Position numbers and translations under genes: made by a program
Part shown: positions 1-64,000 of the stretch, piece by piece
Layout: each line of letters opens with the position of its first letter
Numbering within the stretch: position 1 is the stretch's first letter
The notes under the pieces: generated by a model
Seen by the model: the letters and a program-made list of their open reading frames with translations, nothing else
Databases searched by the model: none
What the model was told of the DNA's origin: nothing
Assembly: GCA_900169975.1 (NCBI GenBank)
Contig: LT827126.1
Span: 558,001-622,000 of the forward strand
Origin: Pseudoflavonifractor sp. Marseille-P3106
GTDB taxonomy: Bacteria; Bacillota; Clostridia; Oscillospirales; Oscillospiraceae
Direction of reading: 5' to 3'
DNA: 64,000 nucleotides

Positions 1-556
1 TCTTTTTCTCCTTGCGCATGGCCAGGCGAATGGTGTCCAGCACCAGGTTGACTGTCTGCTTTGTGCCGGTCTTGTAGGCAACAATGCTGTTGTCGTAAAG
101 GTCCCGGATCATGGACAGGTACAATACGCCCTGCTTGGTGTGGATGTAGGAGATGTCCGTCACCCATTTGCTGTTGGGCCTGTTCGCATAAAACTCCCTA
201 TTCAGCAGATTCTTGTACTTGTGGACTTGCTGCCCCATCTGCTGCCATTTTCTGCGTCTCCGGATCTCCGCAAGCAAACCATATTTCTCCATGATACGCA
301 GGATGGTCTTGGGATTACGGTGGATGCCTCGCTTCTTCAGCACCAGCCACATTCTGCGGTAGCCATACGTACGAAAGCTGCGCTCTCGCTGTTCCGCGAT
401 GATTTCTGCAAGGGCCGCGTCTTTCTCCGGCCTGCCCAAACGATGGACGAAATCATAGTATCCGCTGCGGGATACCTGAAAGAAGCGACACATAACGGTT
501 ACCGGATATTCGTTTCTGTGCCGGTAGATTACTGCGTATTTTGCCCTTGGCCTCAC
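1..556 (-). CDS. IS3-family transposase OrfB (DDE integrase), partial
   Basis: Catalytic half of the transposase, running off the left edge so about 185 residues are visible. It starts at a GTG that overlaps the orfA stop as GTGA, with an AGGAAGG ribosome-binding site just upstream. The N-terminal helical region (motif YGYRRMWLVLKKRG) and the start of the rve integrase core (PNSKWVTDISYI, with the first catalytic Asp) are present. The second Asp and the Glu of the DDE triad would lie beyond the window. Whether it is made as a separate protein through the GTGA overlap or as an OrfAB frameshift fusion, as in many IS3 elements, cannot be decided here. Confidence 0.85.
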   Translation of the reverse strand, partial: MRPRAKYAVIYRHRNEYPVTVMCRFFQVSRSGYYDFVHRLGRPEKDAALAEIIAEQRERSFRTYGYRRMWLVLKKRGIHRNPKTILRIMEKYGLLAEIRRRRKWQQMGQQVHKYKNLLNREFYANRPNSKWVTDISYIHTKQGVLYLSMIRDLYDNSIVAYKTGTKQTVNLVLDTIRLAMRKEKK

Positions 557-825
557 TTCCTTCCTGTGGAGCGCAGAAAATCCCGCAACAGCTCGTTTTC
601 CATCTTTAGCCGTTTGTTCTCATACTTGTACTCCGCCAGTGTTTTTGCGGGTTTACGCCCCCGCGCTTTTGGAAGGGCAGGCTCCTTTAGCCAGCACTGA
701 ATAGCCCACCGGCTGATCCCATACTCCCGACATAAAGCACGCTGGCTTTCTCCTCCGCGGATTCGTGACACCACTTCTTCTCGTATCCCTACCGGATACT
801 TTTTCATCCCTTTTTTTCCGGACAT
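553..825 (-). CDS. IS3-family transposase OrfA (helix-turn-helix)
   Basis: Ninety-residue DNA-binding subunit. A helix-turn-helix (ESQRALCREYGISRWAIQCW, about residues 27-46) is followed by a basic linker and a short leucine-zipper-like helix (YENKRLKMENELLRDFL), the usual OrfA architecture for binding the terminal repeats and multimerising. A GGGGG ribosome-binding site sits 7 bases before the ATG. The stop codon overlaps the orfB start. The gene looks intact, so the element may be active if the unseen part of orfB is complete. Confidence 0.85.
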   Translation of the reverse strand: MSGKKGMKKYPVGIREEVVSRIRGGESQRALCREYGISRWAIQCWLKEPALPKARGRKPAKTLAEYKYENKRLKMENELLRDFLRSTGRK

Positions 826-832
826 AGCAAGA

Positions 833-868
833 CCCCCTAATGTAGCTTTATTTTCCTACATTAGGGGG
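833..868. repeat. Perfect 13-bp hairpin at the 5' end of the insertion sequence
   Basis: CCCCCTAATGTAG at 833-845 is exactly inverted at 856-868 around a 10-base loop. It lies immediately upstream of orfA. A stem here could block outside transcription from entering the transposase or sequester its ribosome-binding site (the GGGGG is part of the stem), a known way IS elements limit transposition. The function is inferred. Confidence 0.6.
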
Positions 869-925
869 CCTTTTGTCTATTGTCCGGTTTTACTGGAGCT
901 GTTCAAAGTTCCGGGGCCTTTTCTT

Positions 926-1861
926 TTATGCCTTGTCGTTGCTGCCCAGGACGTTGACGATCTTGTCCTTGACCAGCTCCTTGATATAGTCCCGGCCGTC
1001 GGCCAGGTACTGGCGGGGATCGAAGTGGTCGGGATGGGCGTCAAAGTGCTCCCGGATCCCGGCGGTCATGGCCAGACGCAGGTCGGAGTCGATGTTGATC
1101 TTGCACACTGCCATACGGGCCGCCTGACGAAGCTGATCCTCCGGTACGCCGATGGCACCGGGCATCTTCCCGCCGTGGTCGTTGATGATCTTCACAAAGC
1201 GCGCAGGCACGGAGGAAGAGCCGTGGAGCACGATGGGGAACCCGGGCAACCGCTTCTGGACCTCCTCCAGGATGTCGAAGCGCAGGTGGGGATCGGTGCC
1301 GGGCTTGAATTTGTAAGCACCGTGGCTGGTGCCAATGGCGATGGCCAGGGAGTCGCAGCCGCTCTTGGAGACGAACTCCTCCACTTCCTCAGGCCGGGTG
1401 TAGTGAGACTCCTCGGCGGAGACCTGTACGTCGTCCTCGATCCCGGCCAGCGCGCCCAGTTCGGCCTCCACCACCACGCCGTGGTCATGGGCATACTCCA
1501 CCACCTGCTTGGTGATGGCGATATTCTCCGCGATGGGCTTAGAGCTTGCGTCGATCATGACAGAGGTAAAGCCGCCGTCGATGCAGTCCTTGCAGGACTG
1601 GAAGTCCGCACCGTGATCCAGGTGCAGCACAATGGGCAGGCCGGTGTCCTCCACGGCGGCCTCCACAAGCTTGCGCAGATAAACAGGCTTGGCATACTTC
1701 CGGGCCCCGGCGGAGGCCTGGAGGATGATGGGGGCCTTCACTTCGGCAGCCGCCTCGGTGATCCCCTGCACGATCTCCATGTTGTTGACGTTGAAGGCGC
1801 CGATGGCGTAACCTCCCTCATAGGCTTTTCGGAACATTTCAGTCGAAGTAACCAGTGGCAT
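926..1861 (-). CDS. fba: Class II fructose-1,6-bisphosphate aldolase
   Basis: Cytoplasmic zinc-dependent aldolase that splits fructose 1,6-bisphosphate into glyceraldehyde 3-phosphate and dihydroxyacetone phosphate. The 311 residues match full length for the class. Visible are the catalytic/zinc motif HLDHG at residues 80-84, zinc-ligand candidates Glu134 (EAELGALAG), His180 (GTSHG) and His213 (HGSSSVP). It is the last gene of the run aminotransferase-purB-pfkA-fba, 42 bases after pfkA, so two successive glycolytic enzymes are co-transcribed. An insertion sequence lies about 40-60 bases behind its stop and may have displaced its original terminator. Confidence 0.97.
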   Translation of the reverse strand: MPLVTSTEMFRKAYEGGYAIGAFNVNNMEIVQGITEAAAEVKAPIILQASAGARKYAKPVYLRKLVEAAVEDTGLPIVLHLDHGADFQSCKDCIDGGFTSVMIDASSKPIAENIAITKQVVEYAHDHGVVVEAELGALAGIEDDVQVSAEESHYTRPEEVEEFVSKSGCDSLAIAIGTSHGAYKFKPGTDPHLRFDILEEVQKRLPGFPIVLHGSSSVPARFVKIINDHGGKMPGAIGVPEDQLRQAARMAVCKINIDSDLRLAMTAGIREHFDAHPDHFDPRQYLADGRDYIKELVKDKIVNVLGSNDKA

Positions 1862-1903
1862 AACTCACAACTCCTTCTTTTCAATTATGCAAACTTCCGA
1901 TTG

Positions 1904-2887
1904 TTAATCAGGCTGTCCGATCATCGTGCGCATCACGGTATATTTATCCTCATCGATGCCCTTTTTCATGCTGAGGGCCTCGGTGATGTCATAGTCCACA
2001 TACAGGTCGTTCTGCATGCAGACCACCCGGTCGGTCTTTCCCGCGGCCAACAGCATCACGGCGGTGTAACCCATGTGGGTAGCAGTGACCCGGTCCCGGG
2101 CGGAGGGGACGCCGCCCCGCTGGATGTGGCCCAGGACGGTGACCCGGGTGTCCAGAGAGGTGGCCTCCTTGATCTTGGCGGCCACATCGTAGGAGCTGCC
2201 CACACCCTCGGCCACGATGACCATAAAGTGAGTGCGGCCGCTGAGTCGGGCCCGGCGGATGGGCTCCACCACGTCCTCCTCAAAATTCACCGGCTTTTCC
2301 GGGATGAGCACAGAGGTGGCGCCGCAGGCCAGGCCCACGTACAGGGCCAAATGCCCGGCCCTGTGCCCCATGACCTCCACCACAGAGCAACGCTCGTGGG
2401 ACTGCATGGTGTCCTGGAGCTTGTCGATGCACTCCACGGCGGTGTTGCAAGCGGTGTCGTAGCCGATGGTATAGCTGGAGCAGGCGATGTCGTTGTCGAT
2501 GGTTCCGGGCACGCCGATCACGTTGATCCCGTGCTCCGACAGGTCGTGGAGACCGCGGAAGGTGCCGTCGCCGCCGATGCCCACGATGCCGTCCAGGCCC
2601 AACAGCTTGCAGGTGTTCACCGCCTTCTGGATACCGGCCTCCGTACGGAACTCCGTGCTGCGGGCGGAGTAGAGCATAGTCCCACCCTGGCGGGTCAGGC
2701 CGCTGACCTTGGCGTAGTTGAGGACCTCGTCGTCGCCGTTGATGAGGCCGTTAAAGCCCCGGCGGATTCCCACGCACTCGATCCCCATATGAAAACAGGT
2801 CCGGGCCACCGCCCGGATGGCGGCGTTCATGCCGGGGGCGTCCCCTCCGCTGGTGAGGACTCCGATCCGACGCACTGCAGTACTCAT
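1904..2887 (-). CDS. pfkA: ATP-dependent 6-phosphofructokinase
   Basis: Phosphorylates fructose 6-phosphate to fructose 1,6-bisphosphate, the committed step of glycolysis. The 327 residues carry the nucleotide-binding GGDAPG (14-19) and GGDGT (105-109) motifs and the catalytic GTIDNDI (128-134), as expected for the bacterial PfkA family. The frame stays open to a TTG at 2902, but the bases of that extension are the GGGAGGAG ribosome-binding site, so the ATG at 2885-2887 is the start. Eighteen bases separate it from purB upstream; fba follows. Confidence 0.96.
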   Translation of the reverse strand: MSTAVRRIGVLTSGGDAPGMNAAIRAVARTCFHMGIECVGIRRGFNGLINGDDEVLNYAKVSGLTRQGGTMLYSARSTEFRTEAGIQKAVNTCKLLGLDGIVGIGGDGTFRGLHDLSEHGINVIGVPGTIDNDIACSSYTIGYDTACNTAVECIDKLQDTMQSHERCSVVEVMGHRAGHLALYVGLACGATSVLIPEKPVNFEEDVVEPIRRARLSGRTHFMVIVAEGVGSSYDVAAKIKEATSLDTRVTVLGHIQRGGVPSARDRVTATHMGYTAVMLLAAGKTDRVVCMQNDLYVDYDITEALSMKKGIDEDKYTVMRTMIGQPD

Positions 2888-2905
2888 AAATTCTCCTCCC
2901 AATTT

Positions 2906-4342
2906 TTAAACAGTCAGTTCTGTATCTTTCCTGCCCAGAGCCTCCCGGTAGCGCTCCAGCACCGGCCGAATATCCTGATCGAGAAACTCGTCCACCTGCT
3001 GAGGGCAGCGGCCGATATACCGGGCGGCATCCAGATGTGCCTCGATCTCTTCCCGGGTCAGACCAAACATAGGCTCGGCGGCAATCAGGTCGATGAGGTT
3101 GTTGGGCAGTCCTTTGTCTTTCATAGTATGCCCCGCCTCCAGAGAAAGCTGACGGATCCTCTCGTGCAGGGCCTGACGGTCTCCTCCCTTTTTCACCGCG
3201 TCCATCATGATGTTCTCGGTAGCCATGAAGGGCAGTTCCTCGGAGACATGTCTGGCGATGACCTTCTCGTGGACCACCAGGCCGGAGGCCACGTTGGCGT
3301 AGATGTTCAGAATGGCATCCACCGCCAGGAAGGCCTCGGGCACCGACACCCGCTTGTTGGCCGAGTCATCCAGCGTCCGCTCAAACCACTGGGTGGCGGC
3401 GGTGACGGCGGGATTCATGGCGTCCGCCATCACATAGCGGGCCAGACCGCAGATGCGCTCGCAGCGCATGGGATTGCGTTTGTAGGGCATGGCCGAGGAG
3501 CCGATCTGATGGGCCTCGAAGGGCTCCTCCACCTCCTTGAGGTGACACAGCAGACGCAGGTCATTGGCAAATTTGCTGGCCGACTGGGCGATCCCCGAGA
3601 GGGTGGCGAGAATGGCGGCGTCGATCTTCCGGGAGTAGGTCTGTCCCGATACGGGGACCACCCGTTCGAACCCCATCTCGGCCGCGATCCTGCGGTCCAG
3701 GGCCCGAACCTTCTCGTGGTCGCCGTCAAAGAGCTCCAGGAAGCTGGCCTGGGTTCCGGTGGTGCCCTTGGAGCCCAGCAGCGCCATGTGCTCGATGCGG
3801 TAGTTCACCTCGTCCAGATCCAAGAGCAGATCGTTCATCCAGAGGGTGGCCCGCTTCCCCACCGTCACCAGCTGTGCGGCCTGGAAGTGGGTGAAGCCCA
3901 GGGTGGGCAGGGCCTTGTACCGCCCGGCGAAGTCGGCCAGATAGGACAGGACCTTCACCAGCTTGTCCCGGAGGAGAACCAACCCCTCCCGCATCAGGAT
4001 GATATCGGTGTTGTCCCCCACATAGCAGCTGGTGGCCCCCAGATGGATGATGGGCATGGCCTTGGGACACTGCTCGCCGTAGGCGTGGATATGGGCCATC
4101 ACATCATGGCGCAGCTCCTTCTCCCACCGGGCGGCGGCGGCGTAATCCACCTCGTCGGCGTGGGCCTCCAGCTCGTCCACCTGCTCCTGCGTCACGGGCA
4201 GCCCCAGTTCCATCTCCCCCCGGGCCAAAGCCACCCAGAGCCGGTGCCAGGTGGTGAATTTCTTGTCGGGGGAAAAGAGATAAAGCATCTCGGCGCTGGC
4301 GTACCGGGAAGCCAGCGGGGTCTCGTAAATGTTTCTGTTCAT
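2906..4342 (-). CDS. purB: Adenylosuccinate lyase
   Basis: Cleaves fumarate from SAICAR and from adenylosuccinate in purine synthesis. The 478 residues belong to the fumarase/aspartase superfamily. The signature loop GSSAMPYKRNP is at 281-291 and the substrate-binding TSCYVGDN at 104-111. It lies between the aminotransferase (49 bases upstream) and pfkA (18 bases downstream) with no terminator on either side, so it is part of a mixed housekeeping operon. No other purine gene is nearby. Confidence 0.96.
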   Translation of the reverse strand: MNRNIYETPLASRYASAEMLYLFSPDKKFTTWHRLWVALARGEMELGLPVTQEQVDELEAHADEVDYAAAARWEKELRHDVMAHIHAYGEQCPKAMPIIHLGATSCYVGDNTDIILMREGLVLLRDKLVKVLSYLADFAGRYKALPTLGFTHFQAAQLVTVGKRATLWMNDLLLDLDEVNYRIEHMALLGSKGTTGTQASFLELFDGDHEKVRALDRRIAAEMGFERVVPVSGQTYSRKIDAAILATLSGIAQSASKFANDLRLLCHLKEVEEPFEAHQIGSSAMPYKRNPMRCERICGLARYVMADAMNPAVTAATQWFERTLDDSANKRVSVPEAFLAVDAILNIYANVASGLVVHEKVIARHVSEELPFMATENIMMDAVKKGGDRQALHERIRQLSLEAGHTMKDKGLPNNLIDLIAAEPMFGLTREEIEAHLDAARYIGRCPQQVDEFLDQDIRPVLERYREALGRKDTELTV

Positions 4343-4391
4343 CCGTTGCAGCCCTCACTTCTAAAATTTGTGTTTGCTGTATGGGCGTCAC

Positions 4392-5585
4392 TCACTGCGC
4401 CAAAAAGCGCTCCAGCCGGTCCAGACCCTCTTTGATGTTTTCCATGGAGGCGGCGTAGGACCAGCGGACAAAGCCGGGGGCTCCGAAGCCCTCCCCTGGC
4501 ACCACTGCCACCAGCCCCTGCTTGAGGAACGCGGTGGCAAAGTCCTCCGCACTCCCGATCTCAAACCCGCCGATGGTCCGGCCGATCTGCTTTTCCACGT
4601 TCATCATCACATAGAACGCACCCTCGGGGCGGATGCAGCCCACGTCGGGGATGGCGTTGATCCTAGCGACCATGTAGTCCCGCCGGGCCTGGAATGCCTC
4701 CCGCATGGAGCGGATCTGCTCCTGAGAGGCGGTGAGGGCGGTGAGCGCGGCCTTTTGGGAGACGGCGCAGGGAGAGCCTGTGGAGTGGCTGACGTAATTG
4801 GACATGACCCTGGCGATCTCCGGCTCGGCAAGGCCGTAGCCGATACGCCAGCCTGTCATGGCGTAGGACTTGGACACGCCGTTGATGAGGATCGTGCGGC
4901 GCTTGACCTCCTCCCCCAGGGCGGCCATGCAGGTAAAGTCCCTGCCGTCGTAAACCAGGCTTGAGTAGATCTCGTCGGACAAGATATAGAGGTCGTACCG
5001 GACGCACACCTCGGCCAGCGCCCGAAGCTGCCGGGCATCGTAGAGCATCCCGGTGGGGTTGGAGGGATTATTGAAGATGACGGCCTTGGTGCGGGGGGTG
5101 ATAGCCTGCTCCAGCTTCTCCGGGGAGAGCTTGAACTGCTCAGACTCGGAAGCGTGAATCACCACGGGGATCCCACCCACCATGCGAATGAGCTCGTGGT
5201 AGCTGACCCAAGCCGGAGTGGGGAGAATGATCTCATCTCCCGGATCGACCAGGGCCCGGAGAGCCAGATAGACCACATGTTTGGCCCCGCTGGCCACCAC
5301 CGCCTGACTGGGGGTGTAGGACACGCCGAAGTCGGCCTTGACCCGGTCGCAGGCCGCCTGCTTCAACTCCAAAGTACCGGATGCGGGAGTATACCGGGTG
5401 AAATTCTCCCGGATGGCCTGAAAAGCCGCCTCTTTGATATGGTCGGGCGTTGGAAAGTCGGGTTCACCGGCCGCAAAGCCGATCACATTCTGGCCTTCGG
5501 CTTTCATTTGCTTGAACAGGCTGTCGATCGCCATTGTTGTAGAGGCGCGTACGCCTCTGGCGATCCGGGAGAGTTCTTTCACCAT
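4392..5585 (-). CDS. Class I pyridoxal-phosphate aminotransferase (aspartate aminotransferase-like)
   Basis: A 397-residue fold-type I aminotransferase of the AspB/AspC group. The PLP lysine is Lys239 in SKSYAMTGWR, with NNPSNPTG (172-179) and DEIY (204-207) lining the cofactor pocket. The family moves amino groups between aspartate, glutamate and their keto acids, but many relatives act on other amino acids, so the exact substrate is not certain. It is the first gene of the operon, with a good promoter at 5623-5651 and GGAGG before the start. The histidine operon in this window lacks hisC, and this or another aminotransferase could supply that step; that link is only a guess. Confidence 0.9.
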   Translation of the reverse strand: MVKELSRIARGVRASTTMAIDSLFKQMKAEGQNVIGFAAGEPDFPTPDHIKEAAFQAIRENFTRYTPASGTLELKQAACDRVKADFGVSYTPSQAVVASGAKHVVYLALRALVDPGDEIILPTPAWVSYHELIRMVGGIPVVIHASESEQFKLSPEKLEQAITPRTKAVIFNNPSNPTGMLYDARQLRALAEVCVRYDLYILSDEIYSSLVYDGRDFTCMAALGEEVKRRTILINGVSKSYAMTGWRIGYGLAEPEIARVMSNYVSHSTGSPCAVSQKAALTALTASQEQIRSMREAFQARRDYMVARINAIPDVGCIRPEGAFYVMMNVEKQIGRTIGGFEIGSAEDFATAFLKQGLVAVVPGEGFGAPGFVRWSYAASMENIKEGLDRLERFLAQ

Positions 5586-5622
5586 TCATTCCTCCAACTC
5601 TGCTGGGGTTTAAACTGAGAAT

Positions 5623-5651
5623 ATTATAGGCGGCGACACCAAAAATTGCAA
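5623..5651 (-). promoter_or_regulatory. Sigma-A-type promoter for the aminotransferase-purB-pfkA-fba operon
   Basis: On the minus strand TTGCAA is followed after 17 bases by TATAAT. Transcription would begin near 5616, about 30 bases before the start codon. The rest of the 220-base gap up to the transporter gene (5652-5805) holds only the terminator at 5768-5799; I see no other structure in it. Confidence 0.7.
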
Positions 5652-5767
5652 GTCCTCGCCCCGGCTTTCTCCGTTATCACGCATCCCACGCCGAAAAAGG
5701 GTCTATTTTTCAGCCAAATGCCGCCAAACTGGCGATGCCATTTCCTTTTGCGGAACAGTTGTGGCAA

Positions 5768-5799
5768 AAAACCGGCCCGTTGGAAAACGGGCCGGTTTT
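5768..5799 (-). terminator. Intrinsic terminator after the ECF transporter gene
   Basis: A 14-bp perfect stem (core CCGGCCCGTT / AACGGGCCGG) with a GGAA loop. Read on the minus strand, it ends in a run of T. It closes the coaX-transporter unit. Confidence 0.9.
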
Positions 5800-5805
5800 G
5801 AGTGA

Positions 5806-6405
5806 TCAGGCTGCGGTCTTGGCGGCGCCCAGTCGGGCGCCGATGATCCGAACGATGACGGGGCTGACCACCACGTTCAGCAGCAGCTCCGCCACAAAGT
5901 TGACTCCCACCAGAACGGTGAGAACGTAGGTGGCGATATCCGCGCCGGCAGCGGTGGACCAAGCCACCAAAAAGTCGTGAAAGGGGAAAAACAGAGCCAG
6001 CAGAAAAATGCCGGTATTCACTGCAGGACAAACGATAGCAGCCAGGACAGTCCCCGCCATGCGGTTCTTTTTACCCGCCAGTGTGTACACTCCGCCGGCA
6101 GCCAGACCTGCCAGCGCACCCTTGCCCACACAGACCAGCGCGGTGAGCAGCGGGTTGGCGTTCCACATCAGGCTGCCGCCCATATCCCAGCCGGCGATGC
6201 AGGCAATGAGAACCACCACCCCGAACACACCGCCCAGATAGGCGCCCGCCTTGGGTCCGTACACGGCTGCGCCCACCACGATGGGGATGAGCACCAGCGA
6301 AATGGAAAACGGCCCGAATTTGATGAAGGAGCCCAATAGCTGGAGTACGACGATGATGGCTGTGAAAAGGGCAAGTCCGGTCAGAGTCTTGGTTTTCTGA
6401 TTCAT
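5806..6405 (-). CDS. ECF transporter substrate-binding (S) component, probably for pantothenate
   Basis: A 199-residue membrane protein with about six hydrophobic segments and the small, Gly/Ala-rich make-up of S components of energy-coupling factor vitamin importers. S components capture a vitamin and dock onto a shared EcfAA'T module, which is not in this window. The gene directly follows coaX, whose product phosphorylates pantothenate, so pantothenate (PanT-like) is the most likely substrate. That is inferred from context, not from binding residues. GGAGG lies 8 bases before the ATG, and a strong terminator follows. Confidence 0.8.
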   Translation of the reverse strand: MNQKTKTLTGLALFTAIIVVLQLLGSFIKFGPFSISLVLIPIVVGAAVYGPKAGAYLGGVFGVVVLIACIAGWDMGGSLMWNANPLLTALVCVGKGALAGLAAGGVYTLAGKKNRMAGTVLAAIVCPAVNTGIFLLALFFPFHDFLVAWSTAAGADIATYVLTVLVGVNFVAELLLNVVVSPVIVRIIGARLGAAKTAA

Positions 6406-6496
6406 GGGAATATTACCTCCTGCTGCCGCTCCCCGATCCGGGGATGCAGCGCATCATATTTACCCACGGCGTGTTCACCGTTGAGCACAGAAAAGA

Positions 6497-7288
6497 TCAG
6501 CCCCGGCGTCTGGATTCGGTATTTTTCTGATAGAGCAGATAAAGTCCGTCCAGAAGCAGGTCGGGATCACGGAGAATTTCACGGCGGCAATAGGGCACCA
6601 CGTCGTCCGCGTAGCTGCCGGTGGCCACCACGGCGGCGGCGGGCTGCGTGGCCTCCTCCAGCCGGGCGATCATGCCGTCCACCAGGCTGGCGTTGCCGTA
6701 AAGAGCTCCGGCCCGCATGGCGTCCACGGTGTTGTGGCCCAGAATGGAAGACGGCTCGGCCAGCGAGATGTGGGGCAGTTCGGCGGCCTGCTTGGACAGA
6801 GCCTCCATTGCCACCCGCACCCCCGGCGCGATGACACAGCCTTCATAGACATTGCCCCGAAGTACGGAGAACGTGATGGCGGTCCCCATGTCCAGCACGA
6901 TGACGGGAGACGGATACTTGGCGATGGCCCCCACGCTGCTGGCCACGATGTCGGCCCCCAGTTGAGCGTGCATGTCCGAACGGATATTGAGCCCGGTGCG
7001 GATGCCGGTGCCCACCACCATCGGCGCTTTTCCCATGAGCCGTTCCATGGCCCCCGCCATGGCCGCCGTCACCGGCGGGACCACACTGGCGATGATGCCG
7101 CCAGTGATCTGCCGGACGTCCACCTGATAGAGCTGAAAGATGGAAAAGAGCTGAATGGCATACTGATCCATAGTGGCGTGCCGGTCTGTGGAGAAGTTGG
7201 AGCGCATCACCAGCGTCCCCTGTTCATCGAACAGGGCCAGCAGCGTAATGGAGTTGCCGATATCCGCCGTCAGAACCACATTTCTCAC
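6497..7288 (-). CDS. coaX: Type III pantothenate kinase
   Basis: First enzyme of coenzyme A synthesis (pantothenate to 4'-phosphopantothenate), of the acetate-kinase/hsp70 fold. With the GTG at 7286-7288 as start the protein has 263 residues: phosphate-1 motif ADIGNS (about 8-13), SVVPP (68-72) and DMGTA (133-137). The frame stays open to 7336, but that region holds an A+T-rich promoter-like TATACT (7317-7322), so the longer version would begin upstream of transcription. A second GTG at 7279 is also possible. It is transcribed ahead of the S-component gene. Confidence 0.92.
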   Translation of the reverse strand: MRNVVLTADIGNSITLLALFDEQGTLVMRSNFSTDRHATMDQYAIQLFSIFQLYQVDVRQITGGIIASVVPPVTAAMAGAMERLMGKAPMVVGTGIRTGLNIRSDMHAQLGADIVASSVGAIAKYPSPVIVLDMGTAITFSVLRGNVYEGCVIAPGVRVAMEALSKQAAELPHISLAEPSSILGHNTVDAMRAGALYGNASLVDGMIARLEEATQPAAAVVATGSYADDVVPYCRREILRDPDLLLDGLYLLYQKNTESRRRG

Positions 7289-7316
7289 CCCACTCCACAA
7301 ATTTATACTCTTGTAT

Positions 7317-7322
7317 AGTATA
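7317..7322 (-). promoter_or_regulatory. Probable -10 box for coaX
   Basis: TATACT on the minus strand lies between the terminator of the zinc-ribbon gene and the coaX start. The matching -35 is poor (TTGATT only 15 bases upstream), so the exact promoter is uncertain. The terminator just upstream means coaX needs its own start site hereabouts. Confidence 0.4.
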
Positions 7323-7347
7323 ACACAACGGGTCAAAAATCAAGCAT

Positions 7348-7382
7348 AAAAAAGGGGAGACGCATCTGCGTCTCCCCTTTTT
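7348..7382 (-). terminator. Intrinsic terminator after the zinc-ribbon gene
   Basis: The long stem GGGGAGACGCA / TGCGTCTCCCC is flanked by A and T runs, so it could work in both directions. It lies 18 bases after the minus-strand gene's stop. Confidence 0.9.
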
Positions 7383-7399
7383 GATCCAGCAATCAGAGA

Positions 7400-7678
7400 T
7401 TACTGCTGCTCGCGCATACGAGCGAAGCACTCGCTGCAGTAAACAGGACGATCGGACTTGGGCTCGAAAGGAACCTTGGCCTCGCCGCCGCAGGCAGCGC
7501 AGGTAGCAGTGAAGTACTCGCGGGGGCCGCGGGCGGCCTGCTTGCGGGCGTCACGGCAAGCCTTGCAGCGCTGAGGCTCGTTCTGGAAGCCCCGCTCAGC
7601 GTAGAACTCCTGCTCACCGGCGGTGAACACGAACTCCTGGCCACATTCCTTGCATACAAGTGTCTTGTCTTCGTACAT
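7400..7678 (-). CDS. Zinc-ribbon / CxxC-x17-CxxC domain protein
   Basis: A 92-residue protein with two zinc-binding modules. The N-terminal one (CKECGQEF...RCKACR) resembles the probable zinc-ribbon domain common in Clostridia. The second has CAAC and CSEC separated by exactly 17 residues, the CxxC-x17-CxxC pattern. The function is not known; nucleic-acid binding is the usual guess. It lies 77 bases downstream of sigH on the same strand and ends in its own terminator. All eight cysteines are present. Confidence 0.85.
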   Translation of the reverse strand: MYEDKTLVCKECGQEFVFTAGEQEFYAERGFQNEPQRCKACRDARKQAARGPREYFTATCAACGGEAKVPFEPKSDRPVYCSECFARMREQQ

Positions 7679-7755
7679 GATTTTACCCTCTCTTTGACTC
7701 GTTTGCCCAGGTCCGGATATATTCCGATTCGTGCTGGGACATTGTAATATTGCGT

Positions 7756-8388
7756 TCAGCTCATGCTGAAGTCGCCGGAAGAAAAGAATGGCGCAACCTT
7801 GCGCCGGACGCGTTGGACGGCATTGTCCACCGACTTGAGAGGCTTGCCCACCTGGGCGGCGATCTGAGCATAGGAGAGACCGTCGAAGTACAGATCCATG
7901 ACCTGCCGTTCGAACCCGGAAAGCTTGCCCATCAGGGCGTTCATCCGGTTTTCCCGCTCTTCCCTGCCAATGACCACATCCTCCGGGCTCTCCACACAGG
8001 GGTGGTCAGTGCCGTAGGCATAGGATTCAGAATTCCCGTCAAACAGAGGGGGTCCAAGGGAGACAGAACGATTTAGGGGCGTATGCTTGTCTCGTGCCGC
8101 AGCTTTGATGGCGGAACGAAGCCGATTGCGGATACAGACCTCCGCATAGGTTCGGAAACCGGCTTCCTTGCCGGATTCAAACCCGCGGATGGCGGAGAGC
8201 AGTCCGATCATTCCCTCCTGGATCAGATCCTCGCTGTCGCCGCCGGCCATGAAATAAGGCCGGGCGCAAGCGCGCACCAAACGGGTGTATCGCGTGACCA
8301 GTTGCTCCTCCGCCACACGTTCTCCCGCTGCGGCCAGAGCACACAGCGCTTCATCCGAGAGTTTCTGAAAGGAAGGATTCAGCTCCAT
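7756..8388 (-). CDS. sigH: RNA polymerase sigma factor SigH (Spo0H-like)
   Basis: A 210-residue sigma-70-family factor. Region 2 (EDLIQEGMIGLLSAIRGFE, around residues 53-71) and the C-terminal region 4 helix-turn-helix (GLSYAQIAAQVGKPLKSVDN) are both clear; regions 1.1 and 3 are missing, as expected for SigH. In Clostridia and Bacillus SigH starts early sporulation and stationary-phase transcription. It has a strong promoter of its own (8406-8435) and AAAGGAG before the ATG. With ytfJ and the DacB-type gene it indicates a spore former. Confidence 0.92.
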   Translation of the reverse strand: MELNPSFQKLSDEALCALAAAGERVAEEQLVTRYTRLVRACARPYFMAGGDSEDLIQEGMIGLLSAIRGFESGKEAGFRTYAEVCIRNRLRSAIKAAARDKHTPLNRSVSLGPPLFDGNSESYAYGTDHPCVESPEDVVIGREERENRMNALMGKLSGFERQVMDLYFDGLSYAQIAAQVGKPLKSVDNAVQRVRRKVAPFFSSGDFSMS

Positions 8389-8405
8389 TCCAAATCTCCT
8401 TTGTT

Positions 8406-8435
8406 ATTATACGCAGAAAAACACAAACTTGTCAA
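8406..8435 (-). promoter_or_regulatory. Sigma-A-type promoter of sigH
   Basis: Consensus TTGACA, an 18-base spacer and TATAAT on the minus strand, about 17 bases before the sigH start codon. It separates sigH from the glmM operon, which ends at 8475. Confidence 0.8.
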
Positions 8436-8474
8436 GATAATTTTATGCAGTTTATTTCCAGAAGGGAAAAGAAA

Positions 8475-9827
8475 TCAAAGGTTTTTTATGATATTTGCCA
8501 ATTTTTCTGCAAAGGCAATGGCGTTTGTCTCCTCGGTGGCCTCCACCATCACCCGGACGAGAGGCTCGGTACCGGAGGGGCGCACCAGTACACGCCCGTC
8601 CTCCCCCAGCTCCGTCTCCACCTGGGCCACCGCCTCCCGCAGAGACTCGGAGGCCATGATCTCGGTCTTTTTCTCCTTGTTTGACACCGGCACGTTCACC
8701 AGCACCTGGGGATAGCGCACGCACATCCCCGCCAGCTCGGAGGACTTTTTGCCGGACTTGTGAACCACGGCCAGAAGCTGCAGAGCGGTAAGCTCCCCGT
8801 CTCCGGTGGTGGTGTAGCGGCGGAAGATGGTGTGTCCGGACTGCTCGCCCCCCAGGACAAAACCGCCCGCCTCCATCTGCTCCAGCACGTTGCGGTCCCC
8901 CACGTCGGTGCACAGCAGCTTCAATCCCCTGTCCCGGGCGAAGAGCCGCAGGCCCAGATTGCTCATCACGGTGGCCACCAGGGTCTCCCCCGCCAGTTCG
9001 CCCCGCTCCAGCAGGCTGCTGCCGCAGATGGCCAGCACCTGGTCGCCGTCGATGTCGCTGCCGGTGTCGTCCACCGCCAGACAGCGGTCGGCGTCGCCGT
9101 CGAAGGCGATGCCCAGATCGTATCCCCCCGCCTTCACCATGGCGGCCAGGTGGTCGATGTGGGTGGAGCCGCAGTCCCGGTTGATGTTGATGCCGTTTGG
9201 ATCGGCGTTGATGATGTCGGTGTGGAGCTTGGGGAACCGGTCGAAGAGCCGCCCGGCGGTGGCCGAGGCCGCGCCGTTGGCACAGTCCACCAGAATGCGC
9301 ATCCCGGCCAGGTCGGTGTCCACGGTGCTCACCAGGTGATCGATGTAGGCCTCCGCCTCCTGCTGGTCGGCGTAGGTCACTTGCCCGATGTCCGCGCCAG
9401 TGCACAAGGGGGATTTCTGATTGAAGAGAACGATGTCCTCAATGGCGTTCTCCAGCGCATCGGAGAGCTTGAAGCCCTGACCGTTGAAAATCTTGATGCC
9501 GTTGTGCTCAAAGGGGTTGTGGGAAGCGGAAATCACGATGCCCGCGTCCGCCTTGTTGGCCACGGTGAGGAAGGCCACGGCAGGGGTGGGGATGACGCCC
9601 AGGTGGAGCACGTCTGCCCCCGCGGAGCAAAGTCCTGCGATGAGCGCGCCCTCCAGAAGGTCAGAGGAGATGCGGGTATCCTTGCCAATGGTGAACAGGG
9701 GCTTGGTCTTTCCCGTATCCTGCGCCAGGACCTGGGCTGCGGCGCAGCCTACCTCGAAGGCCAGCTCGGCGTTCAGGTTCTCGTTGACGACACCGCGGAT
9801 GCCGTCGGTTCCAAACAGTTTACCCAT
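8475..9827 (-). CDS. glmM: Phosphoglucosamine mutase
   Basis: Converts glucosamine 6-phosphate to glucosamine 1-phosphate for peptidoglycan precursor synthesis. The 450 residues show the four-domain alpha-D-phosphohexomutase layout: phosphoserine loop SASHNP with Ser102 the expected phosphorylated residue, magnesium loop DGDADR (243-248), and the C-terminal phosphate-binding loop RPSGTEPLVRVM. It is the last gene after ruvB, 36 bases behind it. Confidence 0.97.
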   Translation of the reverse strand: MGKLFGTDGIRGVVNENLNAELAFEVGCAAAQVLAQDTGKTKPLFTIGKDTRISSDLLEGALIAGLCSAGADVLHLGVIPTPAVAFLTVANKADAGIVISASHNPFEHNGIKIFNGQGFKLSDALENAIEDIVLFNQKSPLCTGADIGQVTYADQQEAEAYIDHLVSTVDTDLAGMRILVDCANGAASATAGRLFDRFPKLHTDIINADPNGININRDCGSTHIDHLAAMVKAGGYDLGIAFDGDADRCLAVDDTGSDIDGDQVLAICGSSLLERGELAGETLVATVMSNLGLRLFARDRGLKLLCTDVGDRNVLEQMEAGGFVLGGEQSGHTIFRRYTTTGDGELTALQLLAVVHKSGKKSSELAGMCVRYPQVLVNVPVSNKEKKTEIMASESLREAVAQVETELGEDGRVLVRPSGTEPLVRVMVEATEETNAIAFAEKLANIIKNL

Positions 9828-9863
9828 ATTTGAGGTTCCTTTCCGTCAGGTCATATTCTGGTT

Positions 9864-10910
9864 TCAGAGGGTCAGCTGCTCGCCGCCCAGAAAAGCGATG
9901 CCAAGGTGTTCGTAGGCCTTGGGCGTCACGCACCGGCCCCGGGGGGTGCGGGTGAGGAAGCCCAGCTGCATGAGGTACGGCTCATACACATCCTCCAGGG
10001 TGACGGCCTCTTCGTTGATGGTGGCGGCCAGCGTCTCCAGCCCCACCGGGCCGCCCCGGTAATTTTCGATGATGCTGCCCAGCATCCGGCGATCCACCGC
10101 ATCCAGGCCCAGGTGATCCACCTCCAGGGCGGACAGGGCTTCGTCGGCCACGCCCCGGGTGATGACTCCACCGGCCCGGACCTGGGCAAAGTCCCGGACC
10201 CGACGGAGCATCCGGTTGGCGATCCGGGGCGTTCCCCGGCTCCGCCGGGCGATCTCCATGGCGCCGTCCCCTTCGATGGGCACATTCAAAATGGCGGCGG
10301 AGCGGGTAACGATCTTTTGCAGCTCCTCCGGGGTGTAGAGCTCCAGCCGGAGGGTAACGCCGAACCGGTCCCGGAGGGGCGCTGAGAGCTGCCCGGCCCG
10401 GGTTGTGGCTCCGATGAGGGTGAATTTGGGCAGATCCAGCCGGATGGAATTGGCCGACGGGCCCTTGCCGATGATGATGTCGATGGCGTAGTCCTCCATG
10501 GCGGGATAGAGGATCTCCTCCACCTGACGGTTGAGCCGGTGGATCTCATCCACGAAGAGGATGTCGTTCTCGGCCAGGTTGGTCAGCAGGGCCGCCAGAT
10601 CCCCAGGCTTTTCGATGGCGGGGCCGGAGGTGATGCGGATGTTGACCCCCATCTCGTTGGCAATGATGCCGGCCAGCGTGGTCTTGCCCAGCCCCGGGGG
10701 GCCGTGGAGCAGCACGTGGTCCAGCGGCTCATTGCGCATTTTCGCGGCCTGGATAAAGACGTCCAGATTCCCCTTGGCCTTTTCCTGGCCGATGTATTCC
10801 GTGAGTGCCTGGGGCCGCAGAGAGCCCTCGTTTTCGTCGTCCCGGGTCAGCGTGGTGGCCACCAGGGGTTCTTCCGTCTCGAAGCCGCTGTCGGAAAAAT
10901 CGATGCTCAC
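9864..10910 (-). CDS. ruvB: Holliday junction branch-migration DNA helicase RuvB
   Basis: AAA+ motor that, with RuvA, drives branch migration of Holliday junctions. Walker A GPPGLGKT (about 70-77), Walker B FVDEIHRL and sensor GATTRAG are present, followed by the winged-helix DNA-binding domain. The GTG at 10908-10910 overlaps the stop of the preceding gene as GTGA and has GAGG 8 bases upstream; another GTG at 10919 lacks a usable ribosome-binding site. With this start the protein has 348 residues. The genes run ruvC-ruvA-hypothetical-ruvB. Confidence 0.96.
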
Positions 10911-11263
10911 CCGTCCCACCTCGTTTCTGTCTGATACGCCTGGACAAGTTCCACCAAGGTGTCCAGAAAAGTCTCTTCTCCAAAGGTGTTCATCTTAAGA
11001 AAGATTGCCTGACTGCCCCCCGAGGTAATGCCTGAAAGGAACAGCTCCTCCCCCTCCCCCATCAGCGTCATGGAAAGGCTTACCCGGTTGCCGCCCAGGA
11101 AGCTGTATCGCTCATAGACCCGGACGGCACAGCGAAAATTCCCGGATTCATAGTCGCTGCCGTCCTCATAGGAGGCCGACATGCTCCCCGCCAGGATCCC
11201 CTGCTCCAATCGGTCCAAAACCGCATCAAAATCGCCGTGCAGGCGGCTTTCGTACTTTGCCAT
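10907..11263 (-). CDS. Uncharacterised 118-residue protein between ruvA and ruvB
   Basis: I do not recognise the family. It is a small soluble protein with no signal peptide or membrane segment, rich in acidic and aromatic residues, with alternating strands in the middle ([14 protein letters not shown]) suggesting a compact alpha/beta fold. It overlaps ruvA by one base (TAATG) and ruvB by four (GTGA), so it is translationally coupled to both. That tight placement says it is a real gene. A role in Holliday junction processing is possible but unsupported by any motif. Confidence 0.75.
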
Positions 11264-11868
11264 TATTTCACCATCTTTTTCAGGGCCTGCTTGATGACCT
11301 GTTCCAGGGTGAGGCTGTCCAGATCGATCCCCTTGAGGGCCGCGGCGGTCTCGCTCTGGCTGTACCCCAGCACCGCCAGGGCCGCCGCGGCCTCGCTGGA
11401 CTTGTTCTCCGGGATGACGGTCACGCCGGCGCCGCCGTAAGCCTCCCCCGCCATGCCGCTCAGCTGGCCCTTGGCCAGCTTGTCCTTGAGCTCCAGAATG
11501 ATCCGCTGGGCGATCTTCTTGCCGATGCCGGGGGCCACGGTGAGGGTCTTTTCATCCCCCGTGATGATGGCCAGTGCCAGCTGATCCGCTGTGGACGACG
11601 ACAGGATGGACAGCGCCGCCTTGGGCCCCACGCCGGACACCCCGATGAGCATTTTAAAGCAGCCAAGCTCGGACTCCGTGGCAAAGCCGTAGAGCTCCAT
11701 GGCGTCCTCCCGGACGTTCAGATAGGTGTAAAGCTTCGCCGCCTTCCCCCGCTCGAGAGCGGCCAGAGTGACGGAAGTCGTCCGGCAGGCGTAGCCCACC
11801 CCGCCGCAGTCAATGACGGCCAGATAGGGGGCCGTGTGGGCCACCGTGCCGCTGACGTAATAATACAT
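11263..11868 (-). CDS. ruvA: Holliday junction DNA helicase subunit RuvA
   Basis: Tetrameric junction-binding subunit that loads RuvB. The 201 residues contain the N-terminal OB fold (MYYYVSGTVAH onward), two helix-hairpin-helix motifs around GVSGVGPKAAL and APGIGKKIAQR, and the C-terminal three-helix domain that contacts RuvB. It follows ruvC by 10 bases with GGAGAGAG before the ATG. Confidence 0.97.
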   Translation of the reverse strand: MYYYVSGTVAHTAPYLAVIDCGGVGYACRTTSVTLAALERGKAAKLYTYLNVREDAMELYGFATESELGCFKMLIGVSGVGPKAALSILSSSTADQLALAIITGDEKTLTVAPGIGKKIAQRIILELKDKLAKGQLSGMAGEAYGGAGVTVIPENKSSEAAAALAVLGYSQSETAAALKGIDLDSLTLEQVIKQALKKMVK

Positions 11869-11878
11869 ATTCTCTCTC

Positions 11879-12412
11879 CTATTCCTTTCGCACCGCGTAT
11901 CGCCCGCAGCCCGGCCGCGCCGCGTCGGGGCTCTGGAGCCGGGAGGTGTTGGAGCGGGCGTGGCACAGGGCGATGGCCACCGCGTCGGCGGCGTCGTCCG
12001 GCTTGGGGACGGCCTTCAGGCGCAGCAGGCGTTTTGTCATGTCCATGACCTGCCGCTTCTCCGCCTTCCCGTACCCCACCACCGCCAGCTTTACCTCGGA
12101 GGGGCTGTACTCAAAGATGGGCACCCCCGCCCGCTCGGCGGCGGCAAGGATCACGCCCCGGGCCTGAGCCACGCCGATTCCGGTGGTGATGTTGTTATTA
12201 AAAAAGAGTTCCTCCACCGCCATGGCGTCCGGCCGGAAGGTCTCCAGTAGCTGGGCCATATCGTTCTCGATCTGGAGGAGCCGCGCGGGCAGCGGCTGGC
12301 CCGCCGGGGTGGTGATGGCACCGCAGGACAGCAGCCTCTGCTGTCCAGGTTCAGAGCGGAGCACGCCGAAGCCCACGATGGCAAAACCGGGGTCGATCCC
12401 CAGAATAATCAC
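11879..12412 (-). CDS. ruvC: Crossover junction endodeoxyribonuclease RuvC
   Basis: Resolves Holliday junctions by paired nicking. RNase H-like fold: first catalytic Asp in LGIDPG at the N-terminus, the acidic VEELFFNNN segment, and a C-terminal DDAADAVAIALCHA. From the GTG at 12410-12412 the protein has 177 residues, the usual length, starting VIILGIDPG. An in-frame ATG at 12454 has a good GGAGG upstream and would add 14 residues. I prefer the GTG because a promoter-like TTGCGC-N17-TAAAAT overlaps the longer start, but both are open. Confidence 0.92.
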   Translation of the reverse strand: MIILGIDPGFAIVGFGVLRSEPGQQRLLSCGAITTPAGQPLPARLLQIENDMAQLLETFRPDAMAVEELFFNNNITTGIGVAQARGVILAAAERAGVPIFEYSPSEVKLAVVGYGKAEKRQVMDMTKRLLRLKAVPKPDDAADAVAIALCHARSNTSRLQSPDAARPGCGRYAVRKE

Positions 12413-12444
12413 GTGCCTTCTCCCCTTTAGCCACAGATAAATAT

Positions 12445-12473
12445 ATTTTATCATTTCTTTCCTCCGGGCGCAA
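12445..12473 (-). promoter_or_regulatory. Possible promoter of the ruvC-ruvA-ruvB-glmM operon
   Basis: TTGCGC, 17 bases, TAAAAT on the minus strand. It lies between the arcC terminator and the GTG start of ruvC. The GGAGG inside its spacer could instead be the ribosome-binding site of a longer RuvC, so the two readings compete. Confidence 0.4.
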
Positions 12474-12488
12474 CCCAAAGGTTGGACA

Positions 12489-12532
12489 AACACCCCCCGA
12501 CACAGGCTTCTCTTCCTGTGTCGGGGGGTGTT
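12489..12532 (-). terminator. Intrinsic terminator of the agmatine operon
   Basis: An 18-bp perfect stem (CACCCCCCGACACAGG and its complement) with an 8-base loop, 12 bases after the carbamate kinase stop. The T run behind it is short (GTGTTTG). Confidence 0.8.
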
Positions 12533-12544
12533 GAACAGATTTGA

Positions 12545-13483
12545 TCAGGCGTGGATCATGGTGCCGCTCTCCCCCTTCATGGCGAGGGGAGCCTTTTCCA
12601 GCGAGGCGATGACTGCCCGCCGTCCCGGGCCGGACTGGGCGAAGGAGATGGCGGCCTGCACCTTGGGCAGCATGGAGCCGGGGGCAAAGTGGCCCTCGTC
12701 GCAGTAGCGCTTGGCCTCCTCCACCGTCAGCTCGGCCAGATCCTCCTGCTGGGGCGTGCCGTAGCGGATGGCCACCCGGTCCACGGCGGTGAGGATGAAG
12801 AGATAGTCCGCGCCCACCAGCTCGGCCAGCTTGGCCGAGGCGAAATCCTTATCAATGACAGCGGGGACGGTCACATAGTCCCCGTTGCCCTTCTTCACCA
12901 CCGGCACACCGCCGCCGCCGCAGGCAATGACAATAAACTCATGGTCCAGCAGATTCAGGATGGACTCCTTCTCCACGATGTCCACCGGCTTGGGCGAAGC
13001 CACCATCTGCCGCCAGCCCCGCCCGGCGTCCTCGGCGTAGACTGCACTGGGATCTGCCTTCATCCGAGCCCGGGCGGTCTGCTCGTCGTAGAATGCGCCG
13101 ATGGGCTTGGTGGGCTTCTGGAAAGCGGGATCCTTCTCATCCACCACCACCTGCGTCACCACCGTGGCGGCGTACCATGGCATGCCCTCTTTCCGCACTT
13201 CCCGCAAAATGGCGTTTTGCAGGTGGGCGCCGATATAACCCTGGCTCATGGCGGTGCACTCGGGCAGTGCCATGGAGGCCACCTTGTCCCCGGCGGCCGA
13301 GGCGCTGTCAAAGGCCAGTTTGATCATCCCCACCTGGGGGCCGTTTCCGTGGCTGACGATGATCTCATGACCCTGCTTGATGAGTCCCACCAGGGAGGGA
13401 GCCGCCTCGCTCAGCCGTTCCATCTGCTCAGCCGGGGTATTTCCCAAGGCGTTTCCGCCAAGGGCGATCACGATTCTTGACAT
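12545..13483 (-). CDS. arcC: Carbamate kinase
   Basis: Transfers phosphate from carbamoyl phosphate to ADP, giving ATP, CO2 and ammonia. The 312 residues of the amino-acid-kinase fold show the N-terminal ALGGNAL, SHGNGPQVG and CGGGGVPV motifs of this enzyme. As the last gene of the agmatine operon (in agmatine nomenclature aguC) it harvests ATP from the carbamoyl phosphate made by AguB. It follows aguA by 16 bases and ends in a strong stem. Confidence 0.95.
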   Translation of the reverse strand: MSRIVIALGGNALGNTPAEQMERLSEAAPSLVGLIKQGHEIIVSHGNGPQVGMIKLAFDSASAAGDKVASMALPECTAMSQGYIGAHLQNAILREVRKEGMPWYAATVVTQVVVDEKDPAFQKPTKPIGAFYDEQTARARMKADPSAVYAEDAGRGWRQMVASPKPVDIVEKESILNLLDHEFIVIACGGGGVPVVKKGNGDYVTVPAVIDKDFASAKLAELVGADYLFILTAVDRVAIRYGTPQQEDLAELTVEEAKRYCDEGHFAPGSMLPKVQAAISFAQSGPGRRAVIASLEKAPLAMKGESGTMIHA

Positions 13484-13499
13484 CTTCCCACCCCCTGCT

Positions 13500-14603
13500 T
13501 CAGCGCTTGGGGTCAGGCTGCTGCTGGGTGATGCAGTGGATGTTGCCGCCTCCGAAGGCCACCTCTTTGGTCATCACTCCCACCACCTTCCGGTCTGGGA
13601 ACATCTCCTGAACCTGCTGGACGGCCAGAGCATCGTTGGCGTCGCCGTACTGTGGAAGAATGATGGCGCCGTTGATGATGAGGAAGTTCATATAGGAGGC
13701 AATGCTGATCTCCCCGTTCTCCCGGGGGATGGTGCCCTCCACAGCGTCGATGGTCTCCGCCCCTTCCAGCAGGCAGGGCTTTTCCGTCAGGCAGAGCTTG
13801 TGGATCTTCAGCTTCCGGCCCTTGGCATCGGTGGCCTCGGAGAGGGTCTTGTAGGCCTCCTGTGCCTCCCGATAGAATGGGTTCGACGGGTCCTCCGTCC
13901 AGATGCAGGCCACCTCGCCGGGGGCCACAAAGCAGGCCACGTCGTCGATGTGGCCGTTGGTCTCGTCGGGGTCGATGCCGTCCTTGATCCAGATGACCTT
14001 CTCGCAGTTGAGGTAGTCACAGAGCATCTGCTCGATCTCCGTCTTGCTCATGTGGGGGTTTCTGCCCTCGGAGAGCAGACACATCTCGGTGGTCATCACC
14101 GTACCCTCGCCATCCACATGGATGGAGCCGCCCTCCAGCACAAAGCCCTCGGTGCGGTAGGAGTCCACCCCCTCGATCTCGCAGACCTTCCGGGCGATCT
14201 GGTCGTCATTGGCCCAAGGGAAATAGAGTCCGTCCACCAGGCCGCCCCAGGCGTTGAATTCCCAGTCCACCGCCCGCAGGCCGCCCTTGTCGTTAATGAG
14301 GAAAGTGGGACCGCAGTCCCGGACCCAGGCGTCGTCATTCACCATCTCGATCACCCGAATTTTTTCGGGCAGGCGGGCCCGGGCGTTCTGGTACTGGGCG
14401 GGCGAGACCAGCACCGTCATGTCCTCAAACTCCGCGATGGCCTTGGCCACCTCGGCAAAGACCGCCTGAGCAGGCTTCGCGCCTCCCCGCCAGTTGTCGT
14501 TGCGCTCGGGCCAGATCATCCATGCGCCGGTCTGCTTCTCATACTCTGCCGGCATCCGGTAGCCGTCCTGCTTGGGCGTAGTGCCAATGATACGTTTTGC
14601 CAT
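13500..14603 (-). CDS. aguA: Agmatine deiminase
   Basis: Hydrolyses agmatine to N-carbamoylputrescine and ammonia. It has the guanidino-group-modifying enzyme fold, and the catalytic cysteine Cys357 in GGGNIHCITQQQP lies 10 residues from the end, the usual spot. DDAWVRDCGPTF near residue 90 carries active-site acids. The start is the ATG at 14601-14603 with AGGAGG upstream, giving 367 residues; the frame stays open further upstream but that part overlaps the transporter gene and has no family character. Confidence 0.95.
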   Translation of the reverse strand: MAKRIIGTTPKQDGYRMPAEYEKQTGAWMIWPERNDNWRGGAKPAQAVFAEVAKAIAEFEDMTVLVSPAQYQNARARLPEKIRVIEMVNDDAWVRDCGPTFLINDKGGLRAVDWEFNAWGGLVDGLYFPWANDDQIARKVCEIEGVDSYRTEGFVLEGGSIHVDGEGTVMTTEMCLLSEGRNPHMSKTEIEQMLCDYLNCEKVIWIKDGIDPDETNGHIDDVACFVAPGEVACIWTEDPSNPFYREAQEAYKTLSEATDAKGRKLKIHKLCLTEKPCLLEGAETIDAVEGTIPRENGEISIASYMNFLIINGAIILPQYGDANDALAVQQVQEMFPDRKVVGVMTKEVAFGGGNIHCITQQQPDPKR

Positions 14604-14623
14604 AATCAAACCTCCTGAAATGG

Positions 14624-15997
14624 TTAATTTGCGTGTTTCTTTCCGCCCCGCAGGGCGATCAAAATCTCTCCCAGCGCCAGGAAAATGAGGGAGCCGATGA
14701 GGATGGGGGCCTTCTCCGACACCTCTTCCGCCGTCAGGGGCACGCCGGTGAACAGGATCGAAATGACAATGAGCACCATGGGCACCCATGCCAGCACCGC
14801 CAGCCAGCCGCCCCCGCCGGGGACCCGGAAGGGCCGGGGTGTATCCGGGTCAATCTTTCTCAGCCGCAGGAAGGCCGGAAACACTGGCAGATAGCTCAGC
14901 AGGAACATGACCAGATTGAGGGCAAAGAAGCTCCAGAAGAGTGAGGAATCCGGGAAAAACAGGTCCATGAAAACGCCCAGCAGGCACACCAGAGAGGCCA
15001 CGATGCCGCTCATGACCGCAGATCCGACGGGCATGTCGTTTTTGGACCAGCGCCGGGTAAAAACCCGGGGCATGTCCCCGTTGTCGGCGGCATAGGCAGC
15101 TGTGGAGTTGACGCCCATGGACCAGGAGATCATGTTGCCGAACAGGGTGACAAGGAAGAGCAGGGCCACGCCGCCGATGAGCAGGCCGCCCGTCTGCCCG
15201 CTGATGAGAGCCACGGCGTCAATGAGCCCGGAGTCGCTGCTGATCTCGGCGGTGGGGATGGCCGCTCCAATGCCGAAGCCGGAGAACAGATAGATGGCGG
15301 CAATGACAATTCCGCCCGCCACAATGGCCTGGGGAATCTGCTTTTTGGGATCGCTCATACTGTCGGAGTAGGTGCACACGATCTCAAAGCCCAGGAAGTT
15401 GAAGATGATGACCGAGATAAAAGAGAGACTTCTCAGGTCAAAGGAGGGCAGGAACGTGCGGGGAGCCATGTTGTTGACAAAGCCGTTGCGGATGACGTAC
15501 CACACGCCCATCACACCCACCAGAATGGCCAAAAACACCTTGATGACGGCGGCGATATTGAGGATCATGATGTTGTCGCACACCGGGTAGCAGGCGATGA
15601 GAGTCACCAGCCACACAAAGGCCAGCTCAATGACAATGGCAGCGAAGGGTCCCATCTCCCAGCCGGTGATGAGAGTGATGAGTCCGGGGCACATCACCGC
15701 CAGAGAGGCCATCCACAGGGGGAAGTTGACCCAGTAGTACCAGGAGGCGCGGGCGCCCCACTTGGTGCCGGGAAACGCCTTGTTGATCCAGTCGTAGAGC
15801 CCGCCGTCCCCCTGATAGGTGGTGCCCAGCTCGGAGGCGATGAGGCCGTATGGCACCAGGAAGGCGATCATCATAAAGATCCACCAGAAATACTGGCTGT
15901 TGCCCAGGGCGGCCACCGGGGCGGCGGCCTCGGCCACAAAGACCACGCAGATGACCGACAGGATCACGTCGGTCAGGCGGAATTTTTTCTTGTCCAT
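14624..15997 (-). CDS. aguD: Agmatine:putrescine antiporter, APC family
   Basis: A 457-residue polytopic protein with about twelve hydrophobic segments of the amino acid-polyamine-organocation family (glutamate:GABA antiporter branch). The N-terminal VFVAEAAAPVAALGNSQYFW fits AguD-type exchangers, and its place between aguB and aguA gives the substrate: it should bring in agmatine and export putrescine. Substrate assignment is from context. The gap to aguA is 20 bases. Confidence 0.85.
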   Translation of the reverse strand: MDKKKFRLTDVILSVICVVFVAEAAAPVAALGNSQYFWWIFMMIAFLVPYGLIASELGTTYQGDGGLYDWINKAFPGTKWGARASWYYWVNFPLWMASLAVMCPGLITLITGWEMGPFAAIVIELAFVWLVTLIACYPVCDNIMILNIAAVIKVFLAILVGVMGVWYVIRNGFVNNMAPRTFLPSFDLRSLSFISVIIFNFLGFEIVCTYSDSMSDPKKQIPQAIVAGGIVIAAIYLFSGFGIGAAIPTAEISSDSGLIDAVALISGQTGGLLIGGVALLFLVTLFGNMISWSMGVNSTAAYAADNGDMPRVFTRRWSKNDMPVGSAVMSGIVASLVCLLGVFMDLFFPDSSLFWSFFALNLVMFLLSYLPVFPAFLRLRKIDPDTPRPFRVPGGGGWLAVLAWVPMVLIVISILFTGVPLTAEEVSEKAPILIGSLIFLALGEILIALRGGKKHAN

Positions 15998-16065
15998 TTT
16001 GTCAGCTCTTTTCTATGCCGCCCCGCACCCTTCCGGCTGCGGGGCCCGGCATCTAAAATCTAGAC

Positions 16066-17082
16066 TCAGCGGCAGTAAATACGCTCGGCCAGGAAGGCAT
16101 CCAGCTCTTCCTTGGCCGCGGCGATCTGAAGCTCGCTGTACCCCTTACGGCAGCGGGTGAAATAGACCAGCAGGCCGCGCATGGCGGTCAGGCGGTTGCC
16201 GGCTTCCTCCCAGCACAGGGAGGAAGCGGAGTCGGCCACCTCGTCGGTGACGTCCTCACCCCGGGTGGCGGGGAGGCAGTGCATGAATTTGCAGCCAATG
16301 TTGCCCAGCTGCATCAGGTCCCGGTTGACCTGATAGTCGTGGAACACCCGTACACGCTCCTCCTTGGGGGTCTCATTTTCGTAGAGGCCGTACCAGACGT
16401 CGGTGTAGATGAAGTCGGCGCCCCGGACGCTGGAGCGGTCGTCGGTGACCTCCCAGGTGCCGCCGGAGAGCTTGCAGTTTGCCTCCAGAATGGCCTTGTG
16501 CTCCTCATTGAGCTGATTGCTCTTAGGGCCGTAGTGGACGAAGTGCATCCCCAGCTTGGTGGTGATAAAGCCCAGAGAGGCGCACACCTGGGTGCCGTCG
16601 CCCACGAACACGACCTTGCACTCCTCGGGCTTCTTGCCCCGGGGCAGGTTTTCAAAGATGGTGCACATGTCGCCGATCTCCTGGGTGGGGTGGTTGTAGT
16701 CGGACATGCCGTTGAGAACAGGGACAGAGCAGGCGTTGGCCAGCTCCACAATGGTCTTGTGGTCGATGACGCGGGCCATCACCACATCCACCAGGTGGGA
16801 GAGCACCTTGCCCGTGTCTCCGATTGTCTCGTGGCCGCCCAGCTGGATCATGCCCGGTCCCAGATACTGGGCGTGGCCGCCCAACTGGCTCATGGCCGTC
16901 TCAAAGGATACACGGGTACGGGTGGAGGACTGCTGAAAGATCATAGCCAGGTTCATATCCTTCATGAGGGGAGGATAATAGCCCGCCTTGATGGCCTTCT
17001 TGATCTCCAGAGACAGGCCGATCATGTCCAGCAGCTCTTCCCGGGTGAAATCGTTGGTATCGATAAAGTCCTTTTTATACAT
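16066..17082 (-). CDS. aguB: Putrescine carbamoyltransferase
   Basis: Phosphorolyses N-carbamoylputrescine into putrescine and carbamoyl phosphate. The carbamoyl-phosphate loop SSTRTR is at 52-57, HPTQ at 131-134, and [15 protein letters not shown] near residue 268. The [12 protein letters not shown] stretch and long C-terminal helix fit putrescine rather than ornithine carbamoyltransferases, and the neighbouring aguD, aguA and arcC confirm it. It is first in the operon, with GGAGG before the ATG, divergent from pyrB. I could not pick out a clear promoter on this strand in the shared 106-base gap. Confidence 0.93.
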
Positions 17083-17127
17083 GTGATTTCCTCCAAAAAA
17101 TTACTTGTAAATAGAAAATTTTTCTTC

Positions 17128-17156
17128 TTGCTTTTTCTTCCTGCCTTGTGTATCCT
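17128..17156 (+). promoter_or_regulatory. Promoter of pyrB-pyrI
   Basis: TTGCTT, a 17-base spacer and TATCCT. Transcription would start near 17163, leaving a leader of about 25 bases, too short for a PyrR-type or T-box attenuator. Control of this operon must work at the promoter or through the allosteric PyrI subunit. Confidence 0.55.
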
Positions 17157-17188
17157 ATTACGGAATACAAACGAACGGAGGAATGAGC

Positions 17189-18100
17189 GTGCGACATTTG
17201 ATCAGTCCCATGGACCTTTCGGTGGAAGAGACCGACCGGCTCCTGGCGTTGGCAGACCGCATCATAGACGATCCCAAGGCGTTTTCCCATAAGTGTGACG
17301 GAAAGAAGATCGCAACCTTATTTTTTGAACCCAGTACCCGCACCCGTTTGAGTTTTGAGGCAGCAATGCTGGAACTCGGGGGCGGCGTATTGGGTTTTTC
17401 TTCGGCCGATTCCTCTTCGGCCTCCAAAGGTGAGACGGTGGCGGACACCGCCCGGGTGGTCTCCTGCTATGCCGACATCATCGCCATGCGCCATCCCAAG
17501 GAGGGCGCCGCCACGGTGGCGGCCGCCAAGGCCACGGTCCCAGTTATCAACGCCGGCGACGGCGGACATCACCACCCCACCCAGACCCTCACCGATCTAT
17601 TGACCATCCACCGGCTGAAGGGCCGCCTGGATCACATGACGGTGGGTCTGTGCGGCGATCTGAAGTTCGGACGCACCGTCCATTCCCTCATCAAGGCCAT
17701 GTGCCGCTATACCGGCGTCCGCTTCCTGCTGGTGAGCCCCCCGGAGCTCCGGGTGCCCGACTACATCCGGGACGACCTTGTCGCCGGCGGTTTCGACTTC
17801 CAGGAGGTGGAGCGTCTGGAGGAGGCCATCGGAGAGATGGATGTGCTCTACATGACTCGGGTGCAGCGGGAGCGGTTCTTCAACGAGGAGGATTACATCC
17901 GCCTGCGGGACAGCTACATCCTCAACAACGGGAAGATGGCGCTGGCCAAAGAGGACATGATCGTCCTCCACCCCCTCCCCCGGGTCAACGAGATCGCCCC
18001 CGAGGTGGACGACGATCCCCGGGCCCGGTATTTCCAGCAGGTGCTGTTCGGCAAATACGTCCGCATGGCCCTCATTCTGACCCTTTTGGAGGTGGAATAA
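17189..18100 (+). CDS. pyrB: Aspartate carbamoyltransferase catalytic subunit
   Basis: Condenses carbamoyl phosphate with aspartate in the first committed step of pyrimidine synthesis. The protein (303 residues) has [11 protein letters not shown] near residue 47, the [12 protein letters not shown] stretch and the HPLPRVNEI loop. The GTG at 17189 lies 7 bases after GGAGG; an in-frame ATG at 17183 is only 1 base from it and so is less likely. pyrI follows after one base, giving an ATCase holoenzyme of the PyrB-PyrI type. It is divergent from the agmatine operon, which yields the same intermediate, carbamoyl phosphate. Confidence 0.95.
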
Positions 18101-18101
18101 G

Positions 18102-18533
18102 ATGAACGTAGACAGCGTAGAGCGTGGGCTGGTCATCGACCACATTGAGGCCGGCCGGAGCATGGAGATCTATAAGGTCCTGGGTCTGGACAGGCTGGAC
18201 TGCTGCGTAGCCATCATTAAAAACGCCCGCAGCGGCAAGACGGGCCGCAAGGACATCATGAAGATCGAGGACCGGATCGACCTCGATCTGGACGCCCTGG
18301 GGTTCATCGACCCCAACATCACCGTCAACATCATCGACGGCGGCCGGATCGTGGAGAAAAAACAGCTCAAGCTGCCCGCCACCGTCACCGACATCATCCG
18401 CTGCACCAATCCCCGCTGCATCACCTCCGTGGAGCAGGAACTGCCCCATGTGTTTCACCTGGCGGACCGCGAGCGGGGTCTATACCGCTGCGCGTACTGC
18501 GACCAGGTCCATGACCGGAACAAGCACAGCTGA
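18102..18533 (+). CDS. pyrI: Aspartate carbamoyltransferase regulatory subunit
   Basis: Allosteric subunit of 143 residues. The N-terminal nucleotide-binding domain carries VIDHIEAG and the KNARSGKTGRKD stretch; the C-terminal zinc domain shows paired cysteines CTNPRC and CAYC that hold the PyrB contact. In other bacteria CTP and ATP bind PyrI to tune ATCase. It starts one base after the pyrB stop. The next hairpin terminator is about 110 bases downstream, and the bases between (18534-18641) hold nothing I can name. Confidence 0.95.
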   Translation: MNVDSVERGLVIDHIEAGRSMEIYKVLGLDRLDCCVAIIKNARSGKTGRKDIMKIEDRIDLDLDALGFIDPNITVNIIDGGRIVEKKQLKLPATVTDIIRCTNPRCITSVEQELPHVFHLADRERGLYRCAYCDQVHDRNKHS

Positions 18534-18641
18534 ATCCCCGTTCCGAAGTAGGATAACCAGCTTCTTTCCCCTCTATCCGAAATTGGGAAAAACATGTCTG
18601 CTCCAGATGCGAAACTGGGGCTGAATAAAAACGGTTTCGTA

Positions 18642-18690
18642 AAAAAGGACAAGGAATTTCTGTTTTGCGCAATTCCTCGTCCTTTTTATT
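18642..18690 (+). terminator. Intrinsic terminator after pyrI, possibly bidirectional
   Basis: A 17-bp stem with one mismatch (AAAAAGGAC and AGGAATT on the left arm, their complements at 18671-18687), followed by TTTTTATTTTT. Because A and T runs flank both sides it may also stop the broken minus-strand gene that ends at 18692. Confidence 0.8.
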
Positions 18691-18691
18691 T

Positions 18692-19126
18692 TTAATCGGC
18701 ATCTTTTTCGGTTTCCGTTTTTTTCGGATCCTCCTCTGCGTCTATCTGCGCCTCTTCGGCTTTTTCAGCATCCTCCATGCCATCAAATTTTTCTTCTTTT
18801 AAATTTTTTCGGTCATCTGCCGGGGCCTCCTGGACTCTTAAAATTTCCATCCGGGTGGAATCATTGCAAAGCATCTTCTCCAGCGGCTGCAGTTTCGTTT
18901 CATCCCATAGGCCACACGGTGCATCTTGATCCAGCTCTTTCCCGGCAATATAATGCCCCAGGGACAGGGCAAGGTTGGACTAGATGAGGTCCATGCGGTA
19001 AGCCCCCCATATGACAGCCGAAAGAACCAGGGCGGCGGCCAGCCCAAGCAGCAGAAAGTCCACCGTCTGCATTGGGAAACGGCTGTTCAGAAGGGCGTCC
19101 AAAAATGCCTGCAGGTAATCAGACAT
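18692..19126 (-). pseudogene. Degenerate membrane-protein gene, DUF4956-like N-terminus, with internal amber stop
   Basis: Reading from ATG 19126, the frame gives MSDYLQAFLDALL, then a strong transmembrane segment (TVDFLLLGLAAALVLSAVIW, residues 21-40), then a TAG at codon 49 (18980-18982). The same frame continues without other stops for about 95 codons into a very acidic, lysine-rich tail. The N-terminus resembles DUF4956 membrane proteins, which in Clostridia commonly follow VTC-type polyphosphate polymerases; here too the preceding gene is a VTC remnant 16 bases away. The tail does not resemble DUF4956, so an internal deletion may also have occurred. The family call is tentative; the broken frame is plain. 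Confidence 0.45.
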
Positions 19127-19142
19127 TGTCCTATTTCCTTCC

Positions 19143-19397
19143 TTAACTATAAAATTTTTTTAAAACAGCCCGGGAACTTCCGAACTTGCTGGGGGGCTTC
19201 CCCGTCAGATCGCACTGTACCAAAACCTCCTGGATCCGTCGGAACAAAAATCGGTCAAATTTGACCTCTAAAATTGTTTGGTCGGAAGGAAACGTCTTTT
19301 TGCAATTCAACTGGGGACGGAACAGGTCAAAGCAAAAGTTACAACAGCGCAAATTGTTGTCCAGGGTAATGCGGGTATTGAAGCCGGGGTGCGTATT
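19143..19397 (-). pseudogene. VTC-domain polyphosphate polymerase, C-terminal fragment
   Basis: Minus-strand coding remnant ending at TAA 19143-19145. It shows the C-terminal signature of VTC-type polyphosphate polymerases: THPGFNTRITLDNNLR, then DQTILEVKFDRFL, then a SKFGSSR end. It joins the inverted repeat of the inserted element at 19398. Its N-terminal half is on the other side of that element at 20802-21128. If the element is removed, the two sides join in frame as RRAY + THPGFN, giving a normal family sequence. Confidence 0.6.
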
Positions 19398-19418
19398 GGG
19401 CAGTGTCTGTAAAACAGC
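19398..19418 (+). repeat. Left terminal inverted repeat of the inserted element
   Basis: GGGCAGTGT-CTG-TAAAACAGC. It differs from the complement of the right end only at the three central bases (CTG versus TCA): 18 of 21 match. Confidence 0.75.
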
Positions 19419-19632
19419 ATTGCGCAGAGATTGACGAAGCAGTGCGACCGAGCGACTGAAAGCCGAAAACCAAATGGAATGGGTACGGTAGATGAACGCT
19501 TGCAAGGCACAGGCAGAAGAAACTGTGAAAATGGAATTGATTTACGATTGAGCGAGGAAGTCCGGGCAGAAAAACTGTTCAGACTTTTCTCATATCTTGC
19601 CAAAGTTGTGGTAGAATTGTTCACTGGTTTTA
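19419..19632. other. Left non-coding part of the inserted element
   Basis: About 210 bases between the left repeat and the promoter of the hydrolase gene. A 69-codon plus-strand frame (19431-19640) spans it, but it has no ribosome-binding site that I can see and no recognisable domain, and it runs into the promoter. It could be the relic of a lost gene such as a transposase. I do not call it a gene. Confidence 0.4.
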
Positions 19633-19641
19633 TGGTATAAT
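19633..19641 (+). promoter_or_regulatory. Extended -10 promoter for the MBL-fold gene
   Basis: TGGTATAAT matches the extended -10 pattern TGnTATAAT. The -35 region (TAGAAT 18 bases upstream) is weak, as is usual for extended -10 promoters. Transcription would begin near 19649, some 46 bases before the ATG. So the element brings its own promoter. Confidence 0.6.
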
Positions 19642-19694
19642 TTGCACAAGTAAAGAGAACGACAAGCCGGAATTTATAGAGGCGAGCATAGTAT

Positions 19695-20459
19695 ATGAGT
19701 GATTGGTTTACCGTTGAAGAAATTGATTCCCAAACATTTGCGATTAGTGAATATAAGCATTGGGAAGAAACGCACTGCTATCTGTTATGTGGTCAGGAAA
19801 GTGCAGTCCTCATTGATACCGGTTTGGGCGTTTCCAACATTAGAAAAATCGTAGATTCCTTAACAAGATTGCCCATTATGGCGGTTACAACTCATATTCA
19901 CTGGGATCATATCGGCGGTCATAAATATTTTGATAATATTGCCGTACATGAGAAGGAAATGGATTGGCTATCCGTCAAGTTCCCCATACCGCTGCAAGTT
20001 GTTAAGAATAATCTGACAAAGGTTCCATGTAATTTTCCGACAGAGTTTAATATTGATGCTTATCAGATTTTTCGGGGTGAGCCGCAAAGGATTCTGCACG
20101 ATGGCGATTGGTTGGATTTGGGCGGGCGGAAAATTCAGGTTATCCACACGCCGGGACACTCTCCCGGACATTGTTGCTTTTATGAACCGGGGCGAAAATA
20201 CCTGTATTCCGGTGATTTGATTTACAAGGGATGCCTTTACGCCTTTTATCCAACCACTGATCCGCAGCTTTTCTATCACTCTGTAAAACGAGTGCAGAAA
20301 TACAGAATAGAAAAGATTATGCCTGGTCATCACGAGCTGAACATTCCTGTTTCATTGATAAACGAAATCGAAGCTGGATTTGCACAATTAGTGAGAAACG
20401 GACAACTCAAACAAGGAAACGGACTGTTTGAGTTCAGAGAATTTCAAATTCAAATCTGA
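19695..20459 (+). CDS. MBL-fold metallo-hydrolase carried by the inserted element
   Basis: A 254-residue metallo-beta-lactamase-fold protein with the full metal-binding set: HIHWDH at residues 67-72, HTPGHSPGH in the middle, a GD pair after it (YSGDLIY) and PGHHE near the end. The family hydrolyses thioesters, lactones, phosphodiesters or beta-lactams; nothing here fixes the substrate, and there is no signal peptide, so a secreted beta-lactamase is unlikely. Base and codon use are clearly A+T-richer than all neighbours, which with the flanking inverted repeats indicates transfer from another lineage. The ribosome-binding site is weak (GAGG, 12 bases off). Confidence 0.85.
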   Translation: MSDWFTVEEIDSQTFAISEYKHWEETHCYLLCGQESAVLIDTGLGVSNIRKIVDSLTRLPIMAVTTHIHWDHIGGHKYFDNIAVHEKEMDWLSVKFPIPLQVVKNNLTKVPCNFPTEFNIDAYQIFRGEPQRILHDGDWLDLGGRKIQVIHTPGHSPGHCCFYEPGRKYLYSGDLIYKGCLYAFYPTTDPQLFYHSVKRVQKYRIEKIMPGHHELNIPVSLINEIEAGFAQLVRNGQLKQGNGLFEFREFQIQI

Positions 20460-20745
20460 ATGACAACTTCTGATTTGTCGGGGAGTTAAGCCAGAGCAAA
20501 AATTCCTTTAGAAACGAAGGGCGCACTTCTATACTCTCTATCGAGGGTAGTGCGTCCTACGGAGCTTTATTCTCCGTCAGCAGAAGAAAACTGCTTGACT
20601 GCGAAGTTGCATCACTTCGTTCCGTCAAGGCGGCTACACCCCCTTGCGCCGCTAAAGCGGCTATCCCCTGTGGACTTGCCGTCCGCGAACGGTTCTGACA
20701 AACCGTTCGCCGCCAGCAAGTTTGCATTAATTATATGTAGAAAAC
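20460..20745. other. Stem-loop-rich non-coding right part of the inserted element
   Basis: No gene is supported here. The stretch is packed with inverted repeats: GGGCGCACT/AGTGCGTCC around 20519-20560, a GCGCCGC/GCGGC hairpin near 20646-20660, and a perfect 10-bp stem GCGAACGGTT/AACCGTTCGC at 20685-20710. Such clustering is seen at transfer origins, recombination sites and structured RNAs; the sequence alone does not say which. Confidence 0.5.
20685..20710. repeat. Perfect 10-bp stem-loop inside the inserted element
   Basis: GCGAACGGTT at 20685-20694 pairs with AACCGTTCGC at 20701-20710 around a 6-base loop. No T run follows, so it is not an ordinary terminator. Confidence 0.6.
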
Positions 20746-20779
20746 AATCCTCCGTATGCTTGCAGGCATATGGAGGATT
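20746..20779 (+). terminator. Hairpin next to the right end of the element
   Basis: AATCCTCCGTATGC at 20746-20759 pairs with GCATATGGAGGATT at 20766-20779 with one G-T pair. It touches the right terminal repeat, whose GCTGTTTT supplies a short T run. It may insulate the element's gene from the host gene around it. Confidence 0.55.
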
Positions 20780-20780
20780 C

Positions 20781-20801
20781 GCTGTTTTATGAACACTGCC
20801 C
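20781..20801 (-). repeat. Right terminal inverted repeat of the inserted element
   Basis: On the minus strand it reads GGGCAGTGT-TCA-TAAAACAGC, the partner of the repeat at 19398-19418. Confidence 0.75.
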
Positions 20802-21128
20802 TATACGCCCGCCGGTCATACTCGGCCAAAGAGACAGGGCGATAAACCTGCGTCGTCATCAGGTCATAAGCATACTGTCATAGCGCAGTAGCGCCGTGTA
20901 CTCCCGCCTCAGCACCCGTATAGCATCTTCCTGTGAAATGATGACGCTCTCTTTTGTTTCCCTCCCGCAGTGTTTCTTTTCATCTCAAATTTGGCCATTG
21001 CAACCGCCGTATGCATCCGGGATCAACAAGCGATCCAGCGCATCCAGCAGAAACAGTCGGTCCGTGGGAGAGAGCAAGTATTTAAACTCCCTGTGGGACA
21101 CCGCTAAAATGGACGCATGATCATCCAT
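20802..21128 (-). pseudogene. VTC-domain polyphosphate polymerase, N-terminal fragment
   Basis: Starts at ATG 21126-21128 with GGGGGTGA as ribosome-binding site. It gives SHREFKYLLSPTDR, typical of VTC polymerases that make polyphosphate at the membrane, then a TGA after 47 codons (20985-20987). In the same frame beyond it comes KETKESVIISQEDAIRVL, so about 60 residues that normally lie between have been deleted. A further frameshift leads to TTQVYRPVSLAEYDRRAY, which stops at the element boundary. The gene has thus at least three lesions: deletion/stop, frameshift and insertion. Confidence 0.6.
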
Positions 21129-21174
21129 GGTCTCACCCCCTTTAATGCTTTTCTTCTTTCACAGAGAAAAGTAA

Positions 21175-21211
21175 AAAGAGCGTTCACGCCCAGCGGGCGT
21201 GAACGCTCTTT
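21175..21211 (-). terminator. Intrinsic terminator after polC
   Basis: A 17-bp stem (core GAGCGTTCACGCCC) with an AGC loop 12 bases after the polC stop, ending in TTTTTAC on the minus strand. It closes the pyrH-to-polC run. Confidence 0.92.
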
Positions 21212-21222
21212 GAGATCTTTCC

Positions 21223-24200
21223 TTAAAACAGGGTGATCTGGCTGGTCTCCGGCATGTCGTCGAAGGCCCCGGCGGCCTTGAGCTGCTCAATATGGGTCTT
21301 GGAGACCTTGGGGCAGGCCTCGGAGAACTCCTCGATGGACACAAACTCCTTTCCCACCCGCTGTTCAACAATGGATTGGGCCGCCGTCTCCCCCAGGCCC
21401 GGAATGGAGGTAAAGGGCGGAATGAGGGCGTTGTCCCCGTCCAGCACAAAGCAGACCGACTGGGAGCGGTAGAGATCCACGTTGCGGAAGGTCAGCCCCC
21501 GCAGGTAAAACTCGTAGACCACCTCCAGGGTGGTGTAGGTGTCCTCCTCCACAGCGGAGGCGGACTTGTCGTCCATCTTGGCCTTGATCTCCTTCATCTT
21601 GCTCTTCACCAGCTCCATGCCCTGACACATGATGGTGGCGTCAAAGGCCTTGGCCCGGATAGAGAAGAAGGCGGCGTAGAAGGCCAGGGGCCGGTGGACC
21701 TTGAACCAGGCGATGCGGAAGGCCATCATAACGTAGGCCACCGCGTGGGCCTTGGGGAACAGGTAGCCGATCTTGGCCAGGGAGTCGATGTACCAGTCGG
21801 GCACACCGTGGCTCTTCATGTCCTCCACCCAGCCGTCCTGGAAGCCTCCCTTCTTCACCTTGCCCTTTCGAACCGCCTCCATGATCTTGAAGGCCACCTT
21901 GGGCTCCATCCCCTGCTGCATGAGGTAGAGCATGATGTCGTCGCGGCAGCCCACCGTCTCCAGAACGGTGGCGGTGCCCGCCAGGATCAGGTCCCGGGCG
22001 TTGCCCGCCCACACGTCGGTGCCGTGGGAAAAGCCGGACAGCCGCACCAGAGTGTTGAAGTCCTCCGGCTGGGTGTCCATGAGCATGCCGCGGGTGAACC
22101 GGGTGTTGAACTCCGGAATGGCCACGGCCCCCGTTGGGCCCAGCACCGGATCGTCCACATAGCCCAGCTTCTCCGAGGAGGTGAAGAGGCTCATGGTGTC
22201 GGCGTCGTCCAGGGAGATATCCGTCCGGGCGTTGACCCCCGTCAGGTCCTCCAGCATCCGGATCATGGTGGGGTCATCGTGCCCCAGCATGTCCAGCTTG
22301 AGGAGGTTGGACTCCATGGAGTGATATTCGAAGTGGGTGGTGACGATGTCGGTGGAGGTGTCGTCCGCGGGGTGCTGCACCGGACAGAAGTCATAGATCT
22401 CCCGGTCCTGGGGAATGACCACCATGCCGCCGGGGTGCTGGCCGGTGGTGCGCTTGACCCCGGTGCAGCCCTTGGCCAGACGGTTCTCCTCCGCCCGGGT
22501 GACGTGCATCCCCCGCTTTTCCAGGTACTTCTTCACATAGCCGAAGGCGGTCTTTTCTGCCACCGTACCGATGGTGCCCGCCCGGAATACGTGGCTTTCC
22601 CCGAAGAGCTCAAAGGTGTAGCGGTGGGCCTTGGACTGGTATTCGCCGGAGAAGTTCAGGTCGATGTCGGGAACCTTGTCGCCGCCGAAGCCCAGGAAGG
22701 TCTCGAAGGGGATATTGAAGCCGTCCTTGACGTACTTCGTCCCGCACACCGGGCACACGGCGTCCGGCATGTCCGCCCCGCAGCCATAGTCCTTCCCGGC
22801 GTCAAAGTCGCTGTGGCGGCACTGGGGGCAGCGGTAGTGGGCGGGCAGGGAGTTGACCTCGGTGATGCCCGAGAGAAAGGCCACGATGGAGGAGCCTACC
22901 GAGCCCCGGGAACCCACCAGATAGCCGTGCTCCAGAGAGTTCTGAACCAGCTTCTGGGCCGACATGTAGATGACGTCGTACTTGCGCTTGATGATGCCGG
23001 GCAGCTCCAGGTCGATCCGGTCCTGGACAATCTGGGGCAGCTCCTCCCCGTAGAGCTCATGGGCCTTGTTGTAGACCAGGCTCTCCAGCTCCCCGGCCGA
23101 GTTCTCCAGCTTGGGGGCGAAGAGGCCCTGAGGCAGCGGGTCCATCCGCTCGCACCAGTCGGCCACCAGATTGGGATAGCGGATGACCACGTCGTAGCAG
23201 TCGTCCTTGCCCAGGTAGGCAAACTCTCTCAGCATTTCGTCGGTGGTCTTGAAGTAGATGGGCAGCGGCTCGTCGCAGTCCTCAAAGCCCTTGGAGTCCA
23301 GCAGGACGTGGCGGTAGACCTCGTCCTTGGGGTCCATGAAATGCACGTCGCCGGTGGCGCACACCGGCTTGTCCAGCTCCTTTCCCAGGGCCAGGATGGT
23401 GCGGTTGAACTCCCGGAGCTCCTCCTCCGAGCGGACCATCCCCCTGCGGAGCATAAAAAAGTTGTTGCACAGGGGCTGGATCTCCAAAAAGTCGTACCAG
23501 GAGGCGATGCGCTTGAGCTCCTCCCAGTCCTTCCGCTTGGAGACAGCCTCGTAAAGCTCCCCCGCCTGACAGGCGGAGCCGATGATCAGCCCCTCCCGGA
23601 ACTTGTCGATCTCACTCTTGGGCATGATGGGATAGCGCTTGTAGTGTTTCAGATGGGCGTCGGAGATGAGGCGGTAGAGGTTCCGCAGCCCCTGCTGGTT
23701 CTTGGCCAGCACGATGAGGTGCTTGGGCTGCCGCCGGGCCTTGCCCTTGCCCCGGAGAGCGACCATGGCCGGGTTGATGGCCTGGAGGGTATGGACCCCC
23801 ATGTCGTCCAGCATCTGGAAAAAGGGAATGAGCATATAGGCCACCGTGGCGGCATCGTCGCTGGCCCGGTGGTGGTTGAAGGCGGGCAGGTTGAGCCGCG
23901 CGGCCACGATGTCCAGCTTGTATTTTCCCAGATCGGGCAGCAGGTTCTGGGCCAGGATGAGAGAGTCCAGCGCGGTGTTGGAAAAGGGTCTCCCCATCCG
24001 GCGGCAGCCCTCGGCGATGAAGCCCATGTCGAACTCGGCGTTGTGGGCGGCCAGGGGCCGTCCTGCGGCAAAGGTCAGGAAGGCGTCGATGGCCTCGGCC
24101 TGCCCGGGGGCCCCCTCCAGCATCTTGTCGGTGATGCCGGTGAGCTCCACGATCTGGCGGGAGAGCTTCCGCCCGGGGCTGACGAAGGTGTTGAAGGCCT

Positions 24201-25365
24201 CGCACACCTGCCCGTCCCGGAGGACCACCGCGCCGATCTCGATGATGAGGTCGTCCCGCTTGCTCAGGCCGGTGGTCTCAATGTCGAAGCAGACGATCTC
24301 TCCGTGGAAGTCCTGCTCGGCTGGGCCGTGCACCACCACCCGGTCGTCCACGTCGTTGATGAAGTAGGCCTCCACGCCGTAGAGGACTTTGATCTTCTTG
24401 GCCGCGTGCCAGGCGTCCGGGAAGGACTGGGCCACCCCGTGGTCGGTGATGGCCACCGCCCGGTGCCCCCACTGCTCCGCCCGCTTCACCGCCGCTCCGG
24501 TGGGGGTGAGGGCGTCCATGCTGGACATGGTGGTATGGAGATGGAGCTCCACCCGCTTTTCGGGCGCGGTGTCCTTCCGCTCCTCCCGCTCCCCTTCCAT
24601 GACGGCATAGGGCTCCAGCACCATGTCGTTTGTAAAACGGTCCAGGTTGAGCCTGCCCTGGACGAGAATGTGCATCCCCTCGTGGATACTGTCCACCAGG
24701 GCCTTCCCCTCGTCCCCGGGGAAAAACTTGCTGATCCGTACCGAACCGGTATAGTCGGTGACGTCGAAGCTGACCACCCAGGCCTTCCGCCGGGTCAGCT
24801 CCTTGTTCTCCACTGAGAACACATCGCCCTTCACCACCACCGTGCCCATGTCCAGATTGAGCTCCGACATGGGGATCGGGTCTTTTTTGATCTCATGCTG
24901 GCCGAAGATGAGCCGGGCCTTCTTTCCCCCCTGCTTCTTCTCTCTGGGCCGGGCAATTTTCAGGGAACGGAGGGCCTGGCGGCGGATCTCCTCGGTGCGG
25001 CGGAAGGCCTCCATGGCGGGATCCTCCGCCGGTGGGGCAGGCGTTTCCGGTTCCGCCGGGGGTTCCGGGAGAGAAACCCCCAGCTCGGGGGGCGGCTCCG
25101 GCAGAGGGTGCTCCTCCGGGGGCGCGGCCTCCGCCGTCAGCTCCAGTTCCACCCGCTCCGCCTGATAGGCCCGGACCAGAGCGGTCTCCACCTTCCGGCG
25201 AAGCTCCTCCGCCGGAAAAACAGGACAGAGGACCCGGGCCTGAATGGCCCGGCTCCTCTTGTCGATTTCCGCCCCTGTCACGCACCAGCCGGAGACCAGT
25301 CCGGCCACCTCCGGCTGGGCGTTCAATGCGGAAAATAAAGTTAAAAACGGTATCTTTTGCGTCAT
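21223..25365 (-). CDS. polC: DNA polymerase III alpha subunit, PolC type
   Basis: Main replicative polymerase of low-GC Gram-positives, with built-in proofreading. Domains in order: N-terminal region, a Pro/Glu-rich linker (about 80-118), OB fold (about 170-255), PHP domain starting at HLHTTMS (about 275) and split by a DEDD exonuclease inserted after residue 350 (FDIETTGLS), then the polymerase core with RGSVGSS and the zinc-binding pair CPQC/CPVC, and PDIDLNFSGEY with catalytic acids. About 1380 residues, usual length. I take ATG 25363-25365; a GTG 6 bases upstream is also possible and both have weak ribosome-binding sites. It is last in its operon after ispG. Confidence 0.97.
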   Translation of the reverse strand: MTQKIPFLTLFSALNAQPEVAGLVSGWCVTGAEIDKRSRAIQARVLCPVFPAEELRRKVETALVRAYQAERVELELTAEAAPPEEHPLPEPPPELGVSLPEPPAEPETPAPPAEDPAMEAFRRTEEIRRQALRSLKIARPREKKQGGKKARLIFGQHEIKKDPIPMSELNLDMGTVVVKGDVFSVENKELTRRKAWVVSFDVTDYTGSVRISKFFPGDEGKALVDSIHEGMHILVQGRLNLDRFTNDMVLEPYAVMEGEREERKDTAPEKRVELHLHTTMSSMDALTPTGAAVKRAEQWGHRAVAITDHGVAQSFPDAWHAAKKIKVLYGVEAYFINDVDDRVVVHGPAEQDFHGEIVCFDIETTGLSKRDDLIIEIGAVVLRDGQVCEAFNTFVSPGRKLSRQIVELTGITDKMLEGAPGQAEAIDAFLTFAAGRPLAAHNAEFDMGFIAEGCRRMGRPFSNTALDSLILAQNLLPDLGKYKLDIVAARLNLPAFNHHRASDDAATVAYMLIPFFQMLDDMGVHTLQAINPAMVALRGKGKARRQPKHLIVLAKNQQGLRNLYRLISDAHLKHYKRYPIMPKSEIDKFREGLIIGSACQAGELYEAVSKRKDWEELKRIASWYDFLEIQPLCNNFFMLRRGMVRSEEELREFNRTILALGKELDKPVCATGDVHFMDPKDEVYRHVLLDSKGFEDCDEPLPIYFKTTDEMLREFAYLGKDDCYDVVIRYPNLVADWCERMDPLPQGLFAPKLENSAGELESLVYNKAHELYGEELPQIVQDRIDLELPGIIKRKYDVIYMSAQKLVQNSLEHGYLVGSRGSVGSSIVAFLSGITEVNSLPAHYRCPQCRHSDFDAGKDYGCGADMPDAVCPVCGTKYVKDGFNIPFETFLGFGGDKVPDIDLNFSGEYQSKAHRYTFELFGESHVFRAGTIGTVAEKTAFGYVKKYLEKRGMHVTRAEENRLAKGCTGVKRTTGQHPGGMVVIPQDREIYDFCPVQHPADDTSTDIVTTHFEYHSMESNLLKLDMLGHDDPTMIRMLEDLTGVNARTDISLDDADTMSLFTSSEKLGYVDDPVLGPTGAVAIPEFNTRFTRGMLMDTQPEDFNTLVRLSGFSHGTDVWAGNARDLILAGTATVLETVGCRDDIMLYLMQQGMEPKVAFKIMEAVRKGKVKKGGFQDGWVEDMKSHGVPDWYIDSLAKIGYLFPKAHAVAYVMMAFRIAWFKVHRPLAFYAAFFSIRAKAFDATIMCQGMELVKSKMKEIKAKMDDKSASAVEEDTYTTLEVVYEFYLRGLTFRNVDLYRSQSVCFVLDGDNALIPPFTSIPGLGETAAQSIVEQRVGKEFVSIEEFSEACPKVSKTHIEQLKAAGAFDDMPETSQITLF

Positions 25366-25385
25366 GAGCACTCACACATCCAAGG

Positions 25386-26432
25386 TCAAAGTTCTGCGAT
25401 CAGGGCAAACAGCTCGTCCACCAGCCGCTCCTGGGGAACTTTTTTCACGATCTCTCCCTTTCGGAAGAGCAGCCCCTCCCCCACGCCGCCGGCGATCCCC
25501 ACATCGGCGGCGGCGGCCTCGCCGGGGCCGTTCACCGCGCAGCCCATCACCGCCACGGTGATGGGCTTGTCCACGCGCTTGAGCCGCTCCTCCACTTCCC
25601 CAACCAGGGCGATGAGATCCACCCGGGTCCGGCCGCAGGTGGGACAGGAGATGAGCTCCGGCCCCTCCCGCCGCACGCCGGCGGCCTTCAGGATCTCCCG
25701 GGCGGCACGGACCTCCTCCACCGGGTCGGCGGAGAGGGAGACCCGCATGGTGTCCCCGATGCCCAGAGCCAGCAGCCCGCCGATGCCCACCGCGGACTTC
25801 AGGGTACCCATGCGAAGGGTCCCCGTCTCAGTGACCCCAATATGTAAAGGATAATCACTTTTCGTACTCATCAGCTGATAGGCCCGCATAGTTACGGGCA
25901 CGGAGGAGGATTTCAACGAGACGCAGATGTCCCGAAACCCGCAGTCCTCCAGCAGCTTGATATGTCCAAAGGCGCTCTCCACCAGGGCTTCCGGCGTCAC
26001 GCCCCCGAATCTGGCCAGCAGGGGCTTCTCCAGAGAGCCCCCGTTGACGCCGATTCGGATTGGAAGTCTTTTCGCTTTACAGGCATCCGCCACAGCGGCC
26101 ACCCGATCCGGTCCGCCGATGTTGCCGGGGTTGATCCGCACCGCGTCACAGCCCTGCCGGACGCACTCCAGCGCCAGTCTGTAGTCGAAGTGGATGTCTA
26201 CCACCAGCGGGATGGAGATGGCGGCACGGATGGCCCCCACCGCCTCGGCTGCCCTCTGATCGGGGACGGCCACCCGGATGATCTCGCATCCGGCCTCTTC
26301 CAGGCGCCTGATCTGGGCCACGGTGGCCTCCACGTCGTGGGTGGGGGTGTTGGTCATGGACTGGATGGTGACCGGAGCGCCGCCCCCCACCGCCACGCCG
26401 CCCACATGGATCTGTCGTGTCAAGTCCGTCAC
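25386..26432 (-). CDS. ispG: 4-hydroxy-3-methylbut-2-enyl diphosphate synthase (flavodoxin)
   Basis: Iron-sulfur enzyme of the MEP isoprenoid pathway that reduces MEcPP to HMBPP. Its 348 residues include VQSMTNT-like TIQSMTNTPTHD near the N-terminus, and the 4Fe-4S cysteines in SCPTCGRT and MGCAVNGPGEA. The GTG start at 26430-26432 overlaps the rseP stop as GTGA, which implies coupled translation; the frame is open further upstream but that part overlaps rseP. The window also encodes dxr, ispD, ispF and ispH, so most of the pathway is here. Confidence 0.95.
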   Translation of the reverse strand: MTDLTRQIHVGGVAVGGGAPVTIQSMTNTPTHDVEATVAQIRRLEEAGCEIIRVAVPDQRAAEAVGAIRAAISIPLVVDIHFDYRLALECVRQGCDAVRINPGNIGGPDRVAAVADACKAKRLPIRIGVNGGSLEKPLLARFGGVTPEALVESAFGHIKLLEDCGFRDICVSLKSSSVPVTMRAYQLMSTKSDYPLHIGVTETGTLRMGTLKSAVGIGGLLALGIGDTMRVSLSADPVEEVRAAREILKAAGVRREGPELISCPTCGRTRVDLIALVGEVEERLKRVDKPITVAVMGCAVNGPGEAAAADVGIAGGVGEGLLFRKGEIVKKVPQERLVDELFALIAEL

Positions 26433-27523
26433 ACTCCAAACTTTTTGAGAATATCGCTGACCGTCACCGCCGCCATCAGCAGCATGAGGCAGATGAATCC
26501 GACGGTGCTCACCGCGCTCTGGTACTTGGGATCCAGCTTCTTCCGGGTCAGGCCGGTATAGACGCCGTTCACCGCCATGAAAAGGATCTGCCCCCCGTCC
26601 AAGGCGGGGATGGGCAGCAGGTTCATCACCGAGAGGTTGATGGAAATAAAGGACACCAGACTCAGAATATTCACCAGCGCTCCCAAAAACGCGGAGGTGC
26701 CCGCCGCCTCGGCTGCCTCGGCCCCCTCGGCCCCCACCTGTCCCACCATGTCGATGATGCCCAGAGGGCCGGACATATCCCGCAGGCCCACAGACCCCGA
26801 GATCAGATCGCCCAGGCTGTACCATACCATACGGATGTAGTCCACCGACTGGAACCAGGCATTTTTCAGCTTGACGCCCAGAGTGGCCCGCTCAGTCTCG
26901 GAGAGGGTGATCCCCAGCATAAATTGGGACTCCCCGGTGGTCTCATTTGTATAGGGGGTCAGCTTCACATCCCGGTTGCGGTATCGAACCCCGTCCCGCT
27001 CCACCAGCAGATCCACACTGTCCCCCTTCACCCGACTGAGAAAGAAGGACACGTCCTGCTGGAGATAGACAGGGTGGCCGTCCACGGCCAGGATCCGATC
27101 TCCCGGCTGAAGTGCGGAGCCGTAGGCATAAGCGTCCTCTCGAACAGTTGAAATCACCGGCGTATAAAAGTCCGTTGCCTGAGAAAAGAGGCAGAGAATG
27201 ATGACAAAGCCGGTGAGAAAATTCATAAACACACCCGCCAGCAAAATGACCAGCCGCTGGGGCCAGGGCCGGTTGGGAAAGGCTCTGGGATCTCCGGACT
27301 CGCCCTCCTCCTCCCCCTCCATGGCGCAGAACCCGCCGATGGGAAAGAGGCGGAAGGAGTAGTCGGTCTCCCCCTTCTTCCTGTGGACGATCTGGGGGCC
27401 CATACCGATGGAGAATTCGTTCACCTTCACCCCGCACAGCTTGGCGGCGGCAAAGTGGCCGAACTCGTGCAGGGCTATGAGGATGCCGAACATGAGGATT
27501 GCAATCAGAATATAAAGTACCAA
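26429..27523 (-). CDS. rseP: RIP metalloprotease RseP (site-2 protease)
   Basis: Membrane zinc protease that cuts substrates such as anti-sigma factors inside the membrane. HEFGH lies in the first transmembrane helix, a PDZ domain (LQPGDRILAVDGHPV) in the middle, and LPIPALDGGQILF holds the conserved Asp near the C-terminus. The start I prefer is the TTG at 27521-27523, 7 bases after GGAGG, giving 364 residues; the ATG at 27538 is followed directly by that same GGAGG as its codons, so it is unlikely. It lies between dxr and ispG, the normal order. Confidence 0.93.
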   Translation of the reverse strand: MVLYILIAILMFGILIALHEFGHFAAAKLCGVKVNEFSIGMGPQIVHRKKGETDYSFRLFPIGGFCAMEGEEEGESGDPRAFPNRPWPQRLVILLAGVFMNFLTGFVIILCLFSQATDFYTPVISTVREDAYAYGSALQPGDRILAVDGHPVYLQQDVSFFLSRVKGDSVDLLVERDGVRYRNRDVKLTPYTNETTGESQFMLGITLSETERATLGVKLKNAWFQSVDYIRMVWYSLGDLISGSVGLRDMSGPLGIIDMVGQVGAEGAEAAEAAGTSAFLGALVNILSLVSFISINLSVMNLLPIPALDGGQILFMAVNGVYTGLTRKKLDPKYQSAVSTVGFICLMLLMAAVTVSDILKKFGV

Positions 27524-27572
27524 AGGTCGTACCTCCATACGCAGGGCGTCAGGGAACAGGGCCGCCGCAGAG

Positions 27573-28709
27573 TTACCCCCCCGCCGCTCTTCGGGCGGCG
27601 GCGTCGGCCGCCAGGATCTCGTCCAGGGTGGGACTCTGGACCGCGGGTACCGCATCCATAGCCCGCGCCACCCGCCGGACGATCTCCCCAAAGCCGATCT
27701 TCCCCGCCAAAAAGTCCCCCACGGCCGCCTCGTTGGCGCCGCTGAGGATGGCGGTGGCGGTACCTCCTGTCCGGGCGGCTGCCTTGGCCAGCGCCAGGCA
27801 GGGGAAATTTTCTTCGTCGGGGGGTGCGAACGTAAGGGGCGGGCAGTTCAGCAGGTCCAGGGGCGCGGCGGGGCCGCAGGTCCGCTCCGGCCAGGTGAGC
27901 GCGTACTGGATGGGCAGGCGCATGTCCGCCGAACCCAGCTGCGCGAGGATGGCATTATCACAGTATTCCACCAAAGAGTGAATGATACTCTCCCGGTGGA
28001 TCACCACCGAAATTTTTTCCAGCGGCATCTCGTAAAGGCGCATGGCCTCAATGACCTCCAGGCCCTTGTTCATCATGGTGGCCGAGTCCACGGTGATCTT
28101 GGCTCCCATGGACCAGTTGGGATGCCGGAGGGCCTGTTCCACCGTCACCCCCTCCAGCTCCTCCCGCTTTTTCCCGAAAAAGGGGCCGCCGGAAGCGGTG
28201 AGGATGAGCCTCCGGATCTCTCCCCGGTCCCGACAGCCTTGAAGGCATTGGAAGATGGCGGAGTGTTCCGAGTCCACGGGCACCACCTCCCCGCCGCAGC
28301 GGCGGGCCGTCTCCATCACCAGCTCCCCGGCGCACACCAGGGTCTCCTTGTTGGCCAGCGCCACCCGCCGCCCCAGTTCCAGGGCTGCCAGCGTGGGGCG
28401 AAGCCCCACCATGCCCATCACGGCGGTGAGCACCACGTCGGTGCCGTCCAGAGCGGCGGCCTCCAAAAGTCCCTCCATCCCTCCGGCCACCCGAATACCG
28501 GTATCAGCCAGCCGGAGCTTCAGTTCCCCGGCGGCCGCCGGGTCCATGCACACCGCCAGCCGGGGGCGGAATTTTCGGCACTGCGCCTCCAGCAGCTCCA
28601 CACTGCGGTTGGCAGTAAGGGCCGTGACGGTGAGGCCAAGGGTCTCCGCCACCTCCAGGGACTGCCGCCCAATAGAGCCGGTGGAGCCCAGCAACGCGAT
28701 CGTTTTCAT
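27573..28709 (-). CDS. dxr: 1-deoxy-D-xylulose 5-phosphate reductoisomerase
   Basis: Second enzyme of the MEP pathway, converting DXP to MEP with NADPH. The 378 residues show the NADPH loop GSTGSIG (8-14), NKET (120-123), the metal-binding DSEHS (146-150) and the C-terminal four-helix part. It is three bases from cdsA upstream; rseP follows 49 bases on. Confidence 0.97.
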   Translation of the reverse strand: MKTIALLGSTGSIGRQSLEVAETLGLTVTALTANRSVELLEAQCRKFRPRLAVCMDPAAAGELKLRLADTGIRVAGGMEGLLEAAALDGTDVVLTAVMGMVGLRPTLAALELGRRVALANKETLVCAGELVMETARRCGGEVVPVDSEHSAIFQCLQGCRDRGEIRRLILTASGGPFFGKKREELEGVTVEQALRHPNWSMGAKITVDSATMMNKGLEVIEAMRLYEMPLEKISVVIHRESIIHSLVEYCDNAILAQLGSADMRLPIQYALTWPERTCGPAAPLDLLNCPPLTFAPPDEENFPCLALAKAAARTGGTATAILSGANEAAVGDFLAGKIGFGEIVRRVARAMDAVPAVQSPTLDEILAADAAARRAAGG

Positions 28710-28712
28710 CTC

Positions 28713-29528
28713 TTATTTCACCACCGGAAGAAGATGGATGAGCAGTTCAATGAGGGGCGCGCAGAAGATCACGCTGTCGAACCGGTCGAGGATCCCGCCG
28801 TGTCCGGGCAAGATGTTGCCGAAGTCCTTGATGCCGTATTCCCGCTTGATGTAGGAAAAAGACAGATCCCCCAGCTGGGACAGCACGCTCCCCAGAACAC
28901 CGTAAACGATGAGGACGGAGAATCGGAGCCCTTCCAGGTGAAACAGTCCCCGGGCTACCAGGCCGTAAATCATCATACCCAATACTGCGCCTGCCAGGCC
29001 GCCGACGGCACCCTCCACTGTCTTTTTGGGAGAGAGATCCGGGGCCAGCTTGTGCCGGCCGAAGAGCATTCCGGCAAACAGGGCGCAGGCGTCGCTCATA
29101 AAAGCCGCCACAAAGGGCAGCAGGACATAAAACTCCCACCCCGCCATGTGGCGGATCCGCAGGAACGAGGACAAAAAGAAAGGAATGACTACGGAAAGGA
29201 AGAAGGTTCCCCCCATTTTTTCCAGCCCCACCTGCTTGCGGCTCCCGATGGCCTCACAGAAGAGGAGCACCACGTAGAGAAACAGTCCGCACAGCGCCGG
29301 CAGGGGCCGCCCATCGTAATAGACCCAGAACGGGATCACCGCCGCCAGCAGAATAGAATAGGCGGCGATCCGGGAGTGTTTCAGAAAATTGGTGGCGCAC
29401 AGCGCCTCATAGACGGCGATCCCGGAGAGGATCGCCACGGCGATCGAGAGTGCGATAGGGGGCGCCGCATAGAGCACCAAAAAAATGACGGGAACAAAAA
29501 CCACAGCTACCAGTATCCGCTTGAGCAA
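28713..29528 (-). CDS. cdsA: Phosphatidate cytidylyltransferase
   Basis: Polytopic membrane enzyme making CDP-diacylglycerol from phosphatidate and CTP. About eight hydrophobic segments, with the signature region [13 protein letters not shown] and the C-terminal [12 protein letters not shown]. The true start is the TTG at 29526-29528, one base after the uppS stop and 7 bases after GGAGGG, which gives [10 protein letters not shown], the usual N-terminus, and 271 residues. A longer version reaching 29579 would overlap uppS by 50 bases and adds a non-family N-terminus. Confidence 0.94.
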
Positions 29529-29529
29529 G

Positions 29530-30270
29530 TCAAATCCCTCCAAATCGGCGTGAGCGGCTCTGATAGACCGCCAGAGCACGGCGCAGTTCCTCTTTGCTGA
29601 AGTCGGGCCAGTTCACATCAGTGAAGTAAAATTCGGCGTAAGCCGACTGCCACAGCAGGAAGTTGGAGATCCGCACTTCCCCGCCGGGCCGGATGACCAG
29701 GTCGGGATCGGGCACCCCGGCAGACCAGAGGTACCCGGAAAATTGCCCGTCTGTGAGGCTCTCCGGTGCGTCTTTCCCGGCGGCGCAGTCGGCGGCGAAT
29801 GCGCGGGCCGCCCGCAGGAGCTCATCCCGCCCGCCATAGTTGAGGCAGATGTTCACCTGGCAGCCGTCAAACTTGGCCGAGGAGCGCTCCGTCTCCTCGC
29901 AGAGTGTCCGCAGTTCCGGAGTCAGGGGGGTGAGATCTCCGAAAAAGCGGAAGCGGACCTTCTCCTTCTCCATGTCGGAGATGGCCTCCATAAGATATTT
30001 TTTCAGCAGCTTCATAATGGCGGAGACCTCCTCCGCCGGCCGCTTCCAGTTCTCCGTGGAGAAGGCGTAGACGGTCAGATAGGAGATGCCGATCTCCCGG
30101 CAGTAGGTGGCAATCGTGCGGAAGGTCTCCGCCCCTGCGGCATGGCCTGCCGTCCGAGGCAGGCCGCGGCTCTTGGCCCAGCGGCCGTTTCCGTCCATGA
30201 TGATGGCCACATGGCGGGGCAGGTGGCTGAAATCCACCTTCGTCTCTTCTTTTTTCCCAAACAGGGGCAT
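29530..30270 (-). CDS. uppS: Undecaprenyl diphosphate synthase
   Basis: Cis-prenyltransferase that builds the C55 lipid carrier for cell-wall synthesis. MDGNGRWA at 25-32 holds the catalytic Asp26, and the C-terminal [15 protein letters not shown] is characteristic. The ATG at 30268-30270 has GGGAGG 8 bases upstream and gives 246 residues. The gene is followed after one base by cdsA. Confidence 0.96.
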
Positions 30271-30296
30271 TCCCGGAACCTCCCGTTGTGACAGCA

Positions 30297-30334
30297 ACGG
30301 ATTTCCCGCCGGGCTTTACCGGTGGGAAATCCGT
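30297..30334. repeat. Strong stem-loop between frr and uppS
   Basis: ACGGATTTCCC at 30297-30307 pairs with GGGAAATCCGT at 30324-30334, and the loop pairs further through CCGG. No T run follows on the minus strand, so complete termination is unlikely. It may be a partial attenuator or an RNA processing/stability site inside the operon. Confidence 0.55.
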
Positions 30335-30362
30335 CCTTGTCTTTGTGTTGGCTTTGACAGCG

Positions 30363-30917
30363 TTACACCGCCATGAGTTCTTTGTCCTTCTTGGCGGAGA
30401 GATCATCCAGGTGCTTGCAGTACTTGTCGGTCATGTCCTGCAGCTCCTTTTCGCAGTCCTTGCGGTCATCCTCGGTCATGTCGCCCTTCTTCTCGGCGGC
30501 CTTGAGCTTTTCCATGGCGTCCCGGCGGATGTTGCGCACGGCGATCTTGCCGTTCTCAGCGTACTTCTTCACCTGTTTGGTCAATTCCTTGCGGCGCTCC
30601 TCGGTGAGCTGCGGAAAAAGAAGGCGGATGACCTTGCCGTCGTTTTGTGGGTTGATGCCCAGGTCGGAAACCTGGATGGCCTTTTCAATGGCCTTCAGCA
30701 GGGAGCTGTCCCAGGGCTGGATCATCAGGCTGCGGGGATCGGGGGAAGAGATGGCGGCCACCTGGTTGATGGGGGTGGGCGTACCATAGTAGTCCACGGT
30801 GATCTTGTCCAGAACGGCAGCGTTGGCGCGACCTGCCCGCACAGAGGCAAAGTCGCTCATCACCACTTCGATGGTCTTTTGCATCTTGATGTCAAAGTCC
30901 TTGTTAAATTCCTGCAT
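30363..30917 (-). CDS. frr: Ribosome recycling factor
   Basis: Splits post-termination ribosomes together with EF-G. The 184 residues have the typical three-helix bundle sequence, with SVRAGRANAAVLDKI near the N-terminus and the conserved PPLTEERRKEL-like PQLTEERRKELTKQ. It begins one base after the pyrH stop. Order pyrH-frr-uppS-cdsA is universal in Firmicutes; the usual rpsB and tsf genes in front of pyrH are missing here. Confidence 0.97.
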   Translation of the reverse strand: MQEFNKDFDIKMQKTIEVVMSDFASVRAGRANAAVLDKITVDYYGTPTPINQVAAISSPDPRSLMIQPWDSSLLKAIEKAIQVSDLGINPQNDGKVIRLLFPQLTEERRKELTKQVKKYAENGKIAVRNIRRDAMEKLKAAEKKGDMTEDDRKDCEKELQDMTDKYCKHLDDLSAKKDKELMAV

Positions 30918-30918
30918 C

Positions 30919-31641
30919 TTACTTTACCTCCTTAATGACCGTACCGATCCTCTCGCCCATGACCACCCGGTAGATGTTCTTCGGATCTTTGAGGGCAAAG
31001 AGGACCACGGGGATCTTGTTGTCCATGGACAGGGATGTGGCGGTGGAGTCCATCACCTCCAGATGCTGGGCCAGGATCTCATCATAGGTAATGGAGTCGT
31101 ACTTCACCGCGGTGGCGTCTTTCCTGGGATCGGCAGAATAGATGCCGTCGATGTTCTTGGCCAGAAGGATCACATCGGCATCGATCTCGGCGGCCCGGAG
31201 CACCGCGGCGGTATCGGTAGAGAAGAACGGGTTGCCGGTGCCGCAGCCGAAGATGACCACTCTCCCCTTCTCCAGATGCCGGATGGCCCGGGAGCGGATA
31301 TAGGGCTCCGCGATGGCCCGCATCTCAATGGCGGTCTGGACCCGGACCTCGACCCCGTGCTGCTCCAGCACGTCCGCCACGGCCAGACAGTTGAGCGTGG
31401 TGGCCAGCATCCCCATGTGGTCGGCGCGGGTGCGCTCCATCTTGTCGCCGCCGTCCTTGACGCCGCGCCAGAAATTACCACCACCCACAACGATGCCCAC
31501 CTGGACGCCCTCCTCGGTGCACTTCTGAATGACCTTGCACACCTCTCCGATCACATCAAAATCCAGGCCCCGCCCGGCATCGCCGGCCAGAGCCTCGCCG
31601 CTGATCTTCAATAGTACCCGCTTATATTTTGGGTTTGACAT
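30919..31641 (-). CDS. pyrH: UMP kinase
   Basis: Phosphorylates UMP to UDP; bacterial hexameric amino-acid-kinase-fold enzyme. The 240 residues have LLKISGEAL at 10-18, GGGNFWRG and the [13 protein letters not shown] nucleotide-binding segment. GAAGGGG precedes the ATG. The 184-base divergent gap to degV must hold its promoter, but I only find weak candidates such as TATGCA-N17-TAAAAT in an A+T-rich stretch. Confidence 0.97.
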
Positions 31642-31760
31642 GATGACACCCCTTCAGTGGATATAATATTACAAGTTCTATTTTAATATAGTTTTCTATT
31701 TTTGCATAGGGGGGAAGGCGAAGTTTTTACAAAATGTTCGCACCCCGGAAACAACCGGAA

Positions 31761-31789
31761 TTGACTTTTTTAGGCGACAGTTGTAGAAT
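31761..31789 (+). promoter_or_regulatory. Promoter of degV
   Basis: TTGACT, 17 bases, TAGAAT. Transcription would start near 31796. That places the in-frame ATG at 31802 at the very 5' end and supports the ATG at 31826 as start. Confidence 0.7.
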
Positions 31790-31825
31790 TAATCCGTAAA
31801 TATGGGAAAGAAAGGACGCGGAACT

Positions 31826-32668
31826 ATGTCTATCAAAATCACCACCGACAGCACCGCAGATTTGACACCGGAGCTGTTGGAGCGTTACCAGATCGAAGTC
31901 CTTCCGCTGACCATCAACCTGGGAGACAAGGGTTATCGGGACGGGCTGGAGATCTCCCGGGACGATATCTTCCGCCATGTGGACGCCGGAGGAGACCTGC
32001 CCAAGACTTCGGCGGTCAGCGTAGCTGAGTTCCACGACTGCTTCACCCGCCTCTCTCCTCTGCACGAGGCGGTCATCAATGTGGACATCGGGTCCAAGAT
32101 GTCCGCCTGCTATCAAAACGCCTGCATCGCCGCAGAGGAGTTCGACAACGTATACGTCATTGACAGCGGCTCCCTTTCCGCCGGACAGGGTCTGGTGGCC
32201 GTCGCCGGGGCGATTGCCGCAGCTTCGGGCATGGAGCCAAGGGCCGTGGTGGAGTACATGAAAGACTACGCCGCCCGGGTGGAGACCACCTTCACCGTGG
32301 ATCGTCTGGATTACCTCTGCAAGGGCGGGCGCTGCTCCGCCGTGGCGGCCATGGGAGCCAACCTGCTGCGGCTCAAGCCCTGCATCGAGGCAAGGGACGG
32401 AGCCCTGGCAGTGGGAAAAAAGTACCGCGGCTCCTTCACCAAAGCCTTGTGCGACTACGCCCGGGACCGCATCGCCGGCCGGGACGACCTGGATCTCACC
32501 ATGTGCTGTGTGGCCCATCCGGACGCGCCCCGGGAGGCAGTAGAGACGGTCATGGACGAGATTCGCAGTCTGGCCCCCTTCCAGGAGGTGGTGGAGGTGC
32601 GCTGCGGCAGCACCGTGTCCAGCCACTGCGGACCCGCCACAGTGGGCATCATGTTCGCCCACAAATAA
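31826..32668 (+). CDS. DegV family protein (fatty-acid binding)
   Basis: A 280-residue DegV protein. Relatives bind a fatty acid and hand it to fatty-acid kinase for phospholipid synthesis. KITTDSTADL at the N-terminus and the GSLSAGQGL segment line the lipid pocket in this family. AAGGA lies 10 bases before the ATG at 31826; an ATG eight codons earlier lies too near the transcription start. No fakA-like kinase gene is adjacent, so the partner must be elsewhere. Confidence 0.9.
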   Translation: MSIKITTDSTADLTPELLERYQIEVLPLTINLGDKGYRDGLEISRDDIFRHVDAGGDLPKTSAVSVAEFHDCFTRLSPLHEAVINVDIGSKMSACYQNACIAAEEFDNVYVIDSGSLSAGQGLVAVAGAIAAASGMEPRAVVEYMKDYAARVETTFTVDRLDYLCKGGRCSAVAAMGANLLRLKPCIEARDGALAVGKKYRGSFTKALCDYARDRIAGRDDLDLTMCCVAHPDAPREAVETVMDEIRSLAPFQEVVEVRCGSTVSSHCGPATVGIMFAHK

Positions 32669-32680
32669 CGGCAGTTGACG

Positions 32681-32718
32681 AAAGCGCCCGACGGAATTGT
32701 TTCCGTCTGGCGCTTTTC
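32681..32718 (+). terminator. Terminator between degV and the convergent MATE gene
   Basis: Stem AAAGCGCC-GACGGAA with one mismatch, a 4-base loop and TTTTCTTCG behind it on the plus strand. It sits in the 62-base gap between two converging genes and may serve both. Confidence 0.75.
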
Positions 32719-32730
32719 TTCGCTTTGCCG

Positions 32731-34119
32731 TCAGGGGCAGGCAGGCTCGGAGCCGCCCTCCGCGCCCAGCGGATCGATCACATTGCGGATGATGTGGCGG
32801 GTAAACAGGACGCAAAGCGTCACCGAGAAGAGCTCGGAGATGGGGAAGGCAAGCCAAACCAGCTCCACCCGGCCGCTGAAGGAGAGCAGGAAGGCCACGG
32901 GGAGCAGCACCACAAGCTGCCGGATGATGGAGACCACCATGCTCAGCACGCCGTGTCCCAGCGCCTGGAAGGTGGAGCTGGAGACGATGCCGAACCCGGC
33001 GAAGGTGAAGCTGGTGCAGATGATACGCAGCGCGGGCACACCGATGGCGAGCATCTCGTCGGAAGCCTCGAAGAGCCCCAGAAGCTGGGCCGGGAAAATT
33101 TCGGCTGCCGCCAGGCCCGCCAGCATGATGCACACGGCGGTGATGGCGGAGAGCTTCATGGTCTTGAGAATGCGCTCCCGGTTCCGGGCGCCGTAGTTGT
33201 AGGCAATGATGGGCACCATGCCGTTGTTGAGACCGAACACGGGCATAAAGATGAAGCTCTGGAGCTTGAAGTAGACGCTGAACACCGCCGTGGCCGCGTC
33301 GGTGAATCCGATGAGGATCTTGTTCATCCCAAAGACCATCACCGAGCCGATGGAGTTCATCACCATGGTTGGGATACCTACGGCGTAGATCCGGCGGATC
33401 ACGCGGCTTCTGGGCTTGAGATAGTGGAAGGAAAAGGTCAGATCACGATTAAACCTGAGGTTCATGATCACCGACATCACCGCACCGATGATCTGGCCGA
33501 TGACCGTGGCGGCGGCGGCGCCCGCTACCCCCATCTCCGGGAAGGGCCCCAGGCCGAAGATCAGCACCGGGTCCATTACGATGTTGATCACGGCCCCCAC
33601 GCCCTGGGTGGCCATGGTGAGGGCTGTCTTCCCGGTGGACTGGAGCAGGCGATCGAACATGACGCCCATAAACATGCCCACCGAGCAGCCGCAGCAGATG
33701 GTGAGATAAGAGGTCCCCTGCTCTACGATGCCAGGAATGTCGGTCTGGAGCAGAAAGAAGGGCCGGGCCGCTGCCACCCCCGCCGTCATGAAAATGAGGC
33801 AACTGATGACGCTGAGGAAGATCCCGTTTCCGGCGGCCTCGTTGGCCGTCTCGAACTCCTTCTCTCCCAGGCTTCGGGACAGCAGCGCATTGACGCCCAC
33901 GCCAGTGCCCACGCCCACTGCGATCATCAGATTCTGCACCGGAAAGGACATCCCCACCGCGTTGAGGGCATCCTGACTGATCTTAGCCACAAAATAGCTG
34001 TCCACCACGTTGTACAATGCCTGCACCAGCATGGCCAACATCATGGGCACAGACATGTTCCGCAGCAGCTTTCCCACCGGCATGACGCCCATCTTGTTCT
34101 CTCTGATCCGTTCCGACAC
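32731..34119 (-). CDS. MATE family efflux transporter
   Basis: A 462-residue, twelve-helix multidrug and toxic-compound extrusion protein that exchanges cations for drugs or metabolites. Two homologous six-helix halves are evident (SVPMMLAMLVQALYNVVDSY begins the first, GIPTMVMNSIGSVMVFGMNK the second). The GTG at 34117-34119 with AAGGAGG 6 bases upstream is the start; the frame is open to 34233 but that runs across the promoter and hairpin. The substrate is unknown. Its leader has a perfect promoter followed by a terminator-like stem, suggesting conditional expression. Confidence 0.9.
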   Translation of the reverse strand: MSERIRENKMGVMPVGKLLRNMSVPMMLAMLVQALYNVVDSYFVAKISQDALNAVGMSFPVQNLMIAVGVGTGVGVNALLSRSLGEKEFETANEAAGNGIFLSVISCLIFMTAGVAAARPFFLLQTDIPGIVEQGTSYLTICCGCSVGMFMGVMFDRLLQSTGKTALTMATQGVGAVINIVMDPVLIFGLGPFPEMGVAGAAAATVIGQIIGAVMSVIMNLRFNRDLTFSFHYLKPRSRVIRRIYAVGIPTMVMNSIGSVMVFGMNKILIGFTDAATAVFSVYFKLQSFIFMPVFGLNNGMVPIIAYNYGARNRERILKTMKLSAITAVCIMLAGLAAAEIFPAQLLGLFEASDEMLAIGVPALRIICTSFTFAGFGIVSSSTFQALGHGVLSMVVSIIRQLVVLLPVAFLLSFSGRVELVWLAFPISELFSVTLCVLFTRHIIRNVIDPLGAEGGSEPACP

Positions 34120-34165
34120 AGTTGACCTCCTTGTCTCGCCGAAACACACAATTACGGCGTAAAAG

Positions 34166-34189
34166 GGGCCGCAACCAACGTTGCGGCCC
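34166..34189 (-). terminator. Terminator-like hairpin in the MATE leader, behind the his operon
   Basis: GGGCCGCAAC at 34166-34175 pairs perfectly with GTTGCGGCCC at 34180-34189 around a 4-base loop, followed on the minus strand by CTTTTACG. It is the only terminator-like structure after hisE and also lies about 10-32 bases downstream of the MATE transcription start. It could therefore end the his transcript, attenuate the MATE transcript, or both. Confidence 0.75.
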
Positions 34190-34204
34190 GCAATGATTTT
34201 ATTT

Positions 34205-34233
34205 ATTATACAGGAAAAGCCATTTTCTGTCAA
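34205..34233 (-). promoter_or_regulatory. Perfect consensus sigma-A promoter of the MATE gene
   Basis: TTGACA, exactly 17 bases, TATAAT on the minus strand, starting just after the hisE stop. Transcription should begin near 34198, giving a leader of about 80 bases that contains the hairpin at 34166-34189. Confidence 0.85.
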
Positions 34234-34242
34234 GCCCCACCC

Positions 34243-34569
34243 TCAGCTGTCCTTATTCGCGGTGTGGAACTGCTTCAAATTGCCGATCTTTTGGCTCCGC
34301 CGCGCCAACTCATCCTCCACGGCGGACAGGGAAATGTTCTGATCCGCCATCATCACCAGCAGGTGGTAAATAAGATCGGAGATCTCCCCCACCGTCTCGC
34401 TCTCCACGCCGTTTTTGGCGGCGATGATGGTCTCAGCACTCTCTTCCCCCACCTTTTTCAGGATCTTATCCAGTCCCTTTTCAAAGAGATAGCAGGTATA
34501 AGAGCCCTCCTGAGGACTGTTTTTCCGTTCAAGAATGACATTGTAGAGCGTTTGAAATGTATTATCCAT
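34243..34569 (-). CDS. hisE: Phosphoribosyl-ATP diphosphatase
   Basis: Second step of histidine synthesis: removes pyrophosphate from PR-ATP. The 108 residues have the MazG-like all-alpha signature KKVGEESAETIIAAKN and SDLIYHLLVMM. The ATG at 34567-34569 overlaps the end of hisI by 8 bases; longer in-frame versions are inside hisI. hisI and hisE are separate genes here, not fused as in enterobacteria. It is the last gene of the operon. Confidence 0.95.
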   Translation of the reverse strand: MDNTFQTLYNVILERKNSPQEGSYTCYLFEKGLDKILKKVGEESAETIIAAKNGVESETVGEISDLIYHLLVMMADQNISLSAVEDELARRSQKIGNLKQFHTANKDS

Positions 34570-34897
34570 GGTCGTTTTCCTCCCAAACGGTATTGAAAAA
34601 ACAGGAGGGCGCTCCGGTATGGCAGGCGGGGCCCTCGGGGATGCAGAAATAGAGCAGAGTATCGGTATCACAGTCGGTGACGATCTTCTTCACATGGAGG
34701 AAATGCCCGGAGCTCTCCCCCTTGTTCCAGAGCTTCTTCCGGCTCCGGGACCAGAACCAGGCGGTCCTGGTCACCAGCGTCCGTTCCGCCGCCTCCCGGT
34801 TGGTGAAGCCCAACATCAGGACTTCCCTGGTATGGGCATGCTGGATAATGACGGGAATGAGCTCCGACTTTTGAAACAGGCAGTCCAGATCAAGCAT
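34562..34897 (-). CDS. hisI: Phosphoribosyl-AMP cyclohydrolase
   Basis: Third step of histidine synthesis, opening the purine ring of PR-AMP. The 111 residues show [19 protein letters not shown], and the metal-binding [11 protein letters not shown] and [12 protein letters not shown] cysteine/histidine set. GGAGGAG precedes the ATG. The end overlaps the start of hisE, so the pair is translationally coupled. Confidence 0.96.
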
Positions 34898-34909
34898 ATT
34901 CTCTCCTCC

Positions 34910-35665
34910 TCACCGCACAGGGATACCGCGCCGGACCAGATCCCGCTTGACCTGGGGCACCGTCAGCTCCCCGAAGTGGAACAGAGACGCCGCCAGGGCG
35001 GCGTCGCAGCCGGTCTCCTCAAATACCTGCGCAAAGTGTTCCAGCGCGCCGCAGCCGCCGGAGGCGATCACCGGGATGGTCACTGCATCGGTCACCGCCC
35101 GGGTGAGCGCCAGGTCGAACCCGGCCTTGGTCCCGTCCGCATCCATGGAGGTGAGGAGGATCTCTCCCGCCCCCAGGCGCTGTCCCTCCCTGGCCCACGC
35201 CACCGCGTCCAGCCCGGTGGGCGTCCGGCCCCCGGCGGTGACCACCTCCCAGATGCCGTCCCCCCGCGCCCTGGCGTCGATGGCCAGCACCACGCACTGG
35301 CTGCCGAAGCGCTCCGCCGCCCGGGAAATCAGAGTTGGATCCTTCACCGCGGCGGAGTTGACCGAGATTTTGTCCGCCCCTGCCCGGAGCAGCTGCTGAA
35401 AATCCTCCATCGTCCGGATCCCTCCCCCCACCGTGAGGGGCACAAAAACCTGGGCGGTCGCGCGCTCCACCACGCCGGCCACTGTGGCCCGGTCGTCGCT
35501 GGTGGCGGTGATGTCCAGAAAGACGATCTCGTCCGCCCCCTGGTCGGAGTAGTACTTTGCCAACGCCACAGGATCTCCCGCATCTCTGATATTGATAAAG
35601 TTAATTCCCTTTACAACCCTTCCGTCCCGGACATCCAGGCAGGGAATAATGCGTTTTGCCAGCAT
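34910..35665 (-). CDS. hisF: Imidazole glycerol phosphate synthase, cyclase subunit
   Basis: TIM-barrel subunit that joins ammonia from HisH with PRFAR to give imidazole glycerol phosphate and AICAR. The catalytic aspartates are in [14 protein letters not shown] at the N-terminus and in [12 protein letters not shown] mid-protein. The ATG at 35663-35665 is right (251 residues): the in-frame ATGs just upstream have the GGAGGG ribosome-binding site as their own codons. Fifteen bases separate it from hisA. Confidence 0.96.
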
Positions 35666-35679
35666 GGAGCCACCCTCCA

Positions 35680-36402
35680 TCAATTCTGCGGCCCGGCCGC
35701 CGCCAGCGCGGCGTCCAGATCCAGCGTCCCGGCGTAACAGGCCTTCCCGATGATCGCCCCGTAGAGCCCCAGCGCCCGGAGTTTTTTTACGTCCTCCAGG
35801 GTGGTCACGCCTCCCGAGGCCACGATCCTACAGGACACCGCCCCCGCCAGCCGCTCCAGCTGAGAGAAGCTGGGGCCGGACAACATCCCATCCATTGCAA
35901 TGTCTGTATAGATGATATACTTTACCCCAACTTCTTCCATTTCCCGGGCAAACTCCACCCCATCCCGGCCGGAGTCCTCCTCCCAGCCTGCAGTGCGTAC
36001 CCGCCCGTCCAGGCAGTCGATCCCAACGGCGATGCGCGCCCCGTAGCGCTCCACCGCCCGGGCAGCAAACCCCGGGTCGTTCACCGCGGCGGAACCGATG
36101 ACCATGCGGGAAACTCCCATGGCATCGGCGGCCTCCAGGTCGGCCATGGAGCGCATCCCGCCTCCCAGTTCCACCTTCAGGCCGGATCGGGCGGCCACGC
36201 CAGCCGCCAGAGCGGCATTTTTGCGCGTACCGTCCCGGGCGCCGTCCAGATCCACCATGTGGACCCACTCCACGCCCGCGGCGGCAAAGCCCGCGGCGGT
36301 ATCCTCCGGGCTGTCCGCCACCTGATGGACGGTGTCAAAGGAACCCTTTCGCAGCCGGACACACCGGCCGTCTTTTAAGTCGATCGCAGGCAGCAGGATC
36401 AT
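35680..36402 (-). CDS. hisA: Phosphoribosylformimino-5-aminoimidazole carboxamide ribotide isomerase
   Basis: TIM-barrel isomerase making PRFAR from ProFAR. The N-terminal [15 protein letters not shown] carries the catalytic Asp8, and [14 protein letters not shown] carries the second. The ATG overlaps the hisH stop as ATGA, giving 240 residues. The frame stays open upstream inside hisH but that part is not family-like. Confidence 0.96.
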
Positions 36403-37007
36403 CGGCTCAACTCCCCGAAGTTTTTTAAGATTTGGAGCCCGGCCTCCCCGCTTTTCTCCGGGTGGAACTGGCAGCCATAGACGTTGCCACGGTGTACCGC
36501 GGCCACCACCGAAGCGCCGTAGTCGGTGCGGGCGGCCACGTCCTCCTCCCGGGCGGCCTTTCCGCAAAAGGAGTGGACGAAATAGACATAGGTCCCATCC
36601 TCCAGACCCCGGAAGATGGGACAGTCGTTGGAAAAAGTCAGGCTGTTCCACCCGATGTGTGGCAGCTTACGGCTCGTCTCGATCCGCTCCACCGTTCCGG
36701 GGATCAGCCCCAGTCCCACGCAGGGCCGCACTTCCTGCCCCGTCTCAAACAGGAGCTGCATCCCCAGGCAGATTCCCAAGACCGGCTTTTTCAATATCTG
36801 TAAAGCAATTTTACTATCCAGATTATTCTTTCTCAGCCGCTCTGCGGCATCGGGAAAAGCTCCCACACCTGGCAAAATAACGGCCTCCGCCCGCTCCAAC
36901 TCTCCGGCGTCGCCGGTGATGACGGTATCAAAACCCAGCCAGGACATGGCGTTGGCCACACTCTTTAAATTTCCCACGCCGTAGTCCACGATGGCGGTAT
37001 AACCCAT
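36399..37007 (-). CDS. hisH: Imidazole glycerol phosphate synthase, glutaminase subunit
   Basis: Class I glutamine amidotransferase that feeds ammonia to HisF. The nucleophile cysteine is in LGICLGMQLLFE, and the His-Glu pair in YGCQFHPEKS near the C-terminus. The 202 residues are full length. GGGGAG precedes the ATG; hisB lies 18 bases upstream. Confidence 0.96.
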   Translation of the reverse strand: MGYTAIVDYGVGNLKSVANAMSWLGFDTVITGDAGELERAEAVILPGVGAFPDAAERLRKNNLDSKIALQILKKPVLGICLGMQLLFETGQEVRPCVGLGLIPGTVERIETSRKLPHIGWNSLTFSNDCPIFRGLEDGTYVYFVHSFCGKAAREEDVAARTDYGASVVAAVHRGNVYGCQFHPEKSGEAGLQILKNFGELSR

Positions 37008-37025
37008 TTCGGTCTCCCCTTTCCG

Positions 37026-37601
37026 TTACAGAAGTCCCTTAGCGGAGGCCACACCGTCCCCTTCCACCGCAGCGGCCACCTTGAGGGCCAGACCCAGGGA
37101 CTTGAAGAGGGCCTCTGTGATGTGGTGTGCGTTTTTTCCATAGAGACAGCTCATATGTAAAGTAATTCCGCTATTCACCGCAAATGCCCTCATGAACTCC
37201 TCTGTCAGACAGGAATGATAGGCTCCCACGGCAGATTGTGGCATCTCAGCCTCATAGACCAGGAAAGGCCGGTTGGAAATGTCCAGCACCGTGCGGCAGA
37301 GGGCCTCATCCATGGGAACAAAGGCCGTGCCGAACCGGGCAATCCCCCGCTTGTCCCCCAGCGCCTCCCGCAGGGCCTGCCCCAGGCAGATTCCCACATC
37401 CTCCACAGTGTGGTGGCCGTCCACATTAAGGTCTCCGACGGCCTTCAGTTCCAAACCGAATCCGGAATAGAAGGCAAAAGCGGTGAGCATGTGGTCAAAA
37501 AAGCCGATCCCGGTGTCCACCCGGGTCTCTCCTCCGTCCAGACAGAGGGTCAGGGAAATTTGCGTCTCTTTTGTTTCCCGGGAAATTCTGGAAGTCCTCA
37601 T
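37026..37601 (-). CDS. hisB: Imidazoleglycerol-phosphate dehydratase
   Basis: Dehydrates imidazole glycerol phosphate to imidazole acetol phosphate. Metal-binding motifs DHMLTAFAFY, HHTVEDVG, AYHSCLTEEF and KNAHHITEALFKS are all present in 191 residues. It is the stand-alone dehydratase, without the phosphatase domain found in E. coli HisB, so histidinol-phosphatase must be encoded elsewhere. AAGGAGG lies 7 bases before the ATG. Confidence 0.96.
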   Translation of the reverse strand: MRTSRISRETKETQISLTLCLDGGETRVDTGIGFFDHMLTAFAFYSGFGLELKAVGDLNVDGHHTVEDVGICLGQALREALGDKRGIARFGTAFVPMDEALCRTVLDISNRPFLVYEAEMPQSAVGAYHSCLTEEFMRAFAVNSGITLHMSCLYGKNAHHITEALFKSLGLALKVAAAVEGDGVASAKGLL

Positions 37602-37629
37602 ACCCGCTCCTCCTTCTGCGCCGCGCTGC

Positions 37630-38904
37630 TCATTCAAATCGGACCCGGATGGAATTGGCGTGGGCGGTGAGCTTCTCGCTTTCCGCCAGAGCAATGATTT
37701 CGTCCTTCACCGGCTCCAGGGCCGCCCGGTCATATTGAATGACACTCATGGTCTTTAAAAAACTCACTGCCGACAGGGGTGAAAAGAACCGGGCGGTCCC
37801 AGAAGTGGGCAGCACGTGGTTGGGGCCCGCCAGATAATCGCCCAGCGGCTCGGGTGACCAGCTGCCCAGAAAGACTGCCCCGGCGTTTTTGATCCGAGGC
37901 AACAGCTCCCTCGGATTTTTTGTCACAAGTTCCAGGTGCTCGGGGGCGATCTCATTGACAAGTGTTATTGCTTGCTCTATGTTGTTGCAGGCCACGGCGC
38001 AGCCGAAGTCCCGGATAGACGCCTCCATGATCTCGGAGCGCTCCAGATATCCGGTCTGCCGGATGATCTCCCCATCCACCGCCCGGGCCAGGTCTGCGCT
38101 GGTGGTAAGCAGCACCGCCGAAGCCAGCTTGTCGTGCTCGGCCTGGCTCAGGAGGCCGGCCGCCACAAACTTGGGATCGGCCGTCTCGTCCGCCACCACC
38201 AGCACTTCGGAAGGCCCCGCCACCATATCGATGTCCACGCATCCATAGACCTGCCGCTTGGCCGAGGCCACGTAGGCGTTGCCTGGGCCCACCAGCTTGT
38301 CCACCCGTGGAATGAACCCGGCCCCGTAGGCCAGCGCCGCCACCGCCTGAGCCCCGCCCACGGCGATGACCCTGTCCCCCCCGGCGATCCGGGCGGCGGC
38401 AAAAACCGCCGCATTCAGATTTTCCGTGGGGGGCGTGACCATAACGACCTCCCGGACCCCGGCCACCTTGGCGGGGACGGCATTCATGAGGACGGAGGAA
38501 GGATAGGCCGCCGTCCCACCCGGGACGTAGATGCCAACCCGGTCCAGCCCTCTCACCACCCGGCCCACCAAGCCGCCGTCCGGAGAGGGCCAGGTCTCGC
38601 TCACCGAGAGCAGCTGCCGGTTATAGTCCCGGATATTGGCCGCCGCATGCTCCAGCGCCGCGATCAGCGGCTGCGGGCAGGCGGCATAGGCCGCCTCCAG
38701 TTCCTCTGAGCCGATTTCCCGGGGTTCGGCCCGGTCAAAGCGTATGGAGTACTCCTTTACAGCCGAAAAGCCATTTTCCTTTACATCTTTTAAGATGGCG
38801 GAGACTGCGGCGTCGATGGCGGTATTGGCGCTGGCTGCTCTGGCCCGCATGGCCCCGATCACCTTCCGCTCCTCTGTCCCGTTGGCCAAAACAATATTCA
38901 GCAT
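37630..38904 (-). CDS. hisD: Histidinol dehydrogenase
   Basis: Zinc enzyme carrying out the last two oxidations from histidinol to histidine. GPGNAYVASAKRQVYG, DMVAGPSEVLVVAD and AEHDKLASAVLLTT are the family signatures, the last with zinc ligands. The ATG at 38902-38904 overlaps the hisZG stop by 7 bases and gives 424 residues; the longer frame to 39264 is a shadow of hisZG. Confidence 0.96.
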   Translation of the reverse strand: MLNIVLANGTEERKVIGAMRARAASANTAIDAAVSAILKDVKENGFSAVKEYSIRFDRAEPREIGSEELEAAYAACPQPLIAALEHAAANIRDYNRQLLSVSETWPSPDGGLVGRVVRGLDRVGIYVPGGTAAYPSSVLMNAVPAKVAGVREVVMVTPPTENLNAAVFAAARIAGGDRVIAVGGAQAVAALAYGAGFIPRVDKLVGPGNAYVASAKRQVYGCVDIDMVAGPSEVLVVADETADPKFVAAGLLSQAEHDKLASAVLLTTSADLARAVDGEIIRQTGYLERSEIMEASIRDFGCAVACNNIEQAITLVNEIAPEHLELVTKNPRELLPRIKNAGAVFLGSWSPEPLGDYLAGPNHVLPTSGTARFFSPLSAVSFLKTMSVIQYDRAALEPVKDEIIALAESEKLTAHANSIRVRFE

Positions 38905-40514
38905 GGCGTTTCCCGCTCCAGTCCGGACTGGCACTTGGCGATCAAGTCCAAAATTTCTTGTTTCTTCAGCTTCATGGCCGCTGTGTTGACGATCAGCCGG
39001 GCGGACACGTCGGCCACATCCTCGATGGGCACCAGTCCGTTCTCCCGCAGGGTCGCCCCGGTCTCCACGATGTCCACGATGGCGTCGGCCAGACCCAGGA
39101 TGGGGGCCAGCTCCACCGAGCCCTCGATCTTGATGATCTCCACATCCATGCCCTTCTCCGCAAAGAAGCGCTTGGCCACGTTGGGGTACTTGGTGGCCAC
39201 CCGGCGGGTGCGGTAGGTGCCGTAAAAGTCCGTCCCCTCCTTCACCGCCAGGGCGAACCGGCACTTCCCAAAGCCCAGATCCAGCACCTCGTAAAAGGGG
39301 CTGCCGCTCTGCTCCAGGATGGTGTCCTTTCCCACCACGCCCAGGTCGCAGACCCCGTGCTCCACATAGGTGATAACGTCGGGGGCCTTGGCCAGCACCA
39401 CATCCAGAGGATAGTCGGGCAAAGGGTGCACCAGCCGTCTCCCAGGGTGCCGCACCGGCTCACAGTCCAGTCCTGCCCGCTCCAGCAGCTCCACCGTCTG
39501 ATCCTGAAGCCGCCCTTTGGTGAGCGCCAGACGCAGCCTGCCGGTTCCATCCTGTATAGTAGAACCGCTTGTCACTAAATCCACATCCACGGCAAACCCC
39601 ACCGCGGGGGCTGGGCGGCCAAAGGCCCCCAGCAGGTTGTCGTATCGCCCTCCGGAGAGGACAGGTGCGCCTACCTCCTGGGCATAGCCACGAAACACCA
39701 GGCCGGTGTAGTAATCGATCTGGTGCACCAGACCCAGGTCAAAGCGGACGAATTCCCCGTCCCCTGCCGCCGCCAGAGCCGCTGAGAGCTCCCGGAGATA
39801 TTGCAGCTCCGGCTGGGAGCCGATCAGGGCCTCTGCCTCGTCCAGCACCTCTGTCCCTCCAAAGAGACGTGAGAGCCGGGACAAAAGGGCATAGGCCGGT
39901 TTTTCCCGATGAGGCCGCAGGAAGTCGTCCAGCGCCGCGAAATGCTTCCCCTCAATGAGGGCGCGCATCTCTTCCACCTGGGGCTCACTCATCCCCATCT
40001 GGTCGGCCAAAACCCGGAAGAGACCGGCATGGCCCAACTCGATATGAAAGCCCTGGGGACACACTGTTTTCAGCGCCTCCACCGCCAGGGTGACCGCCTC
40101 CACATCCGCCTCCAGTCCTCCTGCGCCCAGCAGCTCGATGCCGCACTGGGGGATCTCGCTGCTGCCCCCCCGGTGGGCGGCCCCCGAGCGGAACACCGTC
40201 TCATTGTAATAGAGCCTCTGGGGCAGCGGCACCGTTTTCAGCTTGGTGGCCGCCACCCGGGCAATGGGGGTGGTGCAGTCCGGCCGCATGACCATCAGCT
40301 TCCCGGAGCGATCCACGATCTTCAGCATGTACTCCTGAGGAATGGGGTTGCCCGACTGGAGAAACAGGTCGTAGTACTCCACCTCCGGCGTCCGGATCTC
40401 CTCATAGCCCCTGCCCCGAAAAAGTTCCGTCAGTTTATTCTGCGCGGCGCAGAAATCCTGGCACTCCGAAAACAGGCGGTCCCTCGTCCCCTCCGGCGTC
40501 GCGATCACACTCAT
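38898..40514 (-). CDS. HisZ-HisG fusion: ATP phosphoribosyltransferase with built-in regulatory subunit
   Basis: First enzyme of histidine synthesis. Residues 1 to about 314 are HisZ, a histidyl-tRNA-synthetase-like regulatory subunit without aminoacylation activity (TPEGTRDRLF, RPDCTTPIARV, SGGRYDNLL). A short Ser/Thr/Gly linker (about 315-325) leads straight into a short-form HisG catalytic domain (RLRLALTKGRLQ to the end) with the PRPP-binding VETGATLRENGL. Normally these are two genes whose products form a hetero-octamer. No stop or frameshift separates them. The ATG at 40512-40514 has GAGGGGG upstream. It is first in the his operon. Confidence 0.93.
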   Translation of the reverse strand: MSVIATPEGTRDRLFSECQDFCAAQNKLTELFRGRGYEEIRTPEVEYYDLFLQSGNPIPQEYMLKIVDRSGKLMVMRPDCTTPIARVAATKLKTVPLPQRLYYNETVFRSGAAHRGGSSEIPQCGIELLGAGGLEADVEAVTLAVEALKTVCPQGFHIELGHAGLFRVLADQMGMSEPQVEEMRALIEGKHFAALDDFLRPHREKPAYALLSRLSRLFGGTEVLDEAEALIGSQPELQYLRELSAALAAAGDGEFVRFDLGLVHQIDYYTGLVFRGYAQEVGAPVLSGGRYDNLLGAFGRPAPAVGFAVDVDLVTSGSTIQDGTGRLRLALTKGRLQDQTVELLERAGLDCEPVRHPGRRLVHPLPDYPLDVVLAKAPDVITYVEHGVCDLGVVGKDTILEQSGSPFYEVLDLGFGKCRFALAVKEGTDFYGTYRTRRVATKYPNVAKRFFAEKGMDVEIIKIEGSVELAPILGLADAIVDIVETGATLRENGLVPIEDVADVSARLIVNTAAMKLKKQEILDLIAKCQSGLERETPC

Positions 40515-40551
40515 ACCGCCAATCCCCCTCACTTTTACGCTTTACCACGCT

Positions 40552-40580
40552 AATATACTACACTATCAGTCTTCTGTCAA
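40552..40580 (-). promoter_or_regulatory. Promoter of the histidine operon
   Basis: TTGACA, 17 bases, TATATT on the minus strand. Transcription would start near 40545, leaving about 30 bases of leader. No T-box or histidine-codon leader fits in that space. Confidence 0.85.
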
Positions 40581-40620
40581 GAGAAAACCGAAAAACAGCC
40601 GGCCGTCGGACGGAGAGGAC

Positions 40621-40657
40621 AAAAAAATCCCTGCGGCAGAGGTACCTGCCACAGGGA
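40621..40657 (-). terminator. Terminator after the cysteine-desulfurase-like gene
   Basis: Stem TCCCTG-GGCAG / CTGCC-CAGGGA with one mismatch and a 6-base loop, followed by seven T on the minus strand. It insulates the his promoter downstream. Confidence 0.93.
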
Positions 40658-40681
40658 AACATGGTTGCGGTGCACCCCCCG

Positions 40682-41809
40682 CTAAGCGGTGATGTTCCGG
40701 ATTTCGGATGCAAAGCGTCTGATCTCCAGCGGCGTGTTGAAGTCGGAGAAGCTGGCCCGGACCGTCCCCTTTTCCAGGGTCCCGGCACTCCGATGGGCAT
40801 AGGGGGCGCAGTGGAGCCCTGCCCGCACCGCGATCCCCTTCTCTCCCAGGGCCTCACCCACAGTCTCACAGTCCTTCCCCTCCACAGAAAAAGAGAGCAC
40901 GCCCGCCTGCCGCTCCGGCCGGGGAGAGTCATAGACCTTTACTCCGGGCAAAGCGGAGAGTTCGGAGGCCGCCTGGATCATCAGATCCCGCTCCCGGCGG
41001 AGGATGGCATCCTCTCCCCGCTGAGAAACATACCGGATCCCGGCCAGAAGCCCGGCGATCCCGGGAACGTTGTGAGTCCCGGCCTCCAAACGGTCAGGCA
41101 GAAAGTCCGGCATCTCCTGACGGGCAGAGAGGCTCCCCGTCCCGCCCTCCAGGAGCGTTTTGATCGGAGTTCCATCTCCGCAGAGCAGCAGCCCGGTCCC
41201 CTGGGGGCCGTACAGCCCCTTGTGCCCCGGCATGGCGATAAAAGCGCAGCCCAGTTCCGCCAGGTGGACGGGCAGACAGCCCGCGGACTGGGAGGCATCC
41301 AGAAGGAAGGGCACGCCCCTCTTCCGGCACAGCTCCGCCACCTCGCCCACCGGCAGAATATAGCCAAACACATTGGAGACGTGGGTACAGACAACGCACG
41401 CCGTCTCCGGGGTGATCAGCCGGTCGAACTCCGCCATCAGCGCCTCCGGCTGAAACAGCGGAGCCCTGGCCACCTGGATGTTGCAACCCAACACCGTCAG
41501 CGGACGGGTGACCGCGTTGTGCTCATAGCCCGAGACCACCACCGTGTCCCCCGGCCGCACCAGAGATTTGATGGCCAGGTTGAGGGCATGGGTGGCGTTC
41601 ATGGTAAAGATGACATTTTCCGGATCCGACACATGAAACAGCTCCGCCGCCGCCTGTCGGCAGGCAAAGGCGGTGTCTGCCGACAGCATGGCCGGCTTGT
41701 GTCCTCCCCGGCCGAGGCTGGCACAGTGTTTGAGTGCGGAGACCATTGCCCGGGCTACGGCGGGCGGTTTTTGCAGCGTGGTGGCTGCACTGTCCAGATA
41801 AATCATCAA
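40682..41809 (-). CDS. Class V aminotransferase-fold enzyme, cysteine desulfurase family
   Basis: A 375-residue PLP enzyme. YLDSAATT at the N-terminus, SQSAGCLPV, the PLP lysine Lys197 in PGHKGLYGPQG, and an active-site cysteine Cys334 in GLHCAPYAHR place it with cysteine desulfurases/selenocysteine lyases that free sulfur or selenium from cysteine or selenocysteine. No iscU or suf gene is adjacent. Its partner is the DUF3343 gene immediately upstream, which overlaps it by four bases; this pairing is seen around selenium and sulfur trafficking genes, so a sulfur/selenium donor role is likely but not proven. Confidence 0.85.
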   Translation of the reverse strand: MMIYLDSAATTLQKPPAVARAMVSALKHCASLGRGGHKPAMLSADTAFACRQAAAELFHVSDPENVIFTMNATHALNLAIKSLVRPGDTVVVSGYEHNAVTRPLTVLGCNIQVARAPLFQPEALMAEFDRLITPETACVVCTHVSNVFGYILPVGEVAELCRKRGVPFLLDASQSAGCLPVHLAELGCAFIAMPGHKGLYGPQGTGLLLCGDGTPIKTLLEGGTGSLSARQEMPDFLPDRLEAGTHNVPGIAGLLAGIRYVSQRGEDAILRRERDLMIQAASELSALPGVKVYDSPRPERQAGVLSFSVEGKDCETVGEALGEKGIAVRAGLHCAPYAHRSAGTLEKGTVRASFSDFNTPLEIRRFASEIRNITA

Positions 41810-42060
41810 AGCAGCACCTCCTTATAGCTTCCGTCGCTGGCCATAATGAACACCCGCTTGGGCGACAGACCCGCTTTGGCCAGGACTAGCAGCGCAGGAG
41901 CCAGATTCCGCTCCGAGACCTTGACCGAGTGGCTGCAGCCCTCGCTGTCGATCACCTTTGGGGACCGCAGGATATGAGCCGTGATTCCGGCGCGTTCCAG
42001 CGCGGTCTGCGTCCGCTGGGCATAGGTCAGGGAGCGGCAGACAATAAGATAATAGACCAT
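41806..42060 (-). CDS. DUF3343 protein, putative sulfur/selenium carrier
   Basis: An 84-residue protein of the DUF3343 group, regarded as Se/S carrier-like. It begins with the strand YYLIVCRSLTYAQRTQTAL and has a lone central cysteine in SEGCSHSVKV, where relatives usually have a Cys-Gly. It is translationally coupled to the desulfurase-like enzyme (4-base overlap). That suggests it accepts the sulfur or selenium released by its partner; the transfer is inferred. Confidence 0.8.
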   Translation of the reverse strand: MVYYLIVCRSLTYAQRTQTALERAGITAHILRSPKVIDSEGCSHSVKVSERNLAPALLVLAKAGLSPKRVFIMASDGSYKEVLL

Positions 42061-42094
42061 TCAATGACCATTCCTTTCCAGGTCGTGGGAAAAA

Positions 42095-42114
42095 GAGGAG
42101 CGCCGGCGCTCCTC
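42095..42114. repeat. 20-bp perfect palindrome upstream of the DUF3343 gene
   Basis: GAGGAGCGCC and its exact complement lie back to back, 35 bases upstream of the DUF3343 start. It could be an operator for a dimeric regulator or a snapback hairpin. It is part of the 150-base gap after ispF, which also holds the terminator at 42152-42196 and a small GCCTCTC-type repeat between them. Confidence 0.45.
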
Positions 42115-42151
42115 CCTGCCCTGAGAGAAATGGCCTCTCGCCAAAAGAGGC

Positions 42152-42196
42152 AAAAACGCTCCTCTCAGCGCATTCTATGCGCGAGAGGAGCGTTTT
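42152..42196 (-). terminator. Terminator after ispF
   Basis: AAAACGCTCCTCTC pairs with its complement around an inner GCGCA/TGCGC stem, ending in TTTTTG on the minus strand, 16 bases after the ispF stop. Confidence 0.9.
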
Positions 42197-42211
42197 GGAA
42201 CGTCCCGCTTC

Positions 42212-42694
42212 TTACCGGTCGTCTGCCTCAAGGATCAGCGCCATCGCATGGGCCGCCATCCCTTCACCGCTGCCGGTGAATCCCAGCTTTTCCTCGGTGG
42301 TGGCCTTTACGCTGATCCGATCCGGGGCGACCCCCAGCCGTACAGCCAGGTTTTCCCGCATCCTATCCAGATAGGGCGCCAGCTTGGGCCGCTGAGCCAG
42401 GACGGTGGCGTCCACATTTCCCACTCGGAAACCCCGAGCCCTCAGCTGCCGCATCACTTCCTCCAGCAGCTTCAGACTGTCCGCACCGGCAAAGGCCGGG
42501 TCACTGTCCGGGAAAAAGTGTCCGATGTCTCCCAGGGCACAGGCCCCCAGCAGAGCGTCCATCACCGCGTGGGTGAGCACGTCGGCGTCAGAGTGGCCCA
42601 GCAGGCCTTTTTCAAAGGGGATCTCCACCCCGCCCAGGAGCAGCTTCCGCCCCTCGGTCAGGCGGTGGACATCATAACCGTGTCCGATCCTCAC
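42212..42694 (-). CDS. ispF: 2-C-methyl-D-erythritol 2,4-cyclodiphosphate synthase
   Basis: Zinc enzyme of the MEP pathway forming the cyclic diphosphate. GHGYDVHRL near the N-terminus, [18 protein letters not shown] and the C-terminal [19 protein letters not shown] are complete in 160 residues. The GTG start overlaps the ispD stop as GTGA. The pathway runs on through ispG and ispH elsewhere in this window. Confidence 0.97.
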
Positions 42695-43419
42695 AGCGCT
42701 CCCCTCCTCTCCAAAATGGACTCGGCTACCGCCAGATCCTCCGGGGTGGTCAGCTTGATATTCTCATAGGAGCCGGCCGTCAACCGCACCGACATTCCAA
42801 GCCGCTCCACGGCAGAGCAGTCGTCGGTGAGCTCCGCCCCCTCGGCCAGTGCCTTCTCCAGCGCACCCAGAAGGAGCCCGTGCTCAAACACCTGGGGGGT
42901 CTGCACCGCGTAGAGCTCCGACCGGTCGGGCGTACTTTCCACCACACCGTTCACCGCCCGCTTGATGGTGTCCTTCACAGGGACGGCCGGGGCCGCCGCG
43001 CCGTACTGTTCCGCCGTTTTCAGCACCTTCTCCAGAAGATCCCGGGTAATCAGGGGACGGGCCGCATCGTGAACGGCGATGAGCTCCGCCGCAGGATCTG
43101 CCTCCCGGACGCCTGCCAGTACCGACTCTGTCCGGCTCTCTCCTCCCACCACCACTTTATGTACCTTGACAAGACCCGCGTCCCTGCACAGCTGGCCCAC
43201 AGGGACGATCAGATCCTCCCGGGTAACCACCACGATTTCAGTGATCCCGGCACACTGCTCCAACGCCCACAGCGTACGGAGCAGGACAGGTACATCCCCC
43301 AGGGGGAGCATCAGCTTATCTTCGCCCATCCGGGTGGAGCGGCCTGCCGCCGGTACCACAGCCGTGCACCGCGTAACGGGCGGGCCGGCTCTTCGAAAGA
43401 CTTTTTGCAGAAGTCCCAC
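42691..43419 (-). CDS. ispD: 2-C-methyl-D-erythritol 4-phosphate cytidylyltransferase
   Basis: Makes CDP-ME from MEP and CTP. Nucleotide-binding [15 protein letters not shown] lies near residue 21, and VHDAARPLI mid-protein. The GTG at 43417-43419 with GAGGAG upstream gives 242 residues. It has no promoter of its own that I can see and lies 207 bases behind carD. Confidence 0.95.
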
Positions 43420-43626
43420 AATTTTCTCCTCTTTTCCGTCCGATTTGGGATAAAAAAGGAACCGAAAAACACCTCCTGCCTGAGAAACACCGGCAGGGGC
43501 GTCCGCAGTCTGCCCGCAGGCGAACGCGGTCTTGCCTCAATGCGTTTCTGAAACAGAGGGCTTGACGGTTCCTCTCTTATTTGAAATCCGTTCGCTGCCG
43601 CACCAGCCGGACAGCCCCGGACCATT
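43420..43626. other. 207-base untranslated stretch between carD and ispD
   Basis: No supported gene. Read on the minus strand it holds several short stems, such as CCTGCC/GGCAGG about 43480-43505 and a GCG-rich fold at 43505-43535, but no terminator with a T run. An open frame crossing into ispD (43311-43625) has no family character. It may be a structured leader for ispDF or simply a long untranslated spacer. Confidence 0.35.
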
Positions 43627-44106
43627 CTATTGGGCCATCGCCCGGTTTATGCGCCGCTCCACCTCTTCATAGCTGGCGCTTTCGGACAGCACGATCTCGG
43701 AGATCAGGATCTGCTTGGCCGAATGGAGCATCTTGCGCTCCCCGGTAGACAGGCCCTTTACTCCGTCCCGCAGAATCAAGCTTTTGACCACTCGGGCGAC
43801 CTCGAGCAGATTTCCGCTCTTGAGCCGCACCATATTTTCCCGGTAACGCCGGTTCCAGTTCGGGTCTGCATCCACCTGAATGGAGGGGATCGCGTCAATG
43901 ACCCGGTCGGCCTGATCCGGATCCATCACCGGGCGCACACCGATCTCCTGCGAATTCTCCGTGGGGATCATCACCAGCATACCGCCCACGGGCAGTTTCA
44001 GGATATAATAATCCCGCACTACCCCGTTGACTTTCTTGGTCACAATGCTGTCGATGATACCCGCACCGTGCATGGGATGGACAATTTTATCCCCTACCTG
44101 AAACAT
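43627..44106 (-). CDS. CarD-like transcriptional regulator
   Basis: A 159-residue protein of the CarD/CdnL family. The N-terminal RNA-polymerase-interacting Tudor-like domain starts FQVGDKIVHPMHGAGII, and the helical C-terminal domain (YEEVERRINRAMA end) binds upstream promoter DNA. Such proteins stabilise open complexes at rRNA and other promoters. The ATG at 44104-44106 has GGGAGG upstream, and there is a good promoter at 44150-44178; the frame is open much further upstream but crosses that promoter. Confidence 0.92.
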   Translation of the reverse strand: MFQVGDKIVHPMHGAGIIDSIVTKKVNGVVRDYYILKLPVGGMLVMIPTENSQEIGVRPVMDPDQADRVIDAIPSIQVDADPNWNRRYRENMVRLKSGNLLEVARVVKSLILRDGVKGLSTGERKMLHSAKQILISEIVLSESASYEEVERRINRAMAQ

Positions 44107-44149
44107 GTTACGCCTCCCGACGCCCCCGTTTCCAATTCTTACAAGATTG

Positions 44150-44178
44150 ATTATACCCTCTCCATCAATTTCATGCAA
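44150..44178 (-). promoter_or_regulatory. Promoter of carD
   Basis: TTGCAT, 17 bases, TATAAT on the minus strand; transcription would begin near 44143, about 37 bases before the start codon. Confidence 0.7.
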
Positions 44179-44208
44179 GCAAAACTGAAACTTTTTCTCG
44201 AAAAGCAG

Positions 44209-44247
44209 AAAAACAGCGCCATTTCCCAAAGAAAATAGCGCTGTTTT
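44209..44247 (-). terminator. Terminator after the ispH-rpsA gene
   Basis: AAAACAGCGC and GCGCTGTTTT form the core of a stem extended by ATTT/AAAT, with TTTTTC on the minus strand. Confidence 0.88.
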
Positions 44248-44281
44248 GTCTGATTTGTCAGGTAGGGCCCCGGAAAGAAAC

Positions 44282-46228
44282 TCAGTCCTCGGAGGACTCC
44301 TCAGAATCAGCCTGTCCATCCTCCAGCAGAGCGCGGATAGAGAGGGAGACCTTCTTGCGGTCGTAGTCGATGTCGGTGATCTTCACGTCCACCTTGTCAC
44401 CCTCGTGGAGGACGTCGCCGGGCTTGTCGATCCGGTGATCGGCAATCTGGGAGATGTGGATCAGACCGTCCACGCCGGGGACGACCTCGGCAAAGGCGCC
44501 GAAGGTCATCAGTTTCACCACGCGGACATTGGCGGTGTCGCCCACGTGATACTGCTCGGTGAAGTTGGCCCAGGGATCCTGGCCGTGATCCTTCATGCCC
44601 AGGGAGATCTTCTTCTTCTCCGGGTCGAAGGAGATGACGTACACATCCACCTCGTCGCCGGGGTTGACCACCTCGGAGGGGTGCTTGATGCGGCTCCAGG
44701 ACAGCTCGGAGATGTGGACCATGCCGTCCACGCCGCCGATGTCGACAAAGGCGCCATAAGAGGTGAGGGACTTCACCACGCCATGATAGTGCTTGCCCTC
44801 CTCGATGGCGCTCCAGACCGCGGCGGCCTTCTCAGCCCGCTCCGCGGCGGAGACGGCGCGGATGGAGCCCACCACGCGGCGGCGGGCACGGTTGACCTCG
44901 GTGATGCGCAGCTTGACCTTCTGCTTGACCAGCTCGGACATGGCCGCATCCCGGGGCAGCCCGGTCTGGGAGGCGGGCACGAACACCCGCACGCCCTTGA
45001 TGCTGACCACGACGCCGCCCTTGTTCTCCTCGGTGACGACGCCTTCGACGGTGGTGTGGTCCTCGCAGGCCTGCTCCACGTCGTCCCAGCTCTTGACGGT
45101 ATCCAGGCGCTTCTTGGACAGGGTGACCACGCCCTCCGCGTCATTGACGCGCATGACGTAGGTCTCGATGGAGTCGCCCACATGCACCAGATCTTCCACT
45201 TTGACAGTGGGGTCGTCGGTCAGTTCAGACACCGGTATGTAACCGGCGTGCTTGGTCCCAAGGTCCACGTAGATCTCGGTGGGCGTGATGTCAGTAACGA
45301 CGCCCGTGACTTTCTCCCCCGTATGCAAAGTTTTGATCGACTTCTCCAGCAGTTCGGCAAAGGATTCCTCGATCTCCATGTTTTCTTCACTCATTTTGTC
45401 ATAAACCTCCTTTATGATCCACGCAGGCGTGGAAGCGCCTGCGGTGATTGCCACGCTCGAGCATTCTCTGAAGTCAGAGCTCGCCAGCTCGTCCGCGTCC
45501 TCCACCCAGACCGTATGAGGGCAAAGCGCCGCGCACAGTTCAAACAAACGCCTGGTATTCGCGCTGTCCCTCCCCCCGATGACGATGACGGCATCATTTT
45601 GGGCAGCCAGCCTCTGTGCTTCGGATTGGCGTGCGTAGGTAGCATTACATATTGTATCAAAAATTTCAATATTTGTACACAGTTTTTTTGCGTTTTCTAC
45701 GCAAAAATTCCATGTAGCCTGAGTTGATGTGGTCTGTGACACCATGGTCACAGGCCCACCGGCGATTTCAGGATGATCCAGCAGGTATTTTTTCAGCGCG
45801 CCGCCGTCCGAAAAGATCAGCGGATCGCCGCACCAGCCGGCGATAGCCTGCACCTCCGGATGCTCCGGAGCCCCGATGATGATGACGGTTCTCCCCTCGT
45901 TCTCCGCCTGAGCAACCAGCCTGTGAATATGAGAGACATTGGGGCAGGTGGTGTCCACCACCGGGATGCTCCGTTCCTGAAGCTGCCGGTGGACCGCCGC
46001 GCTCTCCCCGTGAGAGCGCAGGATCACTGCCGCCCCTTCCGGCACATCCTCTGGCCGCTCCACTACCTCCACCCGCTGGGCCTGGAGACGGCGGATCATC
46101 GAACGGTTGTGGATCACCGGCCCCAGCATCACGCAGGGGTTCGGGCTTCGGGCGGCCGCCTCGGCCAGCTCCACCGCCCGCCGGACGCCGTAGCAGAAGC
46201 CCGCGAACTTTGCCACCGTGATCCTCAC
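44282..46228 (-). CDS. ispH: Bifunctional 4-hydroxy-3-methylbut-2-enyl diphosphate reductase / ribosomal protein S1
   Basis: Residues 1 to about 278 are IspH, the last MEP-pathway enzyme, with the three 4Fe-4S cysteines Cys12 (GFCYGV), Cys95 (TTCPNV) and Cys194 (TICNAT). From about residue 300 four S1 RNA-binding repeats follow, the third with GAFVDIGGVDGMVHISEL and the fourth with GAFAEVVPGVDGLIHISQI, as in ribosomal protein S1, which helps mRNAs onto the 30S subunit. This 648-residue fusion is known in many Clostridia. The GTG start overlaps the plsC stop as GTGA. The acidic SEESSED tail ends it. Confidence 0.95.
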   Translation of the reverse strand: MRITVAKFAGFCYGVRRAVELAEAAARSPNPCVMLGPVIHNRSMIRRLQAQRVEVVERPEDVPEGAAVILRSHGESAAVHRQLQERSIPVVDTTCPNVSHIHRLVAQAENEGRTVIIIGAPEHPEVQAIAGWCGDPLIFSDGGALKKYLLDHPEIAGGPVTMVSQTTSTQATWNFCVENAKKLCTNIEIFDTICNATYARQSEAQRLAAQNDAVIVIGGRDSANTRRLFELCAALCPHTVWVEDADELASSDFRECSSVAITAGASTPAWIIKEVYDKMSEENMEIEESFAELLEKSIKTLHTGEKVTGVVTDITPTEIYVDLGTKHAGYIPVSELTDDPTVKVEDLVHVGDSIETYVMRVNDAEGVVTLSKKRLDTVKSWDDVEQACEDHTTVEGVVTEENKGGVVVSIKGVRVFVPASQTGLPRDAAMSELVKQKVKLRITEVNRARRRVVGSIRAVSAAERAEKAAAVWSAIEEGKHYHGVVKSLTSYGAFVDIGGVDGMVHISELSWSRIKHPSEVVNPGDEVDVYVISFDPEKKKISLGMKDHGQDPWANFTEQYHVGDTANVRVVKLMTFGAFAEVVPGVDGLIHISQIADHRIDKPGDVLHEGDKVDVKITDIDYDRKKVSLSIRALLEDGQADSEESSED

Positions 46229-46818
46229 CTCGCCTGCGCCTCCAGTGCCGCGATGCGTTCCATCAGGTCCCGGGCGATGATCTCATACTCCTCCGCAGAG
46301 CCGTGCCGGGATTCGGCCCGGGGCAGATAGGGCTCCCCAAAGACCACCGGCGTCCGGCCAAACCATTTTTTGTTGGGCGGGATATACATGGGCAAGATGG
46401 GGGTCCCGGTGCGGAGGGCCAGCAGGGCCACGCCCGCCTTAGCCTCCCCCATCTTTCCGTCCTTGTAGCGGGTCCCCTCCGGAAAGAGGAGCAGCTTGTC
46501 ACCGCTTTTCAGGCACTTCATGGCCCGTTTCACCGCACCCACATCCGACTTCCCCCGCTCCACGGCAAAGACCCCGACTTTTTTCAGGATCCAGCCCAGA
46601 ACAGGGATCTCCAGCAGCTCCGCCTTGGCCATGACCTGGGGGCGGAACCGCAGTCCCAAAGCAAAGGCCACGAAGAGAGGGTCGGACAGCCGGGTGTGGT
46701 TGGGGCAGAAGATGACCGGCCCCTCCGGCACGTGCTCCCGGCCAATGGCCCGACAGGGATGGAACAGGTTGAAGAAGGGCCAGGCGATGCAGTAGACGAT
46801 GGCATAGGCTGTTTTCAT
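46225..46818 (-). CDS. plsC: 1-acyl-sn-glycerol-3-phosphate acyltransferase
   Basis: Adds the second acyl chain in phosphatidate synthesis. The HX4D motif is NHTRLSD at about 36-42, and FPEGTRYKDGKMG is the glycerophosphate-binding motif. A hydrophobic N-terminus (YAIVYCIAWPFFNLF) would anchor it. The 197 residues are typical of the short Gram-positive form. The ATG overlaps the cmk stop as ATGA. Confidence 0.92.
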   Translation of the reverse strand: MKTAYAIVYCIAWPFFNLFHPCRAIGREHVPEGPVIFCPNHTRLSDPLFVAFALGLRFRPQVMAKAELLEIPVLGWILKKVGVFAVERGKSDVGAVKRAMKCLKSGDKLLLFPEGTRYKDGKMGEAKAGVALLALRTGTPILPMYIPPNKKWFGRTPVVFGEPYLPRAESRHGSAEEYEIIARDLMERIAALEAQAR

Positions 46819-47489
46819 GCTAATTTCTCCTGAATGGTCTGAAGGAGCAGTGCAAAGCTCTCCTCCAGAGACTTGTCCGTGGTATCCACCAAAAGAGCGT
46901 CCTCCGCCTGGCGGAGGGGCGCAGCGGAGCGGGTGGAGTCTCTGCGATCCCGCTCTGTGATGTCGGACAGCACCGTGTCAAAACGAATCTGCTCTCCCCG
47001 CTCCAGCAGCTCGGCCAGACGCCGCCGGGCCCGGTCCTCCGCCGAAGCAGTGAGAAAGATCTTCACGTCGGCGTCCGGGAGCACCACGGTCCCGATGTCC
47101 CGGCCGTCCATGATGACGTTTCCCGTCTTGGCCAGATCCCGCTGCATATCCAGCAGGAAGGCCCGCACCTGGGGGTGGGCCGAAACCTGGGAAGCCGCGG
47201 CGGAGACTTCCGGCGTCCGGATGGCCTCGGTGACGTCCTCCCCGTTCAAATACATCCGCTGCCCCCCGTCCTCACCGTAGCCCATCCGGATCCCGGCCCG
47301 GGGCAACAGCCCGGCCACCGCCTGCGCATCGGCGGGCGCGGCCCCCTCCCGGAGAGCAAAGAGGGCCAGCGTCCGGTAAATGGCCCCGGTGTCCACATAG
47401 AGAAAGCCCAGCGCCCGGGCAACCATTCTGGCCATGGTGCTCTTTCCCGCCCCCGAAGGGCCGTCCACGGCAATGCTTCTATACTTCAT
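46815..47489 (-). CDS. cmk: Cytidylate kinase
   Basis: Phosphorylates CMP and dCMP. P-loop GPSGAGKST at 10-18; DGRDIGTVVLPDA and the lid RRRLAEL region follow. From ATG 47487-47489 the protein has 224 residues; a GTG six bases upstream is nearer to the GGAGG and is a fair alternative. It overlaps the flavoprotein gene by 11 bases. The order cmk-plsC-ispH-rpsA is standard in Clostridia. Confidence 0.94.
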   Translation of the reverse strand: MKYRSIAVDGPSGAGKSTMARMVARALGFLYVDTGAIYRTLALFALREGAAPADAQAVAGLLPRAGIRMGYGEDGGQRMYLNGEDVTEAIRTPEVSAAASQVSAHPQVRAFLLDMQRDLAKTGNVIMDGRDIGTVVLPDADVKIFLTASAEDRARRRLAELLERGEQIRFDTVLSDITERDRRDSTRSAAPLRQAEDALLVDTTDKSLEESFALLLQTIQEKLA

Positions 47490-48747
47490 ATGCACATCTC
47501 TCCTCCCGGCAAAACGCTCCCGCACCCAGTCCGGCCGCCCGGCCGGTGGCCCAGGCGATCTGCAGATTGAAGCCGCCGGTGTAGGCGTCCACATCCAGCA
47601 GCTCCCCCGCCAGATAGAGCCCCCGGGTCTTTTTGGAGGCCATATCCCCGGGTGAGACCTCTCGCACCGTCACGCCGCCGGCGGTGACGATGGCCTCCTC
47701 CACCGGCCGGGGACCGGTGATGGGAAAGGTCAGGCCCTTGATCCCTTCCAGCAGGCTCCTGCGCTGAGCACGGGTGACTGCGTTGGCCTTCTCCCCGCCT
47801 GTGAGTCCGGCCCGCTCCAGCAGCACCGGCACCAGGGAGCGGGGCTCCATCGTCTCCACCACATGGCGCAGATCCCGGTTGGCCCCCTCCGTCAGCTCGC
47901 GGACCAGACGCCGGTCCAGCGTCTCCTCGTCCAGCGCGGGCTTGAGGTCGATGACGGCGGTATAGCGCTCCTTCTCAAAGTCCCGGGTGTGGGCGCTGGC
48001 GCTGAGGACCAGCGGGCCGGAGAGGCCGAAGTGGGTGAACAGCAGCTCCCCCTGCTCCCGGAACAGCACTTTTTTGCGGCTGTCCCGGACGGTCAGCTCC
48101 ACGTTCTTCAGCGACAGTCCCTGGAGCTCGGCGCACCCCGCCGCCTCCCATGGCACCAGGGAGCCCTTCGGCGGCTGAATGGTGTGGCCCGCAGACCGGG
48201 CCAGGGCGTAGCCGTCGCCCGTGGAGCCGGTGCCGGGATAGGAGACTCCGCCGGTGGCCAGGATCACCGCCCGGCAGGCATAGTGCCTGCCCTTCTCCCC
48301 TGTGACGCCCGTCACGGCCCCATCCTGAATCTCCAGCGCGGAGGCCCGATCCTGAACCAGCTCCACCCGGCTCTTACGCAGGGCCCGAAGCAGGGCATCG
48401 ATCACATCGGCGGCCCGGTCGGACTGGGGAAACACGCGGCTGCCCCGCTCGGTTTTCAGGGGGACCCCAAGTCCCTCAAAAAAGGCCACCGCCTCCTCCG
48501 GCGGAAACCGGGTCATGGCGCTGGTCAGGAATCGGGCGTTGTGGGGGATATTGCTCAGACACTCCTGCACCGAGCAGCGGTTGGTCACGTTGCACCGGCC
48601 CTTGCCCGTAATATACAGCTTACGTCCGATCTTGGAGTTGCGCTCCATCAGGAGAACGGAGACGCCCGAGGCCGCGGCGGACAGCGCCGCCATGCACCCG
48701 GCGGCGCCCCCGCCGATCACGATCACATCAAAGGATGACAATGCCAA
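47479..48747 (-). CDS. NAD(P)/FAD-dependent oxidoreductase (BaiN/HI0933 family)
   Basis: A 422-residue flavoprotein. The FAD dinucleotide-binding GGGAAGCMAA is at the N-terminus, GKGRCNVTN follows near residue 48, and ILATGGVSYPGTGSTGDGY in the middle is a second nucleotide site. The family includes BaiN, a bile-acid steroid reductase of Clostridium, but most members, including ones next to cmk like this, have no assigned substrate. I therefore leave the function open. It lies between the RpiR gene (6 bases) and cmk (overlap). Confidence 0.88.
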   Translation of the reverse strand: MALSSFDVIVIGGGAAGCMAALSAAASGVSVLLMERNSKIGRKLYITGKGRCNVTNRCSVQECLSNIPHNARFLTSAMTRFPPEEAVAFFEGLGVPLKTERGSRVFPQSDRAADVIDALLRALRKSRVELVQDRASALEIQDGAVTGVTGEKGRHYACRAVILATGGVSYPGTGSTGDGYALARSAGHTIQPPKGSLVPWEAAGCAELQGLSLKNVELTVRDSRKKVLFREQGELLFTHFGLSGPLVLSASAHTRDFEKERYTAVIDLKPALDEETLDRRLVRELTEGANRDLRHVVETMEPRSLVPVLLERAGLTGGEKANAVTRAQRRSLLEGIKGLTFPITGPRPVEEAIVTAGGVTVREVSPGDMASKKTRGLYLAGELLDVDAYTGGFNLQIAWATGRAAGLGAGAFCREERCAYEV

Positions 48748-48753
48748 AGCTCC

Positions 48754-49617
48754 TTATTCGTCCGTCTTTTCGTAGACTTCATATTCGTCCCAGATCTTCT
48801 CCAGCTTGCTGAAGGTCCCGGAGATCTCCTCGCTCTTCTTCCGGCTCACCGCCACAATCAGCGCATTGACCAGGGAGAGTGGGGCCGCCAGGGAATCCAC
48901 GAAGGACGCCATGTCGCTCCGGGCCATCAGAGTGTGGTCGGCCAGTTCGGCCAGCGGAGAGGCCGCGCTGTCGGTGATGGCGATGACACCCGCGCCCCGG
49001 TCCTTGGCGTAGCGCATGGCTTTGACCGTCCGGCGGGAGTAGCGGGGGAAGCTGATGCCGATGATGACGTCCCCCTCCCTGATCCGCAGGATCTGCTCAA
49101 AGAGCTCGCTGGAGGAGTTTGTGTGGGCCACCACCACATTTTCAAACATCATATTGAAATAGAAGCCCAGAAAGCTGGACAGCGCGGATGCGGAGCGAAC
49201 TCCCAGGATGTAAATTTTCCGGGCAGCCAGGATGGTGCTGACCGAGCGGTCGAAATCCTGGCGGTTCATCTCCTCCAGGGTGGCACGGATATTCTCCGCG
49301 TCCGCGTGCATGACCATAGAAAGGATGTCGTGGTTTCCGATGCGGTCGTTGGAGACCTCGATGCGCTGCACCGCGGTGAGCTTATTGCGGATCATCTCCT
49401 GAAGGGCCTTCTGCATGGCGGGATAGCCGTCATAGCCCAGCTCGGCGGCAAAACGCACCACCGTGGACTCGCTGACATTCACCGTCTTGCCCAGCTTGCT
49501 GGCGGTCATAAACGCCGCCTTGTCATAGAATTTTAAGATGTAAGCTGCGATGAGCTTTTGGCCCTTGGAAAAGGAACTCATCTCATTTTGGATCGTCGTC
49601 AGAATATCTTTCCCCAT
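48754..49617 (-). CDS. MurR/RpiR family transcriptional regulator
   Basis: A 287-residue repressor-type regulator. The N-terminal helix-turn-helix (ASKLGKTVNVSESTVVRFAAELG) is followed by a SIS sugar-phosphate-binding domain (ILGVRSASALSSF, DVIIGISFPRYSRRT, VIAITDSAASPLAELAD). Relatives sense phosphosugars. No sugar catabolic gene is adjacent; it leads the flavoprotein-cmk-plsC-ispH/rpsA run, so it may regulate itself or distant targets. The ATG at 49615-49617 has GGAG upstream; the frame is open further up but crosses the promoter. Confidence 0.9.
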   Translation of the reverse strand: MGKDILTTIQNEMSSFSKGQKLIAAYILKFYDKAAFMTASKLGKTVNVSESTVVRFAAELGYDGYPAMQKALQEMIRNKLTAVQRIEVSNDRIGNHDILSMVMHADAENIRATLEEMNRQDFDRSVSTILAARKIYILGVRSASALSSFLGFYFNMMFENVVVAHTNSSSELFEQILRIREGDVIIGISFPRYSRRTVKAMRYAKDRGAGVIAITDSAASPLAELADHTLMARSDMASFVDSLAAPLSLVNALIVAVSRKKSEEISGTFSKLEKIWDEYEVYEKTDE

Positions 49618-49671
49618 TTTTTCACTCTCCGGCTTCTTTTTCTCCGTCTTTCGAAGAAAGTTCACCTTGTT

Positions 49672-49700
49672 ATCATAGCCGGAATCGGCGGGAAAATCAA
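49672..49700 (-). promoter_or_regulatory. Promoter of the rpiR-cmk-ispH/rpsA operon
   Basis: TTGATT, 17 bases, TATGAT on the minus strand, about 50 bases before the RpiR start codon. Confidence 0.6.
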
Positions 49701-49750
49701 CCGTTTTTTGCAGGGATCCCACGCAGACTTGCAAAACGGGCCTAATCCTC

Positions 49751-50455
49751 TCACAAAAGGAGCGCCGCCTCTTCCTCCCGGGTGAGATAGCGCCATTTTC
49801 CGCTGGGGAGCGAGCCCAGGCGCAGTGTCCCCTCCCGCACCCGGCAGAGCCGCCGCACCCGGAGTCCGGCCTGAGCGCACATCCGGCGGACCTGGCGGTT
49901 CTTGCCCTGGTGGATGACCACGGCGATCTCTCCCCCGCCGCTCCCCGTCCGGAGCACGGAAGCCCGGGACGGGGCCAGCAGGTCCCCGTCCAGTTCCATG
50001 GGGCCGTTCAAAATGGGAAGAGCCGCCGCCACATCCCCCTCCACCAGGACCCGATACTCCTTCTCCACCTCATGACTGGGGTGGAGAAGGCGGTTGGTTC
50101 CGGCGCCGTCATTGGAAAAGAGGAGCAGCCCTTCCGAATCCAGATCCAGCCGCCCCACCGGCCAGACCCGATGACCGCAGTCGGCCACCAGCTCGGCTGC
50201 CGTCCGCCGTCCCTTCTCGTCCGACAGGGTCGTGACATAGCCCCTGGGCTTGTGGAGCATCAGCCAGACCCGGGGCGCGCCGGCTGCGACGGGTACGCCG
50301 TCCACGGTCACCCGATCCCGCTCAGGGTCGGCCTTCTCCCCCACCCGGGCGGTCACGCCGTTGACGGCCACCCGCCCGGCGGCCAGGTATCCCTCCGCCG
50401 CACGCCGGGAACAGATCCCCGCCCCGGACAATATTTTTTGCAGGCGCTCTTCCAC
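49751..50455 (-). CDS. Ribosomal large-subunit pseudouridine synthase, RluB/RsuA family
   Basis: A 234-residue enzyme with an N-terminal S4 RNA-binding domain (RLQKILSGAGICSRRAAEGYL) and a pseudouridine synthase core with the catalytic Asp in GRLDLDSEGLLLF. KNRQVRRMC is the C-terminal signature. In Firmicutes this gene next to scpAB is RluB, which modifies 23S rRNA. The start is a GTG. It is the last gene of the operon from the M50 protease. Confidence 0.92.
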   Translation of the reverse strand: MEERLQKILSGAGICSRRAAEGYLAAGRVAVNGVTARVGEKADPERDRVTVDGVPVAAGAPRVWLMLHKPRGYVTTLSDEKGRRTAAELVADCGHRVWPVGRLDLDSEGLLLFSNDGAGTNRLLHPSHEVEKEYRVLVEGDVAAALPILNGPMELDGDLLAPSRASVLRTGSGGGEIAVVIHQGKNRQVRRMCAQAGLRVRRLCRVREGTLRLGSLPSGKWRYLTREEEAALLL

Positions 50456-50461
50456 GCCGAT

Positions 50462-51595
50462 TCACCCCAGTTCGGTCAGGAGTACGGCCAGGGAGGAGTT
50501 CTCCCCGCCGCGCAGGAATTGGGTCATGCGTTCAAAAAGATTGGGCTGCGGAGTATTCTCCGGCACTTCAGAAGTATAGAGCAGGTAGGTCTCCCCCACG
50601 ATCTTCTCCCCCACCAGGAACGTGAGCTTTCCCGCGATAGCCCCCTTCCGCACCGGCGCAGCCACCCGGTCGGGCAGTGCGATCCGAGCCCGCACCCGCT
50701 CGTCCGCCGCCAGCGGGTACCCCACGTCGGAGGCGGTCTCCACCTCCACCTGGGACAGCAGGCTTCCCGTCACCGGGAGAGTGCGGAACAGCTTTCCCTC
50801 CCGGGCCAGCGGATGGCGGGGAAACGTCGAAAAGCCGTAGTCAAACAGCGTGGCGTGATCCTCCCAGTCGTTTGGATCCTTCAGGGTGACACAGATGAGA
50901 GTCTGCCCGTCCCGGCAGGCGCTGGAGACCAGCGTCCGGCCTGCGGCGTCCGTGTATCCTGTTTTCATCCCCGAACAGCCCTCGTATCGCCACAGCAGCT
51001 TGTTGTGGTTGGTCAGGCTCCGGCCCGCAATGGTGGTGGATTTGGTCCCCACGATCTGGGCCAGCGTCTCGTTTTCCAGCACTGCCCGGGCCAGCAGCAC
51101 CATATCCGCGGCGGTGGAGTAGTGGTCCTCCGCGTCCAGGCCGTTGGGGTTGGAAAAGTGGGTGTCCTTCATTCCCAGGTCGGCGGCCCTCCGGTTCATC
51201 CACTCCACAAAGGTATCTATCTCCCCGGCGCAGCCGCCCGCAATGGCCAGCGCCGCGTCGTTCCCGGAAGAGAGCAGCAGTCCGTAGAGCAGCCCCTCCA
51301 GGGTGATCTCCTCTCCCGGCCGGAGATACATGGAAGATCCCTCCGCCTGATACTCGGCCTTGATCGGGATCACGCAGTTCAGATCCGGAGTGGACTCCAC
51401 CGCCACCAGGGCGGTCATCAGCTTGGTGATGCTGGCGATGAGCCGCTTTTGATGGGGATTCTTTTCATACAAGACCCGCCCGCTCTCGGCGTCCACCAAA
51501 ATGGCGGAGACGGCGGAAACCGGGACCGGTTCCGCCGCCCGACAGGCAGGGCAGAGCAGACAGACAGCCAAAAAGGCCGCAGACAATCGTTTCAT
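50462..51595 (-). CDS. D-alanyl-D-alanine carboxypeptidase (DacB/DacF-type penicillin-binding protein)
   Basis: Exported serine carboxypeptidase that trims peptidoglycan stem peptides. A signal peptide (MKRLSAAFLAVCLLCPACRA) leads the protein; active-site SITK with Ser55 and Lys58, SGN at 110-112 and the KTG in MKTGYTD complete the penicillin-binding triad. The C-terminal beta domain follows, but no clear amphipathic anchor is seen. The ATG is at 51593-51595, with AGGGAG 6 bases upstream. Its place with scpAB and ytfJ matches the Clostridial dacB-like locus used in spore cortex formation. Confidence 0.92.
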   Translation of the reverse strand: MKRLSAAFLAVCLLCPACRAAEPVPVSAVSAILVDAESGRVLYEKNPHQKRLIASITKLMTALVAVESTPDLNCVIPIKAEYQAEGSSMYLRPGEEITLEGLLYGLLLSSGNDAALAIAGGCAGEIDTFVEWMNRRAADLGMKDTHFSNPNGLDAEDHYSTAADMVLLARAVLENETLAQIVGTKSTTIAGRSLTNHNKLLWRYEGCSGMKTGYTDAAGRTLVSSACRDGQTLICVTLKDPNDWEDHATLFDYGFSTFPRHPLAREGKLFRTLPVTGSLLSQVEVETASDVGYPLAADERVRARIALPDRVAAPVRKGAIAGKLTFLVGEKIVGETYLLYTSEVPENTPQPNLFERMTQFLRGGENSSLAVLLTELG

Positions 51596-51636
51596 TCGGC
51601 ACTCCCTCACAGCATGAGATAGTGCCAGTATGCGTA

Positions 51637-52047
51637 TCATAAGTCCGCGTTATCCTTTTTTTCCTGCTGCTTTTCAATAAACCCGGTGACCTTGTCCACC
51701 AGCTCCGGCACCATGTCCACCACCCGGTCCACCGCGCCGTCAATGGGAGGCGCCACATACAGCAGCCGGACATTGTCCCCCCGCACCACCAGGAACGCGA
51801 TAGGGTTGATGTTCACGCCCGCGCCGCTGCCGCCGCCAAAGGAGTTCTCAGCCTCGGGCTTCTGGTTCTTCCCGGCAAAGTCGCTCCCGCCGGAGGCAAA
51901 GCCGAAGCTCACCTTGGAGACCGGGATGATGGTGACCTCCCCGGTCTGGATGGGCTGTCCCACCACAGCGTTCACATCCACCATGGCGCGGATCTTCTCC
52001 ATAGTGGCGCTCATCAGATCGTTCAGCGGATGCTCTTTCTTTTCCAT
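51637..52047 (-). CDS. ytfJ: Sporulation protein YtfJ (GerW family)
   Basis: A 136-residue protein of the GerW/YtfJ family, needed for spore germination properties in Bacillus. It has the family segments HPLNDLMSATMEKIRAMVD, TIIPVSKVSFGFASGG and the glycine-rich GGGSGAGVNINPIAFLVV. It follows the DUF2953 gene by one base. In Bacillus the gene is next to its DUF2953 partner ytfI, as here. Confidence 0.92.
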   Translation of the reverse strand: MEKKEHPLNDLMSATMEKIRAMVDVNAVVGQPIQTGEVTIIPVSKVSFGFASGGSDFAGKNQKPEAENSFGGGSGAGVNINPIAFLVVRGDNVRLLYVAPPIDGAVDRVVDMVPELVDKVTGFIEKQQEKKDNADL

Positions 52048-52048
52048 G

Positions 52049-52654
52049 TCAAATCGCCTCTTTCTGTTTTGGCGCGCTCTTCGCGCTTCGGTAGCAGGTA
52101 AAAAACTTCAGCCCATAGCGGACGGCAAAGGAAATCAGCTGACCCAGCCGGGCTGAAAACGCGGCGCTCAGGGAGACGGTGAGTCCGCTCGATTGAAAAT
52201 CCACCGCCGTGCGGATGCGGTGATCCCGCACATCAAAATTCTGCTCGAAAATGGGCCAAATCATACCCACCGCGCCATTGATCCTTCCAAAAGAGAGGGC
52301 TGCGGCCGCAGCGTCCCGGCCGCCCGCCGTGACGTCCAAAAACAGCCGGTCGATGCGGATCCTCCGTTTCAGCGCCCCTGCGGCCTCTCCCACCAGCGGA
52401 AGGAACCGCCGCGCCAGCTCCATGGGCGCACCGGGTTTTGGCTCCGATTGGGCTTTTTCCGGTTTTTTCCGCTCTTTTTGGGCTTTCTTTTCCCGTTTCG
52501 GCCGTCGGACGGGATAGACCTGAACCCGGAATGCCCCCACCCGGAGCCGTACCAGGGCTCCGTCCGCAGTGTATTCCGCCTCCCCGCCCACCCGGATCAG
52601 GCTCAGGAGAAACAGGACCAGAAAAACTGTCAGCAGGATCTTCAGCGCACTCAT
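52049..52654 (-). CDS. DUF2953 protein (YtfI-like)
   Basis: A 201-residue protein with an N-terminal membrane anchor (ALKILLTVFLVLFLLSLI), a highly charged Lys/Glu/Pro linker about residues 53-75, and a C-terminal domain ending in a second short hydrophobic piece. DUF2953 genes nearly always lie next to ytfJ and are thought to work with it in sporulation; the biochemical role is unknown. It overlaps scpB by four bases (ATGA). Confidence 0.85.
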   Translation of the reverse strand: MSALKILLTVFLVLFLLSLIRVGGEAEYTADGALVRLRVGAFRVQVYPVRRPKREKKAQKERKKPEKAQSEPKPGAPMELARRFLPLVGEAAGALKRRIRIDRLFLDVTAGGRDAAAAALSFGRINGAVGMIWPIFEQNFDVRDHRIRTAVDFQSSGLTVSLSAAFSARLGQLISFAVRYGLKFFTCYRSAKSAPKQKEAI

Positions 52655-53325
52655 CCCTTTTCCGCCTCCGAGGCCCCTTCCTGTTGGGCCAGCGCTGTGG
52701 CGGCCGCGACCAGCTCTTCGTCCCCGATCTGCTCGGAATCCGACGCCTCGGCCTGCTCACGCAGACGCTCCACCTGGTTCTGCATGTCCAGGGTGAGCTG
52801 CTCCTCCTCTTCCGAGGCGCTGGACAGGTCAGGCAGCTCATCCAGGCTGGACAGGCCGAAGGAGCGCAAAAAGTTCTGGGTCGTCCGATACAGAATGGGG
52901 CGGCCGGGCACTGCCAGACGTCCGCACTCCTCGATGAGGTCCCGCTCGGTGAGCAGGCCCACGGTGTAGGCGCTGTCCACCCCCCGGATCTGATCCACGT
53001 AGGCCTTGGTGGTAGGTTGGTAATAGGCGATGATGGCCAGTACCTCCAGCGCCGGCTGAGACAGCTTGGCCGGGCGGCGGCTTTCAAAGGCCCTGCGGAT
53101 ATAGTCCGCGTATTCCGGTGCGGAGCACAACTGATAGCAGTTCTCCAGCTTCACCAGCCGGATCCCCCGGCGCTCATAGCTGTACTGATCGGCCAGACGC
53201 TGGCAGACGGCGTCCGCCGTGGCCCGGTCGATCTCCAGCGTCATGCAAAGCCGCTCCACCCCCACCGGCTCTCCCGCGGCAAACAGGATGCCTTCGATGG
53301 CCGACTCCACTTCTTTTACGTCCAA
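52651..53325 (-). CDS. scpB: Segregation and condensation protein B
   Basis: Winged-helix partner of ScpA in the SMC condensin complex that compacts and separates chromosomes. The 224 residues show AIEGILFAAGEPVGVERL at the start and LEVLAIIAYYQPTTKAYVDQIRGV in the middle. A Glu/Gln-rich tail extends the C-terminus. It starts 12 bases after scpA. Confidence 0.95.
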   Translation of the reverse strand: MDVKEVESAIEGILFAAGEPVGVERLCMTLEIDRATADAVCQRLADQYSYERRGIRLVKLENCYQLCSAPEYADYIRRAFESRRPAKLSQPALEVLAIIAYYQPTTKAYVDQIRGVDSAYTVGLLTERDLIEECGRLAVPGRPILYRTTQNFLRSFGLSSLDELPDLSSASEEEEQLTLDMQNQVERLREQAEASDSEQIGDEELVAAATALAQQEGASEAEKG

Positions 53326-53337
53326 GGCGATCCCTCC

Positions 53338-54135
53338 TTAATCAACGTCGGCGGAAAATTCAAAGTCCTCTTCTCCGCCGCTCACGGTGGTCACCGTGCA
53401 GTCGCCGTCAGTCCCCGCCAGACGCAGACGCCGGGCCTTGCAGAGCTCCAGCACCGCCAGAAAGGTGGCCACGATCTCCGACCGGCTCCGGCTGCCCTGG
53501 AAAAGTGCCCGGAAGCGGGTCACTCCAAAGCGGCGCAGACGCTCCACGATCTCCCCGGCCTTGTCCGACACCGGGTAGGGCTCCCGGCCAACGATGCCCT
53601 CAAAGGCGGCCATGGTGGGCGGCAGGTGGTGATCCACCCGCTCCAGCGCCGCGCCGATGGCCCGGAAGAGATCCTCGGGCCGGTGGCTGTATCGGTAGAC
53701 CCGGTTCACCGGCAGGTACTCTGGACCCTTGGGGATGTAATCCCGGCAGAGGTCATAGCGGTCGGAGAGTCGGGGCAGCACGGACTGGATACGGGCGTAG
53801 TTTTCGTGCCTCTGGTGTTCTTCCAGAGACGCGATGAGCTGGTCGAGCTCGGAGATGGCCTCCTCATCGTGGATGGACAGGAGCATCCGGCTCTTGATGA
53901 ACATGAGCTGGGCGGCCATGGAGACGAATTCGCTGGCCACCTCCAGGTCCAGAGCGCGGCGCTTGTCCATCCAGGCCAGGTACTGCTCCAGGATCAGCGA
54001 GATCTGGATGTCCTGGATCTCCATCTTGTTCTTGGCCAGCAGAGCGAGGATCAGATCCAGCGGGCCGGTAAAGTCCTCCACGTCGTCCATGCGGACCCGG
54101 ACCACCTTCTCCAGGTGATAGATCGGTGTCTCCAC
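53338..54135 (-). CDS. scpA: Segregation and condensation protein A
   Basis: Kleisin subunit bridging the SMC heads. The N-terminal VEDFTGPLDLILALLAKNKMEIQDI and the C-terminal winged helix (VTRFRALFQGSRSRSEIVATFLAVLEL) that binds the SMC head are present in 265 residues. It lies between the M50 protease gene and scpB, in the standard Firmicutes order. Confidence 0.95.
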   Translation of the reverse strand: METPIYHLEKVVRVRMDDVEDFTGPLDLILALLAKNKMEIQDIQISLILEQYLAWMDKRRALDLEVASEFVSMAAQLMFIKSRMLLSIHDEEAISELDQLIASLEEHQRHENYARIQSVLPRLSDRYDLCRDYIPKGPEYLPVNRVYRYSHRPEDLFRAIGAALERVDHHLPPTMAAFEGIVGREPYPVSDKAGEIVERLRRFGVTRFRALFQGSRSRSEIVATFLAVLELCKARRLRLAGTDGDCTVTTVSGGEEDFEFSADVD

Positions 54136-54153
54136 GATGTGTTCACCGCCCTT

Positions 54154-54867
54154 TCAGTGCAAAAGCCGGATGAGGGAAGAGATGTCCTGGGTGAGGAACA
54201 CCGCCTGAATGGGGTACCCCACCAAATCGCAGAGGCCCTGAAGGCCCCAGAGGATCAGCCGGGAGAGCGGTCCCTGAAACACCCCCGCCATGGTGAGGAT
54301 GACCACCAGGATCATCACGTACTTCTCATAGCGCAGGATAGCCAGATAGATGCGGTCTGGCAGGAAGGCAAAGAGCACCTTGGAGCCGTCCAGCGGCGAA
54401 ATGGGGATCAGATTGAAGATCCCAAGCCCCATGCTCAGCACCGCCACGTTGGACAGAAAGCACAGGCAGACAAGGGCCGCGTTTCCCAGATCGGAGACGT
54501 GGTAGATCACCGAGCTGAGCCCCAGGGCCGCCAGCGCCAGCAGGAAGTTGGAGACCGGCCCGGCCAGGGCGGTGACAGCCATATCCCGCTTGGGGTGCTT
54601 AAACCAGCGCATGTCCACGGGTACGGGCTTGGCCCAGCCCACCTTGGCCACCAGCATCATCACAAGGCCCAGCGGGTCGATGTGCCGGATGGGATTCAGG
54701 GTCAGCCGTCCGGCGTTTTTGGCCGTGGGATCCCCCAGTCGGAAGGCCACAAAACCGTGGGAGAGCTCGTGAAAGGTGATGCACAAAAGCGCGGCCGCAG
54801 CCGAGACCAACAGGCCCAGGAACCCCCACCAGTCCATGCGCTCCAGAAAATCAGAAACATCTGTCAT
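54154..54867 (-). CDS. Site-2 protease family protein (M50 peptidase, YwhC-like)
   Basis: A 237-residue membrane metalloprotease. HELSH is in the first helix (about residue 32), and NLIPISPLDGSKVL later carries the third metal ligand. Unlike RseP it has no PDZ domain. In Firmicutes this type sits next to scpA, but its substrate is unknown. The ATG at 54865-54867 follows a G-rich ribosome-binding site; a promoter is at 54904-54932. The upstream open frame crosses that promoter and is not coding. Confidence 0.88.
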   Translation of the reverse strand: MTDVSDFLERMDWWGFLGLLVSAAAALLCITFHELSHGFVAFRLGDPTAKNAGRLTLNPIRHIDPLGLVMMLVAKVGWAKPVPVDMRWFKHPKRDMAVTALAGPVSNFLLALAALGLSSVIYHVSDLGNAALVCLCFLSNVAVLSMGLGIFNLIPISPLDGSKVLFAFLPDRIYLAILRYEKYVMILVVILTMAGVFQGPLSRLILWGLQGLCDLVGYPIQAVFLTQDISSLIRLLH

Positions 54868-54903
54868 TGCCCCGCCGCCCCCTTTTGAAAATCCAGATAG
54901 ATG

Positions 54904-54932
54904 ATTATACCAAATTTCCGCCCCGGGCACAA
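54904..54932 (-). promoter_or_regulatory. Promoter of the M50-scpAB-ytfJ-dacB-rluB operon
   Basis: TTGTGC, 17 bases, TATAAT on the minus strand, about 37 bases before the start codon of the protease gene. Confidence 0.65.
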
Positions 54933-54956
54933 GCGGCGGAACGCGGCCTTCGAGAC

Positions 54957-54989
54957 AGAAAGCCCCATCCGCCAGGGATGAGGCTTTCC
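54957..54989 (-). terminator. Terminator after the FAH-family hydrolase gene
   Basis: A 12-13-bp stem with one mismatch (AAAGCC-CATCC) and a five-base loop, 8 bases after the stop; the T run behind it is short. Confidence 0.7.
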
Positions 54990-54996
54990 GCTGCAT

Positions 54997-55749
54997 TTAA
55001 ATAATGTGATTCCGGAGCACCCCGATCCCTGGGATCTCCACCTCCACCGTGTCCCCCGGCTGCATGGGGCCCACACCGGCGGGCGTCCCCGTGGTCACCA
55101 CGTCGCCGGGCTCCAAGGTCATGGAGGCGGTGATGAAGGCCATCAGGGCGGGGAGCTTGTGCATGAAGAGCGCCGTGTTCCCTTTCTGGACCGTCCGGCC
55201 GTTGAGGCGGGTCTCCACCTCCACACAGGCGCCGTCGATCTCGTCGGTGACCACCGGCCCCACAGGGGCAAAGCCGTCCATGCTCTTTCCCCGGGTCCAC
55301 TGGCCGTCCCCGTACTGCACATCCCGGGCCGTGACGTCGTTGAGACAGGTGTAGCCCAGCACATAATCTGCAAAGTTTTCTTCCTTTACATCCTTTGCCC
55401 GGCGCTTCACCACGAAAGCCAGCTCTCCCTCATAGTCCAGCCGCTCCACAAAGGACGGGGCGTGGACCTTCCCCTCGGGGTGGTTGAGGGTGTTGGGAGC
55501 CTTGAGGAAGAGCAGGGGTTTGGCCGGAGGCTCGCTCCCCATCTCCTTGGCGTGGTCGTAGTAGTTCTTGCCGATGCACACGATCTTCGTGGGCTCACAG
55601 GGGGCCAGCAGGCGGCACTCCGCCAGAGGCAGCTGCCCGCCGTCATAGACAAGGCCCTCGTAGGGCGCGGCGCTCAGGGTGCGGACGGTCTCGCCCTCCA
55701 AAACGCCCCAGACCGGCGTCTCTCCCCGCAGAACACGGACATATTTCAT
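54997..55749 (-). CDS. Fumarylacetoacetate hydrolase family protein
   Basis: A 250-residue FAH-fold enzyme. The central motif IVCIGKNYYDHAKEMG, metal ligands Glu in YEGELAFVV and Asp in GYTCLNDVTARDVQ, and TTGTPAGVG fit the family of acylpyruvate hydrolases, oxaloacetate decarboxylases and 2-hydroxyhepta-2,4-diene-1,7-dioate isomerases. No degradation gene cluster surrounds it, so oxaloacetate or acylpyruvate housekeeping is the more likely role. The ATG overlaps the engB stop as ATGA. Confidence 0.88.
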   Translation of the reverse strand: MKYVRVLRGETPVWGVLEGETVRTLSAAPYEGLVYDGGQLPLAECRLLAPCEPTKIVCIGKNYYDHAKEMGSEPPAKPLLFLKAPNTLNHPEGKVHAPSFVERLDYEGELAFVVKRRAKDVKEENFADYVLGYTCLNDVTARDVQYGDGQWTRGKSMDGFAPVGPVVTDEIDGACVEVETRLNGRTVQKGNTALFMHKLPALMAFITASMTLEPGDVVTTGTPAGVGPMQPGDTVEVEIPGIGVLRNHII

Positions 55750-56345
55750 ACCGTTCCCTCCAGATGGTCCAGAATGAGGCCCAGCAGCTCCTCCCGGCCG
55801 TCCCCCTTTTCTGCCGAAAAGGGAATTACCTTCACATCGTCGGACAGCTCCAAGGTCTCCCGAATCAGTGCCAGATTGGGCTCGATCTCGCTCTTTTTCA
55901 GCTTGTCCAGCTTGTTGGCCACCACCGCGAAGGGACGGAGCGTAGACTTGAAATAATCGCACATGACCTTGTCGTCGGCGGTGGGCCTGTGGCGGGCGTC
56001 TACGATAAGGACGCCCAGGCTCATCAGGCTCCGGTCGTCAAACCAGCTCTGGATGAGCCCCGCCCAGCGCGCCTTTTCCGCCTGGGAGACTCTGGCGTAG
56101 CCGTAGCCCGGCAGATCCACCAGATAGAGCTTCTCGTCGATGCGGAAGTAATTGATGTGGACGGTCTTACCCGGCGCCGCGCCCACCCGGGCAAAGTTCT
56201 TCCGGTTCAGCAGACGGTTGATGACCGAGGATTTGCCCACGTTGGAGCGGCCCGCGAAGGCCACCTGGGGCAGCGGATCCCGGGGAAAATCCCGGGGCCC
56301 GGCGGCAGAGCGGATAAATTCCGCCTTTTGTGTGTTCAGTCCCAT
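55746..56345 (-). CDS. Ribosome biogenesis GTPase EngB/YsxC
   Basis: Essential GTPase for 50S subunit assembly. G1 GRSNVGKSS, G3 DLPGYG, G4 NKLD and the G5-like SAEKG are all present in 199 residues. The ATG at 56343-56345 has GAGG 5 bases upstream; a GTG two codons earlier lacks spacing for that site. It follows lon by 7 bases, the usual lon-ysxC pair. Confidence 0.94.
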   Translation of the reverse strand: MGLNTQKAEFIRSAAGPRDFPRDPLPQVAFAGRSNVGKSSVINRLLNRKNFARVGAAPGKTVHINYFRIDEKLYLVDLPGYGYARVSQAEKARWAGLIQSWFDDRSLMSLGVLIVDARHRPTADDKVMCDYFKSTLRPFAVVANKLDKLKKSEIEPNLALIRETLELSDDVKVIPFSAEKGDGREELLGLILDHLEGTV

Positions 56346-56352
56346 ATTCACC

Positions 56353-58755
56353 TCACTGGATCAGAGCCCTGCCGCCTTTTGGGCCGCAGGCCGCCGTCTC
56401 GGGCATTGGAGACAGCTCGGTCTCCGGCTTCGATACCGCCAGAGCATTGGCCAGCACCCCATCCGCATCCCGGACGGGCACAAACCGCAGAGCGGCGCGG
56501 ACGGCAGGGTCGATCTCCTCCAGGTCGGGGAGATTGTCCGCCGGGATGAGCACCGTACGGATCCCCTCCCGCAGGGCCGCCATGGTCTTTTCCCGCAGCC
56601 CGCCGATGGCGAGGACCCGTCCCTGTAAGGTCACTTCGCCTGTCATGGCTACATCGCCCCGCACCGGGATACCGGTCAGGGCCGAGACCAGGGCCGTAGT
56701 GACGGCCACTCCGGCGGAAGGGCCGTCCTTGGGTACCGCACCCTCCGGGAAGTGAACATGGATGTCCTTTGTCTTGTAGAAATCCGCCTCCACTCCCAGG
56801 GTGTCGGCGTGGGCCCGGATGTAGCTCAGGGCGGTGCGGCAGGACTCCTTCATCACGTCCCCCAGGTTGCCGGTGAGCTCCAGCTTGCCGCTGCCCGGGA
56901 CCACATTGGCCTCGGCCTCCAGCAGCTCGCCGCCCACGCTGGTCCAGGCCAAACCGTTGACCACCCCCACCCGGGGGGCATGGCTGCGCAGTTCGGGTCG
57001 GAATTTCCGGGGGCCAAGCAGCTCTTCCAGGCCTTTTTCTGTAATGGAAACAGACTTTACGCCCGTTGATACAATGCGCATTGCGGCCTTTCGGCACAGG
57101 GACGCCAGCTCCCGCTCCAGCACACGGACCCCCGACTCCTTGGTATACCCGGCGATCACGGCCCGGATGGCTTCGTCTGTGATCCGGAGCTGTGTCTTTC
57201 GCAGGCCGTGGCGTTTCATCTCCTTGGGGAGCAGATGTCGGCGGGCGATCTGAAGCTTTTCCTCGTCGGTGTAGCTGGGCAGTTCAATGATCTCCATCCG
57301 GTCCAGCAGGGGGCGGGGAATGGTCTCCGTAGTGTTGGCTGTAGTGATGAACAGCACCTCAGACAGGTCGAAGGGGATCTCCAGGAAGTGGTCCCGGAAG
57401 GTGCTGTTCTGCTCCGGATCCAGCACCTCCAGCAGCGCAGAGGCGGGATCGCCCCGCTGGTCGCTGCCCAGCTTGTCGATCTCGTCCAGCACCATCAGCG
57501 GGTTGCAGGTCCCCGCCTGCTGGACGGCCGCGATGATCCGGCCCGGCATGGCGCCCACATAGGTCTTTCGATGCCCCCGGATCTCGGCCTCGTCATGGAC
57601 GCCGCCCAGGGAGACCCGGGTGAGCTTCCGGCGGGTGGCCTTGGCCACGGACATCGCCACCGAGGTCTTGCCCACCCCGGGAGGGCCCACCAGGCAGAGG
57701 ATCTGCCCCTTCAGATCGGGAGCCAGCTGCTTCACCGCCAAAAATTCCAGCACCCGCTCCTTGACCTTGCTCAGGCCGTAATGGTCGGCGTCCAGCGACT
57801 TGCGGGCAGCCTCTACGTCCAGCCGGTCCCGGGTCTTCTTCCCCCAGGGGAGGTCAAGGCAGGCGTCCAGATAGCCCCGCAGCACCGCCCCCTCGGCGGA
57901 GCCGAAGGGCTGCTTCTCCAGGCGGGACAGCTCTTTGCGCAGCTTCTCCCGCGTCTCCTCAGGGGCCTGCATCGCATCAATGCGGCTATGGTATTCCGCC
58001 ATTTCATCGTCTCCGCCGCCGGTCTCCCCCAGCTCGCTTTGAATGACCTTGAGCTGCTCCCGCAGCACAAAATCCCGCTGGGTCCCCGCCACCTGCTGAC
58101 GCACTTTGGACTCGATGTCCTGCTCCAGCTCCAGCACCTCGGTCTCCCGGCGGAGGAACTGGCTCAGGCGGCTCAGACGGCGGACGGGATTGGTCTCCTC
58201 CAGAATGGCCTGTTTATCCTCCGTGCGCATGGGGATGTTCTGGGCGATGTAGTCGGCGATATAGCCCGGATCGTCACTGGAAAGGATACTCAGCAGCAGA
58301 TCCGAGTTCAGCCGGGGGGAGAGCTCCACATAGTGCTCAAACAGGCCGTAGGCCGTGCGCACCAGCGCCTCGGTGCGGGCTGTCTGTCGAACCGGCTGGG
58401 AAGCCGGCAGAGTCTCCACCTGCGCAGTGAGGCAGGCGTCGGCGGCGGAGAGCTCCAGCAGCCGTCCCCGGCTCACTCCCTCCACCATCACCCGCACGTT
58501 GTCGCCGGGCATCCGCAGAAGCTGGCGGATGGTGCAGATGGTGCCAATGGAAAACAGATCCTTTTCCCCGGGCTCTTCCACCGACAGATTCCGCTGAGAG
58601 ACCAGAAATACGCTGGAGTTTTCACTCATCGCCTTGTCCAACGCATGGACGGAGCTCTCTCGGCTGACGTCGAAGTGGAGGAGCATATTGGGAAAAACGG
58701 TGAGACCCCGCAGGGCCAGAGCAGGCATCGTGGTGATCGTATTCTCCTCCGCCAC
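56353..58755 (-). CDS. lon: ATP-dependent protease Lon
   Basis: Cytoplasmic AAA+ protease for damaged and regulatory proteins. The N-terminal substrate-binding domain runs to about 300, Walker A GPPGVGKT is at 357-364, Walker B LDEIDKLG follows, and the catalytic dyad is Ser680 (KDGPSAG) and Lys723 (REKTM). The 800 residues are full length. The start is a GTG with AGGA about 11 bases upstream. A strong terminator hairpin lies only 20 bases upstream of the start, so lon may rely on readthrough from clpX. Confidence 0.96.
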   Translation of the reverse strand: MAEENTITTMPALALRGLTVFPNMLLHFDVSRESSVHALDKAMSENSSVFLVSQRNLSVEEPGEKDLFSIGTICTIRQLLRMPGDNVRVMVEGVSRGRLLELSAADACLTAQVETLPASQPVRQTARTEALVRTAYGLFEHYVELSPRLNSDLLLSILSSDDPGYIADYIAQNIPMRTEDKQAILEETNPVRRLSRLSQFLRRETEVLELEQDIESKVRQQVAGTQRDFVLREQLKVIQSELGETGGGDDEMAEYHSRIDAMQAPEETREKLRKELSRLEKQPFGSAEGAVLRGYLDACLDLPWGKKTRDRLDVEAARKSLDADHYGLSKVKERVLEFLAVKQLAPDLKGQILCLVGPPGVGKTSVAMSVAKATRRKLTRVSLGGVHDEAEIRGHRKTYVGAMPGRIIAAVQQAGTCNPLMVLDEIDKLGSDQRGDPASALLEVLDPEQNSTFRDHFLEIPFDLSEVLFITTANTTETIPRPLLDRMEIIELPSYTDEEKLQIARRHLLPKEMKRHGLRKTQLRITDEAIRAVIAGYTKESGVRVLERELASLCRKAAMRIVSTGVKSVSITEKGLEELLGPRKFRPELRSHAPRVGVVNGLAWTSVGGELLEAEANVVPGSGKLELTGNLGDVMKESCRTALSYIRAHADTLGVEADFYKTKDIHVHFPEGAVPKDGPSAGVAVTTALVSALTGIPVRGDVAMTGEVTLQGRVLAIGGLREKTMAALREGIRTVLIPADNLPDLEEIDPAVRAALRFVPVRDADGVLANALAVSKPETELSPMPETAACGPKGGRALIQ

Positions 58756-58775
58756 GGCATGTCACTTCCTTTCTG

Positions 58776-58806
58776 AAAAAGTGGGGCGGGGTCTCCCCCG
58801 CCCCAC
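58776..58806 (-). terminator. Terminator between clpX and lon
   Basis: GTGGGGCGGGG and its complement form a 12-bp stem with a small loop, then TTTTTC on the minus strand. It lies 12 bases after the clpX stop and 20 bases before the lon start. Confidence 0.9.
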
Positions 58807-58817
58807 GGCTGATCATT

Positions 58818-60134
58818 TTAAGATGCGGTGTCCCGCATGGGGGTTCCACCCTGGGCAGAGTGGAGGGTGCCGCTGCCCAGCTTGGGCCGGTCGGCCTTCT
58901 CCCGGTCACGAACCAACTCAGGCGGCTCCTTCCCGTTCACGCTCTCGGCAGTGATGATCACCTTGGAGATGGTGGGGTCGGAGGGCACGTCGTACATGGT
59001 GTGGGTCATGACCTCCTCCAGTACGGCCCGCAGGCCGCGGGCGCCGATGCCCCGCTCGATGGCCTTTCCAGCGGTGGCGTCCAGCGCCTCGGGCTGAAAC
59101 TCCAGCTCCACGTCGTCGTAAGACATCAGCTTCTGGTATTGGCGCACCAGGGCGTTCTTTGGCTCGGTGAGGATGCGCACAAGCTGCTCCCGGGTGAGGG
59201 AGCCCAGGGTGGTCACCACAGGCAGACGGCCCACCAGCTCAGGGATGATCCCGAACTTGATGAGGTCATGGGGCTGGACCTGGGCGAAGAGCTCGCCGGT
59301 GTTCCGCTCCTCCTTGCTCTTGATCTCAGCTCCGAAGCCGATGGTCTTTTTGTCCAGCCGCTGCTCGATGATCTTGTCCAGGCCGTCAAACGCGCCGCCG
59401 CAGATGAAAAGGATGTTCTTGGTGTTGACCTGGATGAACTCCTGATGGGGGTGCTTGCGCCCGCCCTGAGGAGGCACATTGGCCACCGTGCCCTCCAGGA
59501 TCTTCAGCAAGGCCTGCTGCACGCCCTCGCCGGACACATCCCGGGTGATGGAGGTGTTCTCGCTCTTCCGGGCGATCTTGTCCATCTCATCGATGTAGAT
59601 GATCCCACGCTCGGCCAGCTCCACGTCGTAGTCGGCGGCCTGCACCAGGCGCAGCAGGATATTCTCCACATCGTCGCCCACATAGCCAGCCTCGGTGAGA
59701 GTGGTGGCGTCGGCGATGGCGAAGGGCACCTTCAGCACCCGGGCCAGGGTCTGGGCAAACAGGGTCTTGCCGCAGCCGGTGGGACCCACCAGGAGGATGT
59801 TGCTCTTCTGGAGCTCCACTTCGTCGGCCCCCCCGAAGTAGATGCGTTTATAGTGGTTGTAGACCGCCACCGAAAGGGCCACCTTGGCGCTGTCCTGAGC
59901 GATGATATACTGGTCCAGCACCTGGTGGATCTCCCTCGGGGTGGGAATGGCGTCCGGGATCTCCGGGCTGAAAGGCTCGGCCTGATCCTCCGCGTCGTCC
60001 AGAATGGACATGCACAGATGGACGCACTCATTGCAGATATAAGCCCCGGGGCCCGCGATGATGCGGGCGACCTGCTCCTGGTGCTTGCCGCAGAAAGAGC
60101 AGCGGACTGATTTGTGTTCGTCGTTTTTCGGCAT
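58818..60134 (-). CDS. clpX: ATP-dependent Clp protease ATP-binding subunit ClpX
   Basis: AAA+ unfoldase that feeds ClpP. The N-terminal zinc domain has Cys12, Cys15, Cys34 and Cys37; Walker A GPTGCGKT is at 117-124, and [13 protein letters not shown] is Walker B. The IGF-type ClpP-contact loop appears as KKTIGFGAE. The 438 residues are full length, with a slightly long Pro/Gly/Lys C-terminal tail. It follows clpP by 116 bases, with a hairpin between. Confidence 0.97.
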
Positions 60135-60212
60135 AGTGTTACCTCATCATTCACGGTTTCTCAAATGAGCGGCCGGGACCGCGAAAGCCGCGGGAACTGT
60201 CTCTCATACTCA

Positions 60213-60241
60213 AAGGAGCGGGGCGATCGGCCCCGCTCCTT
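60213..60241 (-). terminator. Terminator-like hairpin between clpP and clpX
   Basis: AAGGAGCGGGGC and its complement make a perfect 12-bp stem around GATC, with TTTGAG behind it on the minus strand. It lies 10 bases after the clpP stop. The remaining bases to clpX (60135-60212) show no clear promoter. Confidence 0.75.
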
Positions 60242-60250
60242 GCGGTTATT

Positions 60251-60832
60251 TTATCGCTGATAGATGACCTTGTCAACCAGTCCGAAGTCCTTGGCTTCCT
60301 CAGCGGACATGAAATTGTCCCGCTCGCAGGCGGCAGTGACCTCTTCCAGGGACTTTCCGGTGTTGCCCGAGAGGATCTTGTTCATCCGCTGCTTGATGAT
60401 CTCCAAACGCTTGAGATGGATGGCCATATCGGTGATCTGGCCCTGGGTGCCGGCGGAGGGCTGATGGATCATGATCTCCGCGTTGGGCAGCGCCAGACGC
60501 TTGCCCTTGGTGCCCGAGGACAGCAGGAAAGCGCCCATGGACGCCGCCATGCCGATGCAGATGGTGGACACGTCGCACTTGATATACTGCATGGTGTCAT
60601 AAATGGCCATGCCGTCGGTCACGGAGCCGCCGGGGCTGTTGATGTAGAACTGGATTTCCTTGTCGGGGTCCTGTGCCTCCAGATACAGCATCTGGGCGAC
60701 CACCAGGCTGGCGGTGGTGGCGTTGACCTCCTCCCCCAGGAAGATGATACGGTCATTGAGCAGCCGGGAAAAAATGTCGTAGGAACGCTCGCCCCGGCTG
60801 GTCTGCTCCACTACATAAGGAACCAAACTCAT
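60251..60832 (-). CDS. clpP: ATP-dependent Clp protease proteolytic subunit ClpP
   Basis: Barrel-forming serine protease. The catalytic Ser98 is in GMAASMG, His123 in MIHQPSAG, and the Asp in the C-terminal part. The 193 residues are full length. The order tig-clpP-clpX-lon is the classic one. AAGGAG precedes the ATG. Confidence 0.97.
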
Positions 60833-60908
60833 GATTTACTAATCTCCTTTACCAAGATCGACACAGGAAACACAGACACACTTTACAGTATCCCCAGAGC
60901 ACCCCGGA

Positions 60909-62345
60909 TTATTCCTCGGTTTTCTCCGCTTTTTTGGCGGTCTTTTTGGCGGCGGGCTTCTCCGTCTCTTCGCCCTCGGCCTTCTTTGCGGTCTTCTTGG
61001 CCGCGGTCTTCTTGGCGGGCTTCTTCTCCTCGCCCTTGGCGGCAGGTTCCTCCGCCTTCTTCTCGGGGGCCTTGCCCACCTTGGCGGAGTCAAAGATCAC
61101 GTTGGCTGCCTTCTGGTTGGTCAGGTCGTTCTTCAGGTCGCCCAGGGGCACGATCTTCTTCACCTTCTCGGCGTCCATGTGGTACTGCTCGCCCAGGCGC
61201 TTGCACTCTTCATCGATATCGGCGTCGGTGACCTCGATGCCCTCGGCCTTGGCCACGGCGGACAGGGCCAGATCCACCTTCACCTGACGCAGAGCACCCT
61301 CCATGGCCTGCTCGCGGAGCATGTCCACAGTCAGCCCGGTCATGGCCAGATACTGCTCAAAGGGGATCCCCTGCTGGGTGATCTGCTGGCTGTACTGCTC
61401 CAGCATCCGCTGGGCGCGGACCTCCACCATGGCGTCGGGGATCTCGGCGGTCATATTCGCGGCGACCTGATCCAGCAGGTTCTCCTCAAAGGCGCTGCGG
61501 GCCTGGTTCTCCCGGCGGTCGGCCAGCTTCTTGCCCAGGTCCTCCCGGAGGGCGGCCAGGGTCTCAAACTCGGACACGTCCTTGGCGAACTCATCGTCCA
61601 GCTTGGGCTCGACCTTCTCCTTGACGGCATGGACCTTCACCCGGAAGCGGGCCTCTTTGCCGGCCAGCTCCTCAGCCTGATACTCCGTGGGGAAGGTGAC
61701 GTTGACATCCTTCTCGTCGCCGGTCTTCACACCCACCAGCTGATCCTCGAAGCCGGGGATGAAGGAGCCGGAGCCCAGCTCCAGATCGTGGCCCTCAGCC
61801 TTGCCGCCCTCGAACGCATTGTCGCCGACAAAGCCCTCGAAGTCGATGGTGACAGTGTCGCCCAGCTTGGCCTCACGATCCACGTCCACCATCTGAGTGG
61901 CACGCTGGATGAAGGGCTTGAGCTCGTTGTCGATGTCCTCTTCAGTGACGGCAGCCACGTCCTTGGGGGCGGTCAGGCCCTTGTAGTCGCCCAGAGCGAC
62001 CTCGGGGCGGACAGCCACGGTGGCCTTAAAGGTAAAGCCGTCCTTGCTCATCTCCAGAACATCCACAGAGGGATACGCGACGGTATCCAGCTTCTCCTGG
62101 GCGACGGCCTGGTCAAAGAGGTCGGGATAGACCTCGTTCACAGCGTCTTCATAGAATACATTCGCGCCATACATGGTCTCAATGATCTTCCGAGGCGCGT
62201 GGCCCTTCCGGAATCCAGGGATCATGATCTTGCCGCGCTGCTTCAGATAAACCTTCTGAACCGCGGCCTCCAGCTCCTCAGCGCTGGCCTCGATGGTCAG
62301 GGCGACCATGCTCTTTTCCAGTTTCTCCACGCTCTTGACATTCAT
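60909..62345 (-). CDS. tig: Trigger factor with a Lys/Ala-rich C-terminal tail
   Basis: Ribosome-bound chaperone that meets nascent chains. The N-terminal ribosome-binding domain includes GFRKGHAPRKIIE (about 44-56), the FKBP-type prolyl isomerase domain runs about 160-245 (TIDFEGFVGDNAFEGG), and the helical chaperone arms extend to about 420. The last 55 residues are an unusual low-complexity tail of Lys, Ala, Glu and Thr, with AAKKTAKKAE occurring twice, similar to histone H1 tails. The total of 478 residues is longer than the usual 430. It leads clpP, 76 bases on. Confidence 0.95.
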   Translation of the reverse strand: MNVKSVEKLEKSMVALTIEASAEELEAAVQKVYLKQRGKIMIPGFRKGHAPRKIIETMYGANVFYEDAVNEVYPDLFDQAVAQEKLDTVAYPSVDVLEMSKDGFTFKATVAVRPEVALGDYKGLTAPKDVAAVTEEDIDNELKPFIQRATQMVDVDREAKLGDTVTIDFEGFVGDNAFEGGKAEGHDLELGSGSFIPGFEDQLVGVKTGDEKDVNVTFPTEYQAEELAGKEARFRVKVHAVKEKVEPKLDDEFAKDVSEFETLAALREDLGKKLADRRENQARSAFEENLLDQVAANMTAEIPDAMVEVRAQRMLEQYSQQITQQGIPFEQYLAMTGLTVDMLREQAMEGALRQVKVDLALSAVAKAEGIEVTDADIDEECKRLGEQYHMDAEKVKKIVPLGDLKNDLTNQKAANVIFDSAKVGKAPEKKAEEPAAKGEEKKPAKKTAAKKTAKKAEGEETEKPAAKKTAKKAEKTEE

Positions 62346-62419
62346 GTTTGTTATTTCCTCCTGTCGGCGCAGGCCCCACCTTCTCTTGGCCAGCAGCGCC
62401 CGTTTACGAAATCTTATTT

Positions 62420-62448
62420 ATTGTATCAGAGATGACTGCACATTTCCA
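62420..62448 (-). promoter_or_regulatory. Possible promoter of tig
   Basis: TGGAAA, 17 bases, TACAAT on the minus strand, about 75 bases before the tig start. The -35 is poor. It lies just behind the metallophosphoesterase gene, where no terminator is visible. Confidence 0.4.
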
Positions 62449-62477
62449 GAGGTTTTTCAGGAATTCACAGAACTTTT

Positions 62478-63179
62478 TCAATTTCCGTCCCATTCTGAAA
62501 CCAGCCGGGGGACAAAACCCACATAATCCCCCGCCACCAGGTGGTACTCCACGCTCCCCCGTCTCCCCTCCTGGGCCAGGCGGTGGCTCCCGCCGTGGAG
62601 GTGTCCGTAGTAGCAGGCGGCGACCCGGTAGCGCTCCAGCAGATCCACGATCTCCTGGCAGATGTAGCCCTGATAGCGGGGCGGGTAGTGGAGGAAGCAC
62701 AGCTTCTCCCGCTCCCCCGCCGCCTTCAGGGAGGTCTCCAGCCGCAGCAGCTCCCGGCGAAAGACCTTTTCGTTGTGGCCGTCGGCCTCCTCTTCAAAAA
62801 ACCAGCCCCGCGTCCCGCACAGGGCGGTCTCCCCGTAGAGTTGACAGTTGTTGTGGAGGAGCGAAAAATTGGTCAGGCCCTCTCCCGTGAAAAAGTTCAT
62901 CATTTTGCTGACAGTGGTCCACCAGTAGTCGTGGTTTCCCTTCAGCAAATATTTTTTTCCCGGAAACAGCCCGTCCAGAAACCGGAAGTCGGGCAGCGCC
63001 TCCTCCAGGCTCATCCCCCAGGACAGGTCTCCGCAGAACACCACGGCGTCTTCGGCCGTCAGGGGCGCGAATCCGGCGCGCAACTTGTCCACGTAGCCCT
63101 CCCAGGCCCCGCCGAAGGTGTCCATGGCCTTGTTTCCCCCCAGGGACAGATGGGTGTCTCCGATGGCATAAAGGGCCAT
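62478..63179 (-). CDS. Metallophosphoesterase
   Basis: A 233-residue calcineurin-like phosphoesterase. The metal-binding motifs are in order: GDTHLS (7-12), FCGDLSWG, KGNHDYWW and, near the C-terminus, CYYGHLHG. No signal peptide. The natural substrate is not evident from sequence; relatives act on phosphodiesters or phosphoproteins. The ATG overlaps the thrC stop by one base (TAATG), so the two genes are coupled. Confidence 0.88.
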   Translation of the reverse strand: MALYAIGDTHLSLGGNKAMDTFGGAWEGYVDKLRAGFAPLTAEDAVVFCGDLSWGMSLEEALPDFRFLDGLFPGKKYLLKGNHDYWWTTVSKMMNFFTGEGLTNFSLLHNNCQLYGETALCGTRGWFFEEEADGHNEKVFRRELLRLETSLKAAGEREKLCFLHYPPRYQGYICQEIVDLLERYRVAACYYGHLHGGSHRLAQEGRRGSVEYHLVAGDYVGFVPRLVSEWDGN

Positions 63180-64000
63180 TACAACAGCATCTCCCGGATC
63201 GCGTCGGTCATATGGTCCTTCTCCACTGTCCGGTCGAAGCGGATCCGCTTCCCGGCCAGGTTCTCCAGCGGCGCAGGGGCGGAGATGCCCGTAAACTCGG
63301 CCAGCTGCCCGATGCTCTCCAGGCCCTGCTGGGGCTGGGACACCCCCAGGGCCTCCAGCACGGCGGGGCCGAACTTGAAGGGGCTGGCGGTGGAGGCCAC
63401 CAGCACGGGCGTGGCGTCCCCGGTCTCGGCGCGGTACTGCTCCAGCACGTTCATGGCCACCGCGGTGTGGGGGTCGATGAGGTACTTCCGCTCATTCCAC
63501 ACCCGGGCAATGGTCTTTTTGGCCTCCTCGTCGTCGCAGAAGCCGGCGGCAAAGTCCCGCTCCAAGTTCCGGCGCAGTCCGCCGGACACTTCGTAGCGGC
63601 CGTGCTCCGCCAGAGAATCCATATAGCCCTTGACCTGCGCGGCATCCCCGTTGGTGAGGGCGTGGAGCAGCCGCTCCAGGTTGGAGGAGATCAGGATGTC
63701 CATGGAGGGAGAGATGGTGTTGTAGAAAGGACGGTTCCGGTCATACACGCCGGTGCGGATAAAATCGGTGAGAACATTGTTCCGGTTGGAGGCGCAGATG
63801 AGCTTTCCGAAAGGGACGCCCATCCGCTTGGCGTAATAGGCCGCCAGGATGTTGCCGAAGTTTCCGGTGGGCACGCAGACGTTGAGCTTGTCCCCCTTCT
63901 CCAGCACACCCTCCTTCATCAGATCGCAGTAGGCCGAGACGTAGTAGACGATCTGCGGAAGCACCCGGCCCCAGTTGATGGAGTTGGCCGAGGACAGGAA
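63179..64000 (-). CDS. thrC: Threonine synthase, C-terminal part (cut by the right window edge)
   Basis: PLP enzyme converting O-phosphohomoserine to threonine. The visible 273 residues begin at SSANSINWGR and contain the phosphate-binding glycine loop VPTGNFGNILAAYYAKRMG and the SPSMDILISSNLERLL region typical of the long threonine synthase group. The N-terminal third with the PLP lysine lies beyond the window. Downstream it is coupled to the metallophosphoesterase. Confidence 0.95.
   Translation of the reverse strand, partial: FLSSANSINWGRVLPQIVYYVSAYCDLMKEGVLEKGDKLNVCVPTGNFGNILAAYYAKRMGVPFGKLICASNRNNVLTDFIRTGVYDRNRPFYNTISPSMDILISSNLERLLHALTNGDAAQVKGYMDSLAEHGRYEVSGGLRRNLERDFAAGFCDDEEAKKTIARVWNERKYLIDPHTAVAMNVLEQYRAETGDATPVLVASTASPFKFGPAVLEALGVSQPQQGLESIGQLAEFTGISAPAPLENLAGKRIRFDRTVEKDHMTDAIREMLL

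Follow-up and report, generated by a model that had tools for sequence, protein, structure and literature searches.

A one-gene element with serine-recombinase-type ends in Pseudoflavonifractor sp. Marseille-P3106, probably a trans-mobilised derivative of a Tn6104/Tn4451-kind element

The window analysed here is a 64-kb stretch of contig C20 (558 to 622 kb). Within it, a 1,404-bp element with inverted ends lies inside a decayed VTC-like gene and carries one gene, for an MBL-fold metallo-hydrolase. Features of the locus are given below by window position and strand, with the evidence used in brackets.

19143..19394, minus strand: downstream part of the decayed VTC-like gene (PF09359 and alignment of VTC homologues)
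19395..19396, no strand: left AT core, the inferred crossover dinucleotide of a large serine recombinase (LSR); 19397 is a spacer T (in-register repeat across elements)
19398..20801, no strand: whole element, 1,404 bp from outer edge to outer edge of the inverted repeats (inverted ends, genome scan for the end pattern, homologous right pieces)
19398..19418, plus strand: left end, inferred attP half-site, GGGCAGTGTCTGTAAAACAGC (repeat search, genome scan, consensus of 38 cassette ends)
19461..19550, plus strand: tnpV 3′-end remnant containing an in-frame stop (plasmid DNA identity; frame read by eye)
19551..19675, plus strand: conserved leader before the cargo gene, with a terminator-like hairpin (19564-19580) and then an extended -10 (19633-19641) (locus comparison)
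19695..20459, plus strand: cargo gene, MBL-fold metallo-hydrolase, 254 aa, HxHxDH present (Pfam; motif read by eye)
20499..20724, no strand: conserved block of non-coding DNA with a homologue upstream of DUF3847-MobQ on a related plasmid (plasmid and genome comparison)
20519..20534, minus strand: MOBQ-type nic motif GTATAGAAGTGCGCCC, oriT candidate (exact match)
20746..20779, no strand: subterminal hairpin beside the right end (15-pair stem; similar hairpins at other cassette ends)
20781..20801, minus strand: right end, inferred attP half-site, GGGCAGTGTTCATAAAACAGC (repeat search, genome scan, consensus of 38 cassette ends)
20803..20804, no strand: right AT core; 20802 is a spacer T (in-register repeat across elements)
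20805..21120, minus strand: upstream portions of the VTC-like pseudogene, spread over several frames and with approximate limits (alignment of VTC homologues)

A repeat search of the region lists first an inverted repeat made up of the two ends and their flanks (35 nt, 83%, arms 19384-19418 and 20781-20815). Both fit the pattern GGGCAGTGTnnnTAAAACAGC, whose zero-mismatch copies in the 3.1-Mb genome occur at these two places only; at up to three mismatches the genome has four matches versus two for the reversed control. Several homologous right pieces from other genomes extend to an inverted end and then stop at about the same place. The repeat search and the two zero-mismatch copies bear out the discrete insertion with inverted ends claimed in a preliminary description of this DNA, and the insert in the window is confirmed as real. 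The 2- to 3-base duplication proposed there is actually a 2-bp AT repeat lying one base (T) outside each end. An IS630-type TA duplication, the first idea from the flanks, was replaced by this 1-nt-spaced core after 24 elements had been tabulated. A phage origin of the element received no match in a phage collection, and an Rfam cyano-S1 leader over the right-end hairpin was sub-threshold (25.8 bits, gathering 39.9) and taken as chance.

The downstream flank matches PF09359 (E = 3.7e-5 at G000:C20:577161-577379, window 19161-19379). Joined through one AT core, the flanks read YDRRAYTHPGFN, and this junction is spanned by five VTC homologues, four without gaps and the best at 35% identity; the fifth has gaps, whose query position was not printed. 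Frameshifts and stops in the N-terminal part make the VTC sequence a pseudogene today. The claim that the element splits one VTC-like sequence thus holds in that the two parts join across the element, but the gene itself has decayed. The palindromic target, also claimed earlier, was recovered as GCGTATACGC inside this now-decayed gene; it has neither an A-run nor a T-run. Relatives with an empty VTC site had been suggested as a comparison, and none was found among the 99 genomes searched, 39 of which have VTC. In the thirty VTC loci fetched, identity over the junction was at most 35%, and no VTC match came from the genus's pyrI-polC interval. The locus includes a polC-like ORF. Thirteen loci of the genus with such an ORF were compared, and none has a match to window 18579-21216; in 4 of the 13 the pyr genes lie 72 to 743 bp from the polC-like ORF, versus 2.6 kb in the window. 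The 1.4 kb thus did not belong ancestrally to the locus of these relatives, and the view of it as an insertion holds against all 13.

The preliminary description of the interior was right about the inverted ends and single cargo gene but incomplete, as the MOBQ-type nic motif and the tnpV remnant had been missed. The cargo gene is intact (PF00753, E = 4.6e-26), and the best solved relatives of its product are an MBL-superfamily protein and a hydroxyacylglutathione hydrolase. Its own extended -10 promoter, noted earlier, is seen as TGGTATAAT (19633-19641) in a block kept in five other loci: the leader is 81 to 86% identical to L038, L039, L041, L058, and L059, with divergence afterwards. Terminator-like hairpin calls in the element (two) show no excess over the shuffle mean of 1.5. 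The tnpV-tail stretch has 85% DNA identity over 237 bp to Campylobacter coli plasmids, covering the annotated TnpV end and the DNA beyond it. On one C. coli plasmid (L058, 2836-3625), the window's tnpV tail and promoter block are followed by an AAA ATPase and then by an aminoglycoside phosphotransferase family gene, so related modules may carry resistance genes. The block at 20499..20724 is 88% identical to two Oscillospiraceae plasmids and has homologues in other genomes; in L059, DUF3847 and MobQ genes come after the homologue of this right block. Blocks of the right piece (about 230 bp) are common to the one-gene cassettes and LSR-bearing elements described below.

No full-length match of the element was found among 198 other genomes, and partial matches occur in 36 of 199, own genome counted. 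Near relatives of the cargo gene (closest fetched: L006 and L009-L011), no ends with five or fewer mismatches were found within about 1.5 kb, so the cargo looks captured. A second MBL gene in the same genome (L056; C20, 1024104-1024857) has 79% DNA identity to the cargo gene and no matching ends in the stretch fetched. The earlier statement that the element contains no transposase also stands, with no transposase-like ORF noticed in the ORF lists.

Scanning 400 genomes of the family for the end pattern at up to two mismatches returned 76 matches in 47 genomes versus 8 for the reversed control. Pairing of inverted ends in the loci fetched, along the lines suggested in the preliminary description, revealed further elements bounded by such ends. 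The working set comprises 24 complete elements, 19 without an LSR (the window's included), which we call cassettes, and five with one. It is not a random sample, as pairs were found by script and by eye within the stretches fetched. Weak paired ends at four mismatches were kept (L129 right, L139 left); L084, with possible left ends at four mismatches, was left out, as were many single ends, several of them at contig edges.

The cassettes measure 604 to 1,882 bp and carry different genes. Pfam searches of ten cassette proteins recognised a glyoxalase, two GNAT proteins, TfoX_N, DUF559, and an alpha/beta hydrolase, and returned nothing for four. Tblastn at E 0.01 found no LSR or Mob homology in any of the 19, including the window's. 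The cargo of one cassette (L048, 1719-3399) is weakly like an oligonucleotide cyclase of defence systems (PADLOC, E = 4e-4). A stem scoring at least 9 lies within 45 nt of 28 of the 38 cassette ends versus 6 of 380 interior stretches, and each cassette has at least one end-proximal stem; this suggests that an inserted cassette may replace the terminator that its insertion splits.

The same genome holds a second cassette (L131, 878-1985; contig C19, 75377-76484; 1,108 bp), with a 228-aa ORF without a Pfam match, which splits a terminator-like palindrome. It is absent at the syntenic place in the sister genome G004, where the flanks (83% and 81%) lie 135 bp apart around an unsplit terminator-like palindrome and a T-run. 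Similarly, L136 is absent at the syntenic place in G053, with 137 bp between the flanks. For L128, an empty-site search of 61 genomes gave no match over most of the flank beyond its own genome, save in G490 (66%, 485 bases). Furthermore, L134 and L153, from two genera, are one cassette (95.4% identity over the whole length) with no common flank, lying in two unrelated palindromes. The preliminary description had made its case depend partly on a second genome in which such ends bound a discrete insertion; L134 and L153 at unrelated sites, and the absence of L131 and L136 from syntenic places, indicate that this exists.

Across the 24 elements, a 2-bp direct repeat stands in register one base outside the ends in 18 and is lacking in 6; seven other same-offset registers give 1 to 5 of 24, and the best unequal register gives 8. 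The register was found on this first set, and a second set served as the test, namely the 20 LSR loci with both ends minus three already in the first set. In these 17 loci, the core repeat is present in 16 (exception, L246) versus 0 to 3 at other offsets, and in 12 of 13 in a subset. The cores vary, being AT and TT/AA and, in the second set, also TC, CT, AG, GA, and AC. A 2-bp repeat is given as a product of TnpX-type recombinases in excerpts of PMC3158075 and PMC5704250, and the in-register repeat seen here is the apparent mark of a serine-recombinase crossover. End, spacer, and core add up to 24 bp; an excerpt of PMC3783163 gives a similar length, 25 bp, for the attP half-site of a serine integrase. 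For the A118 integrase, the same source describes a 5-bp shift of a zinc-ribbon motif between attP and attB; such a shift between the arms was sought by eye here and was not evident.

Left and right flanks are mutually complementary in 21 of the 24 elements versus 19% of 552 swapped pairs, at a threshold set by us; L144 is just at this threshold (8), and L136 (7), L147 (3), and L151 (4) are below it. Of the 15 pairs that could be measured in the second set, 12 are at or above this threshold, and L220, L266, and L272 are below. A4 on the left combined with T4 on the right was found in 14 of 24 elements versus 2.2% of random positions. By position, cassette flanks have an A-tract at -19 to -14 and C/G at -12 to -5, and an A-tract is present in 52 of 66 LSR right flanks (65 of the 66 distinct) versus a background of 8.5%. 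Judged by these sequences, the targets look like intrinsic terminators entered via the loop. Two Faecalibacterium LSR elements (L252 and L255, NZ_CP094467.1) have nearly the same flanks on opposite sides, suggesting that inversion between copies makes some of the target exceptions.

Among the five LSR-bearing elements of the working set, L143, L144, L145, and L151 have both ends and an LSR of 545 to 572 aa reading outward to the right end, and L147 has both ends and a truncated LSR. The two LSRs scanned for domains (L143 and L151) contain Resolvase, Recombinase, Zn_ribbon_recom, and DUF4368. A genome scan with five LSR queries gave 268 relatives, of which the best 80 were fetched, including the five query loci (L212, L214, L216, L229, and L254); 74 of the 80 were usable, with at least 100 bp after the LSR gene. 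An end at up to four mismatches lies within 250 bp after the LSR in 67 of these 74 loci (63 of 69 without the query loci), against a background of 1.7% of 2,000 random positions. The distance is 36 to 80 bp, all but two of the 67 falling at 36 to 61 bp past the last matched codon. Loci without such an end are L243, L246, L249, L252, L254, L255, and L274; six of these seven have an end-like sequence at five or six mismatches 38 to 78 bp downstream. Besides the first five, this LSR-homology set yielded 17 more complete LSR elements, and the hosts named include Pseudoflavonifractor phocaeensis, Oscillibacter, Faecalibacterium, Flavonifractor, Butyrivibrio, Holdemania, and Granulicatella. One 15.9-kb LSR/Mob element (L151, 3396-19261) also has matches to IetA and IetS, a candidate anti-phage defence, and a type II methyltransferase.

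The preliminary description had supposed movement in trans by a full-length relative. Relatives with the same ends were indeed found, but the enzyme that they carry is an LSR, not a transposase. The 64-kb window itself has no LSR match, and on C20 the closest ones are at 509-511 and 632-633 kb. In the whole genome, 20 of 21 matched loci were scanned for a helper LSR and none has such ends; a single five-mismatch end 123 bp after the LSR of L161 lies in tRNA-like sequence and was judged spurious. Runs of several different large serine recombinase genes occur in this genome at C20 960483-967311 and C18 267432-271763.

The nic motif GTATAGAARTGCGCCC, with three mismatches allowed, was found in 18 of the 19 cassettes (15 exact, window included; L139 is the miss) versus 4 of 300 mononucleotide shuffles. 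AAGTGCGCCC fits the MOBQ oriT consensus quoted in an excerpt of PMC3832669. At up to two mismatches, the motif lies 473 to 1,150 bp upstream of Mob in 37 of the 53 Mob-bearing LSR loci; in 10 of the 16 without it, the upstream sequence is shorter than 800 bp, and the other six, including the complete element L275, have sufficient length. Eighteen complete LSR elements divide into seven with Mob and motif, one with Mob only, one with the motif only, and nine with neither, L145 being counted as Mob by a 23-residue Mob fragment only. Fisher's test of this link gives p = 0.003, which is indicative only, as the sequences are related.

The element thus holds two LSR-type ends, AT cores, an exact nic motif, a tnpV tail and promoter, and an intact cargo gene, and is without recombinase, relaxase, and intact tnpV. 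We consider it a non-autonomous single-gene derivative of a Tn6104/Tn4451-kind IME, probably mobilised in trans, and from the sequence comparisons we put the probability of this reading at roughly 0.86. An unlikely alternative is that the element is a dead relic, left with its cargo after in-place decay of an IME and no longer movable. The broken tnpV, the decayed host gene, and the lack of a matching helper found in the same genome agree with this, and it is conceivable that this single copy is immobile today. However, the element retains its two ends, two cores, nic motif, promoter block, and cargo gene in intact form, and cassettes of the same plan occur in many genera, one of them at two unrelated sites in two genera, which is unlike decay in place.

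Less likely still is a mobile insertion cassette (MIC) or MITE of a DDE IS, the best candidate being the IS1182/IS1272 group. IS1272 and TnSha1 enter terminator hairpins without primary-sequence specificity, as the cassettes often seem to do, and both insert without target duplication (excerpts of PMC4923244 and PMC5678879). Moreover, IS1182-type ends in the host family, e.g., GGGGCTGTTGACAAA, are loosely similar to cassette ends. Yet IS1272 (compared by description) and TnSha1 are DDE-type IS that remove a portion of the target without leaving a repeat; the cassettes, in contrast, keep a 2-bp repeat, and the LSR genes that abut the ends in 67 of 74 loci also stand against a DDE IS. In 30 IS1182-type loci scanned, from 119 genomes searched, no cassette-type end was found at up to four mismatches. 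As the ends differ, the IS1182/IS1272 group was rejected as the mobilising family; the preliminary description had suggested looking for transposases flanked by the same ends, and these 30 loci contain none; the enzyme found beside such ends in other loci is an LSR. Finally, that the ends are a REP- or terminator-like host repeat flanking the MBL gene by chance is scarcely credible: palindromic flanks and frequent subterminal hairpins would fit, but the two sole zero-mismatch copies in the genome, the 76 matches versus 8 for the reversed control in 400 family genomes, the syntenic places lacking L131 and L136, and the association with LSRs all contradict it.

The reading as a trans-mobilised IME derivative places the element among several described systems. 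In excerpts of PMC10083194, a multi-targeting clade of DUF4368 LSRs (Cp36 etc.) has the same domain plan, many targets, and a TT core example; it differs in a T/A-rich target example, the main text uses neither "terminator" nor "palindrom-" words, and the excerpts do not mention LSR-less cassettes. Tn6104, Tn4451, and Tn4453 are described in excerpts of PMC3158075 and PMC5704250 with an LSR, TnpV, a mob gene, variable cargo, and a 2-bp end repeat, as in the family reported here. Relative to Tn6104/Tn4451, the window's element has lost its own integrase, relaxase, and working tnpV, and the in-register AT/AT end repeat is present. The relaxase is MobA/MobL in the LSR-bearing relatives versus the MobV said of Tn4451 (excerpt of PMC5704250). 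The LSR used here has 38% identity to plasmid genes annotated as tndX, and the likeness to Tn4451/Tn6104 is drawn from descriptions.

A CIME, according to an excerpt of PMC5704250, has lost its integration and transfer genes, keeps attL and attR, and is decayed and in tandem with another element. The window's element, with no LSR or Mob match at E 0.01 and with both ends and AT cores kept, is like this. Unlike a CIME, it is not in tandem and has no LSR match within the 64-kb window, and the cassettes stand alone, share a one-gene plan and a nic motif, and include one found at different sites across genera. By definition, the window's element is nearest to a CIME, working like an enzyme-less IME of the Tn6104/Tn4451 type. 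Integron cassettes are likewise small one-gene mobile units with diverse cargo, but they have one attC, are moved by the IntI tyrosine recombinase, and stand in arrays. The units described here differ from them in having paired inverted ends, their own promoter, a serine recombinase, and scattered placement.

In the mechanism that we propose, an LSR supplied in trans would excise the element as a circle by recombining its two cores. Insertion of the circle would follow at a palindrome with A-tract and GC-rich sequence, in many cases within an intrinsic terminator's loop. For the window's copy, the palindrome GCGTATACGC in the VTC gene would have served as the target. A MobA/MobL relaxase of a co-resident IME could nick the nic motif, so that the cassette could also pass between cells. 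The search of this genome for an LSR with such ends was negative, so the helper probably either was present only for a time or never left the donor, and the present copy may be stranded.

Because the cassettes keep the landing and putative export sites of the larger element, they probably jump, perhaps between cells, by means of that element's enzymes. We lean, with some reserve, toward a general cassette system of gut Clostridia, in which many LSR-less one-gene units with their own promoter, insulating hairpins, att ends, and oriT would be inserted with little harm into terminators and travel within and between cells on the enzymes of co-resident IMEs. Among the literature matches listed, whose texts were available in part, we recognised no description of LSR-mobilised one-gene cassettes or of LSRs targeting terminators. 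If true, such a system would be an array-free serine-recombinase counterpart of integron cassettes. In addition, intrinsic terminators, a structural class of sites, would be the attB of a naturally occurring serine recombinase, a property of use for insertion tools. Ordinary-looking one-gene units would then be mobile, with the end pair, 2-bp core, nic motif, and palindromic site as their signature, and mobile cassettes could explain scattered single genes in gut Clostridia, such as those for the MBL hydrolase, acetyltransferases, glyoxalase, and alpha/beta hydrolase.
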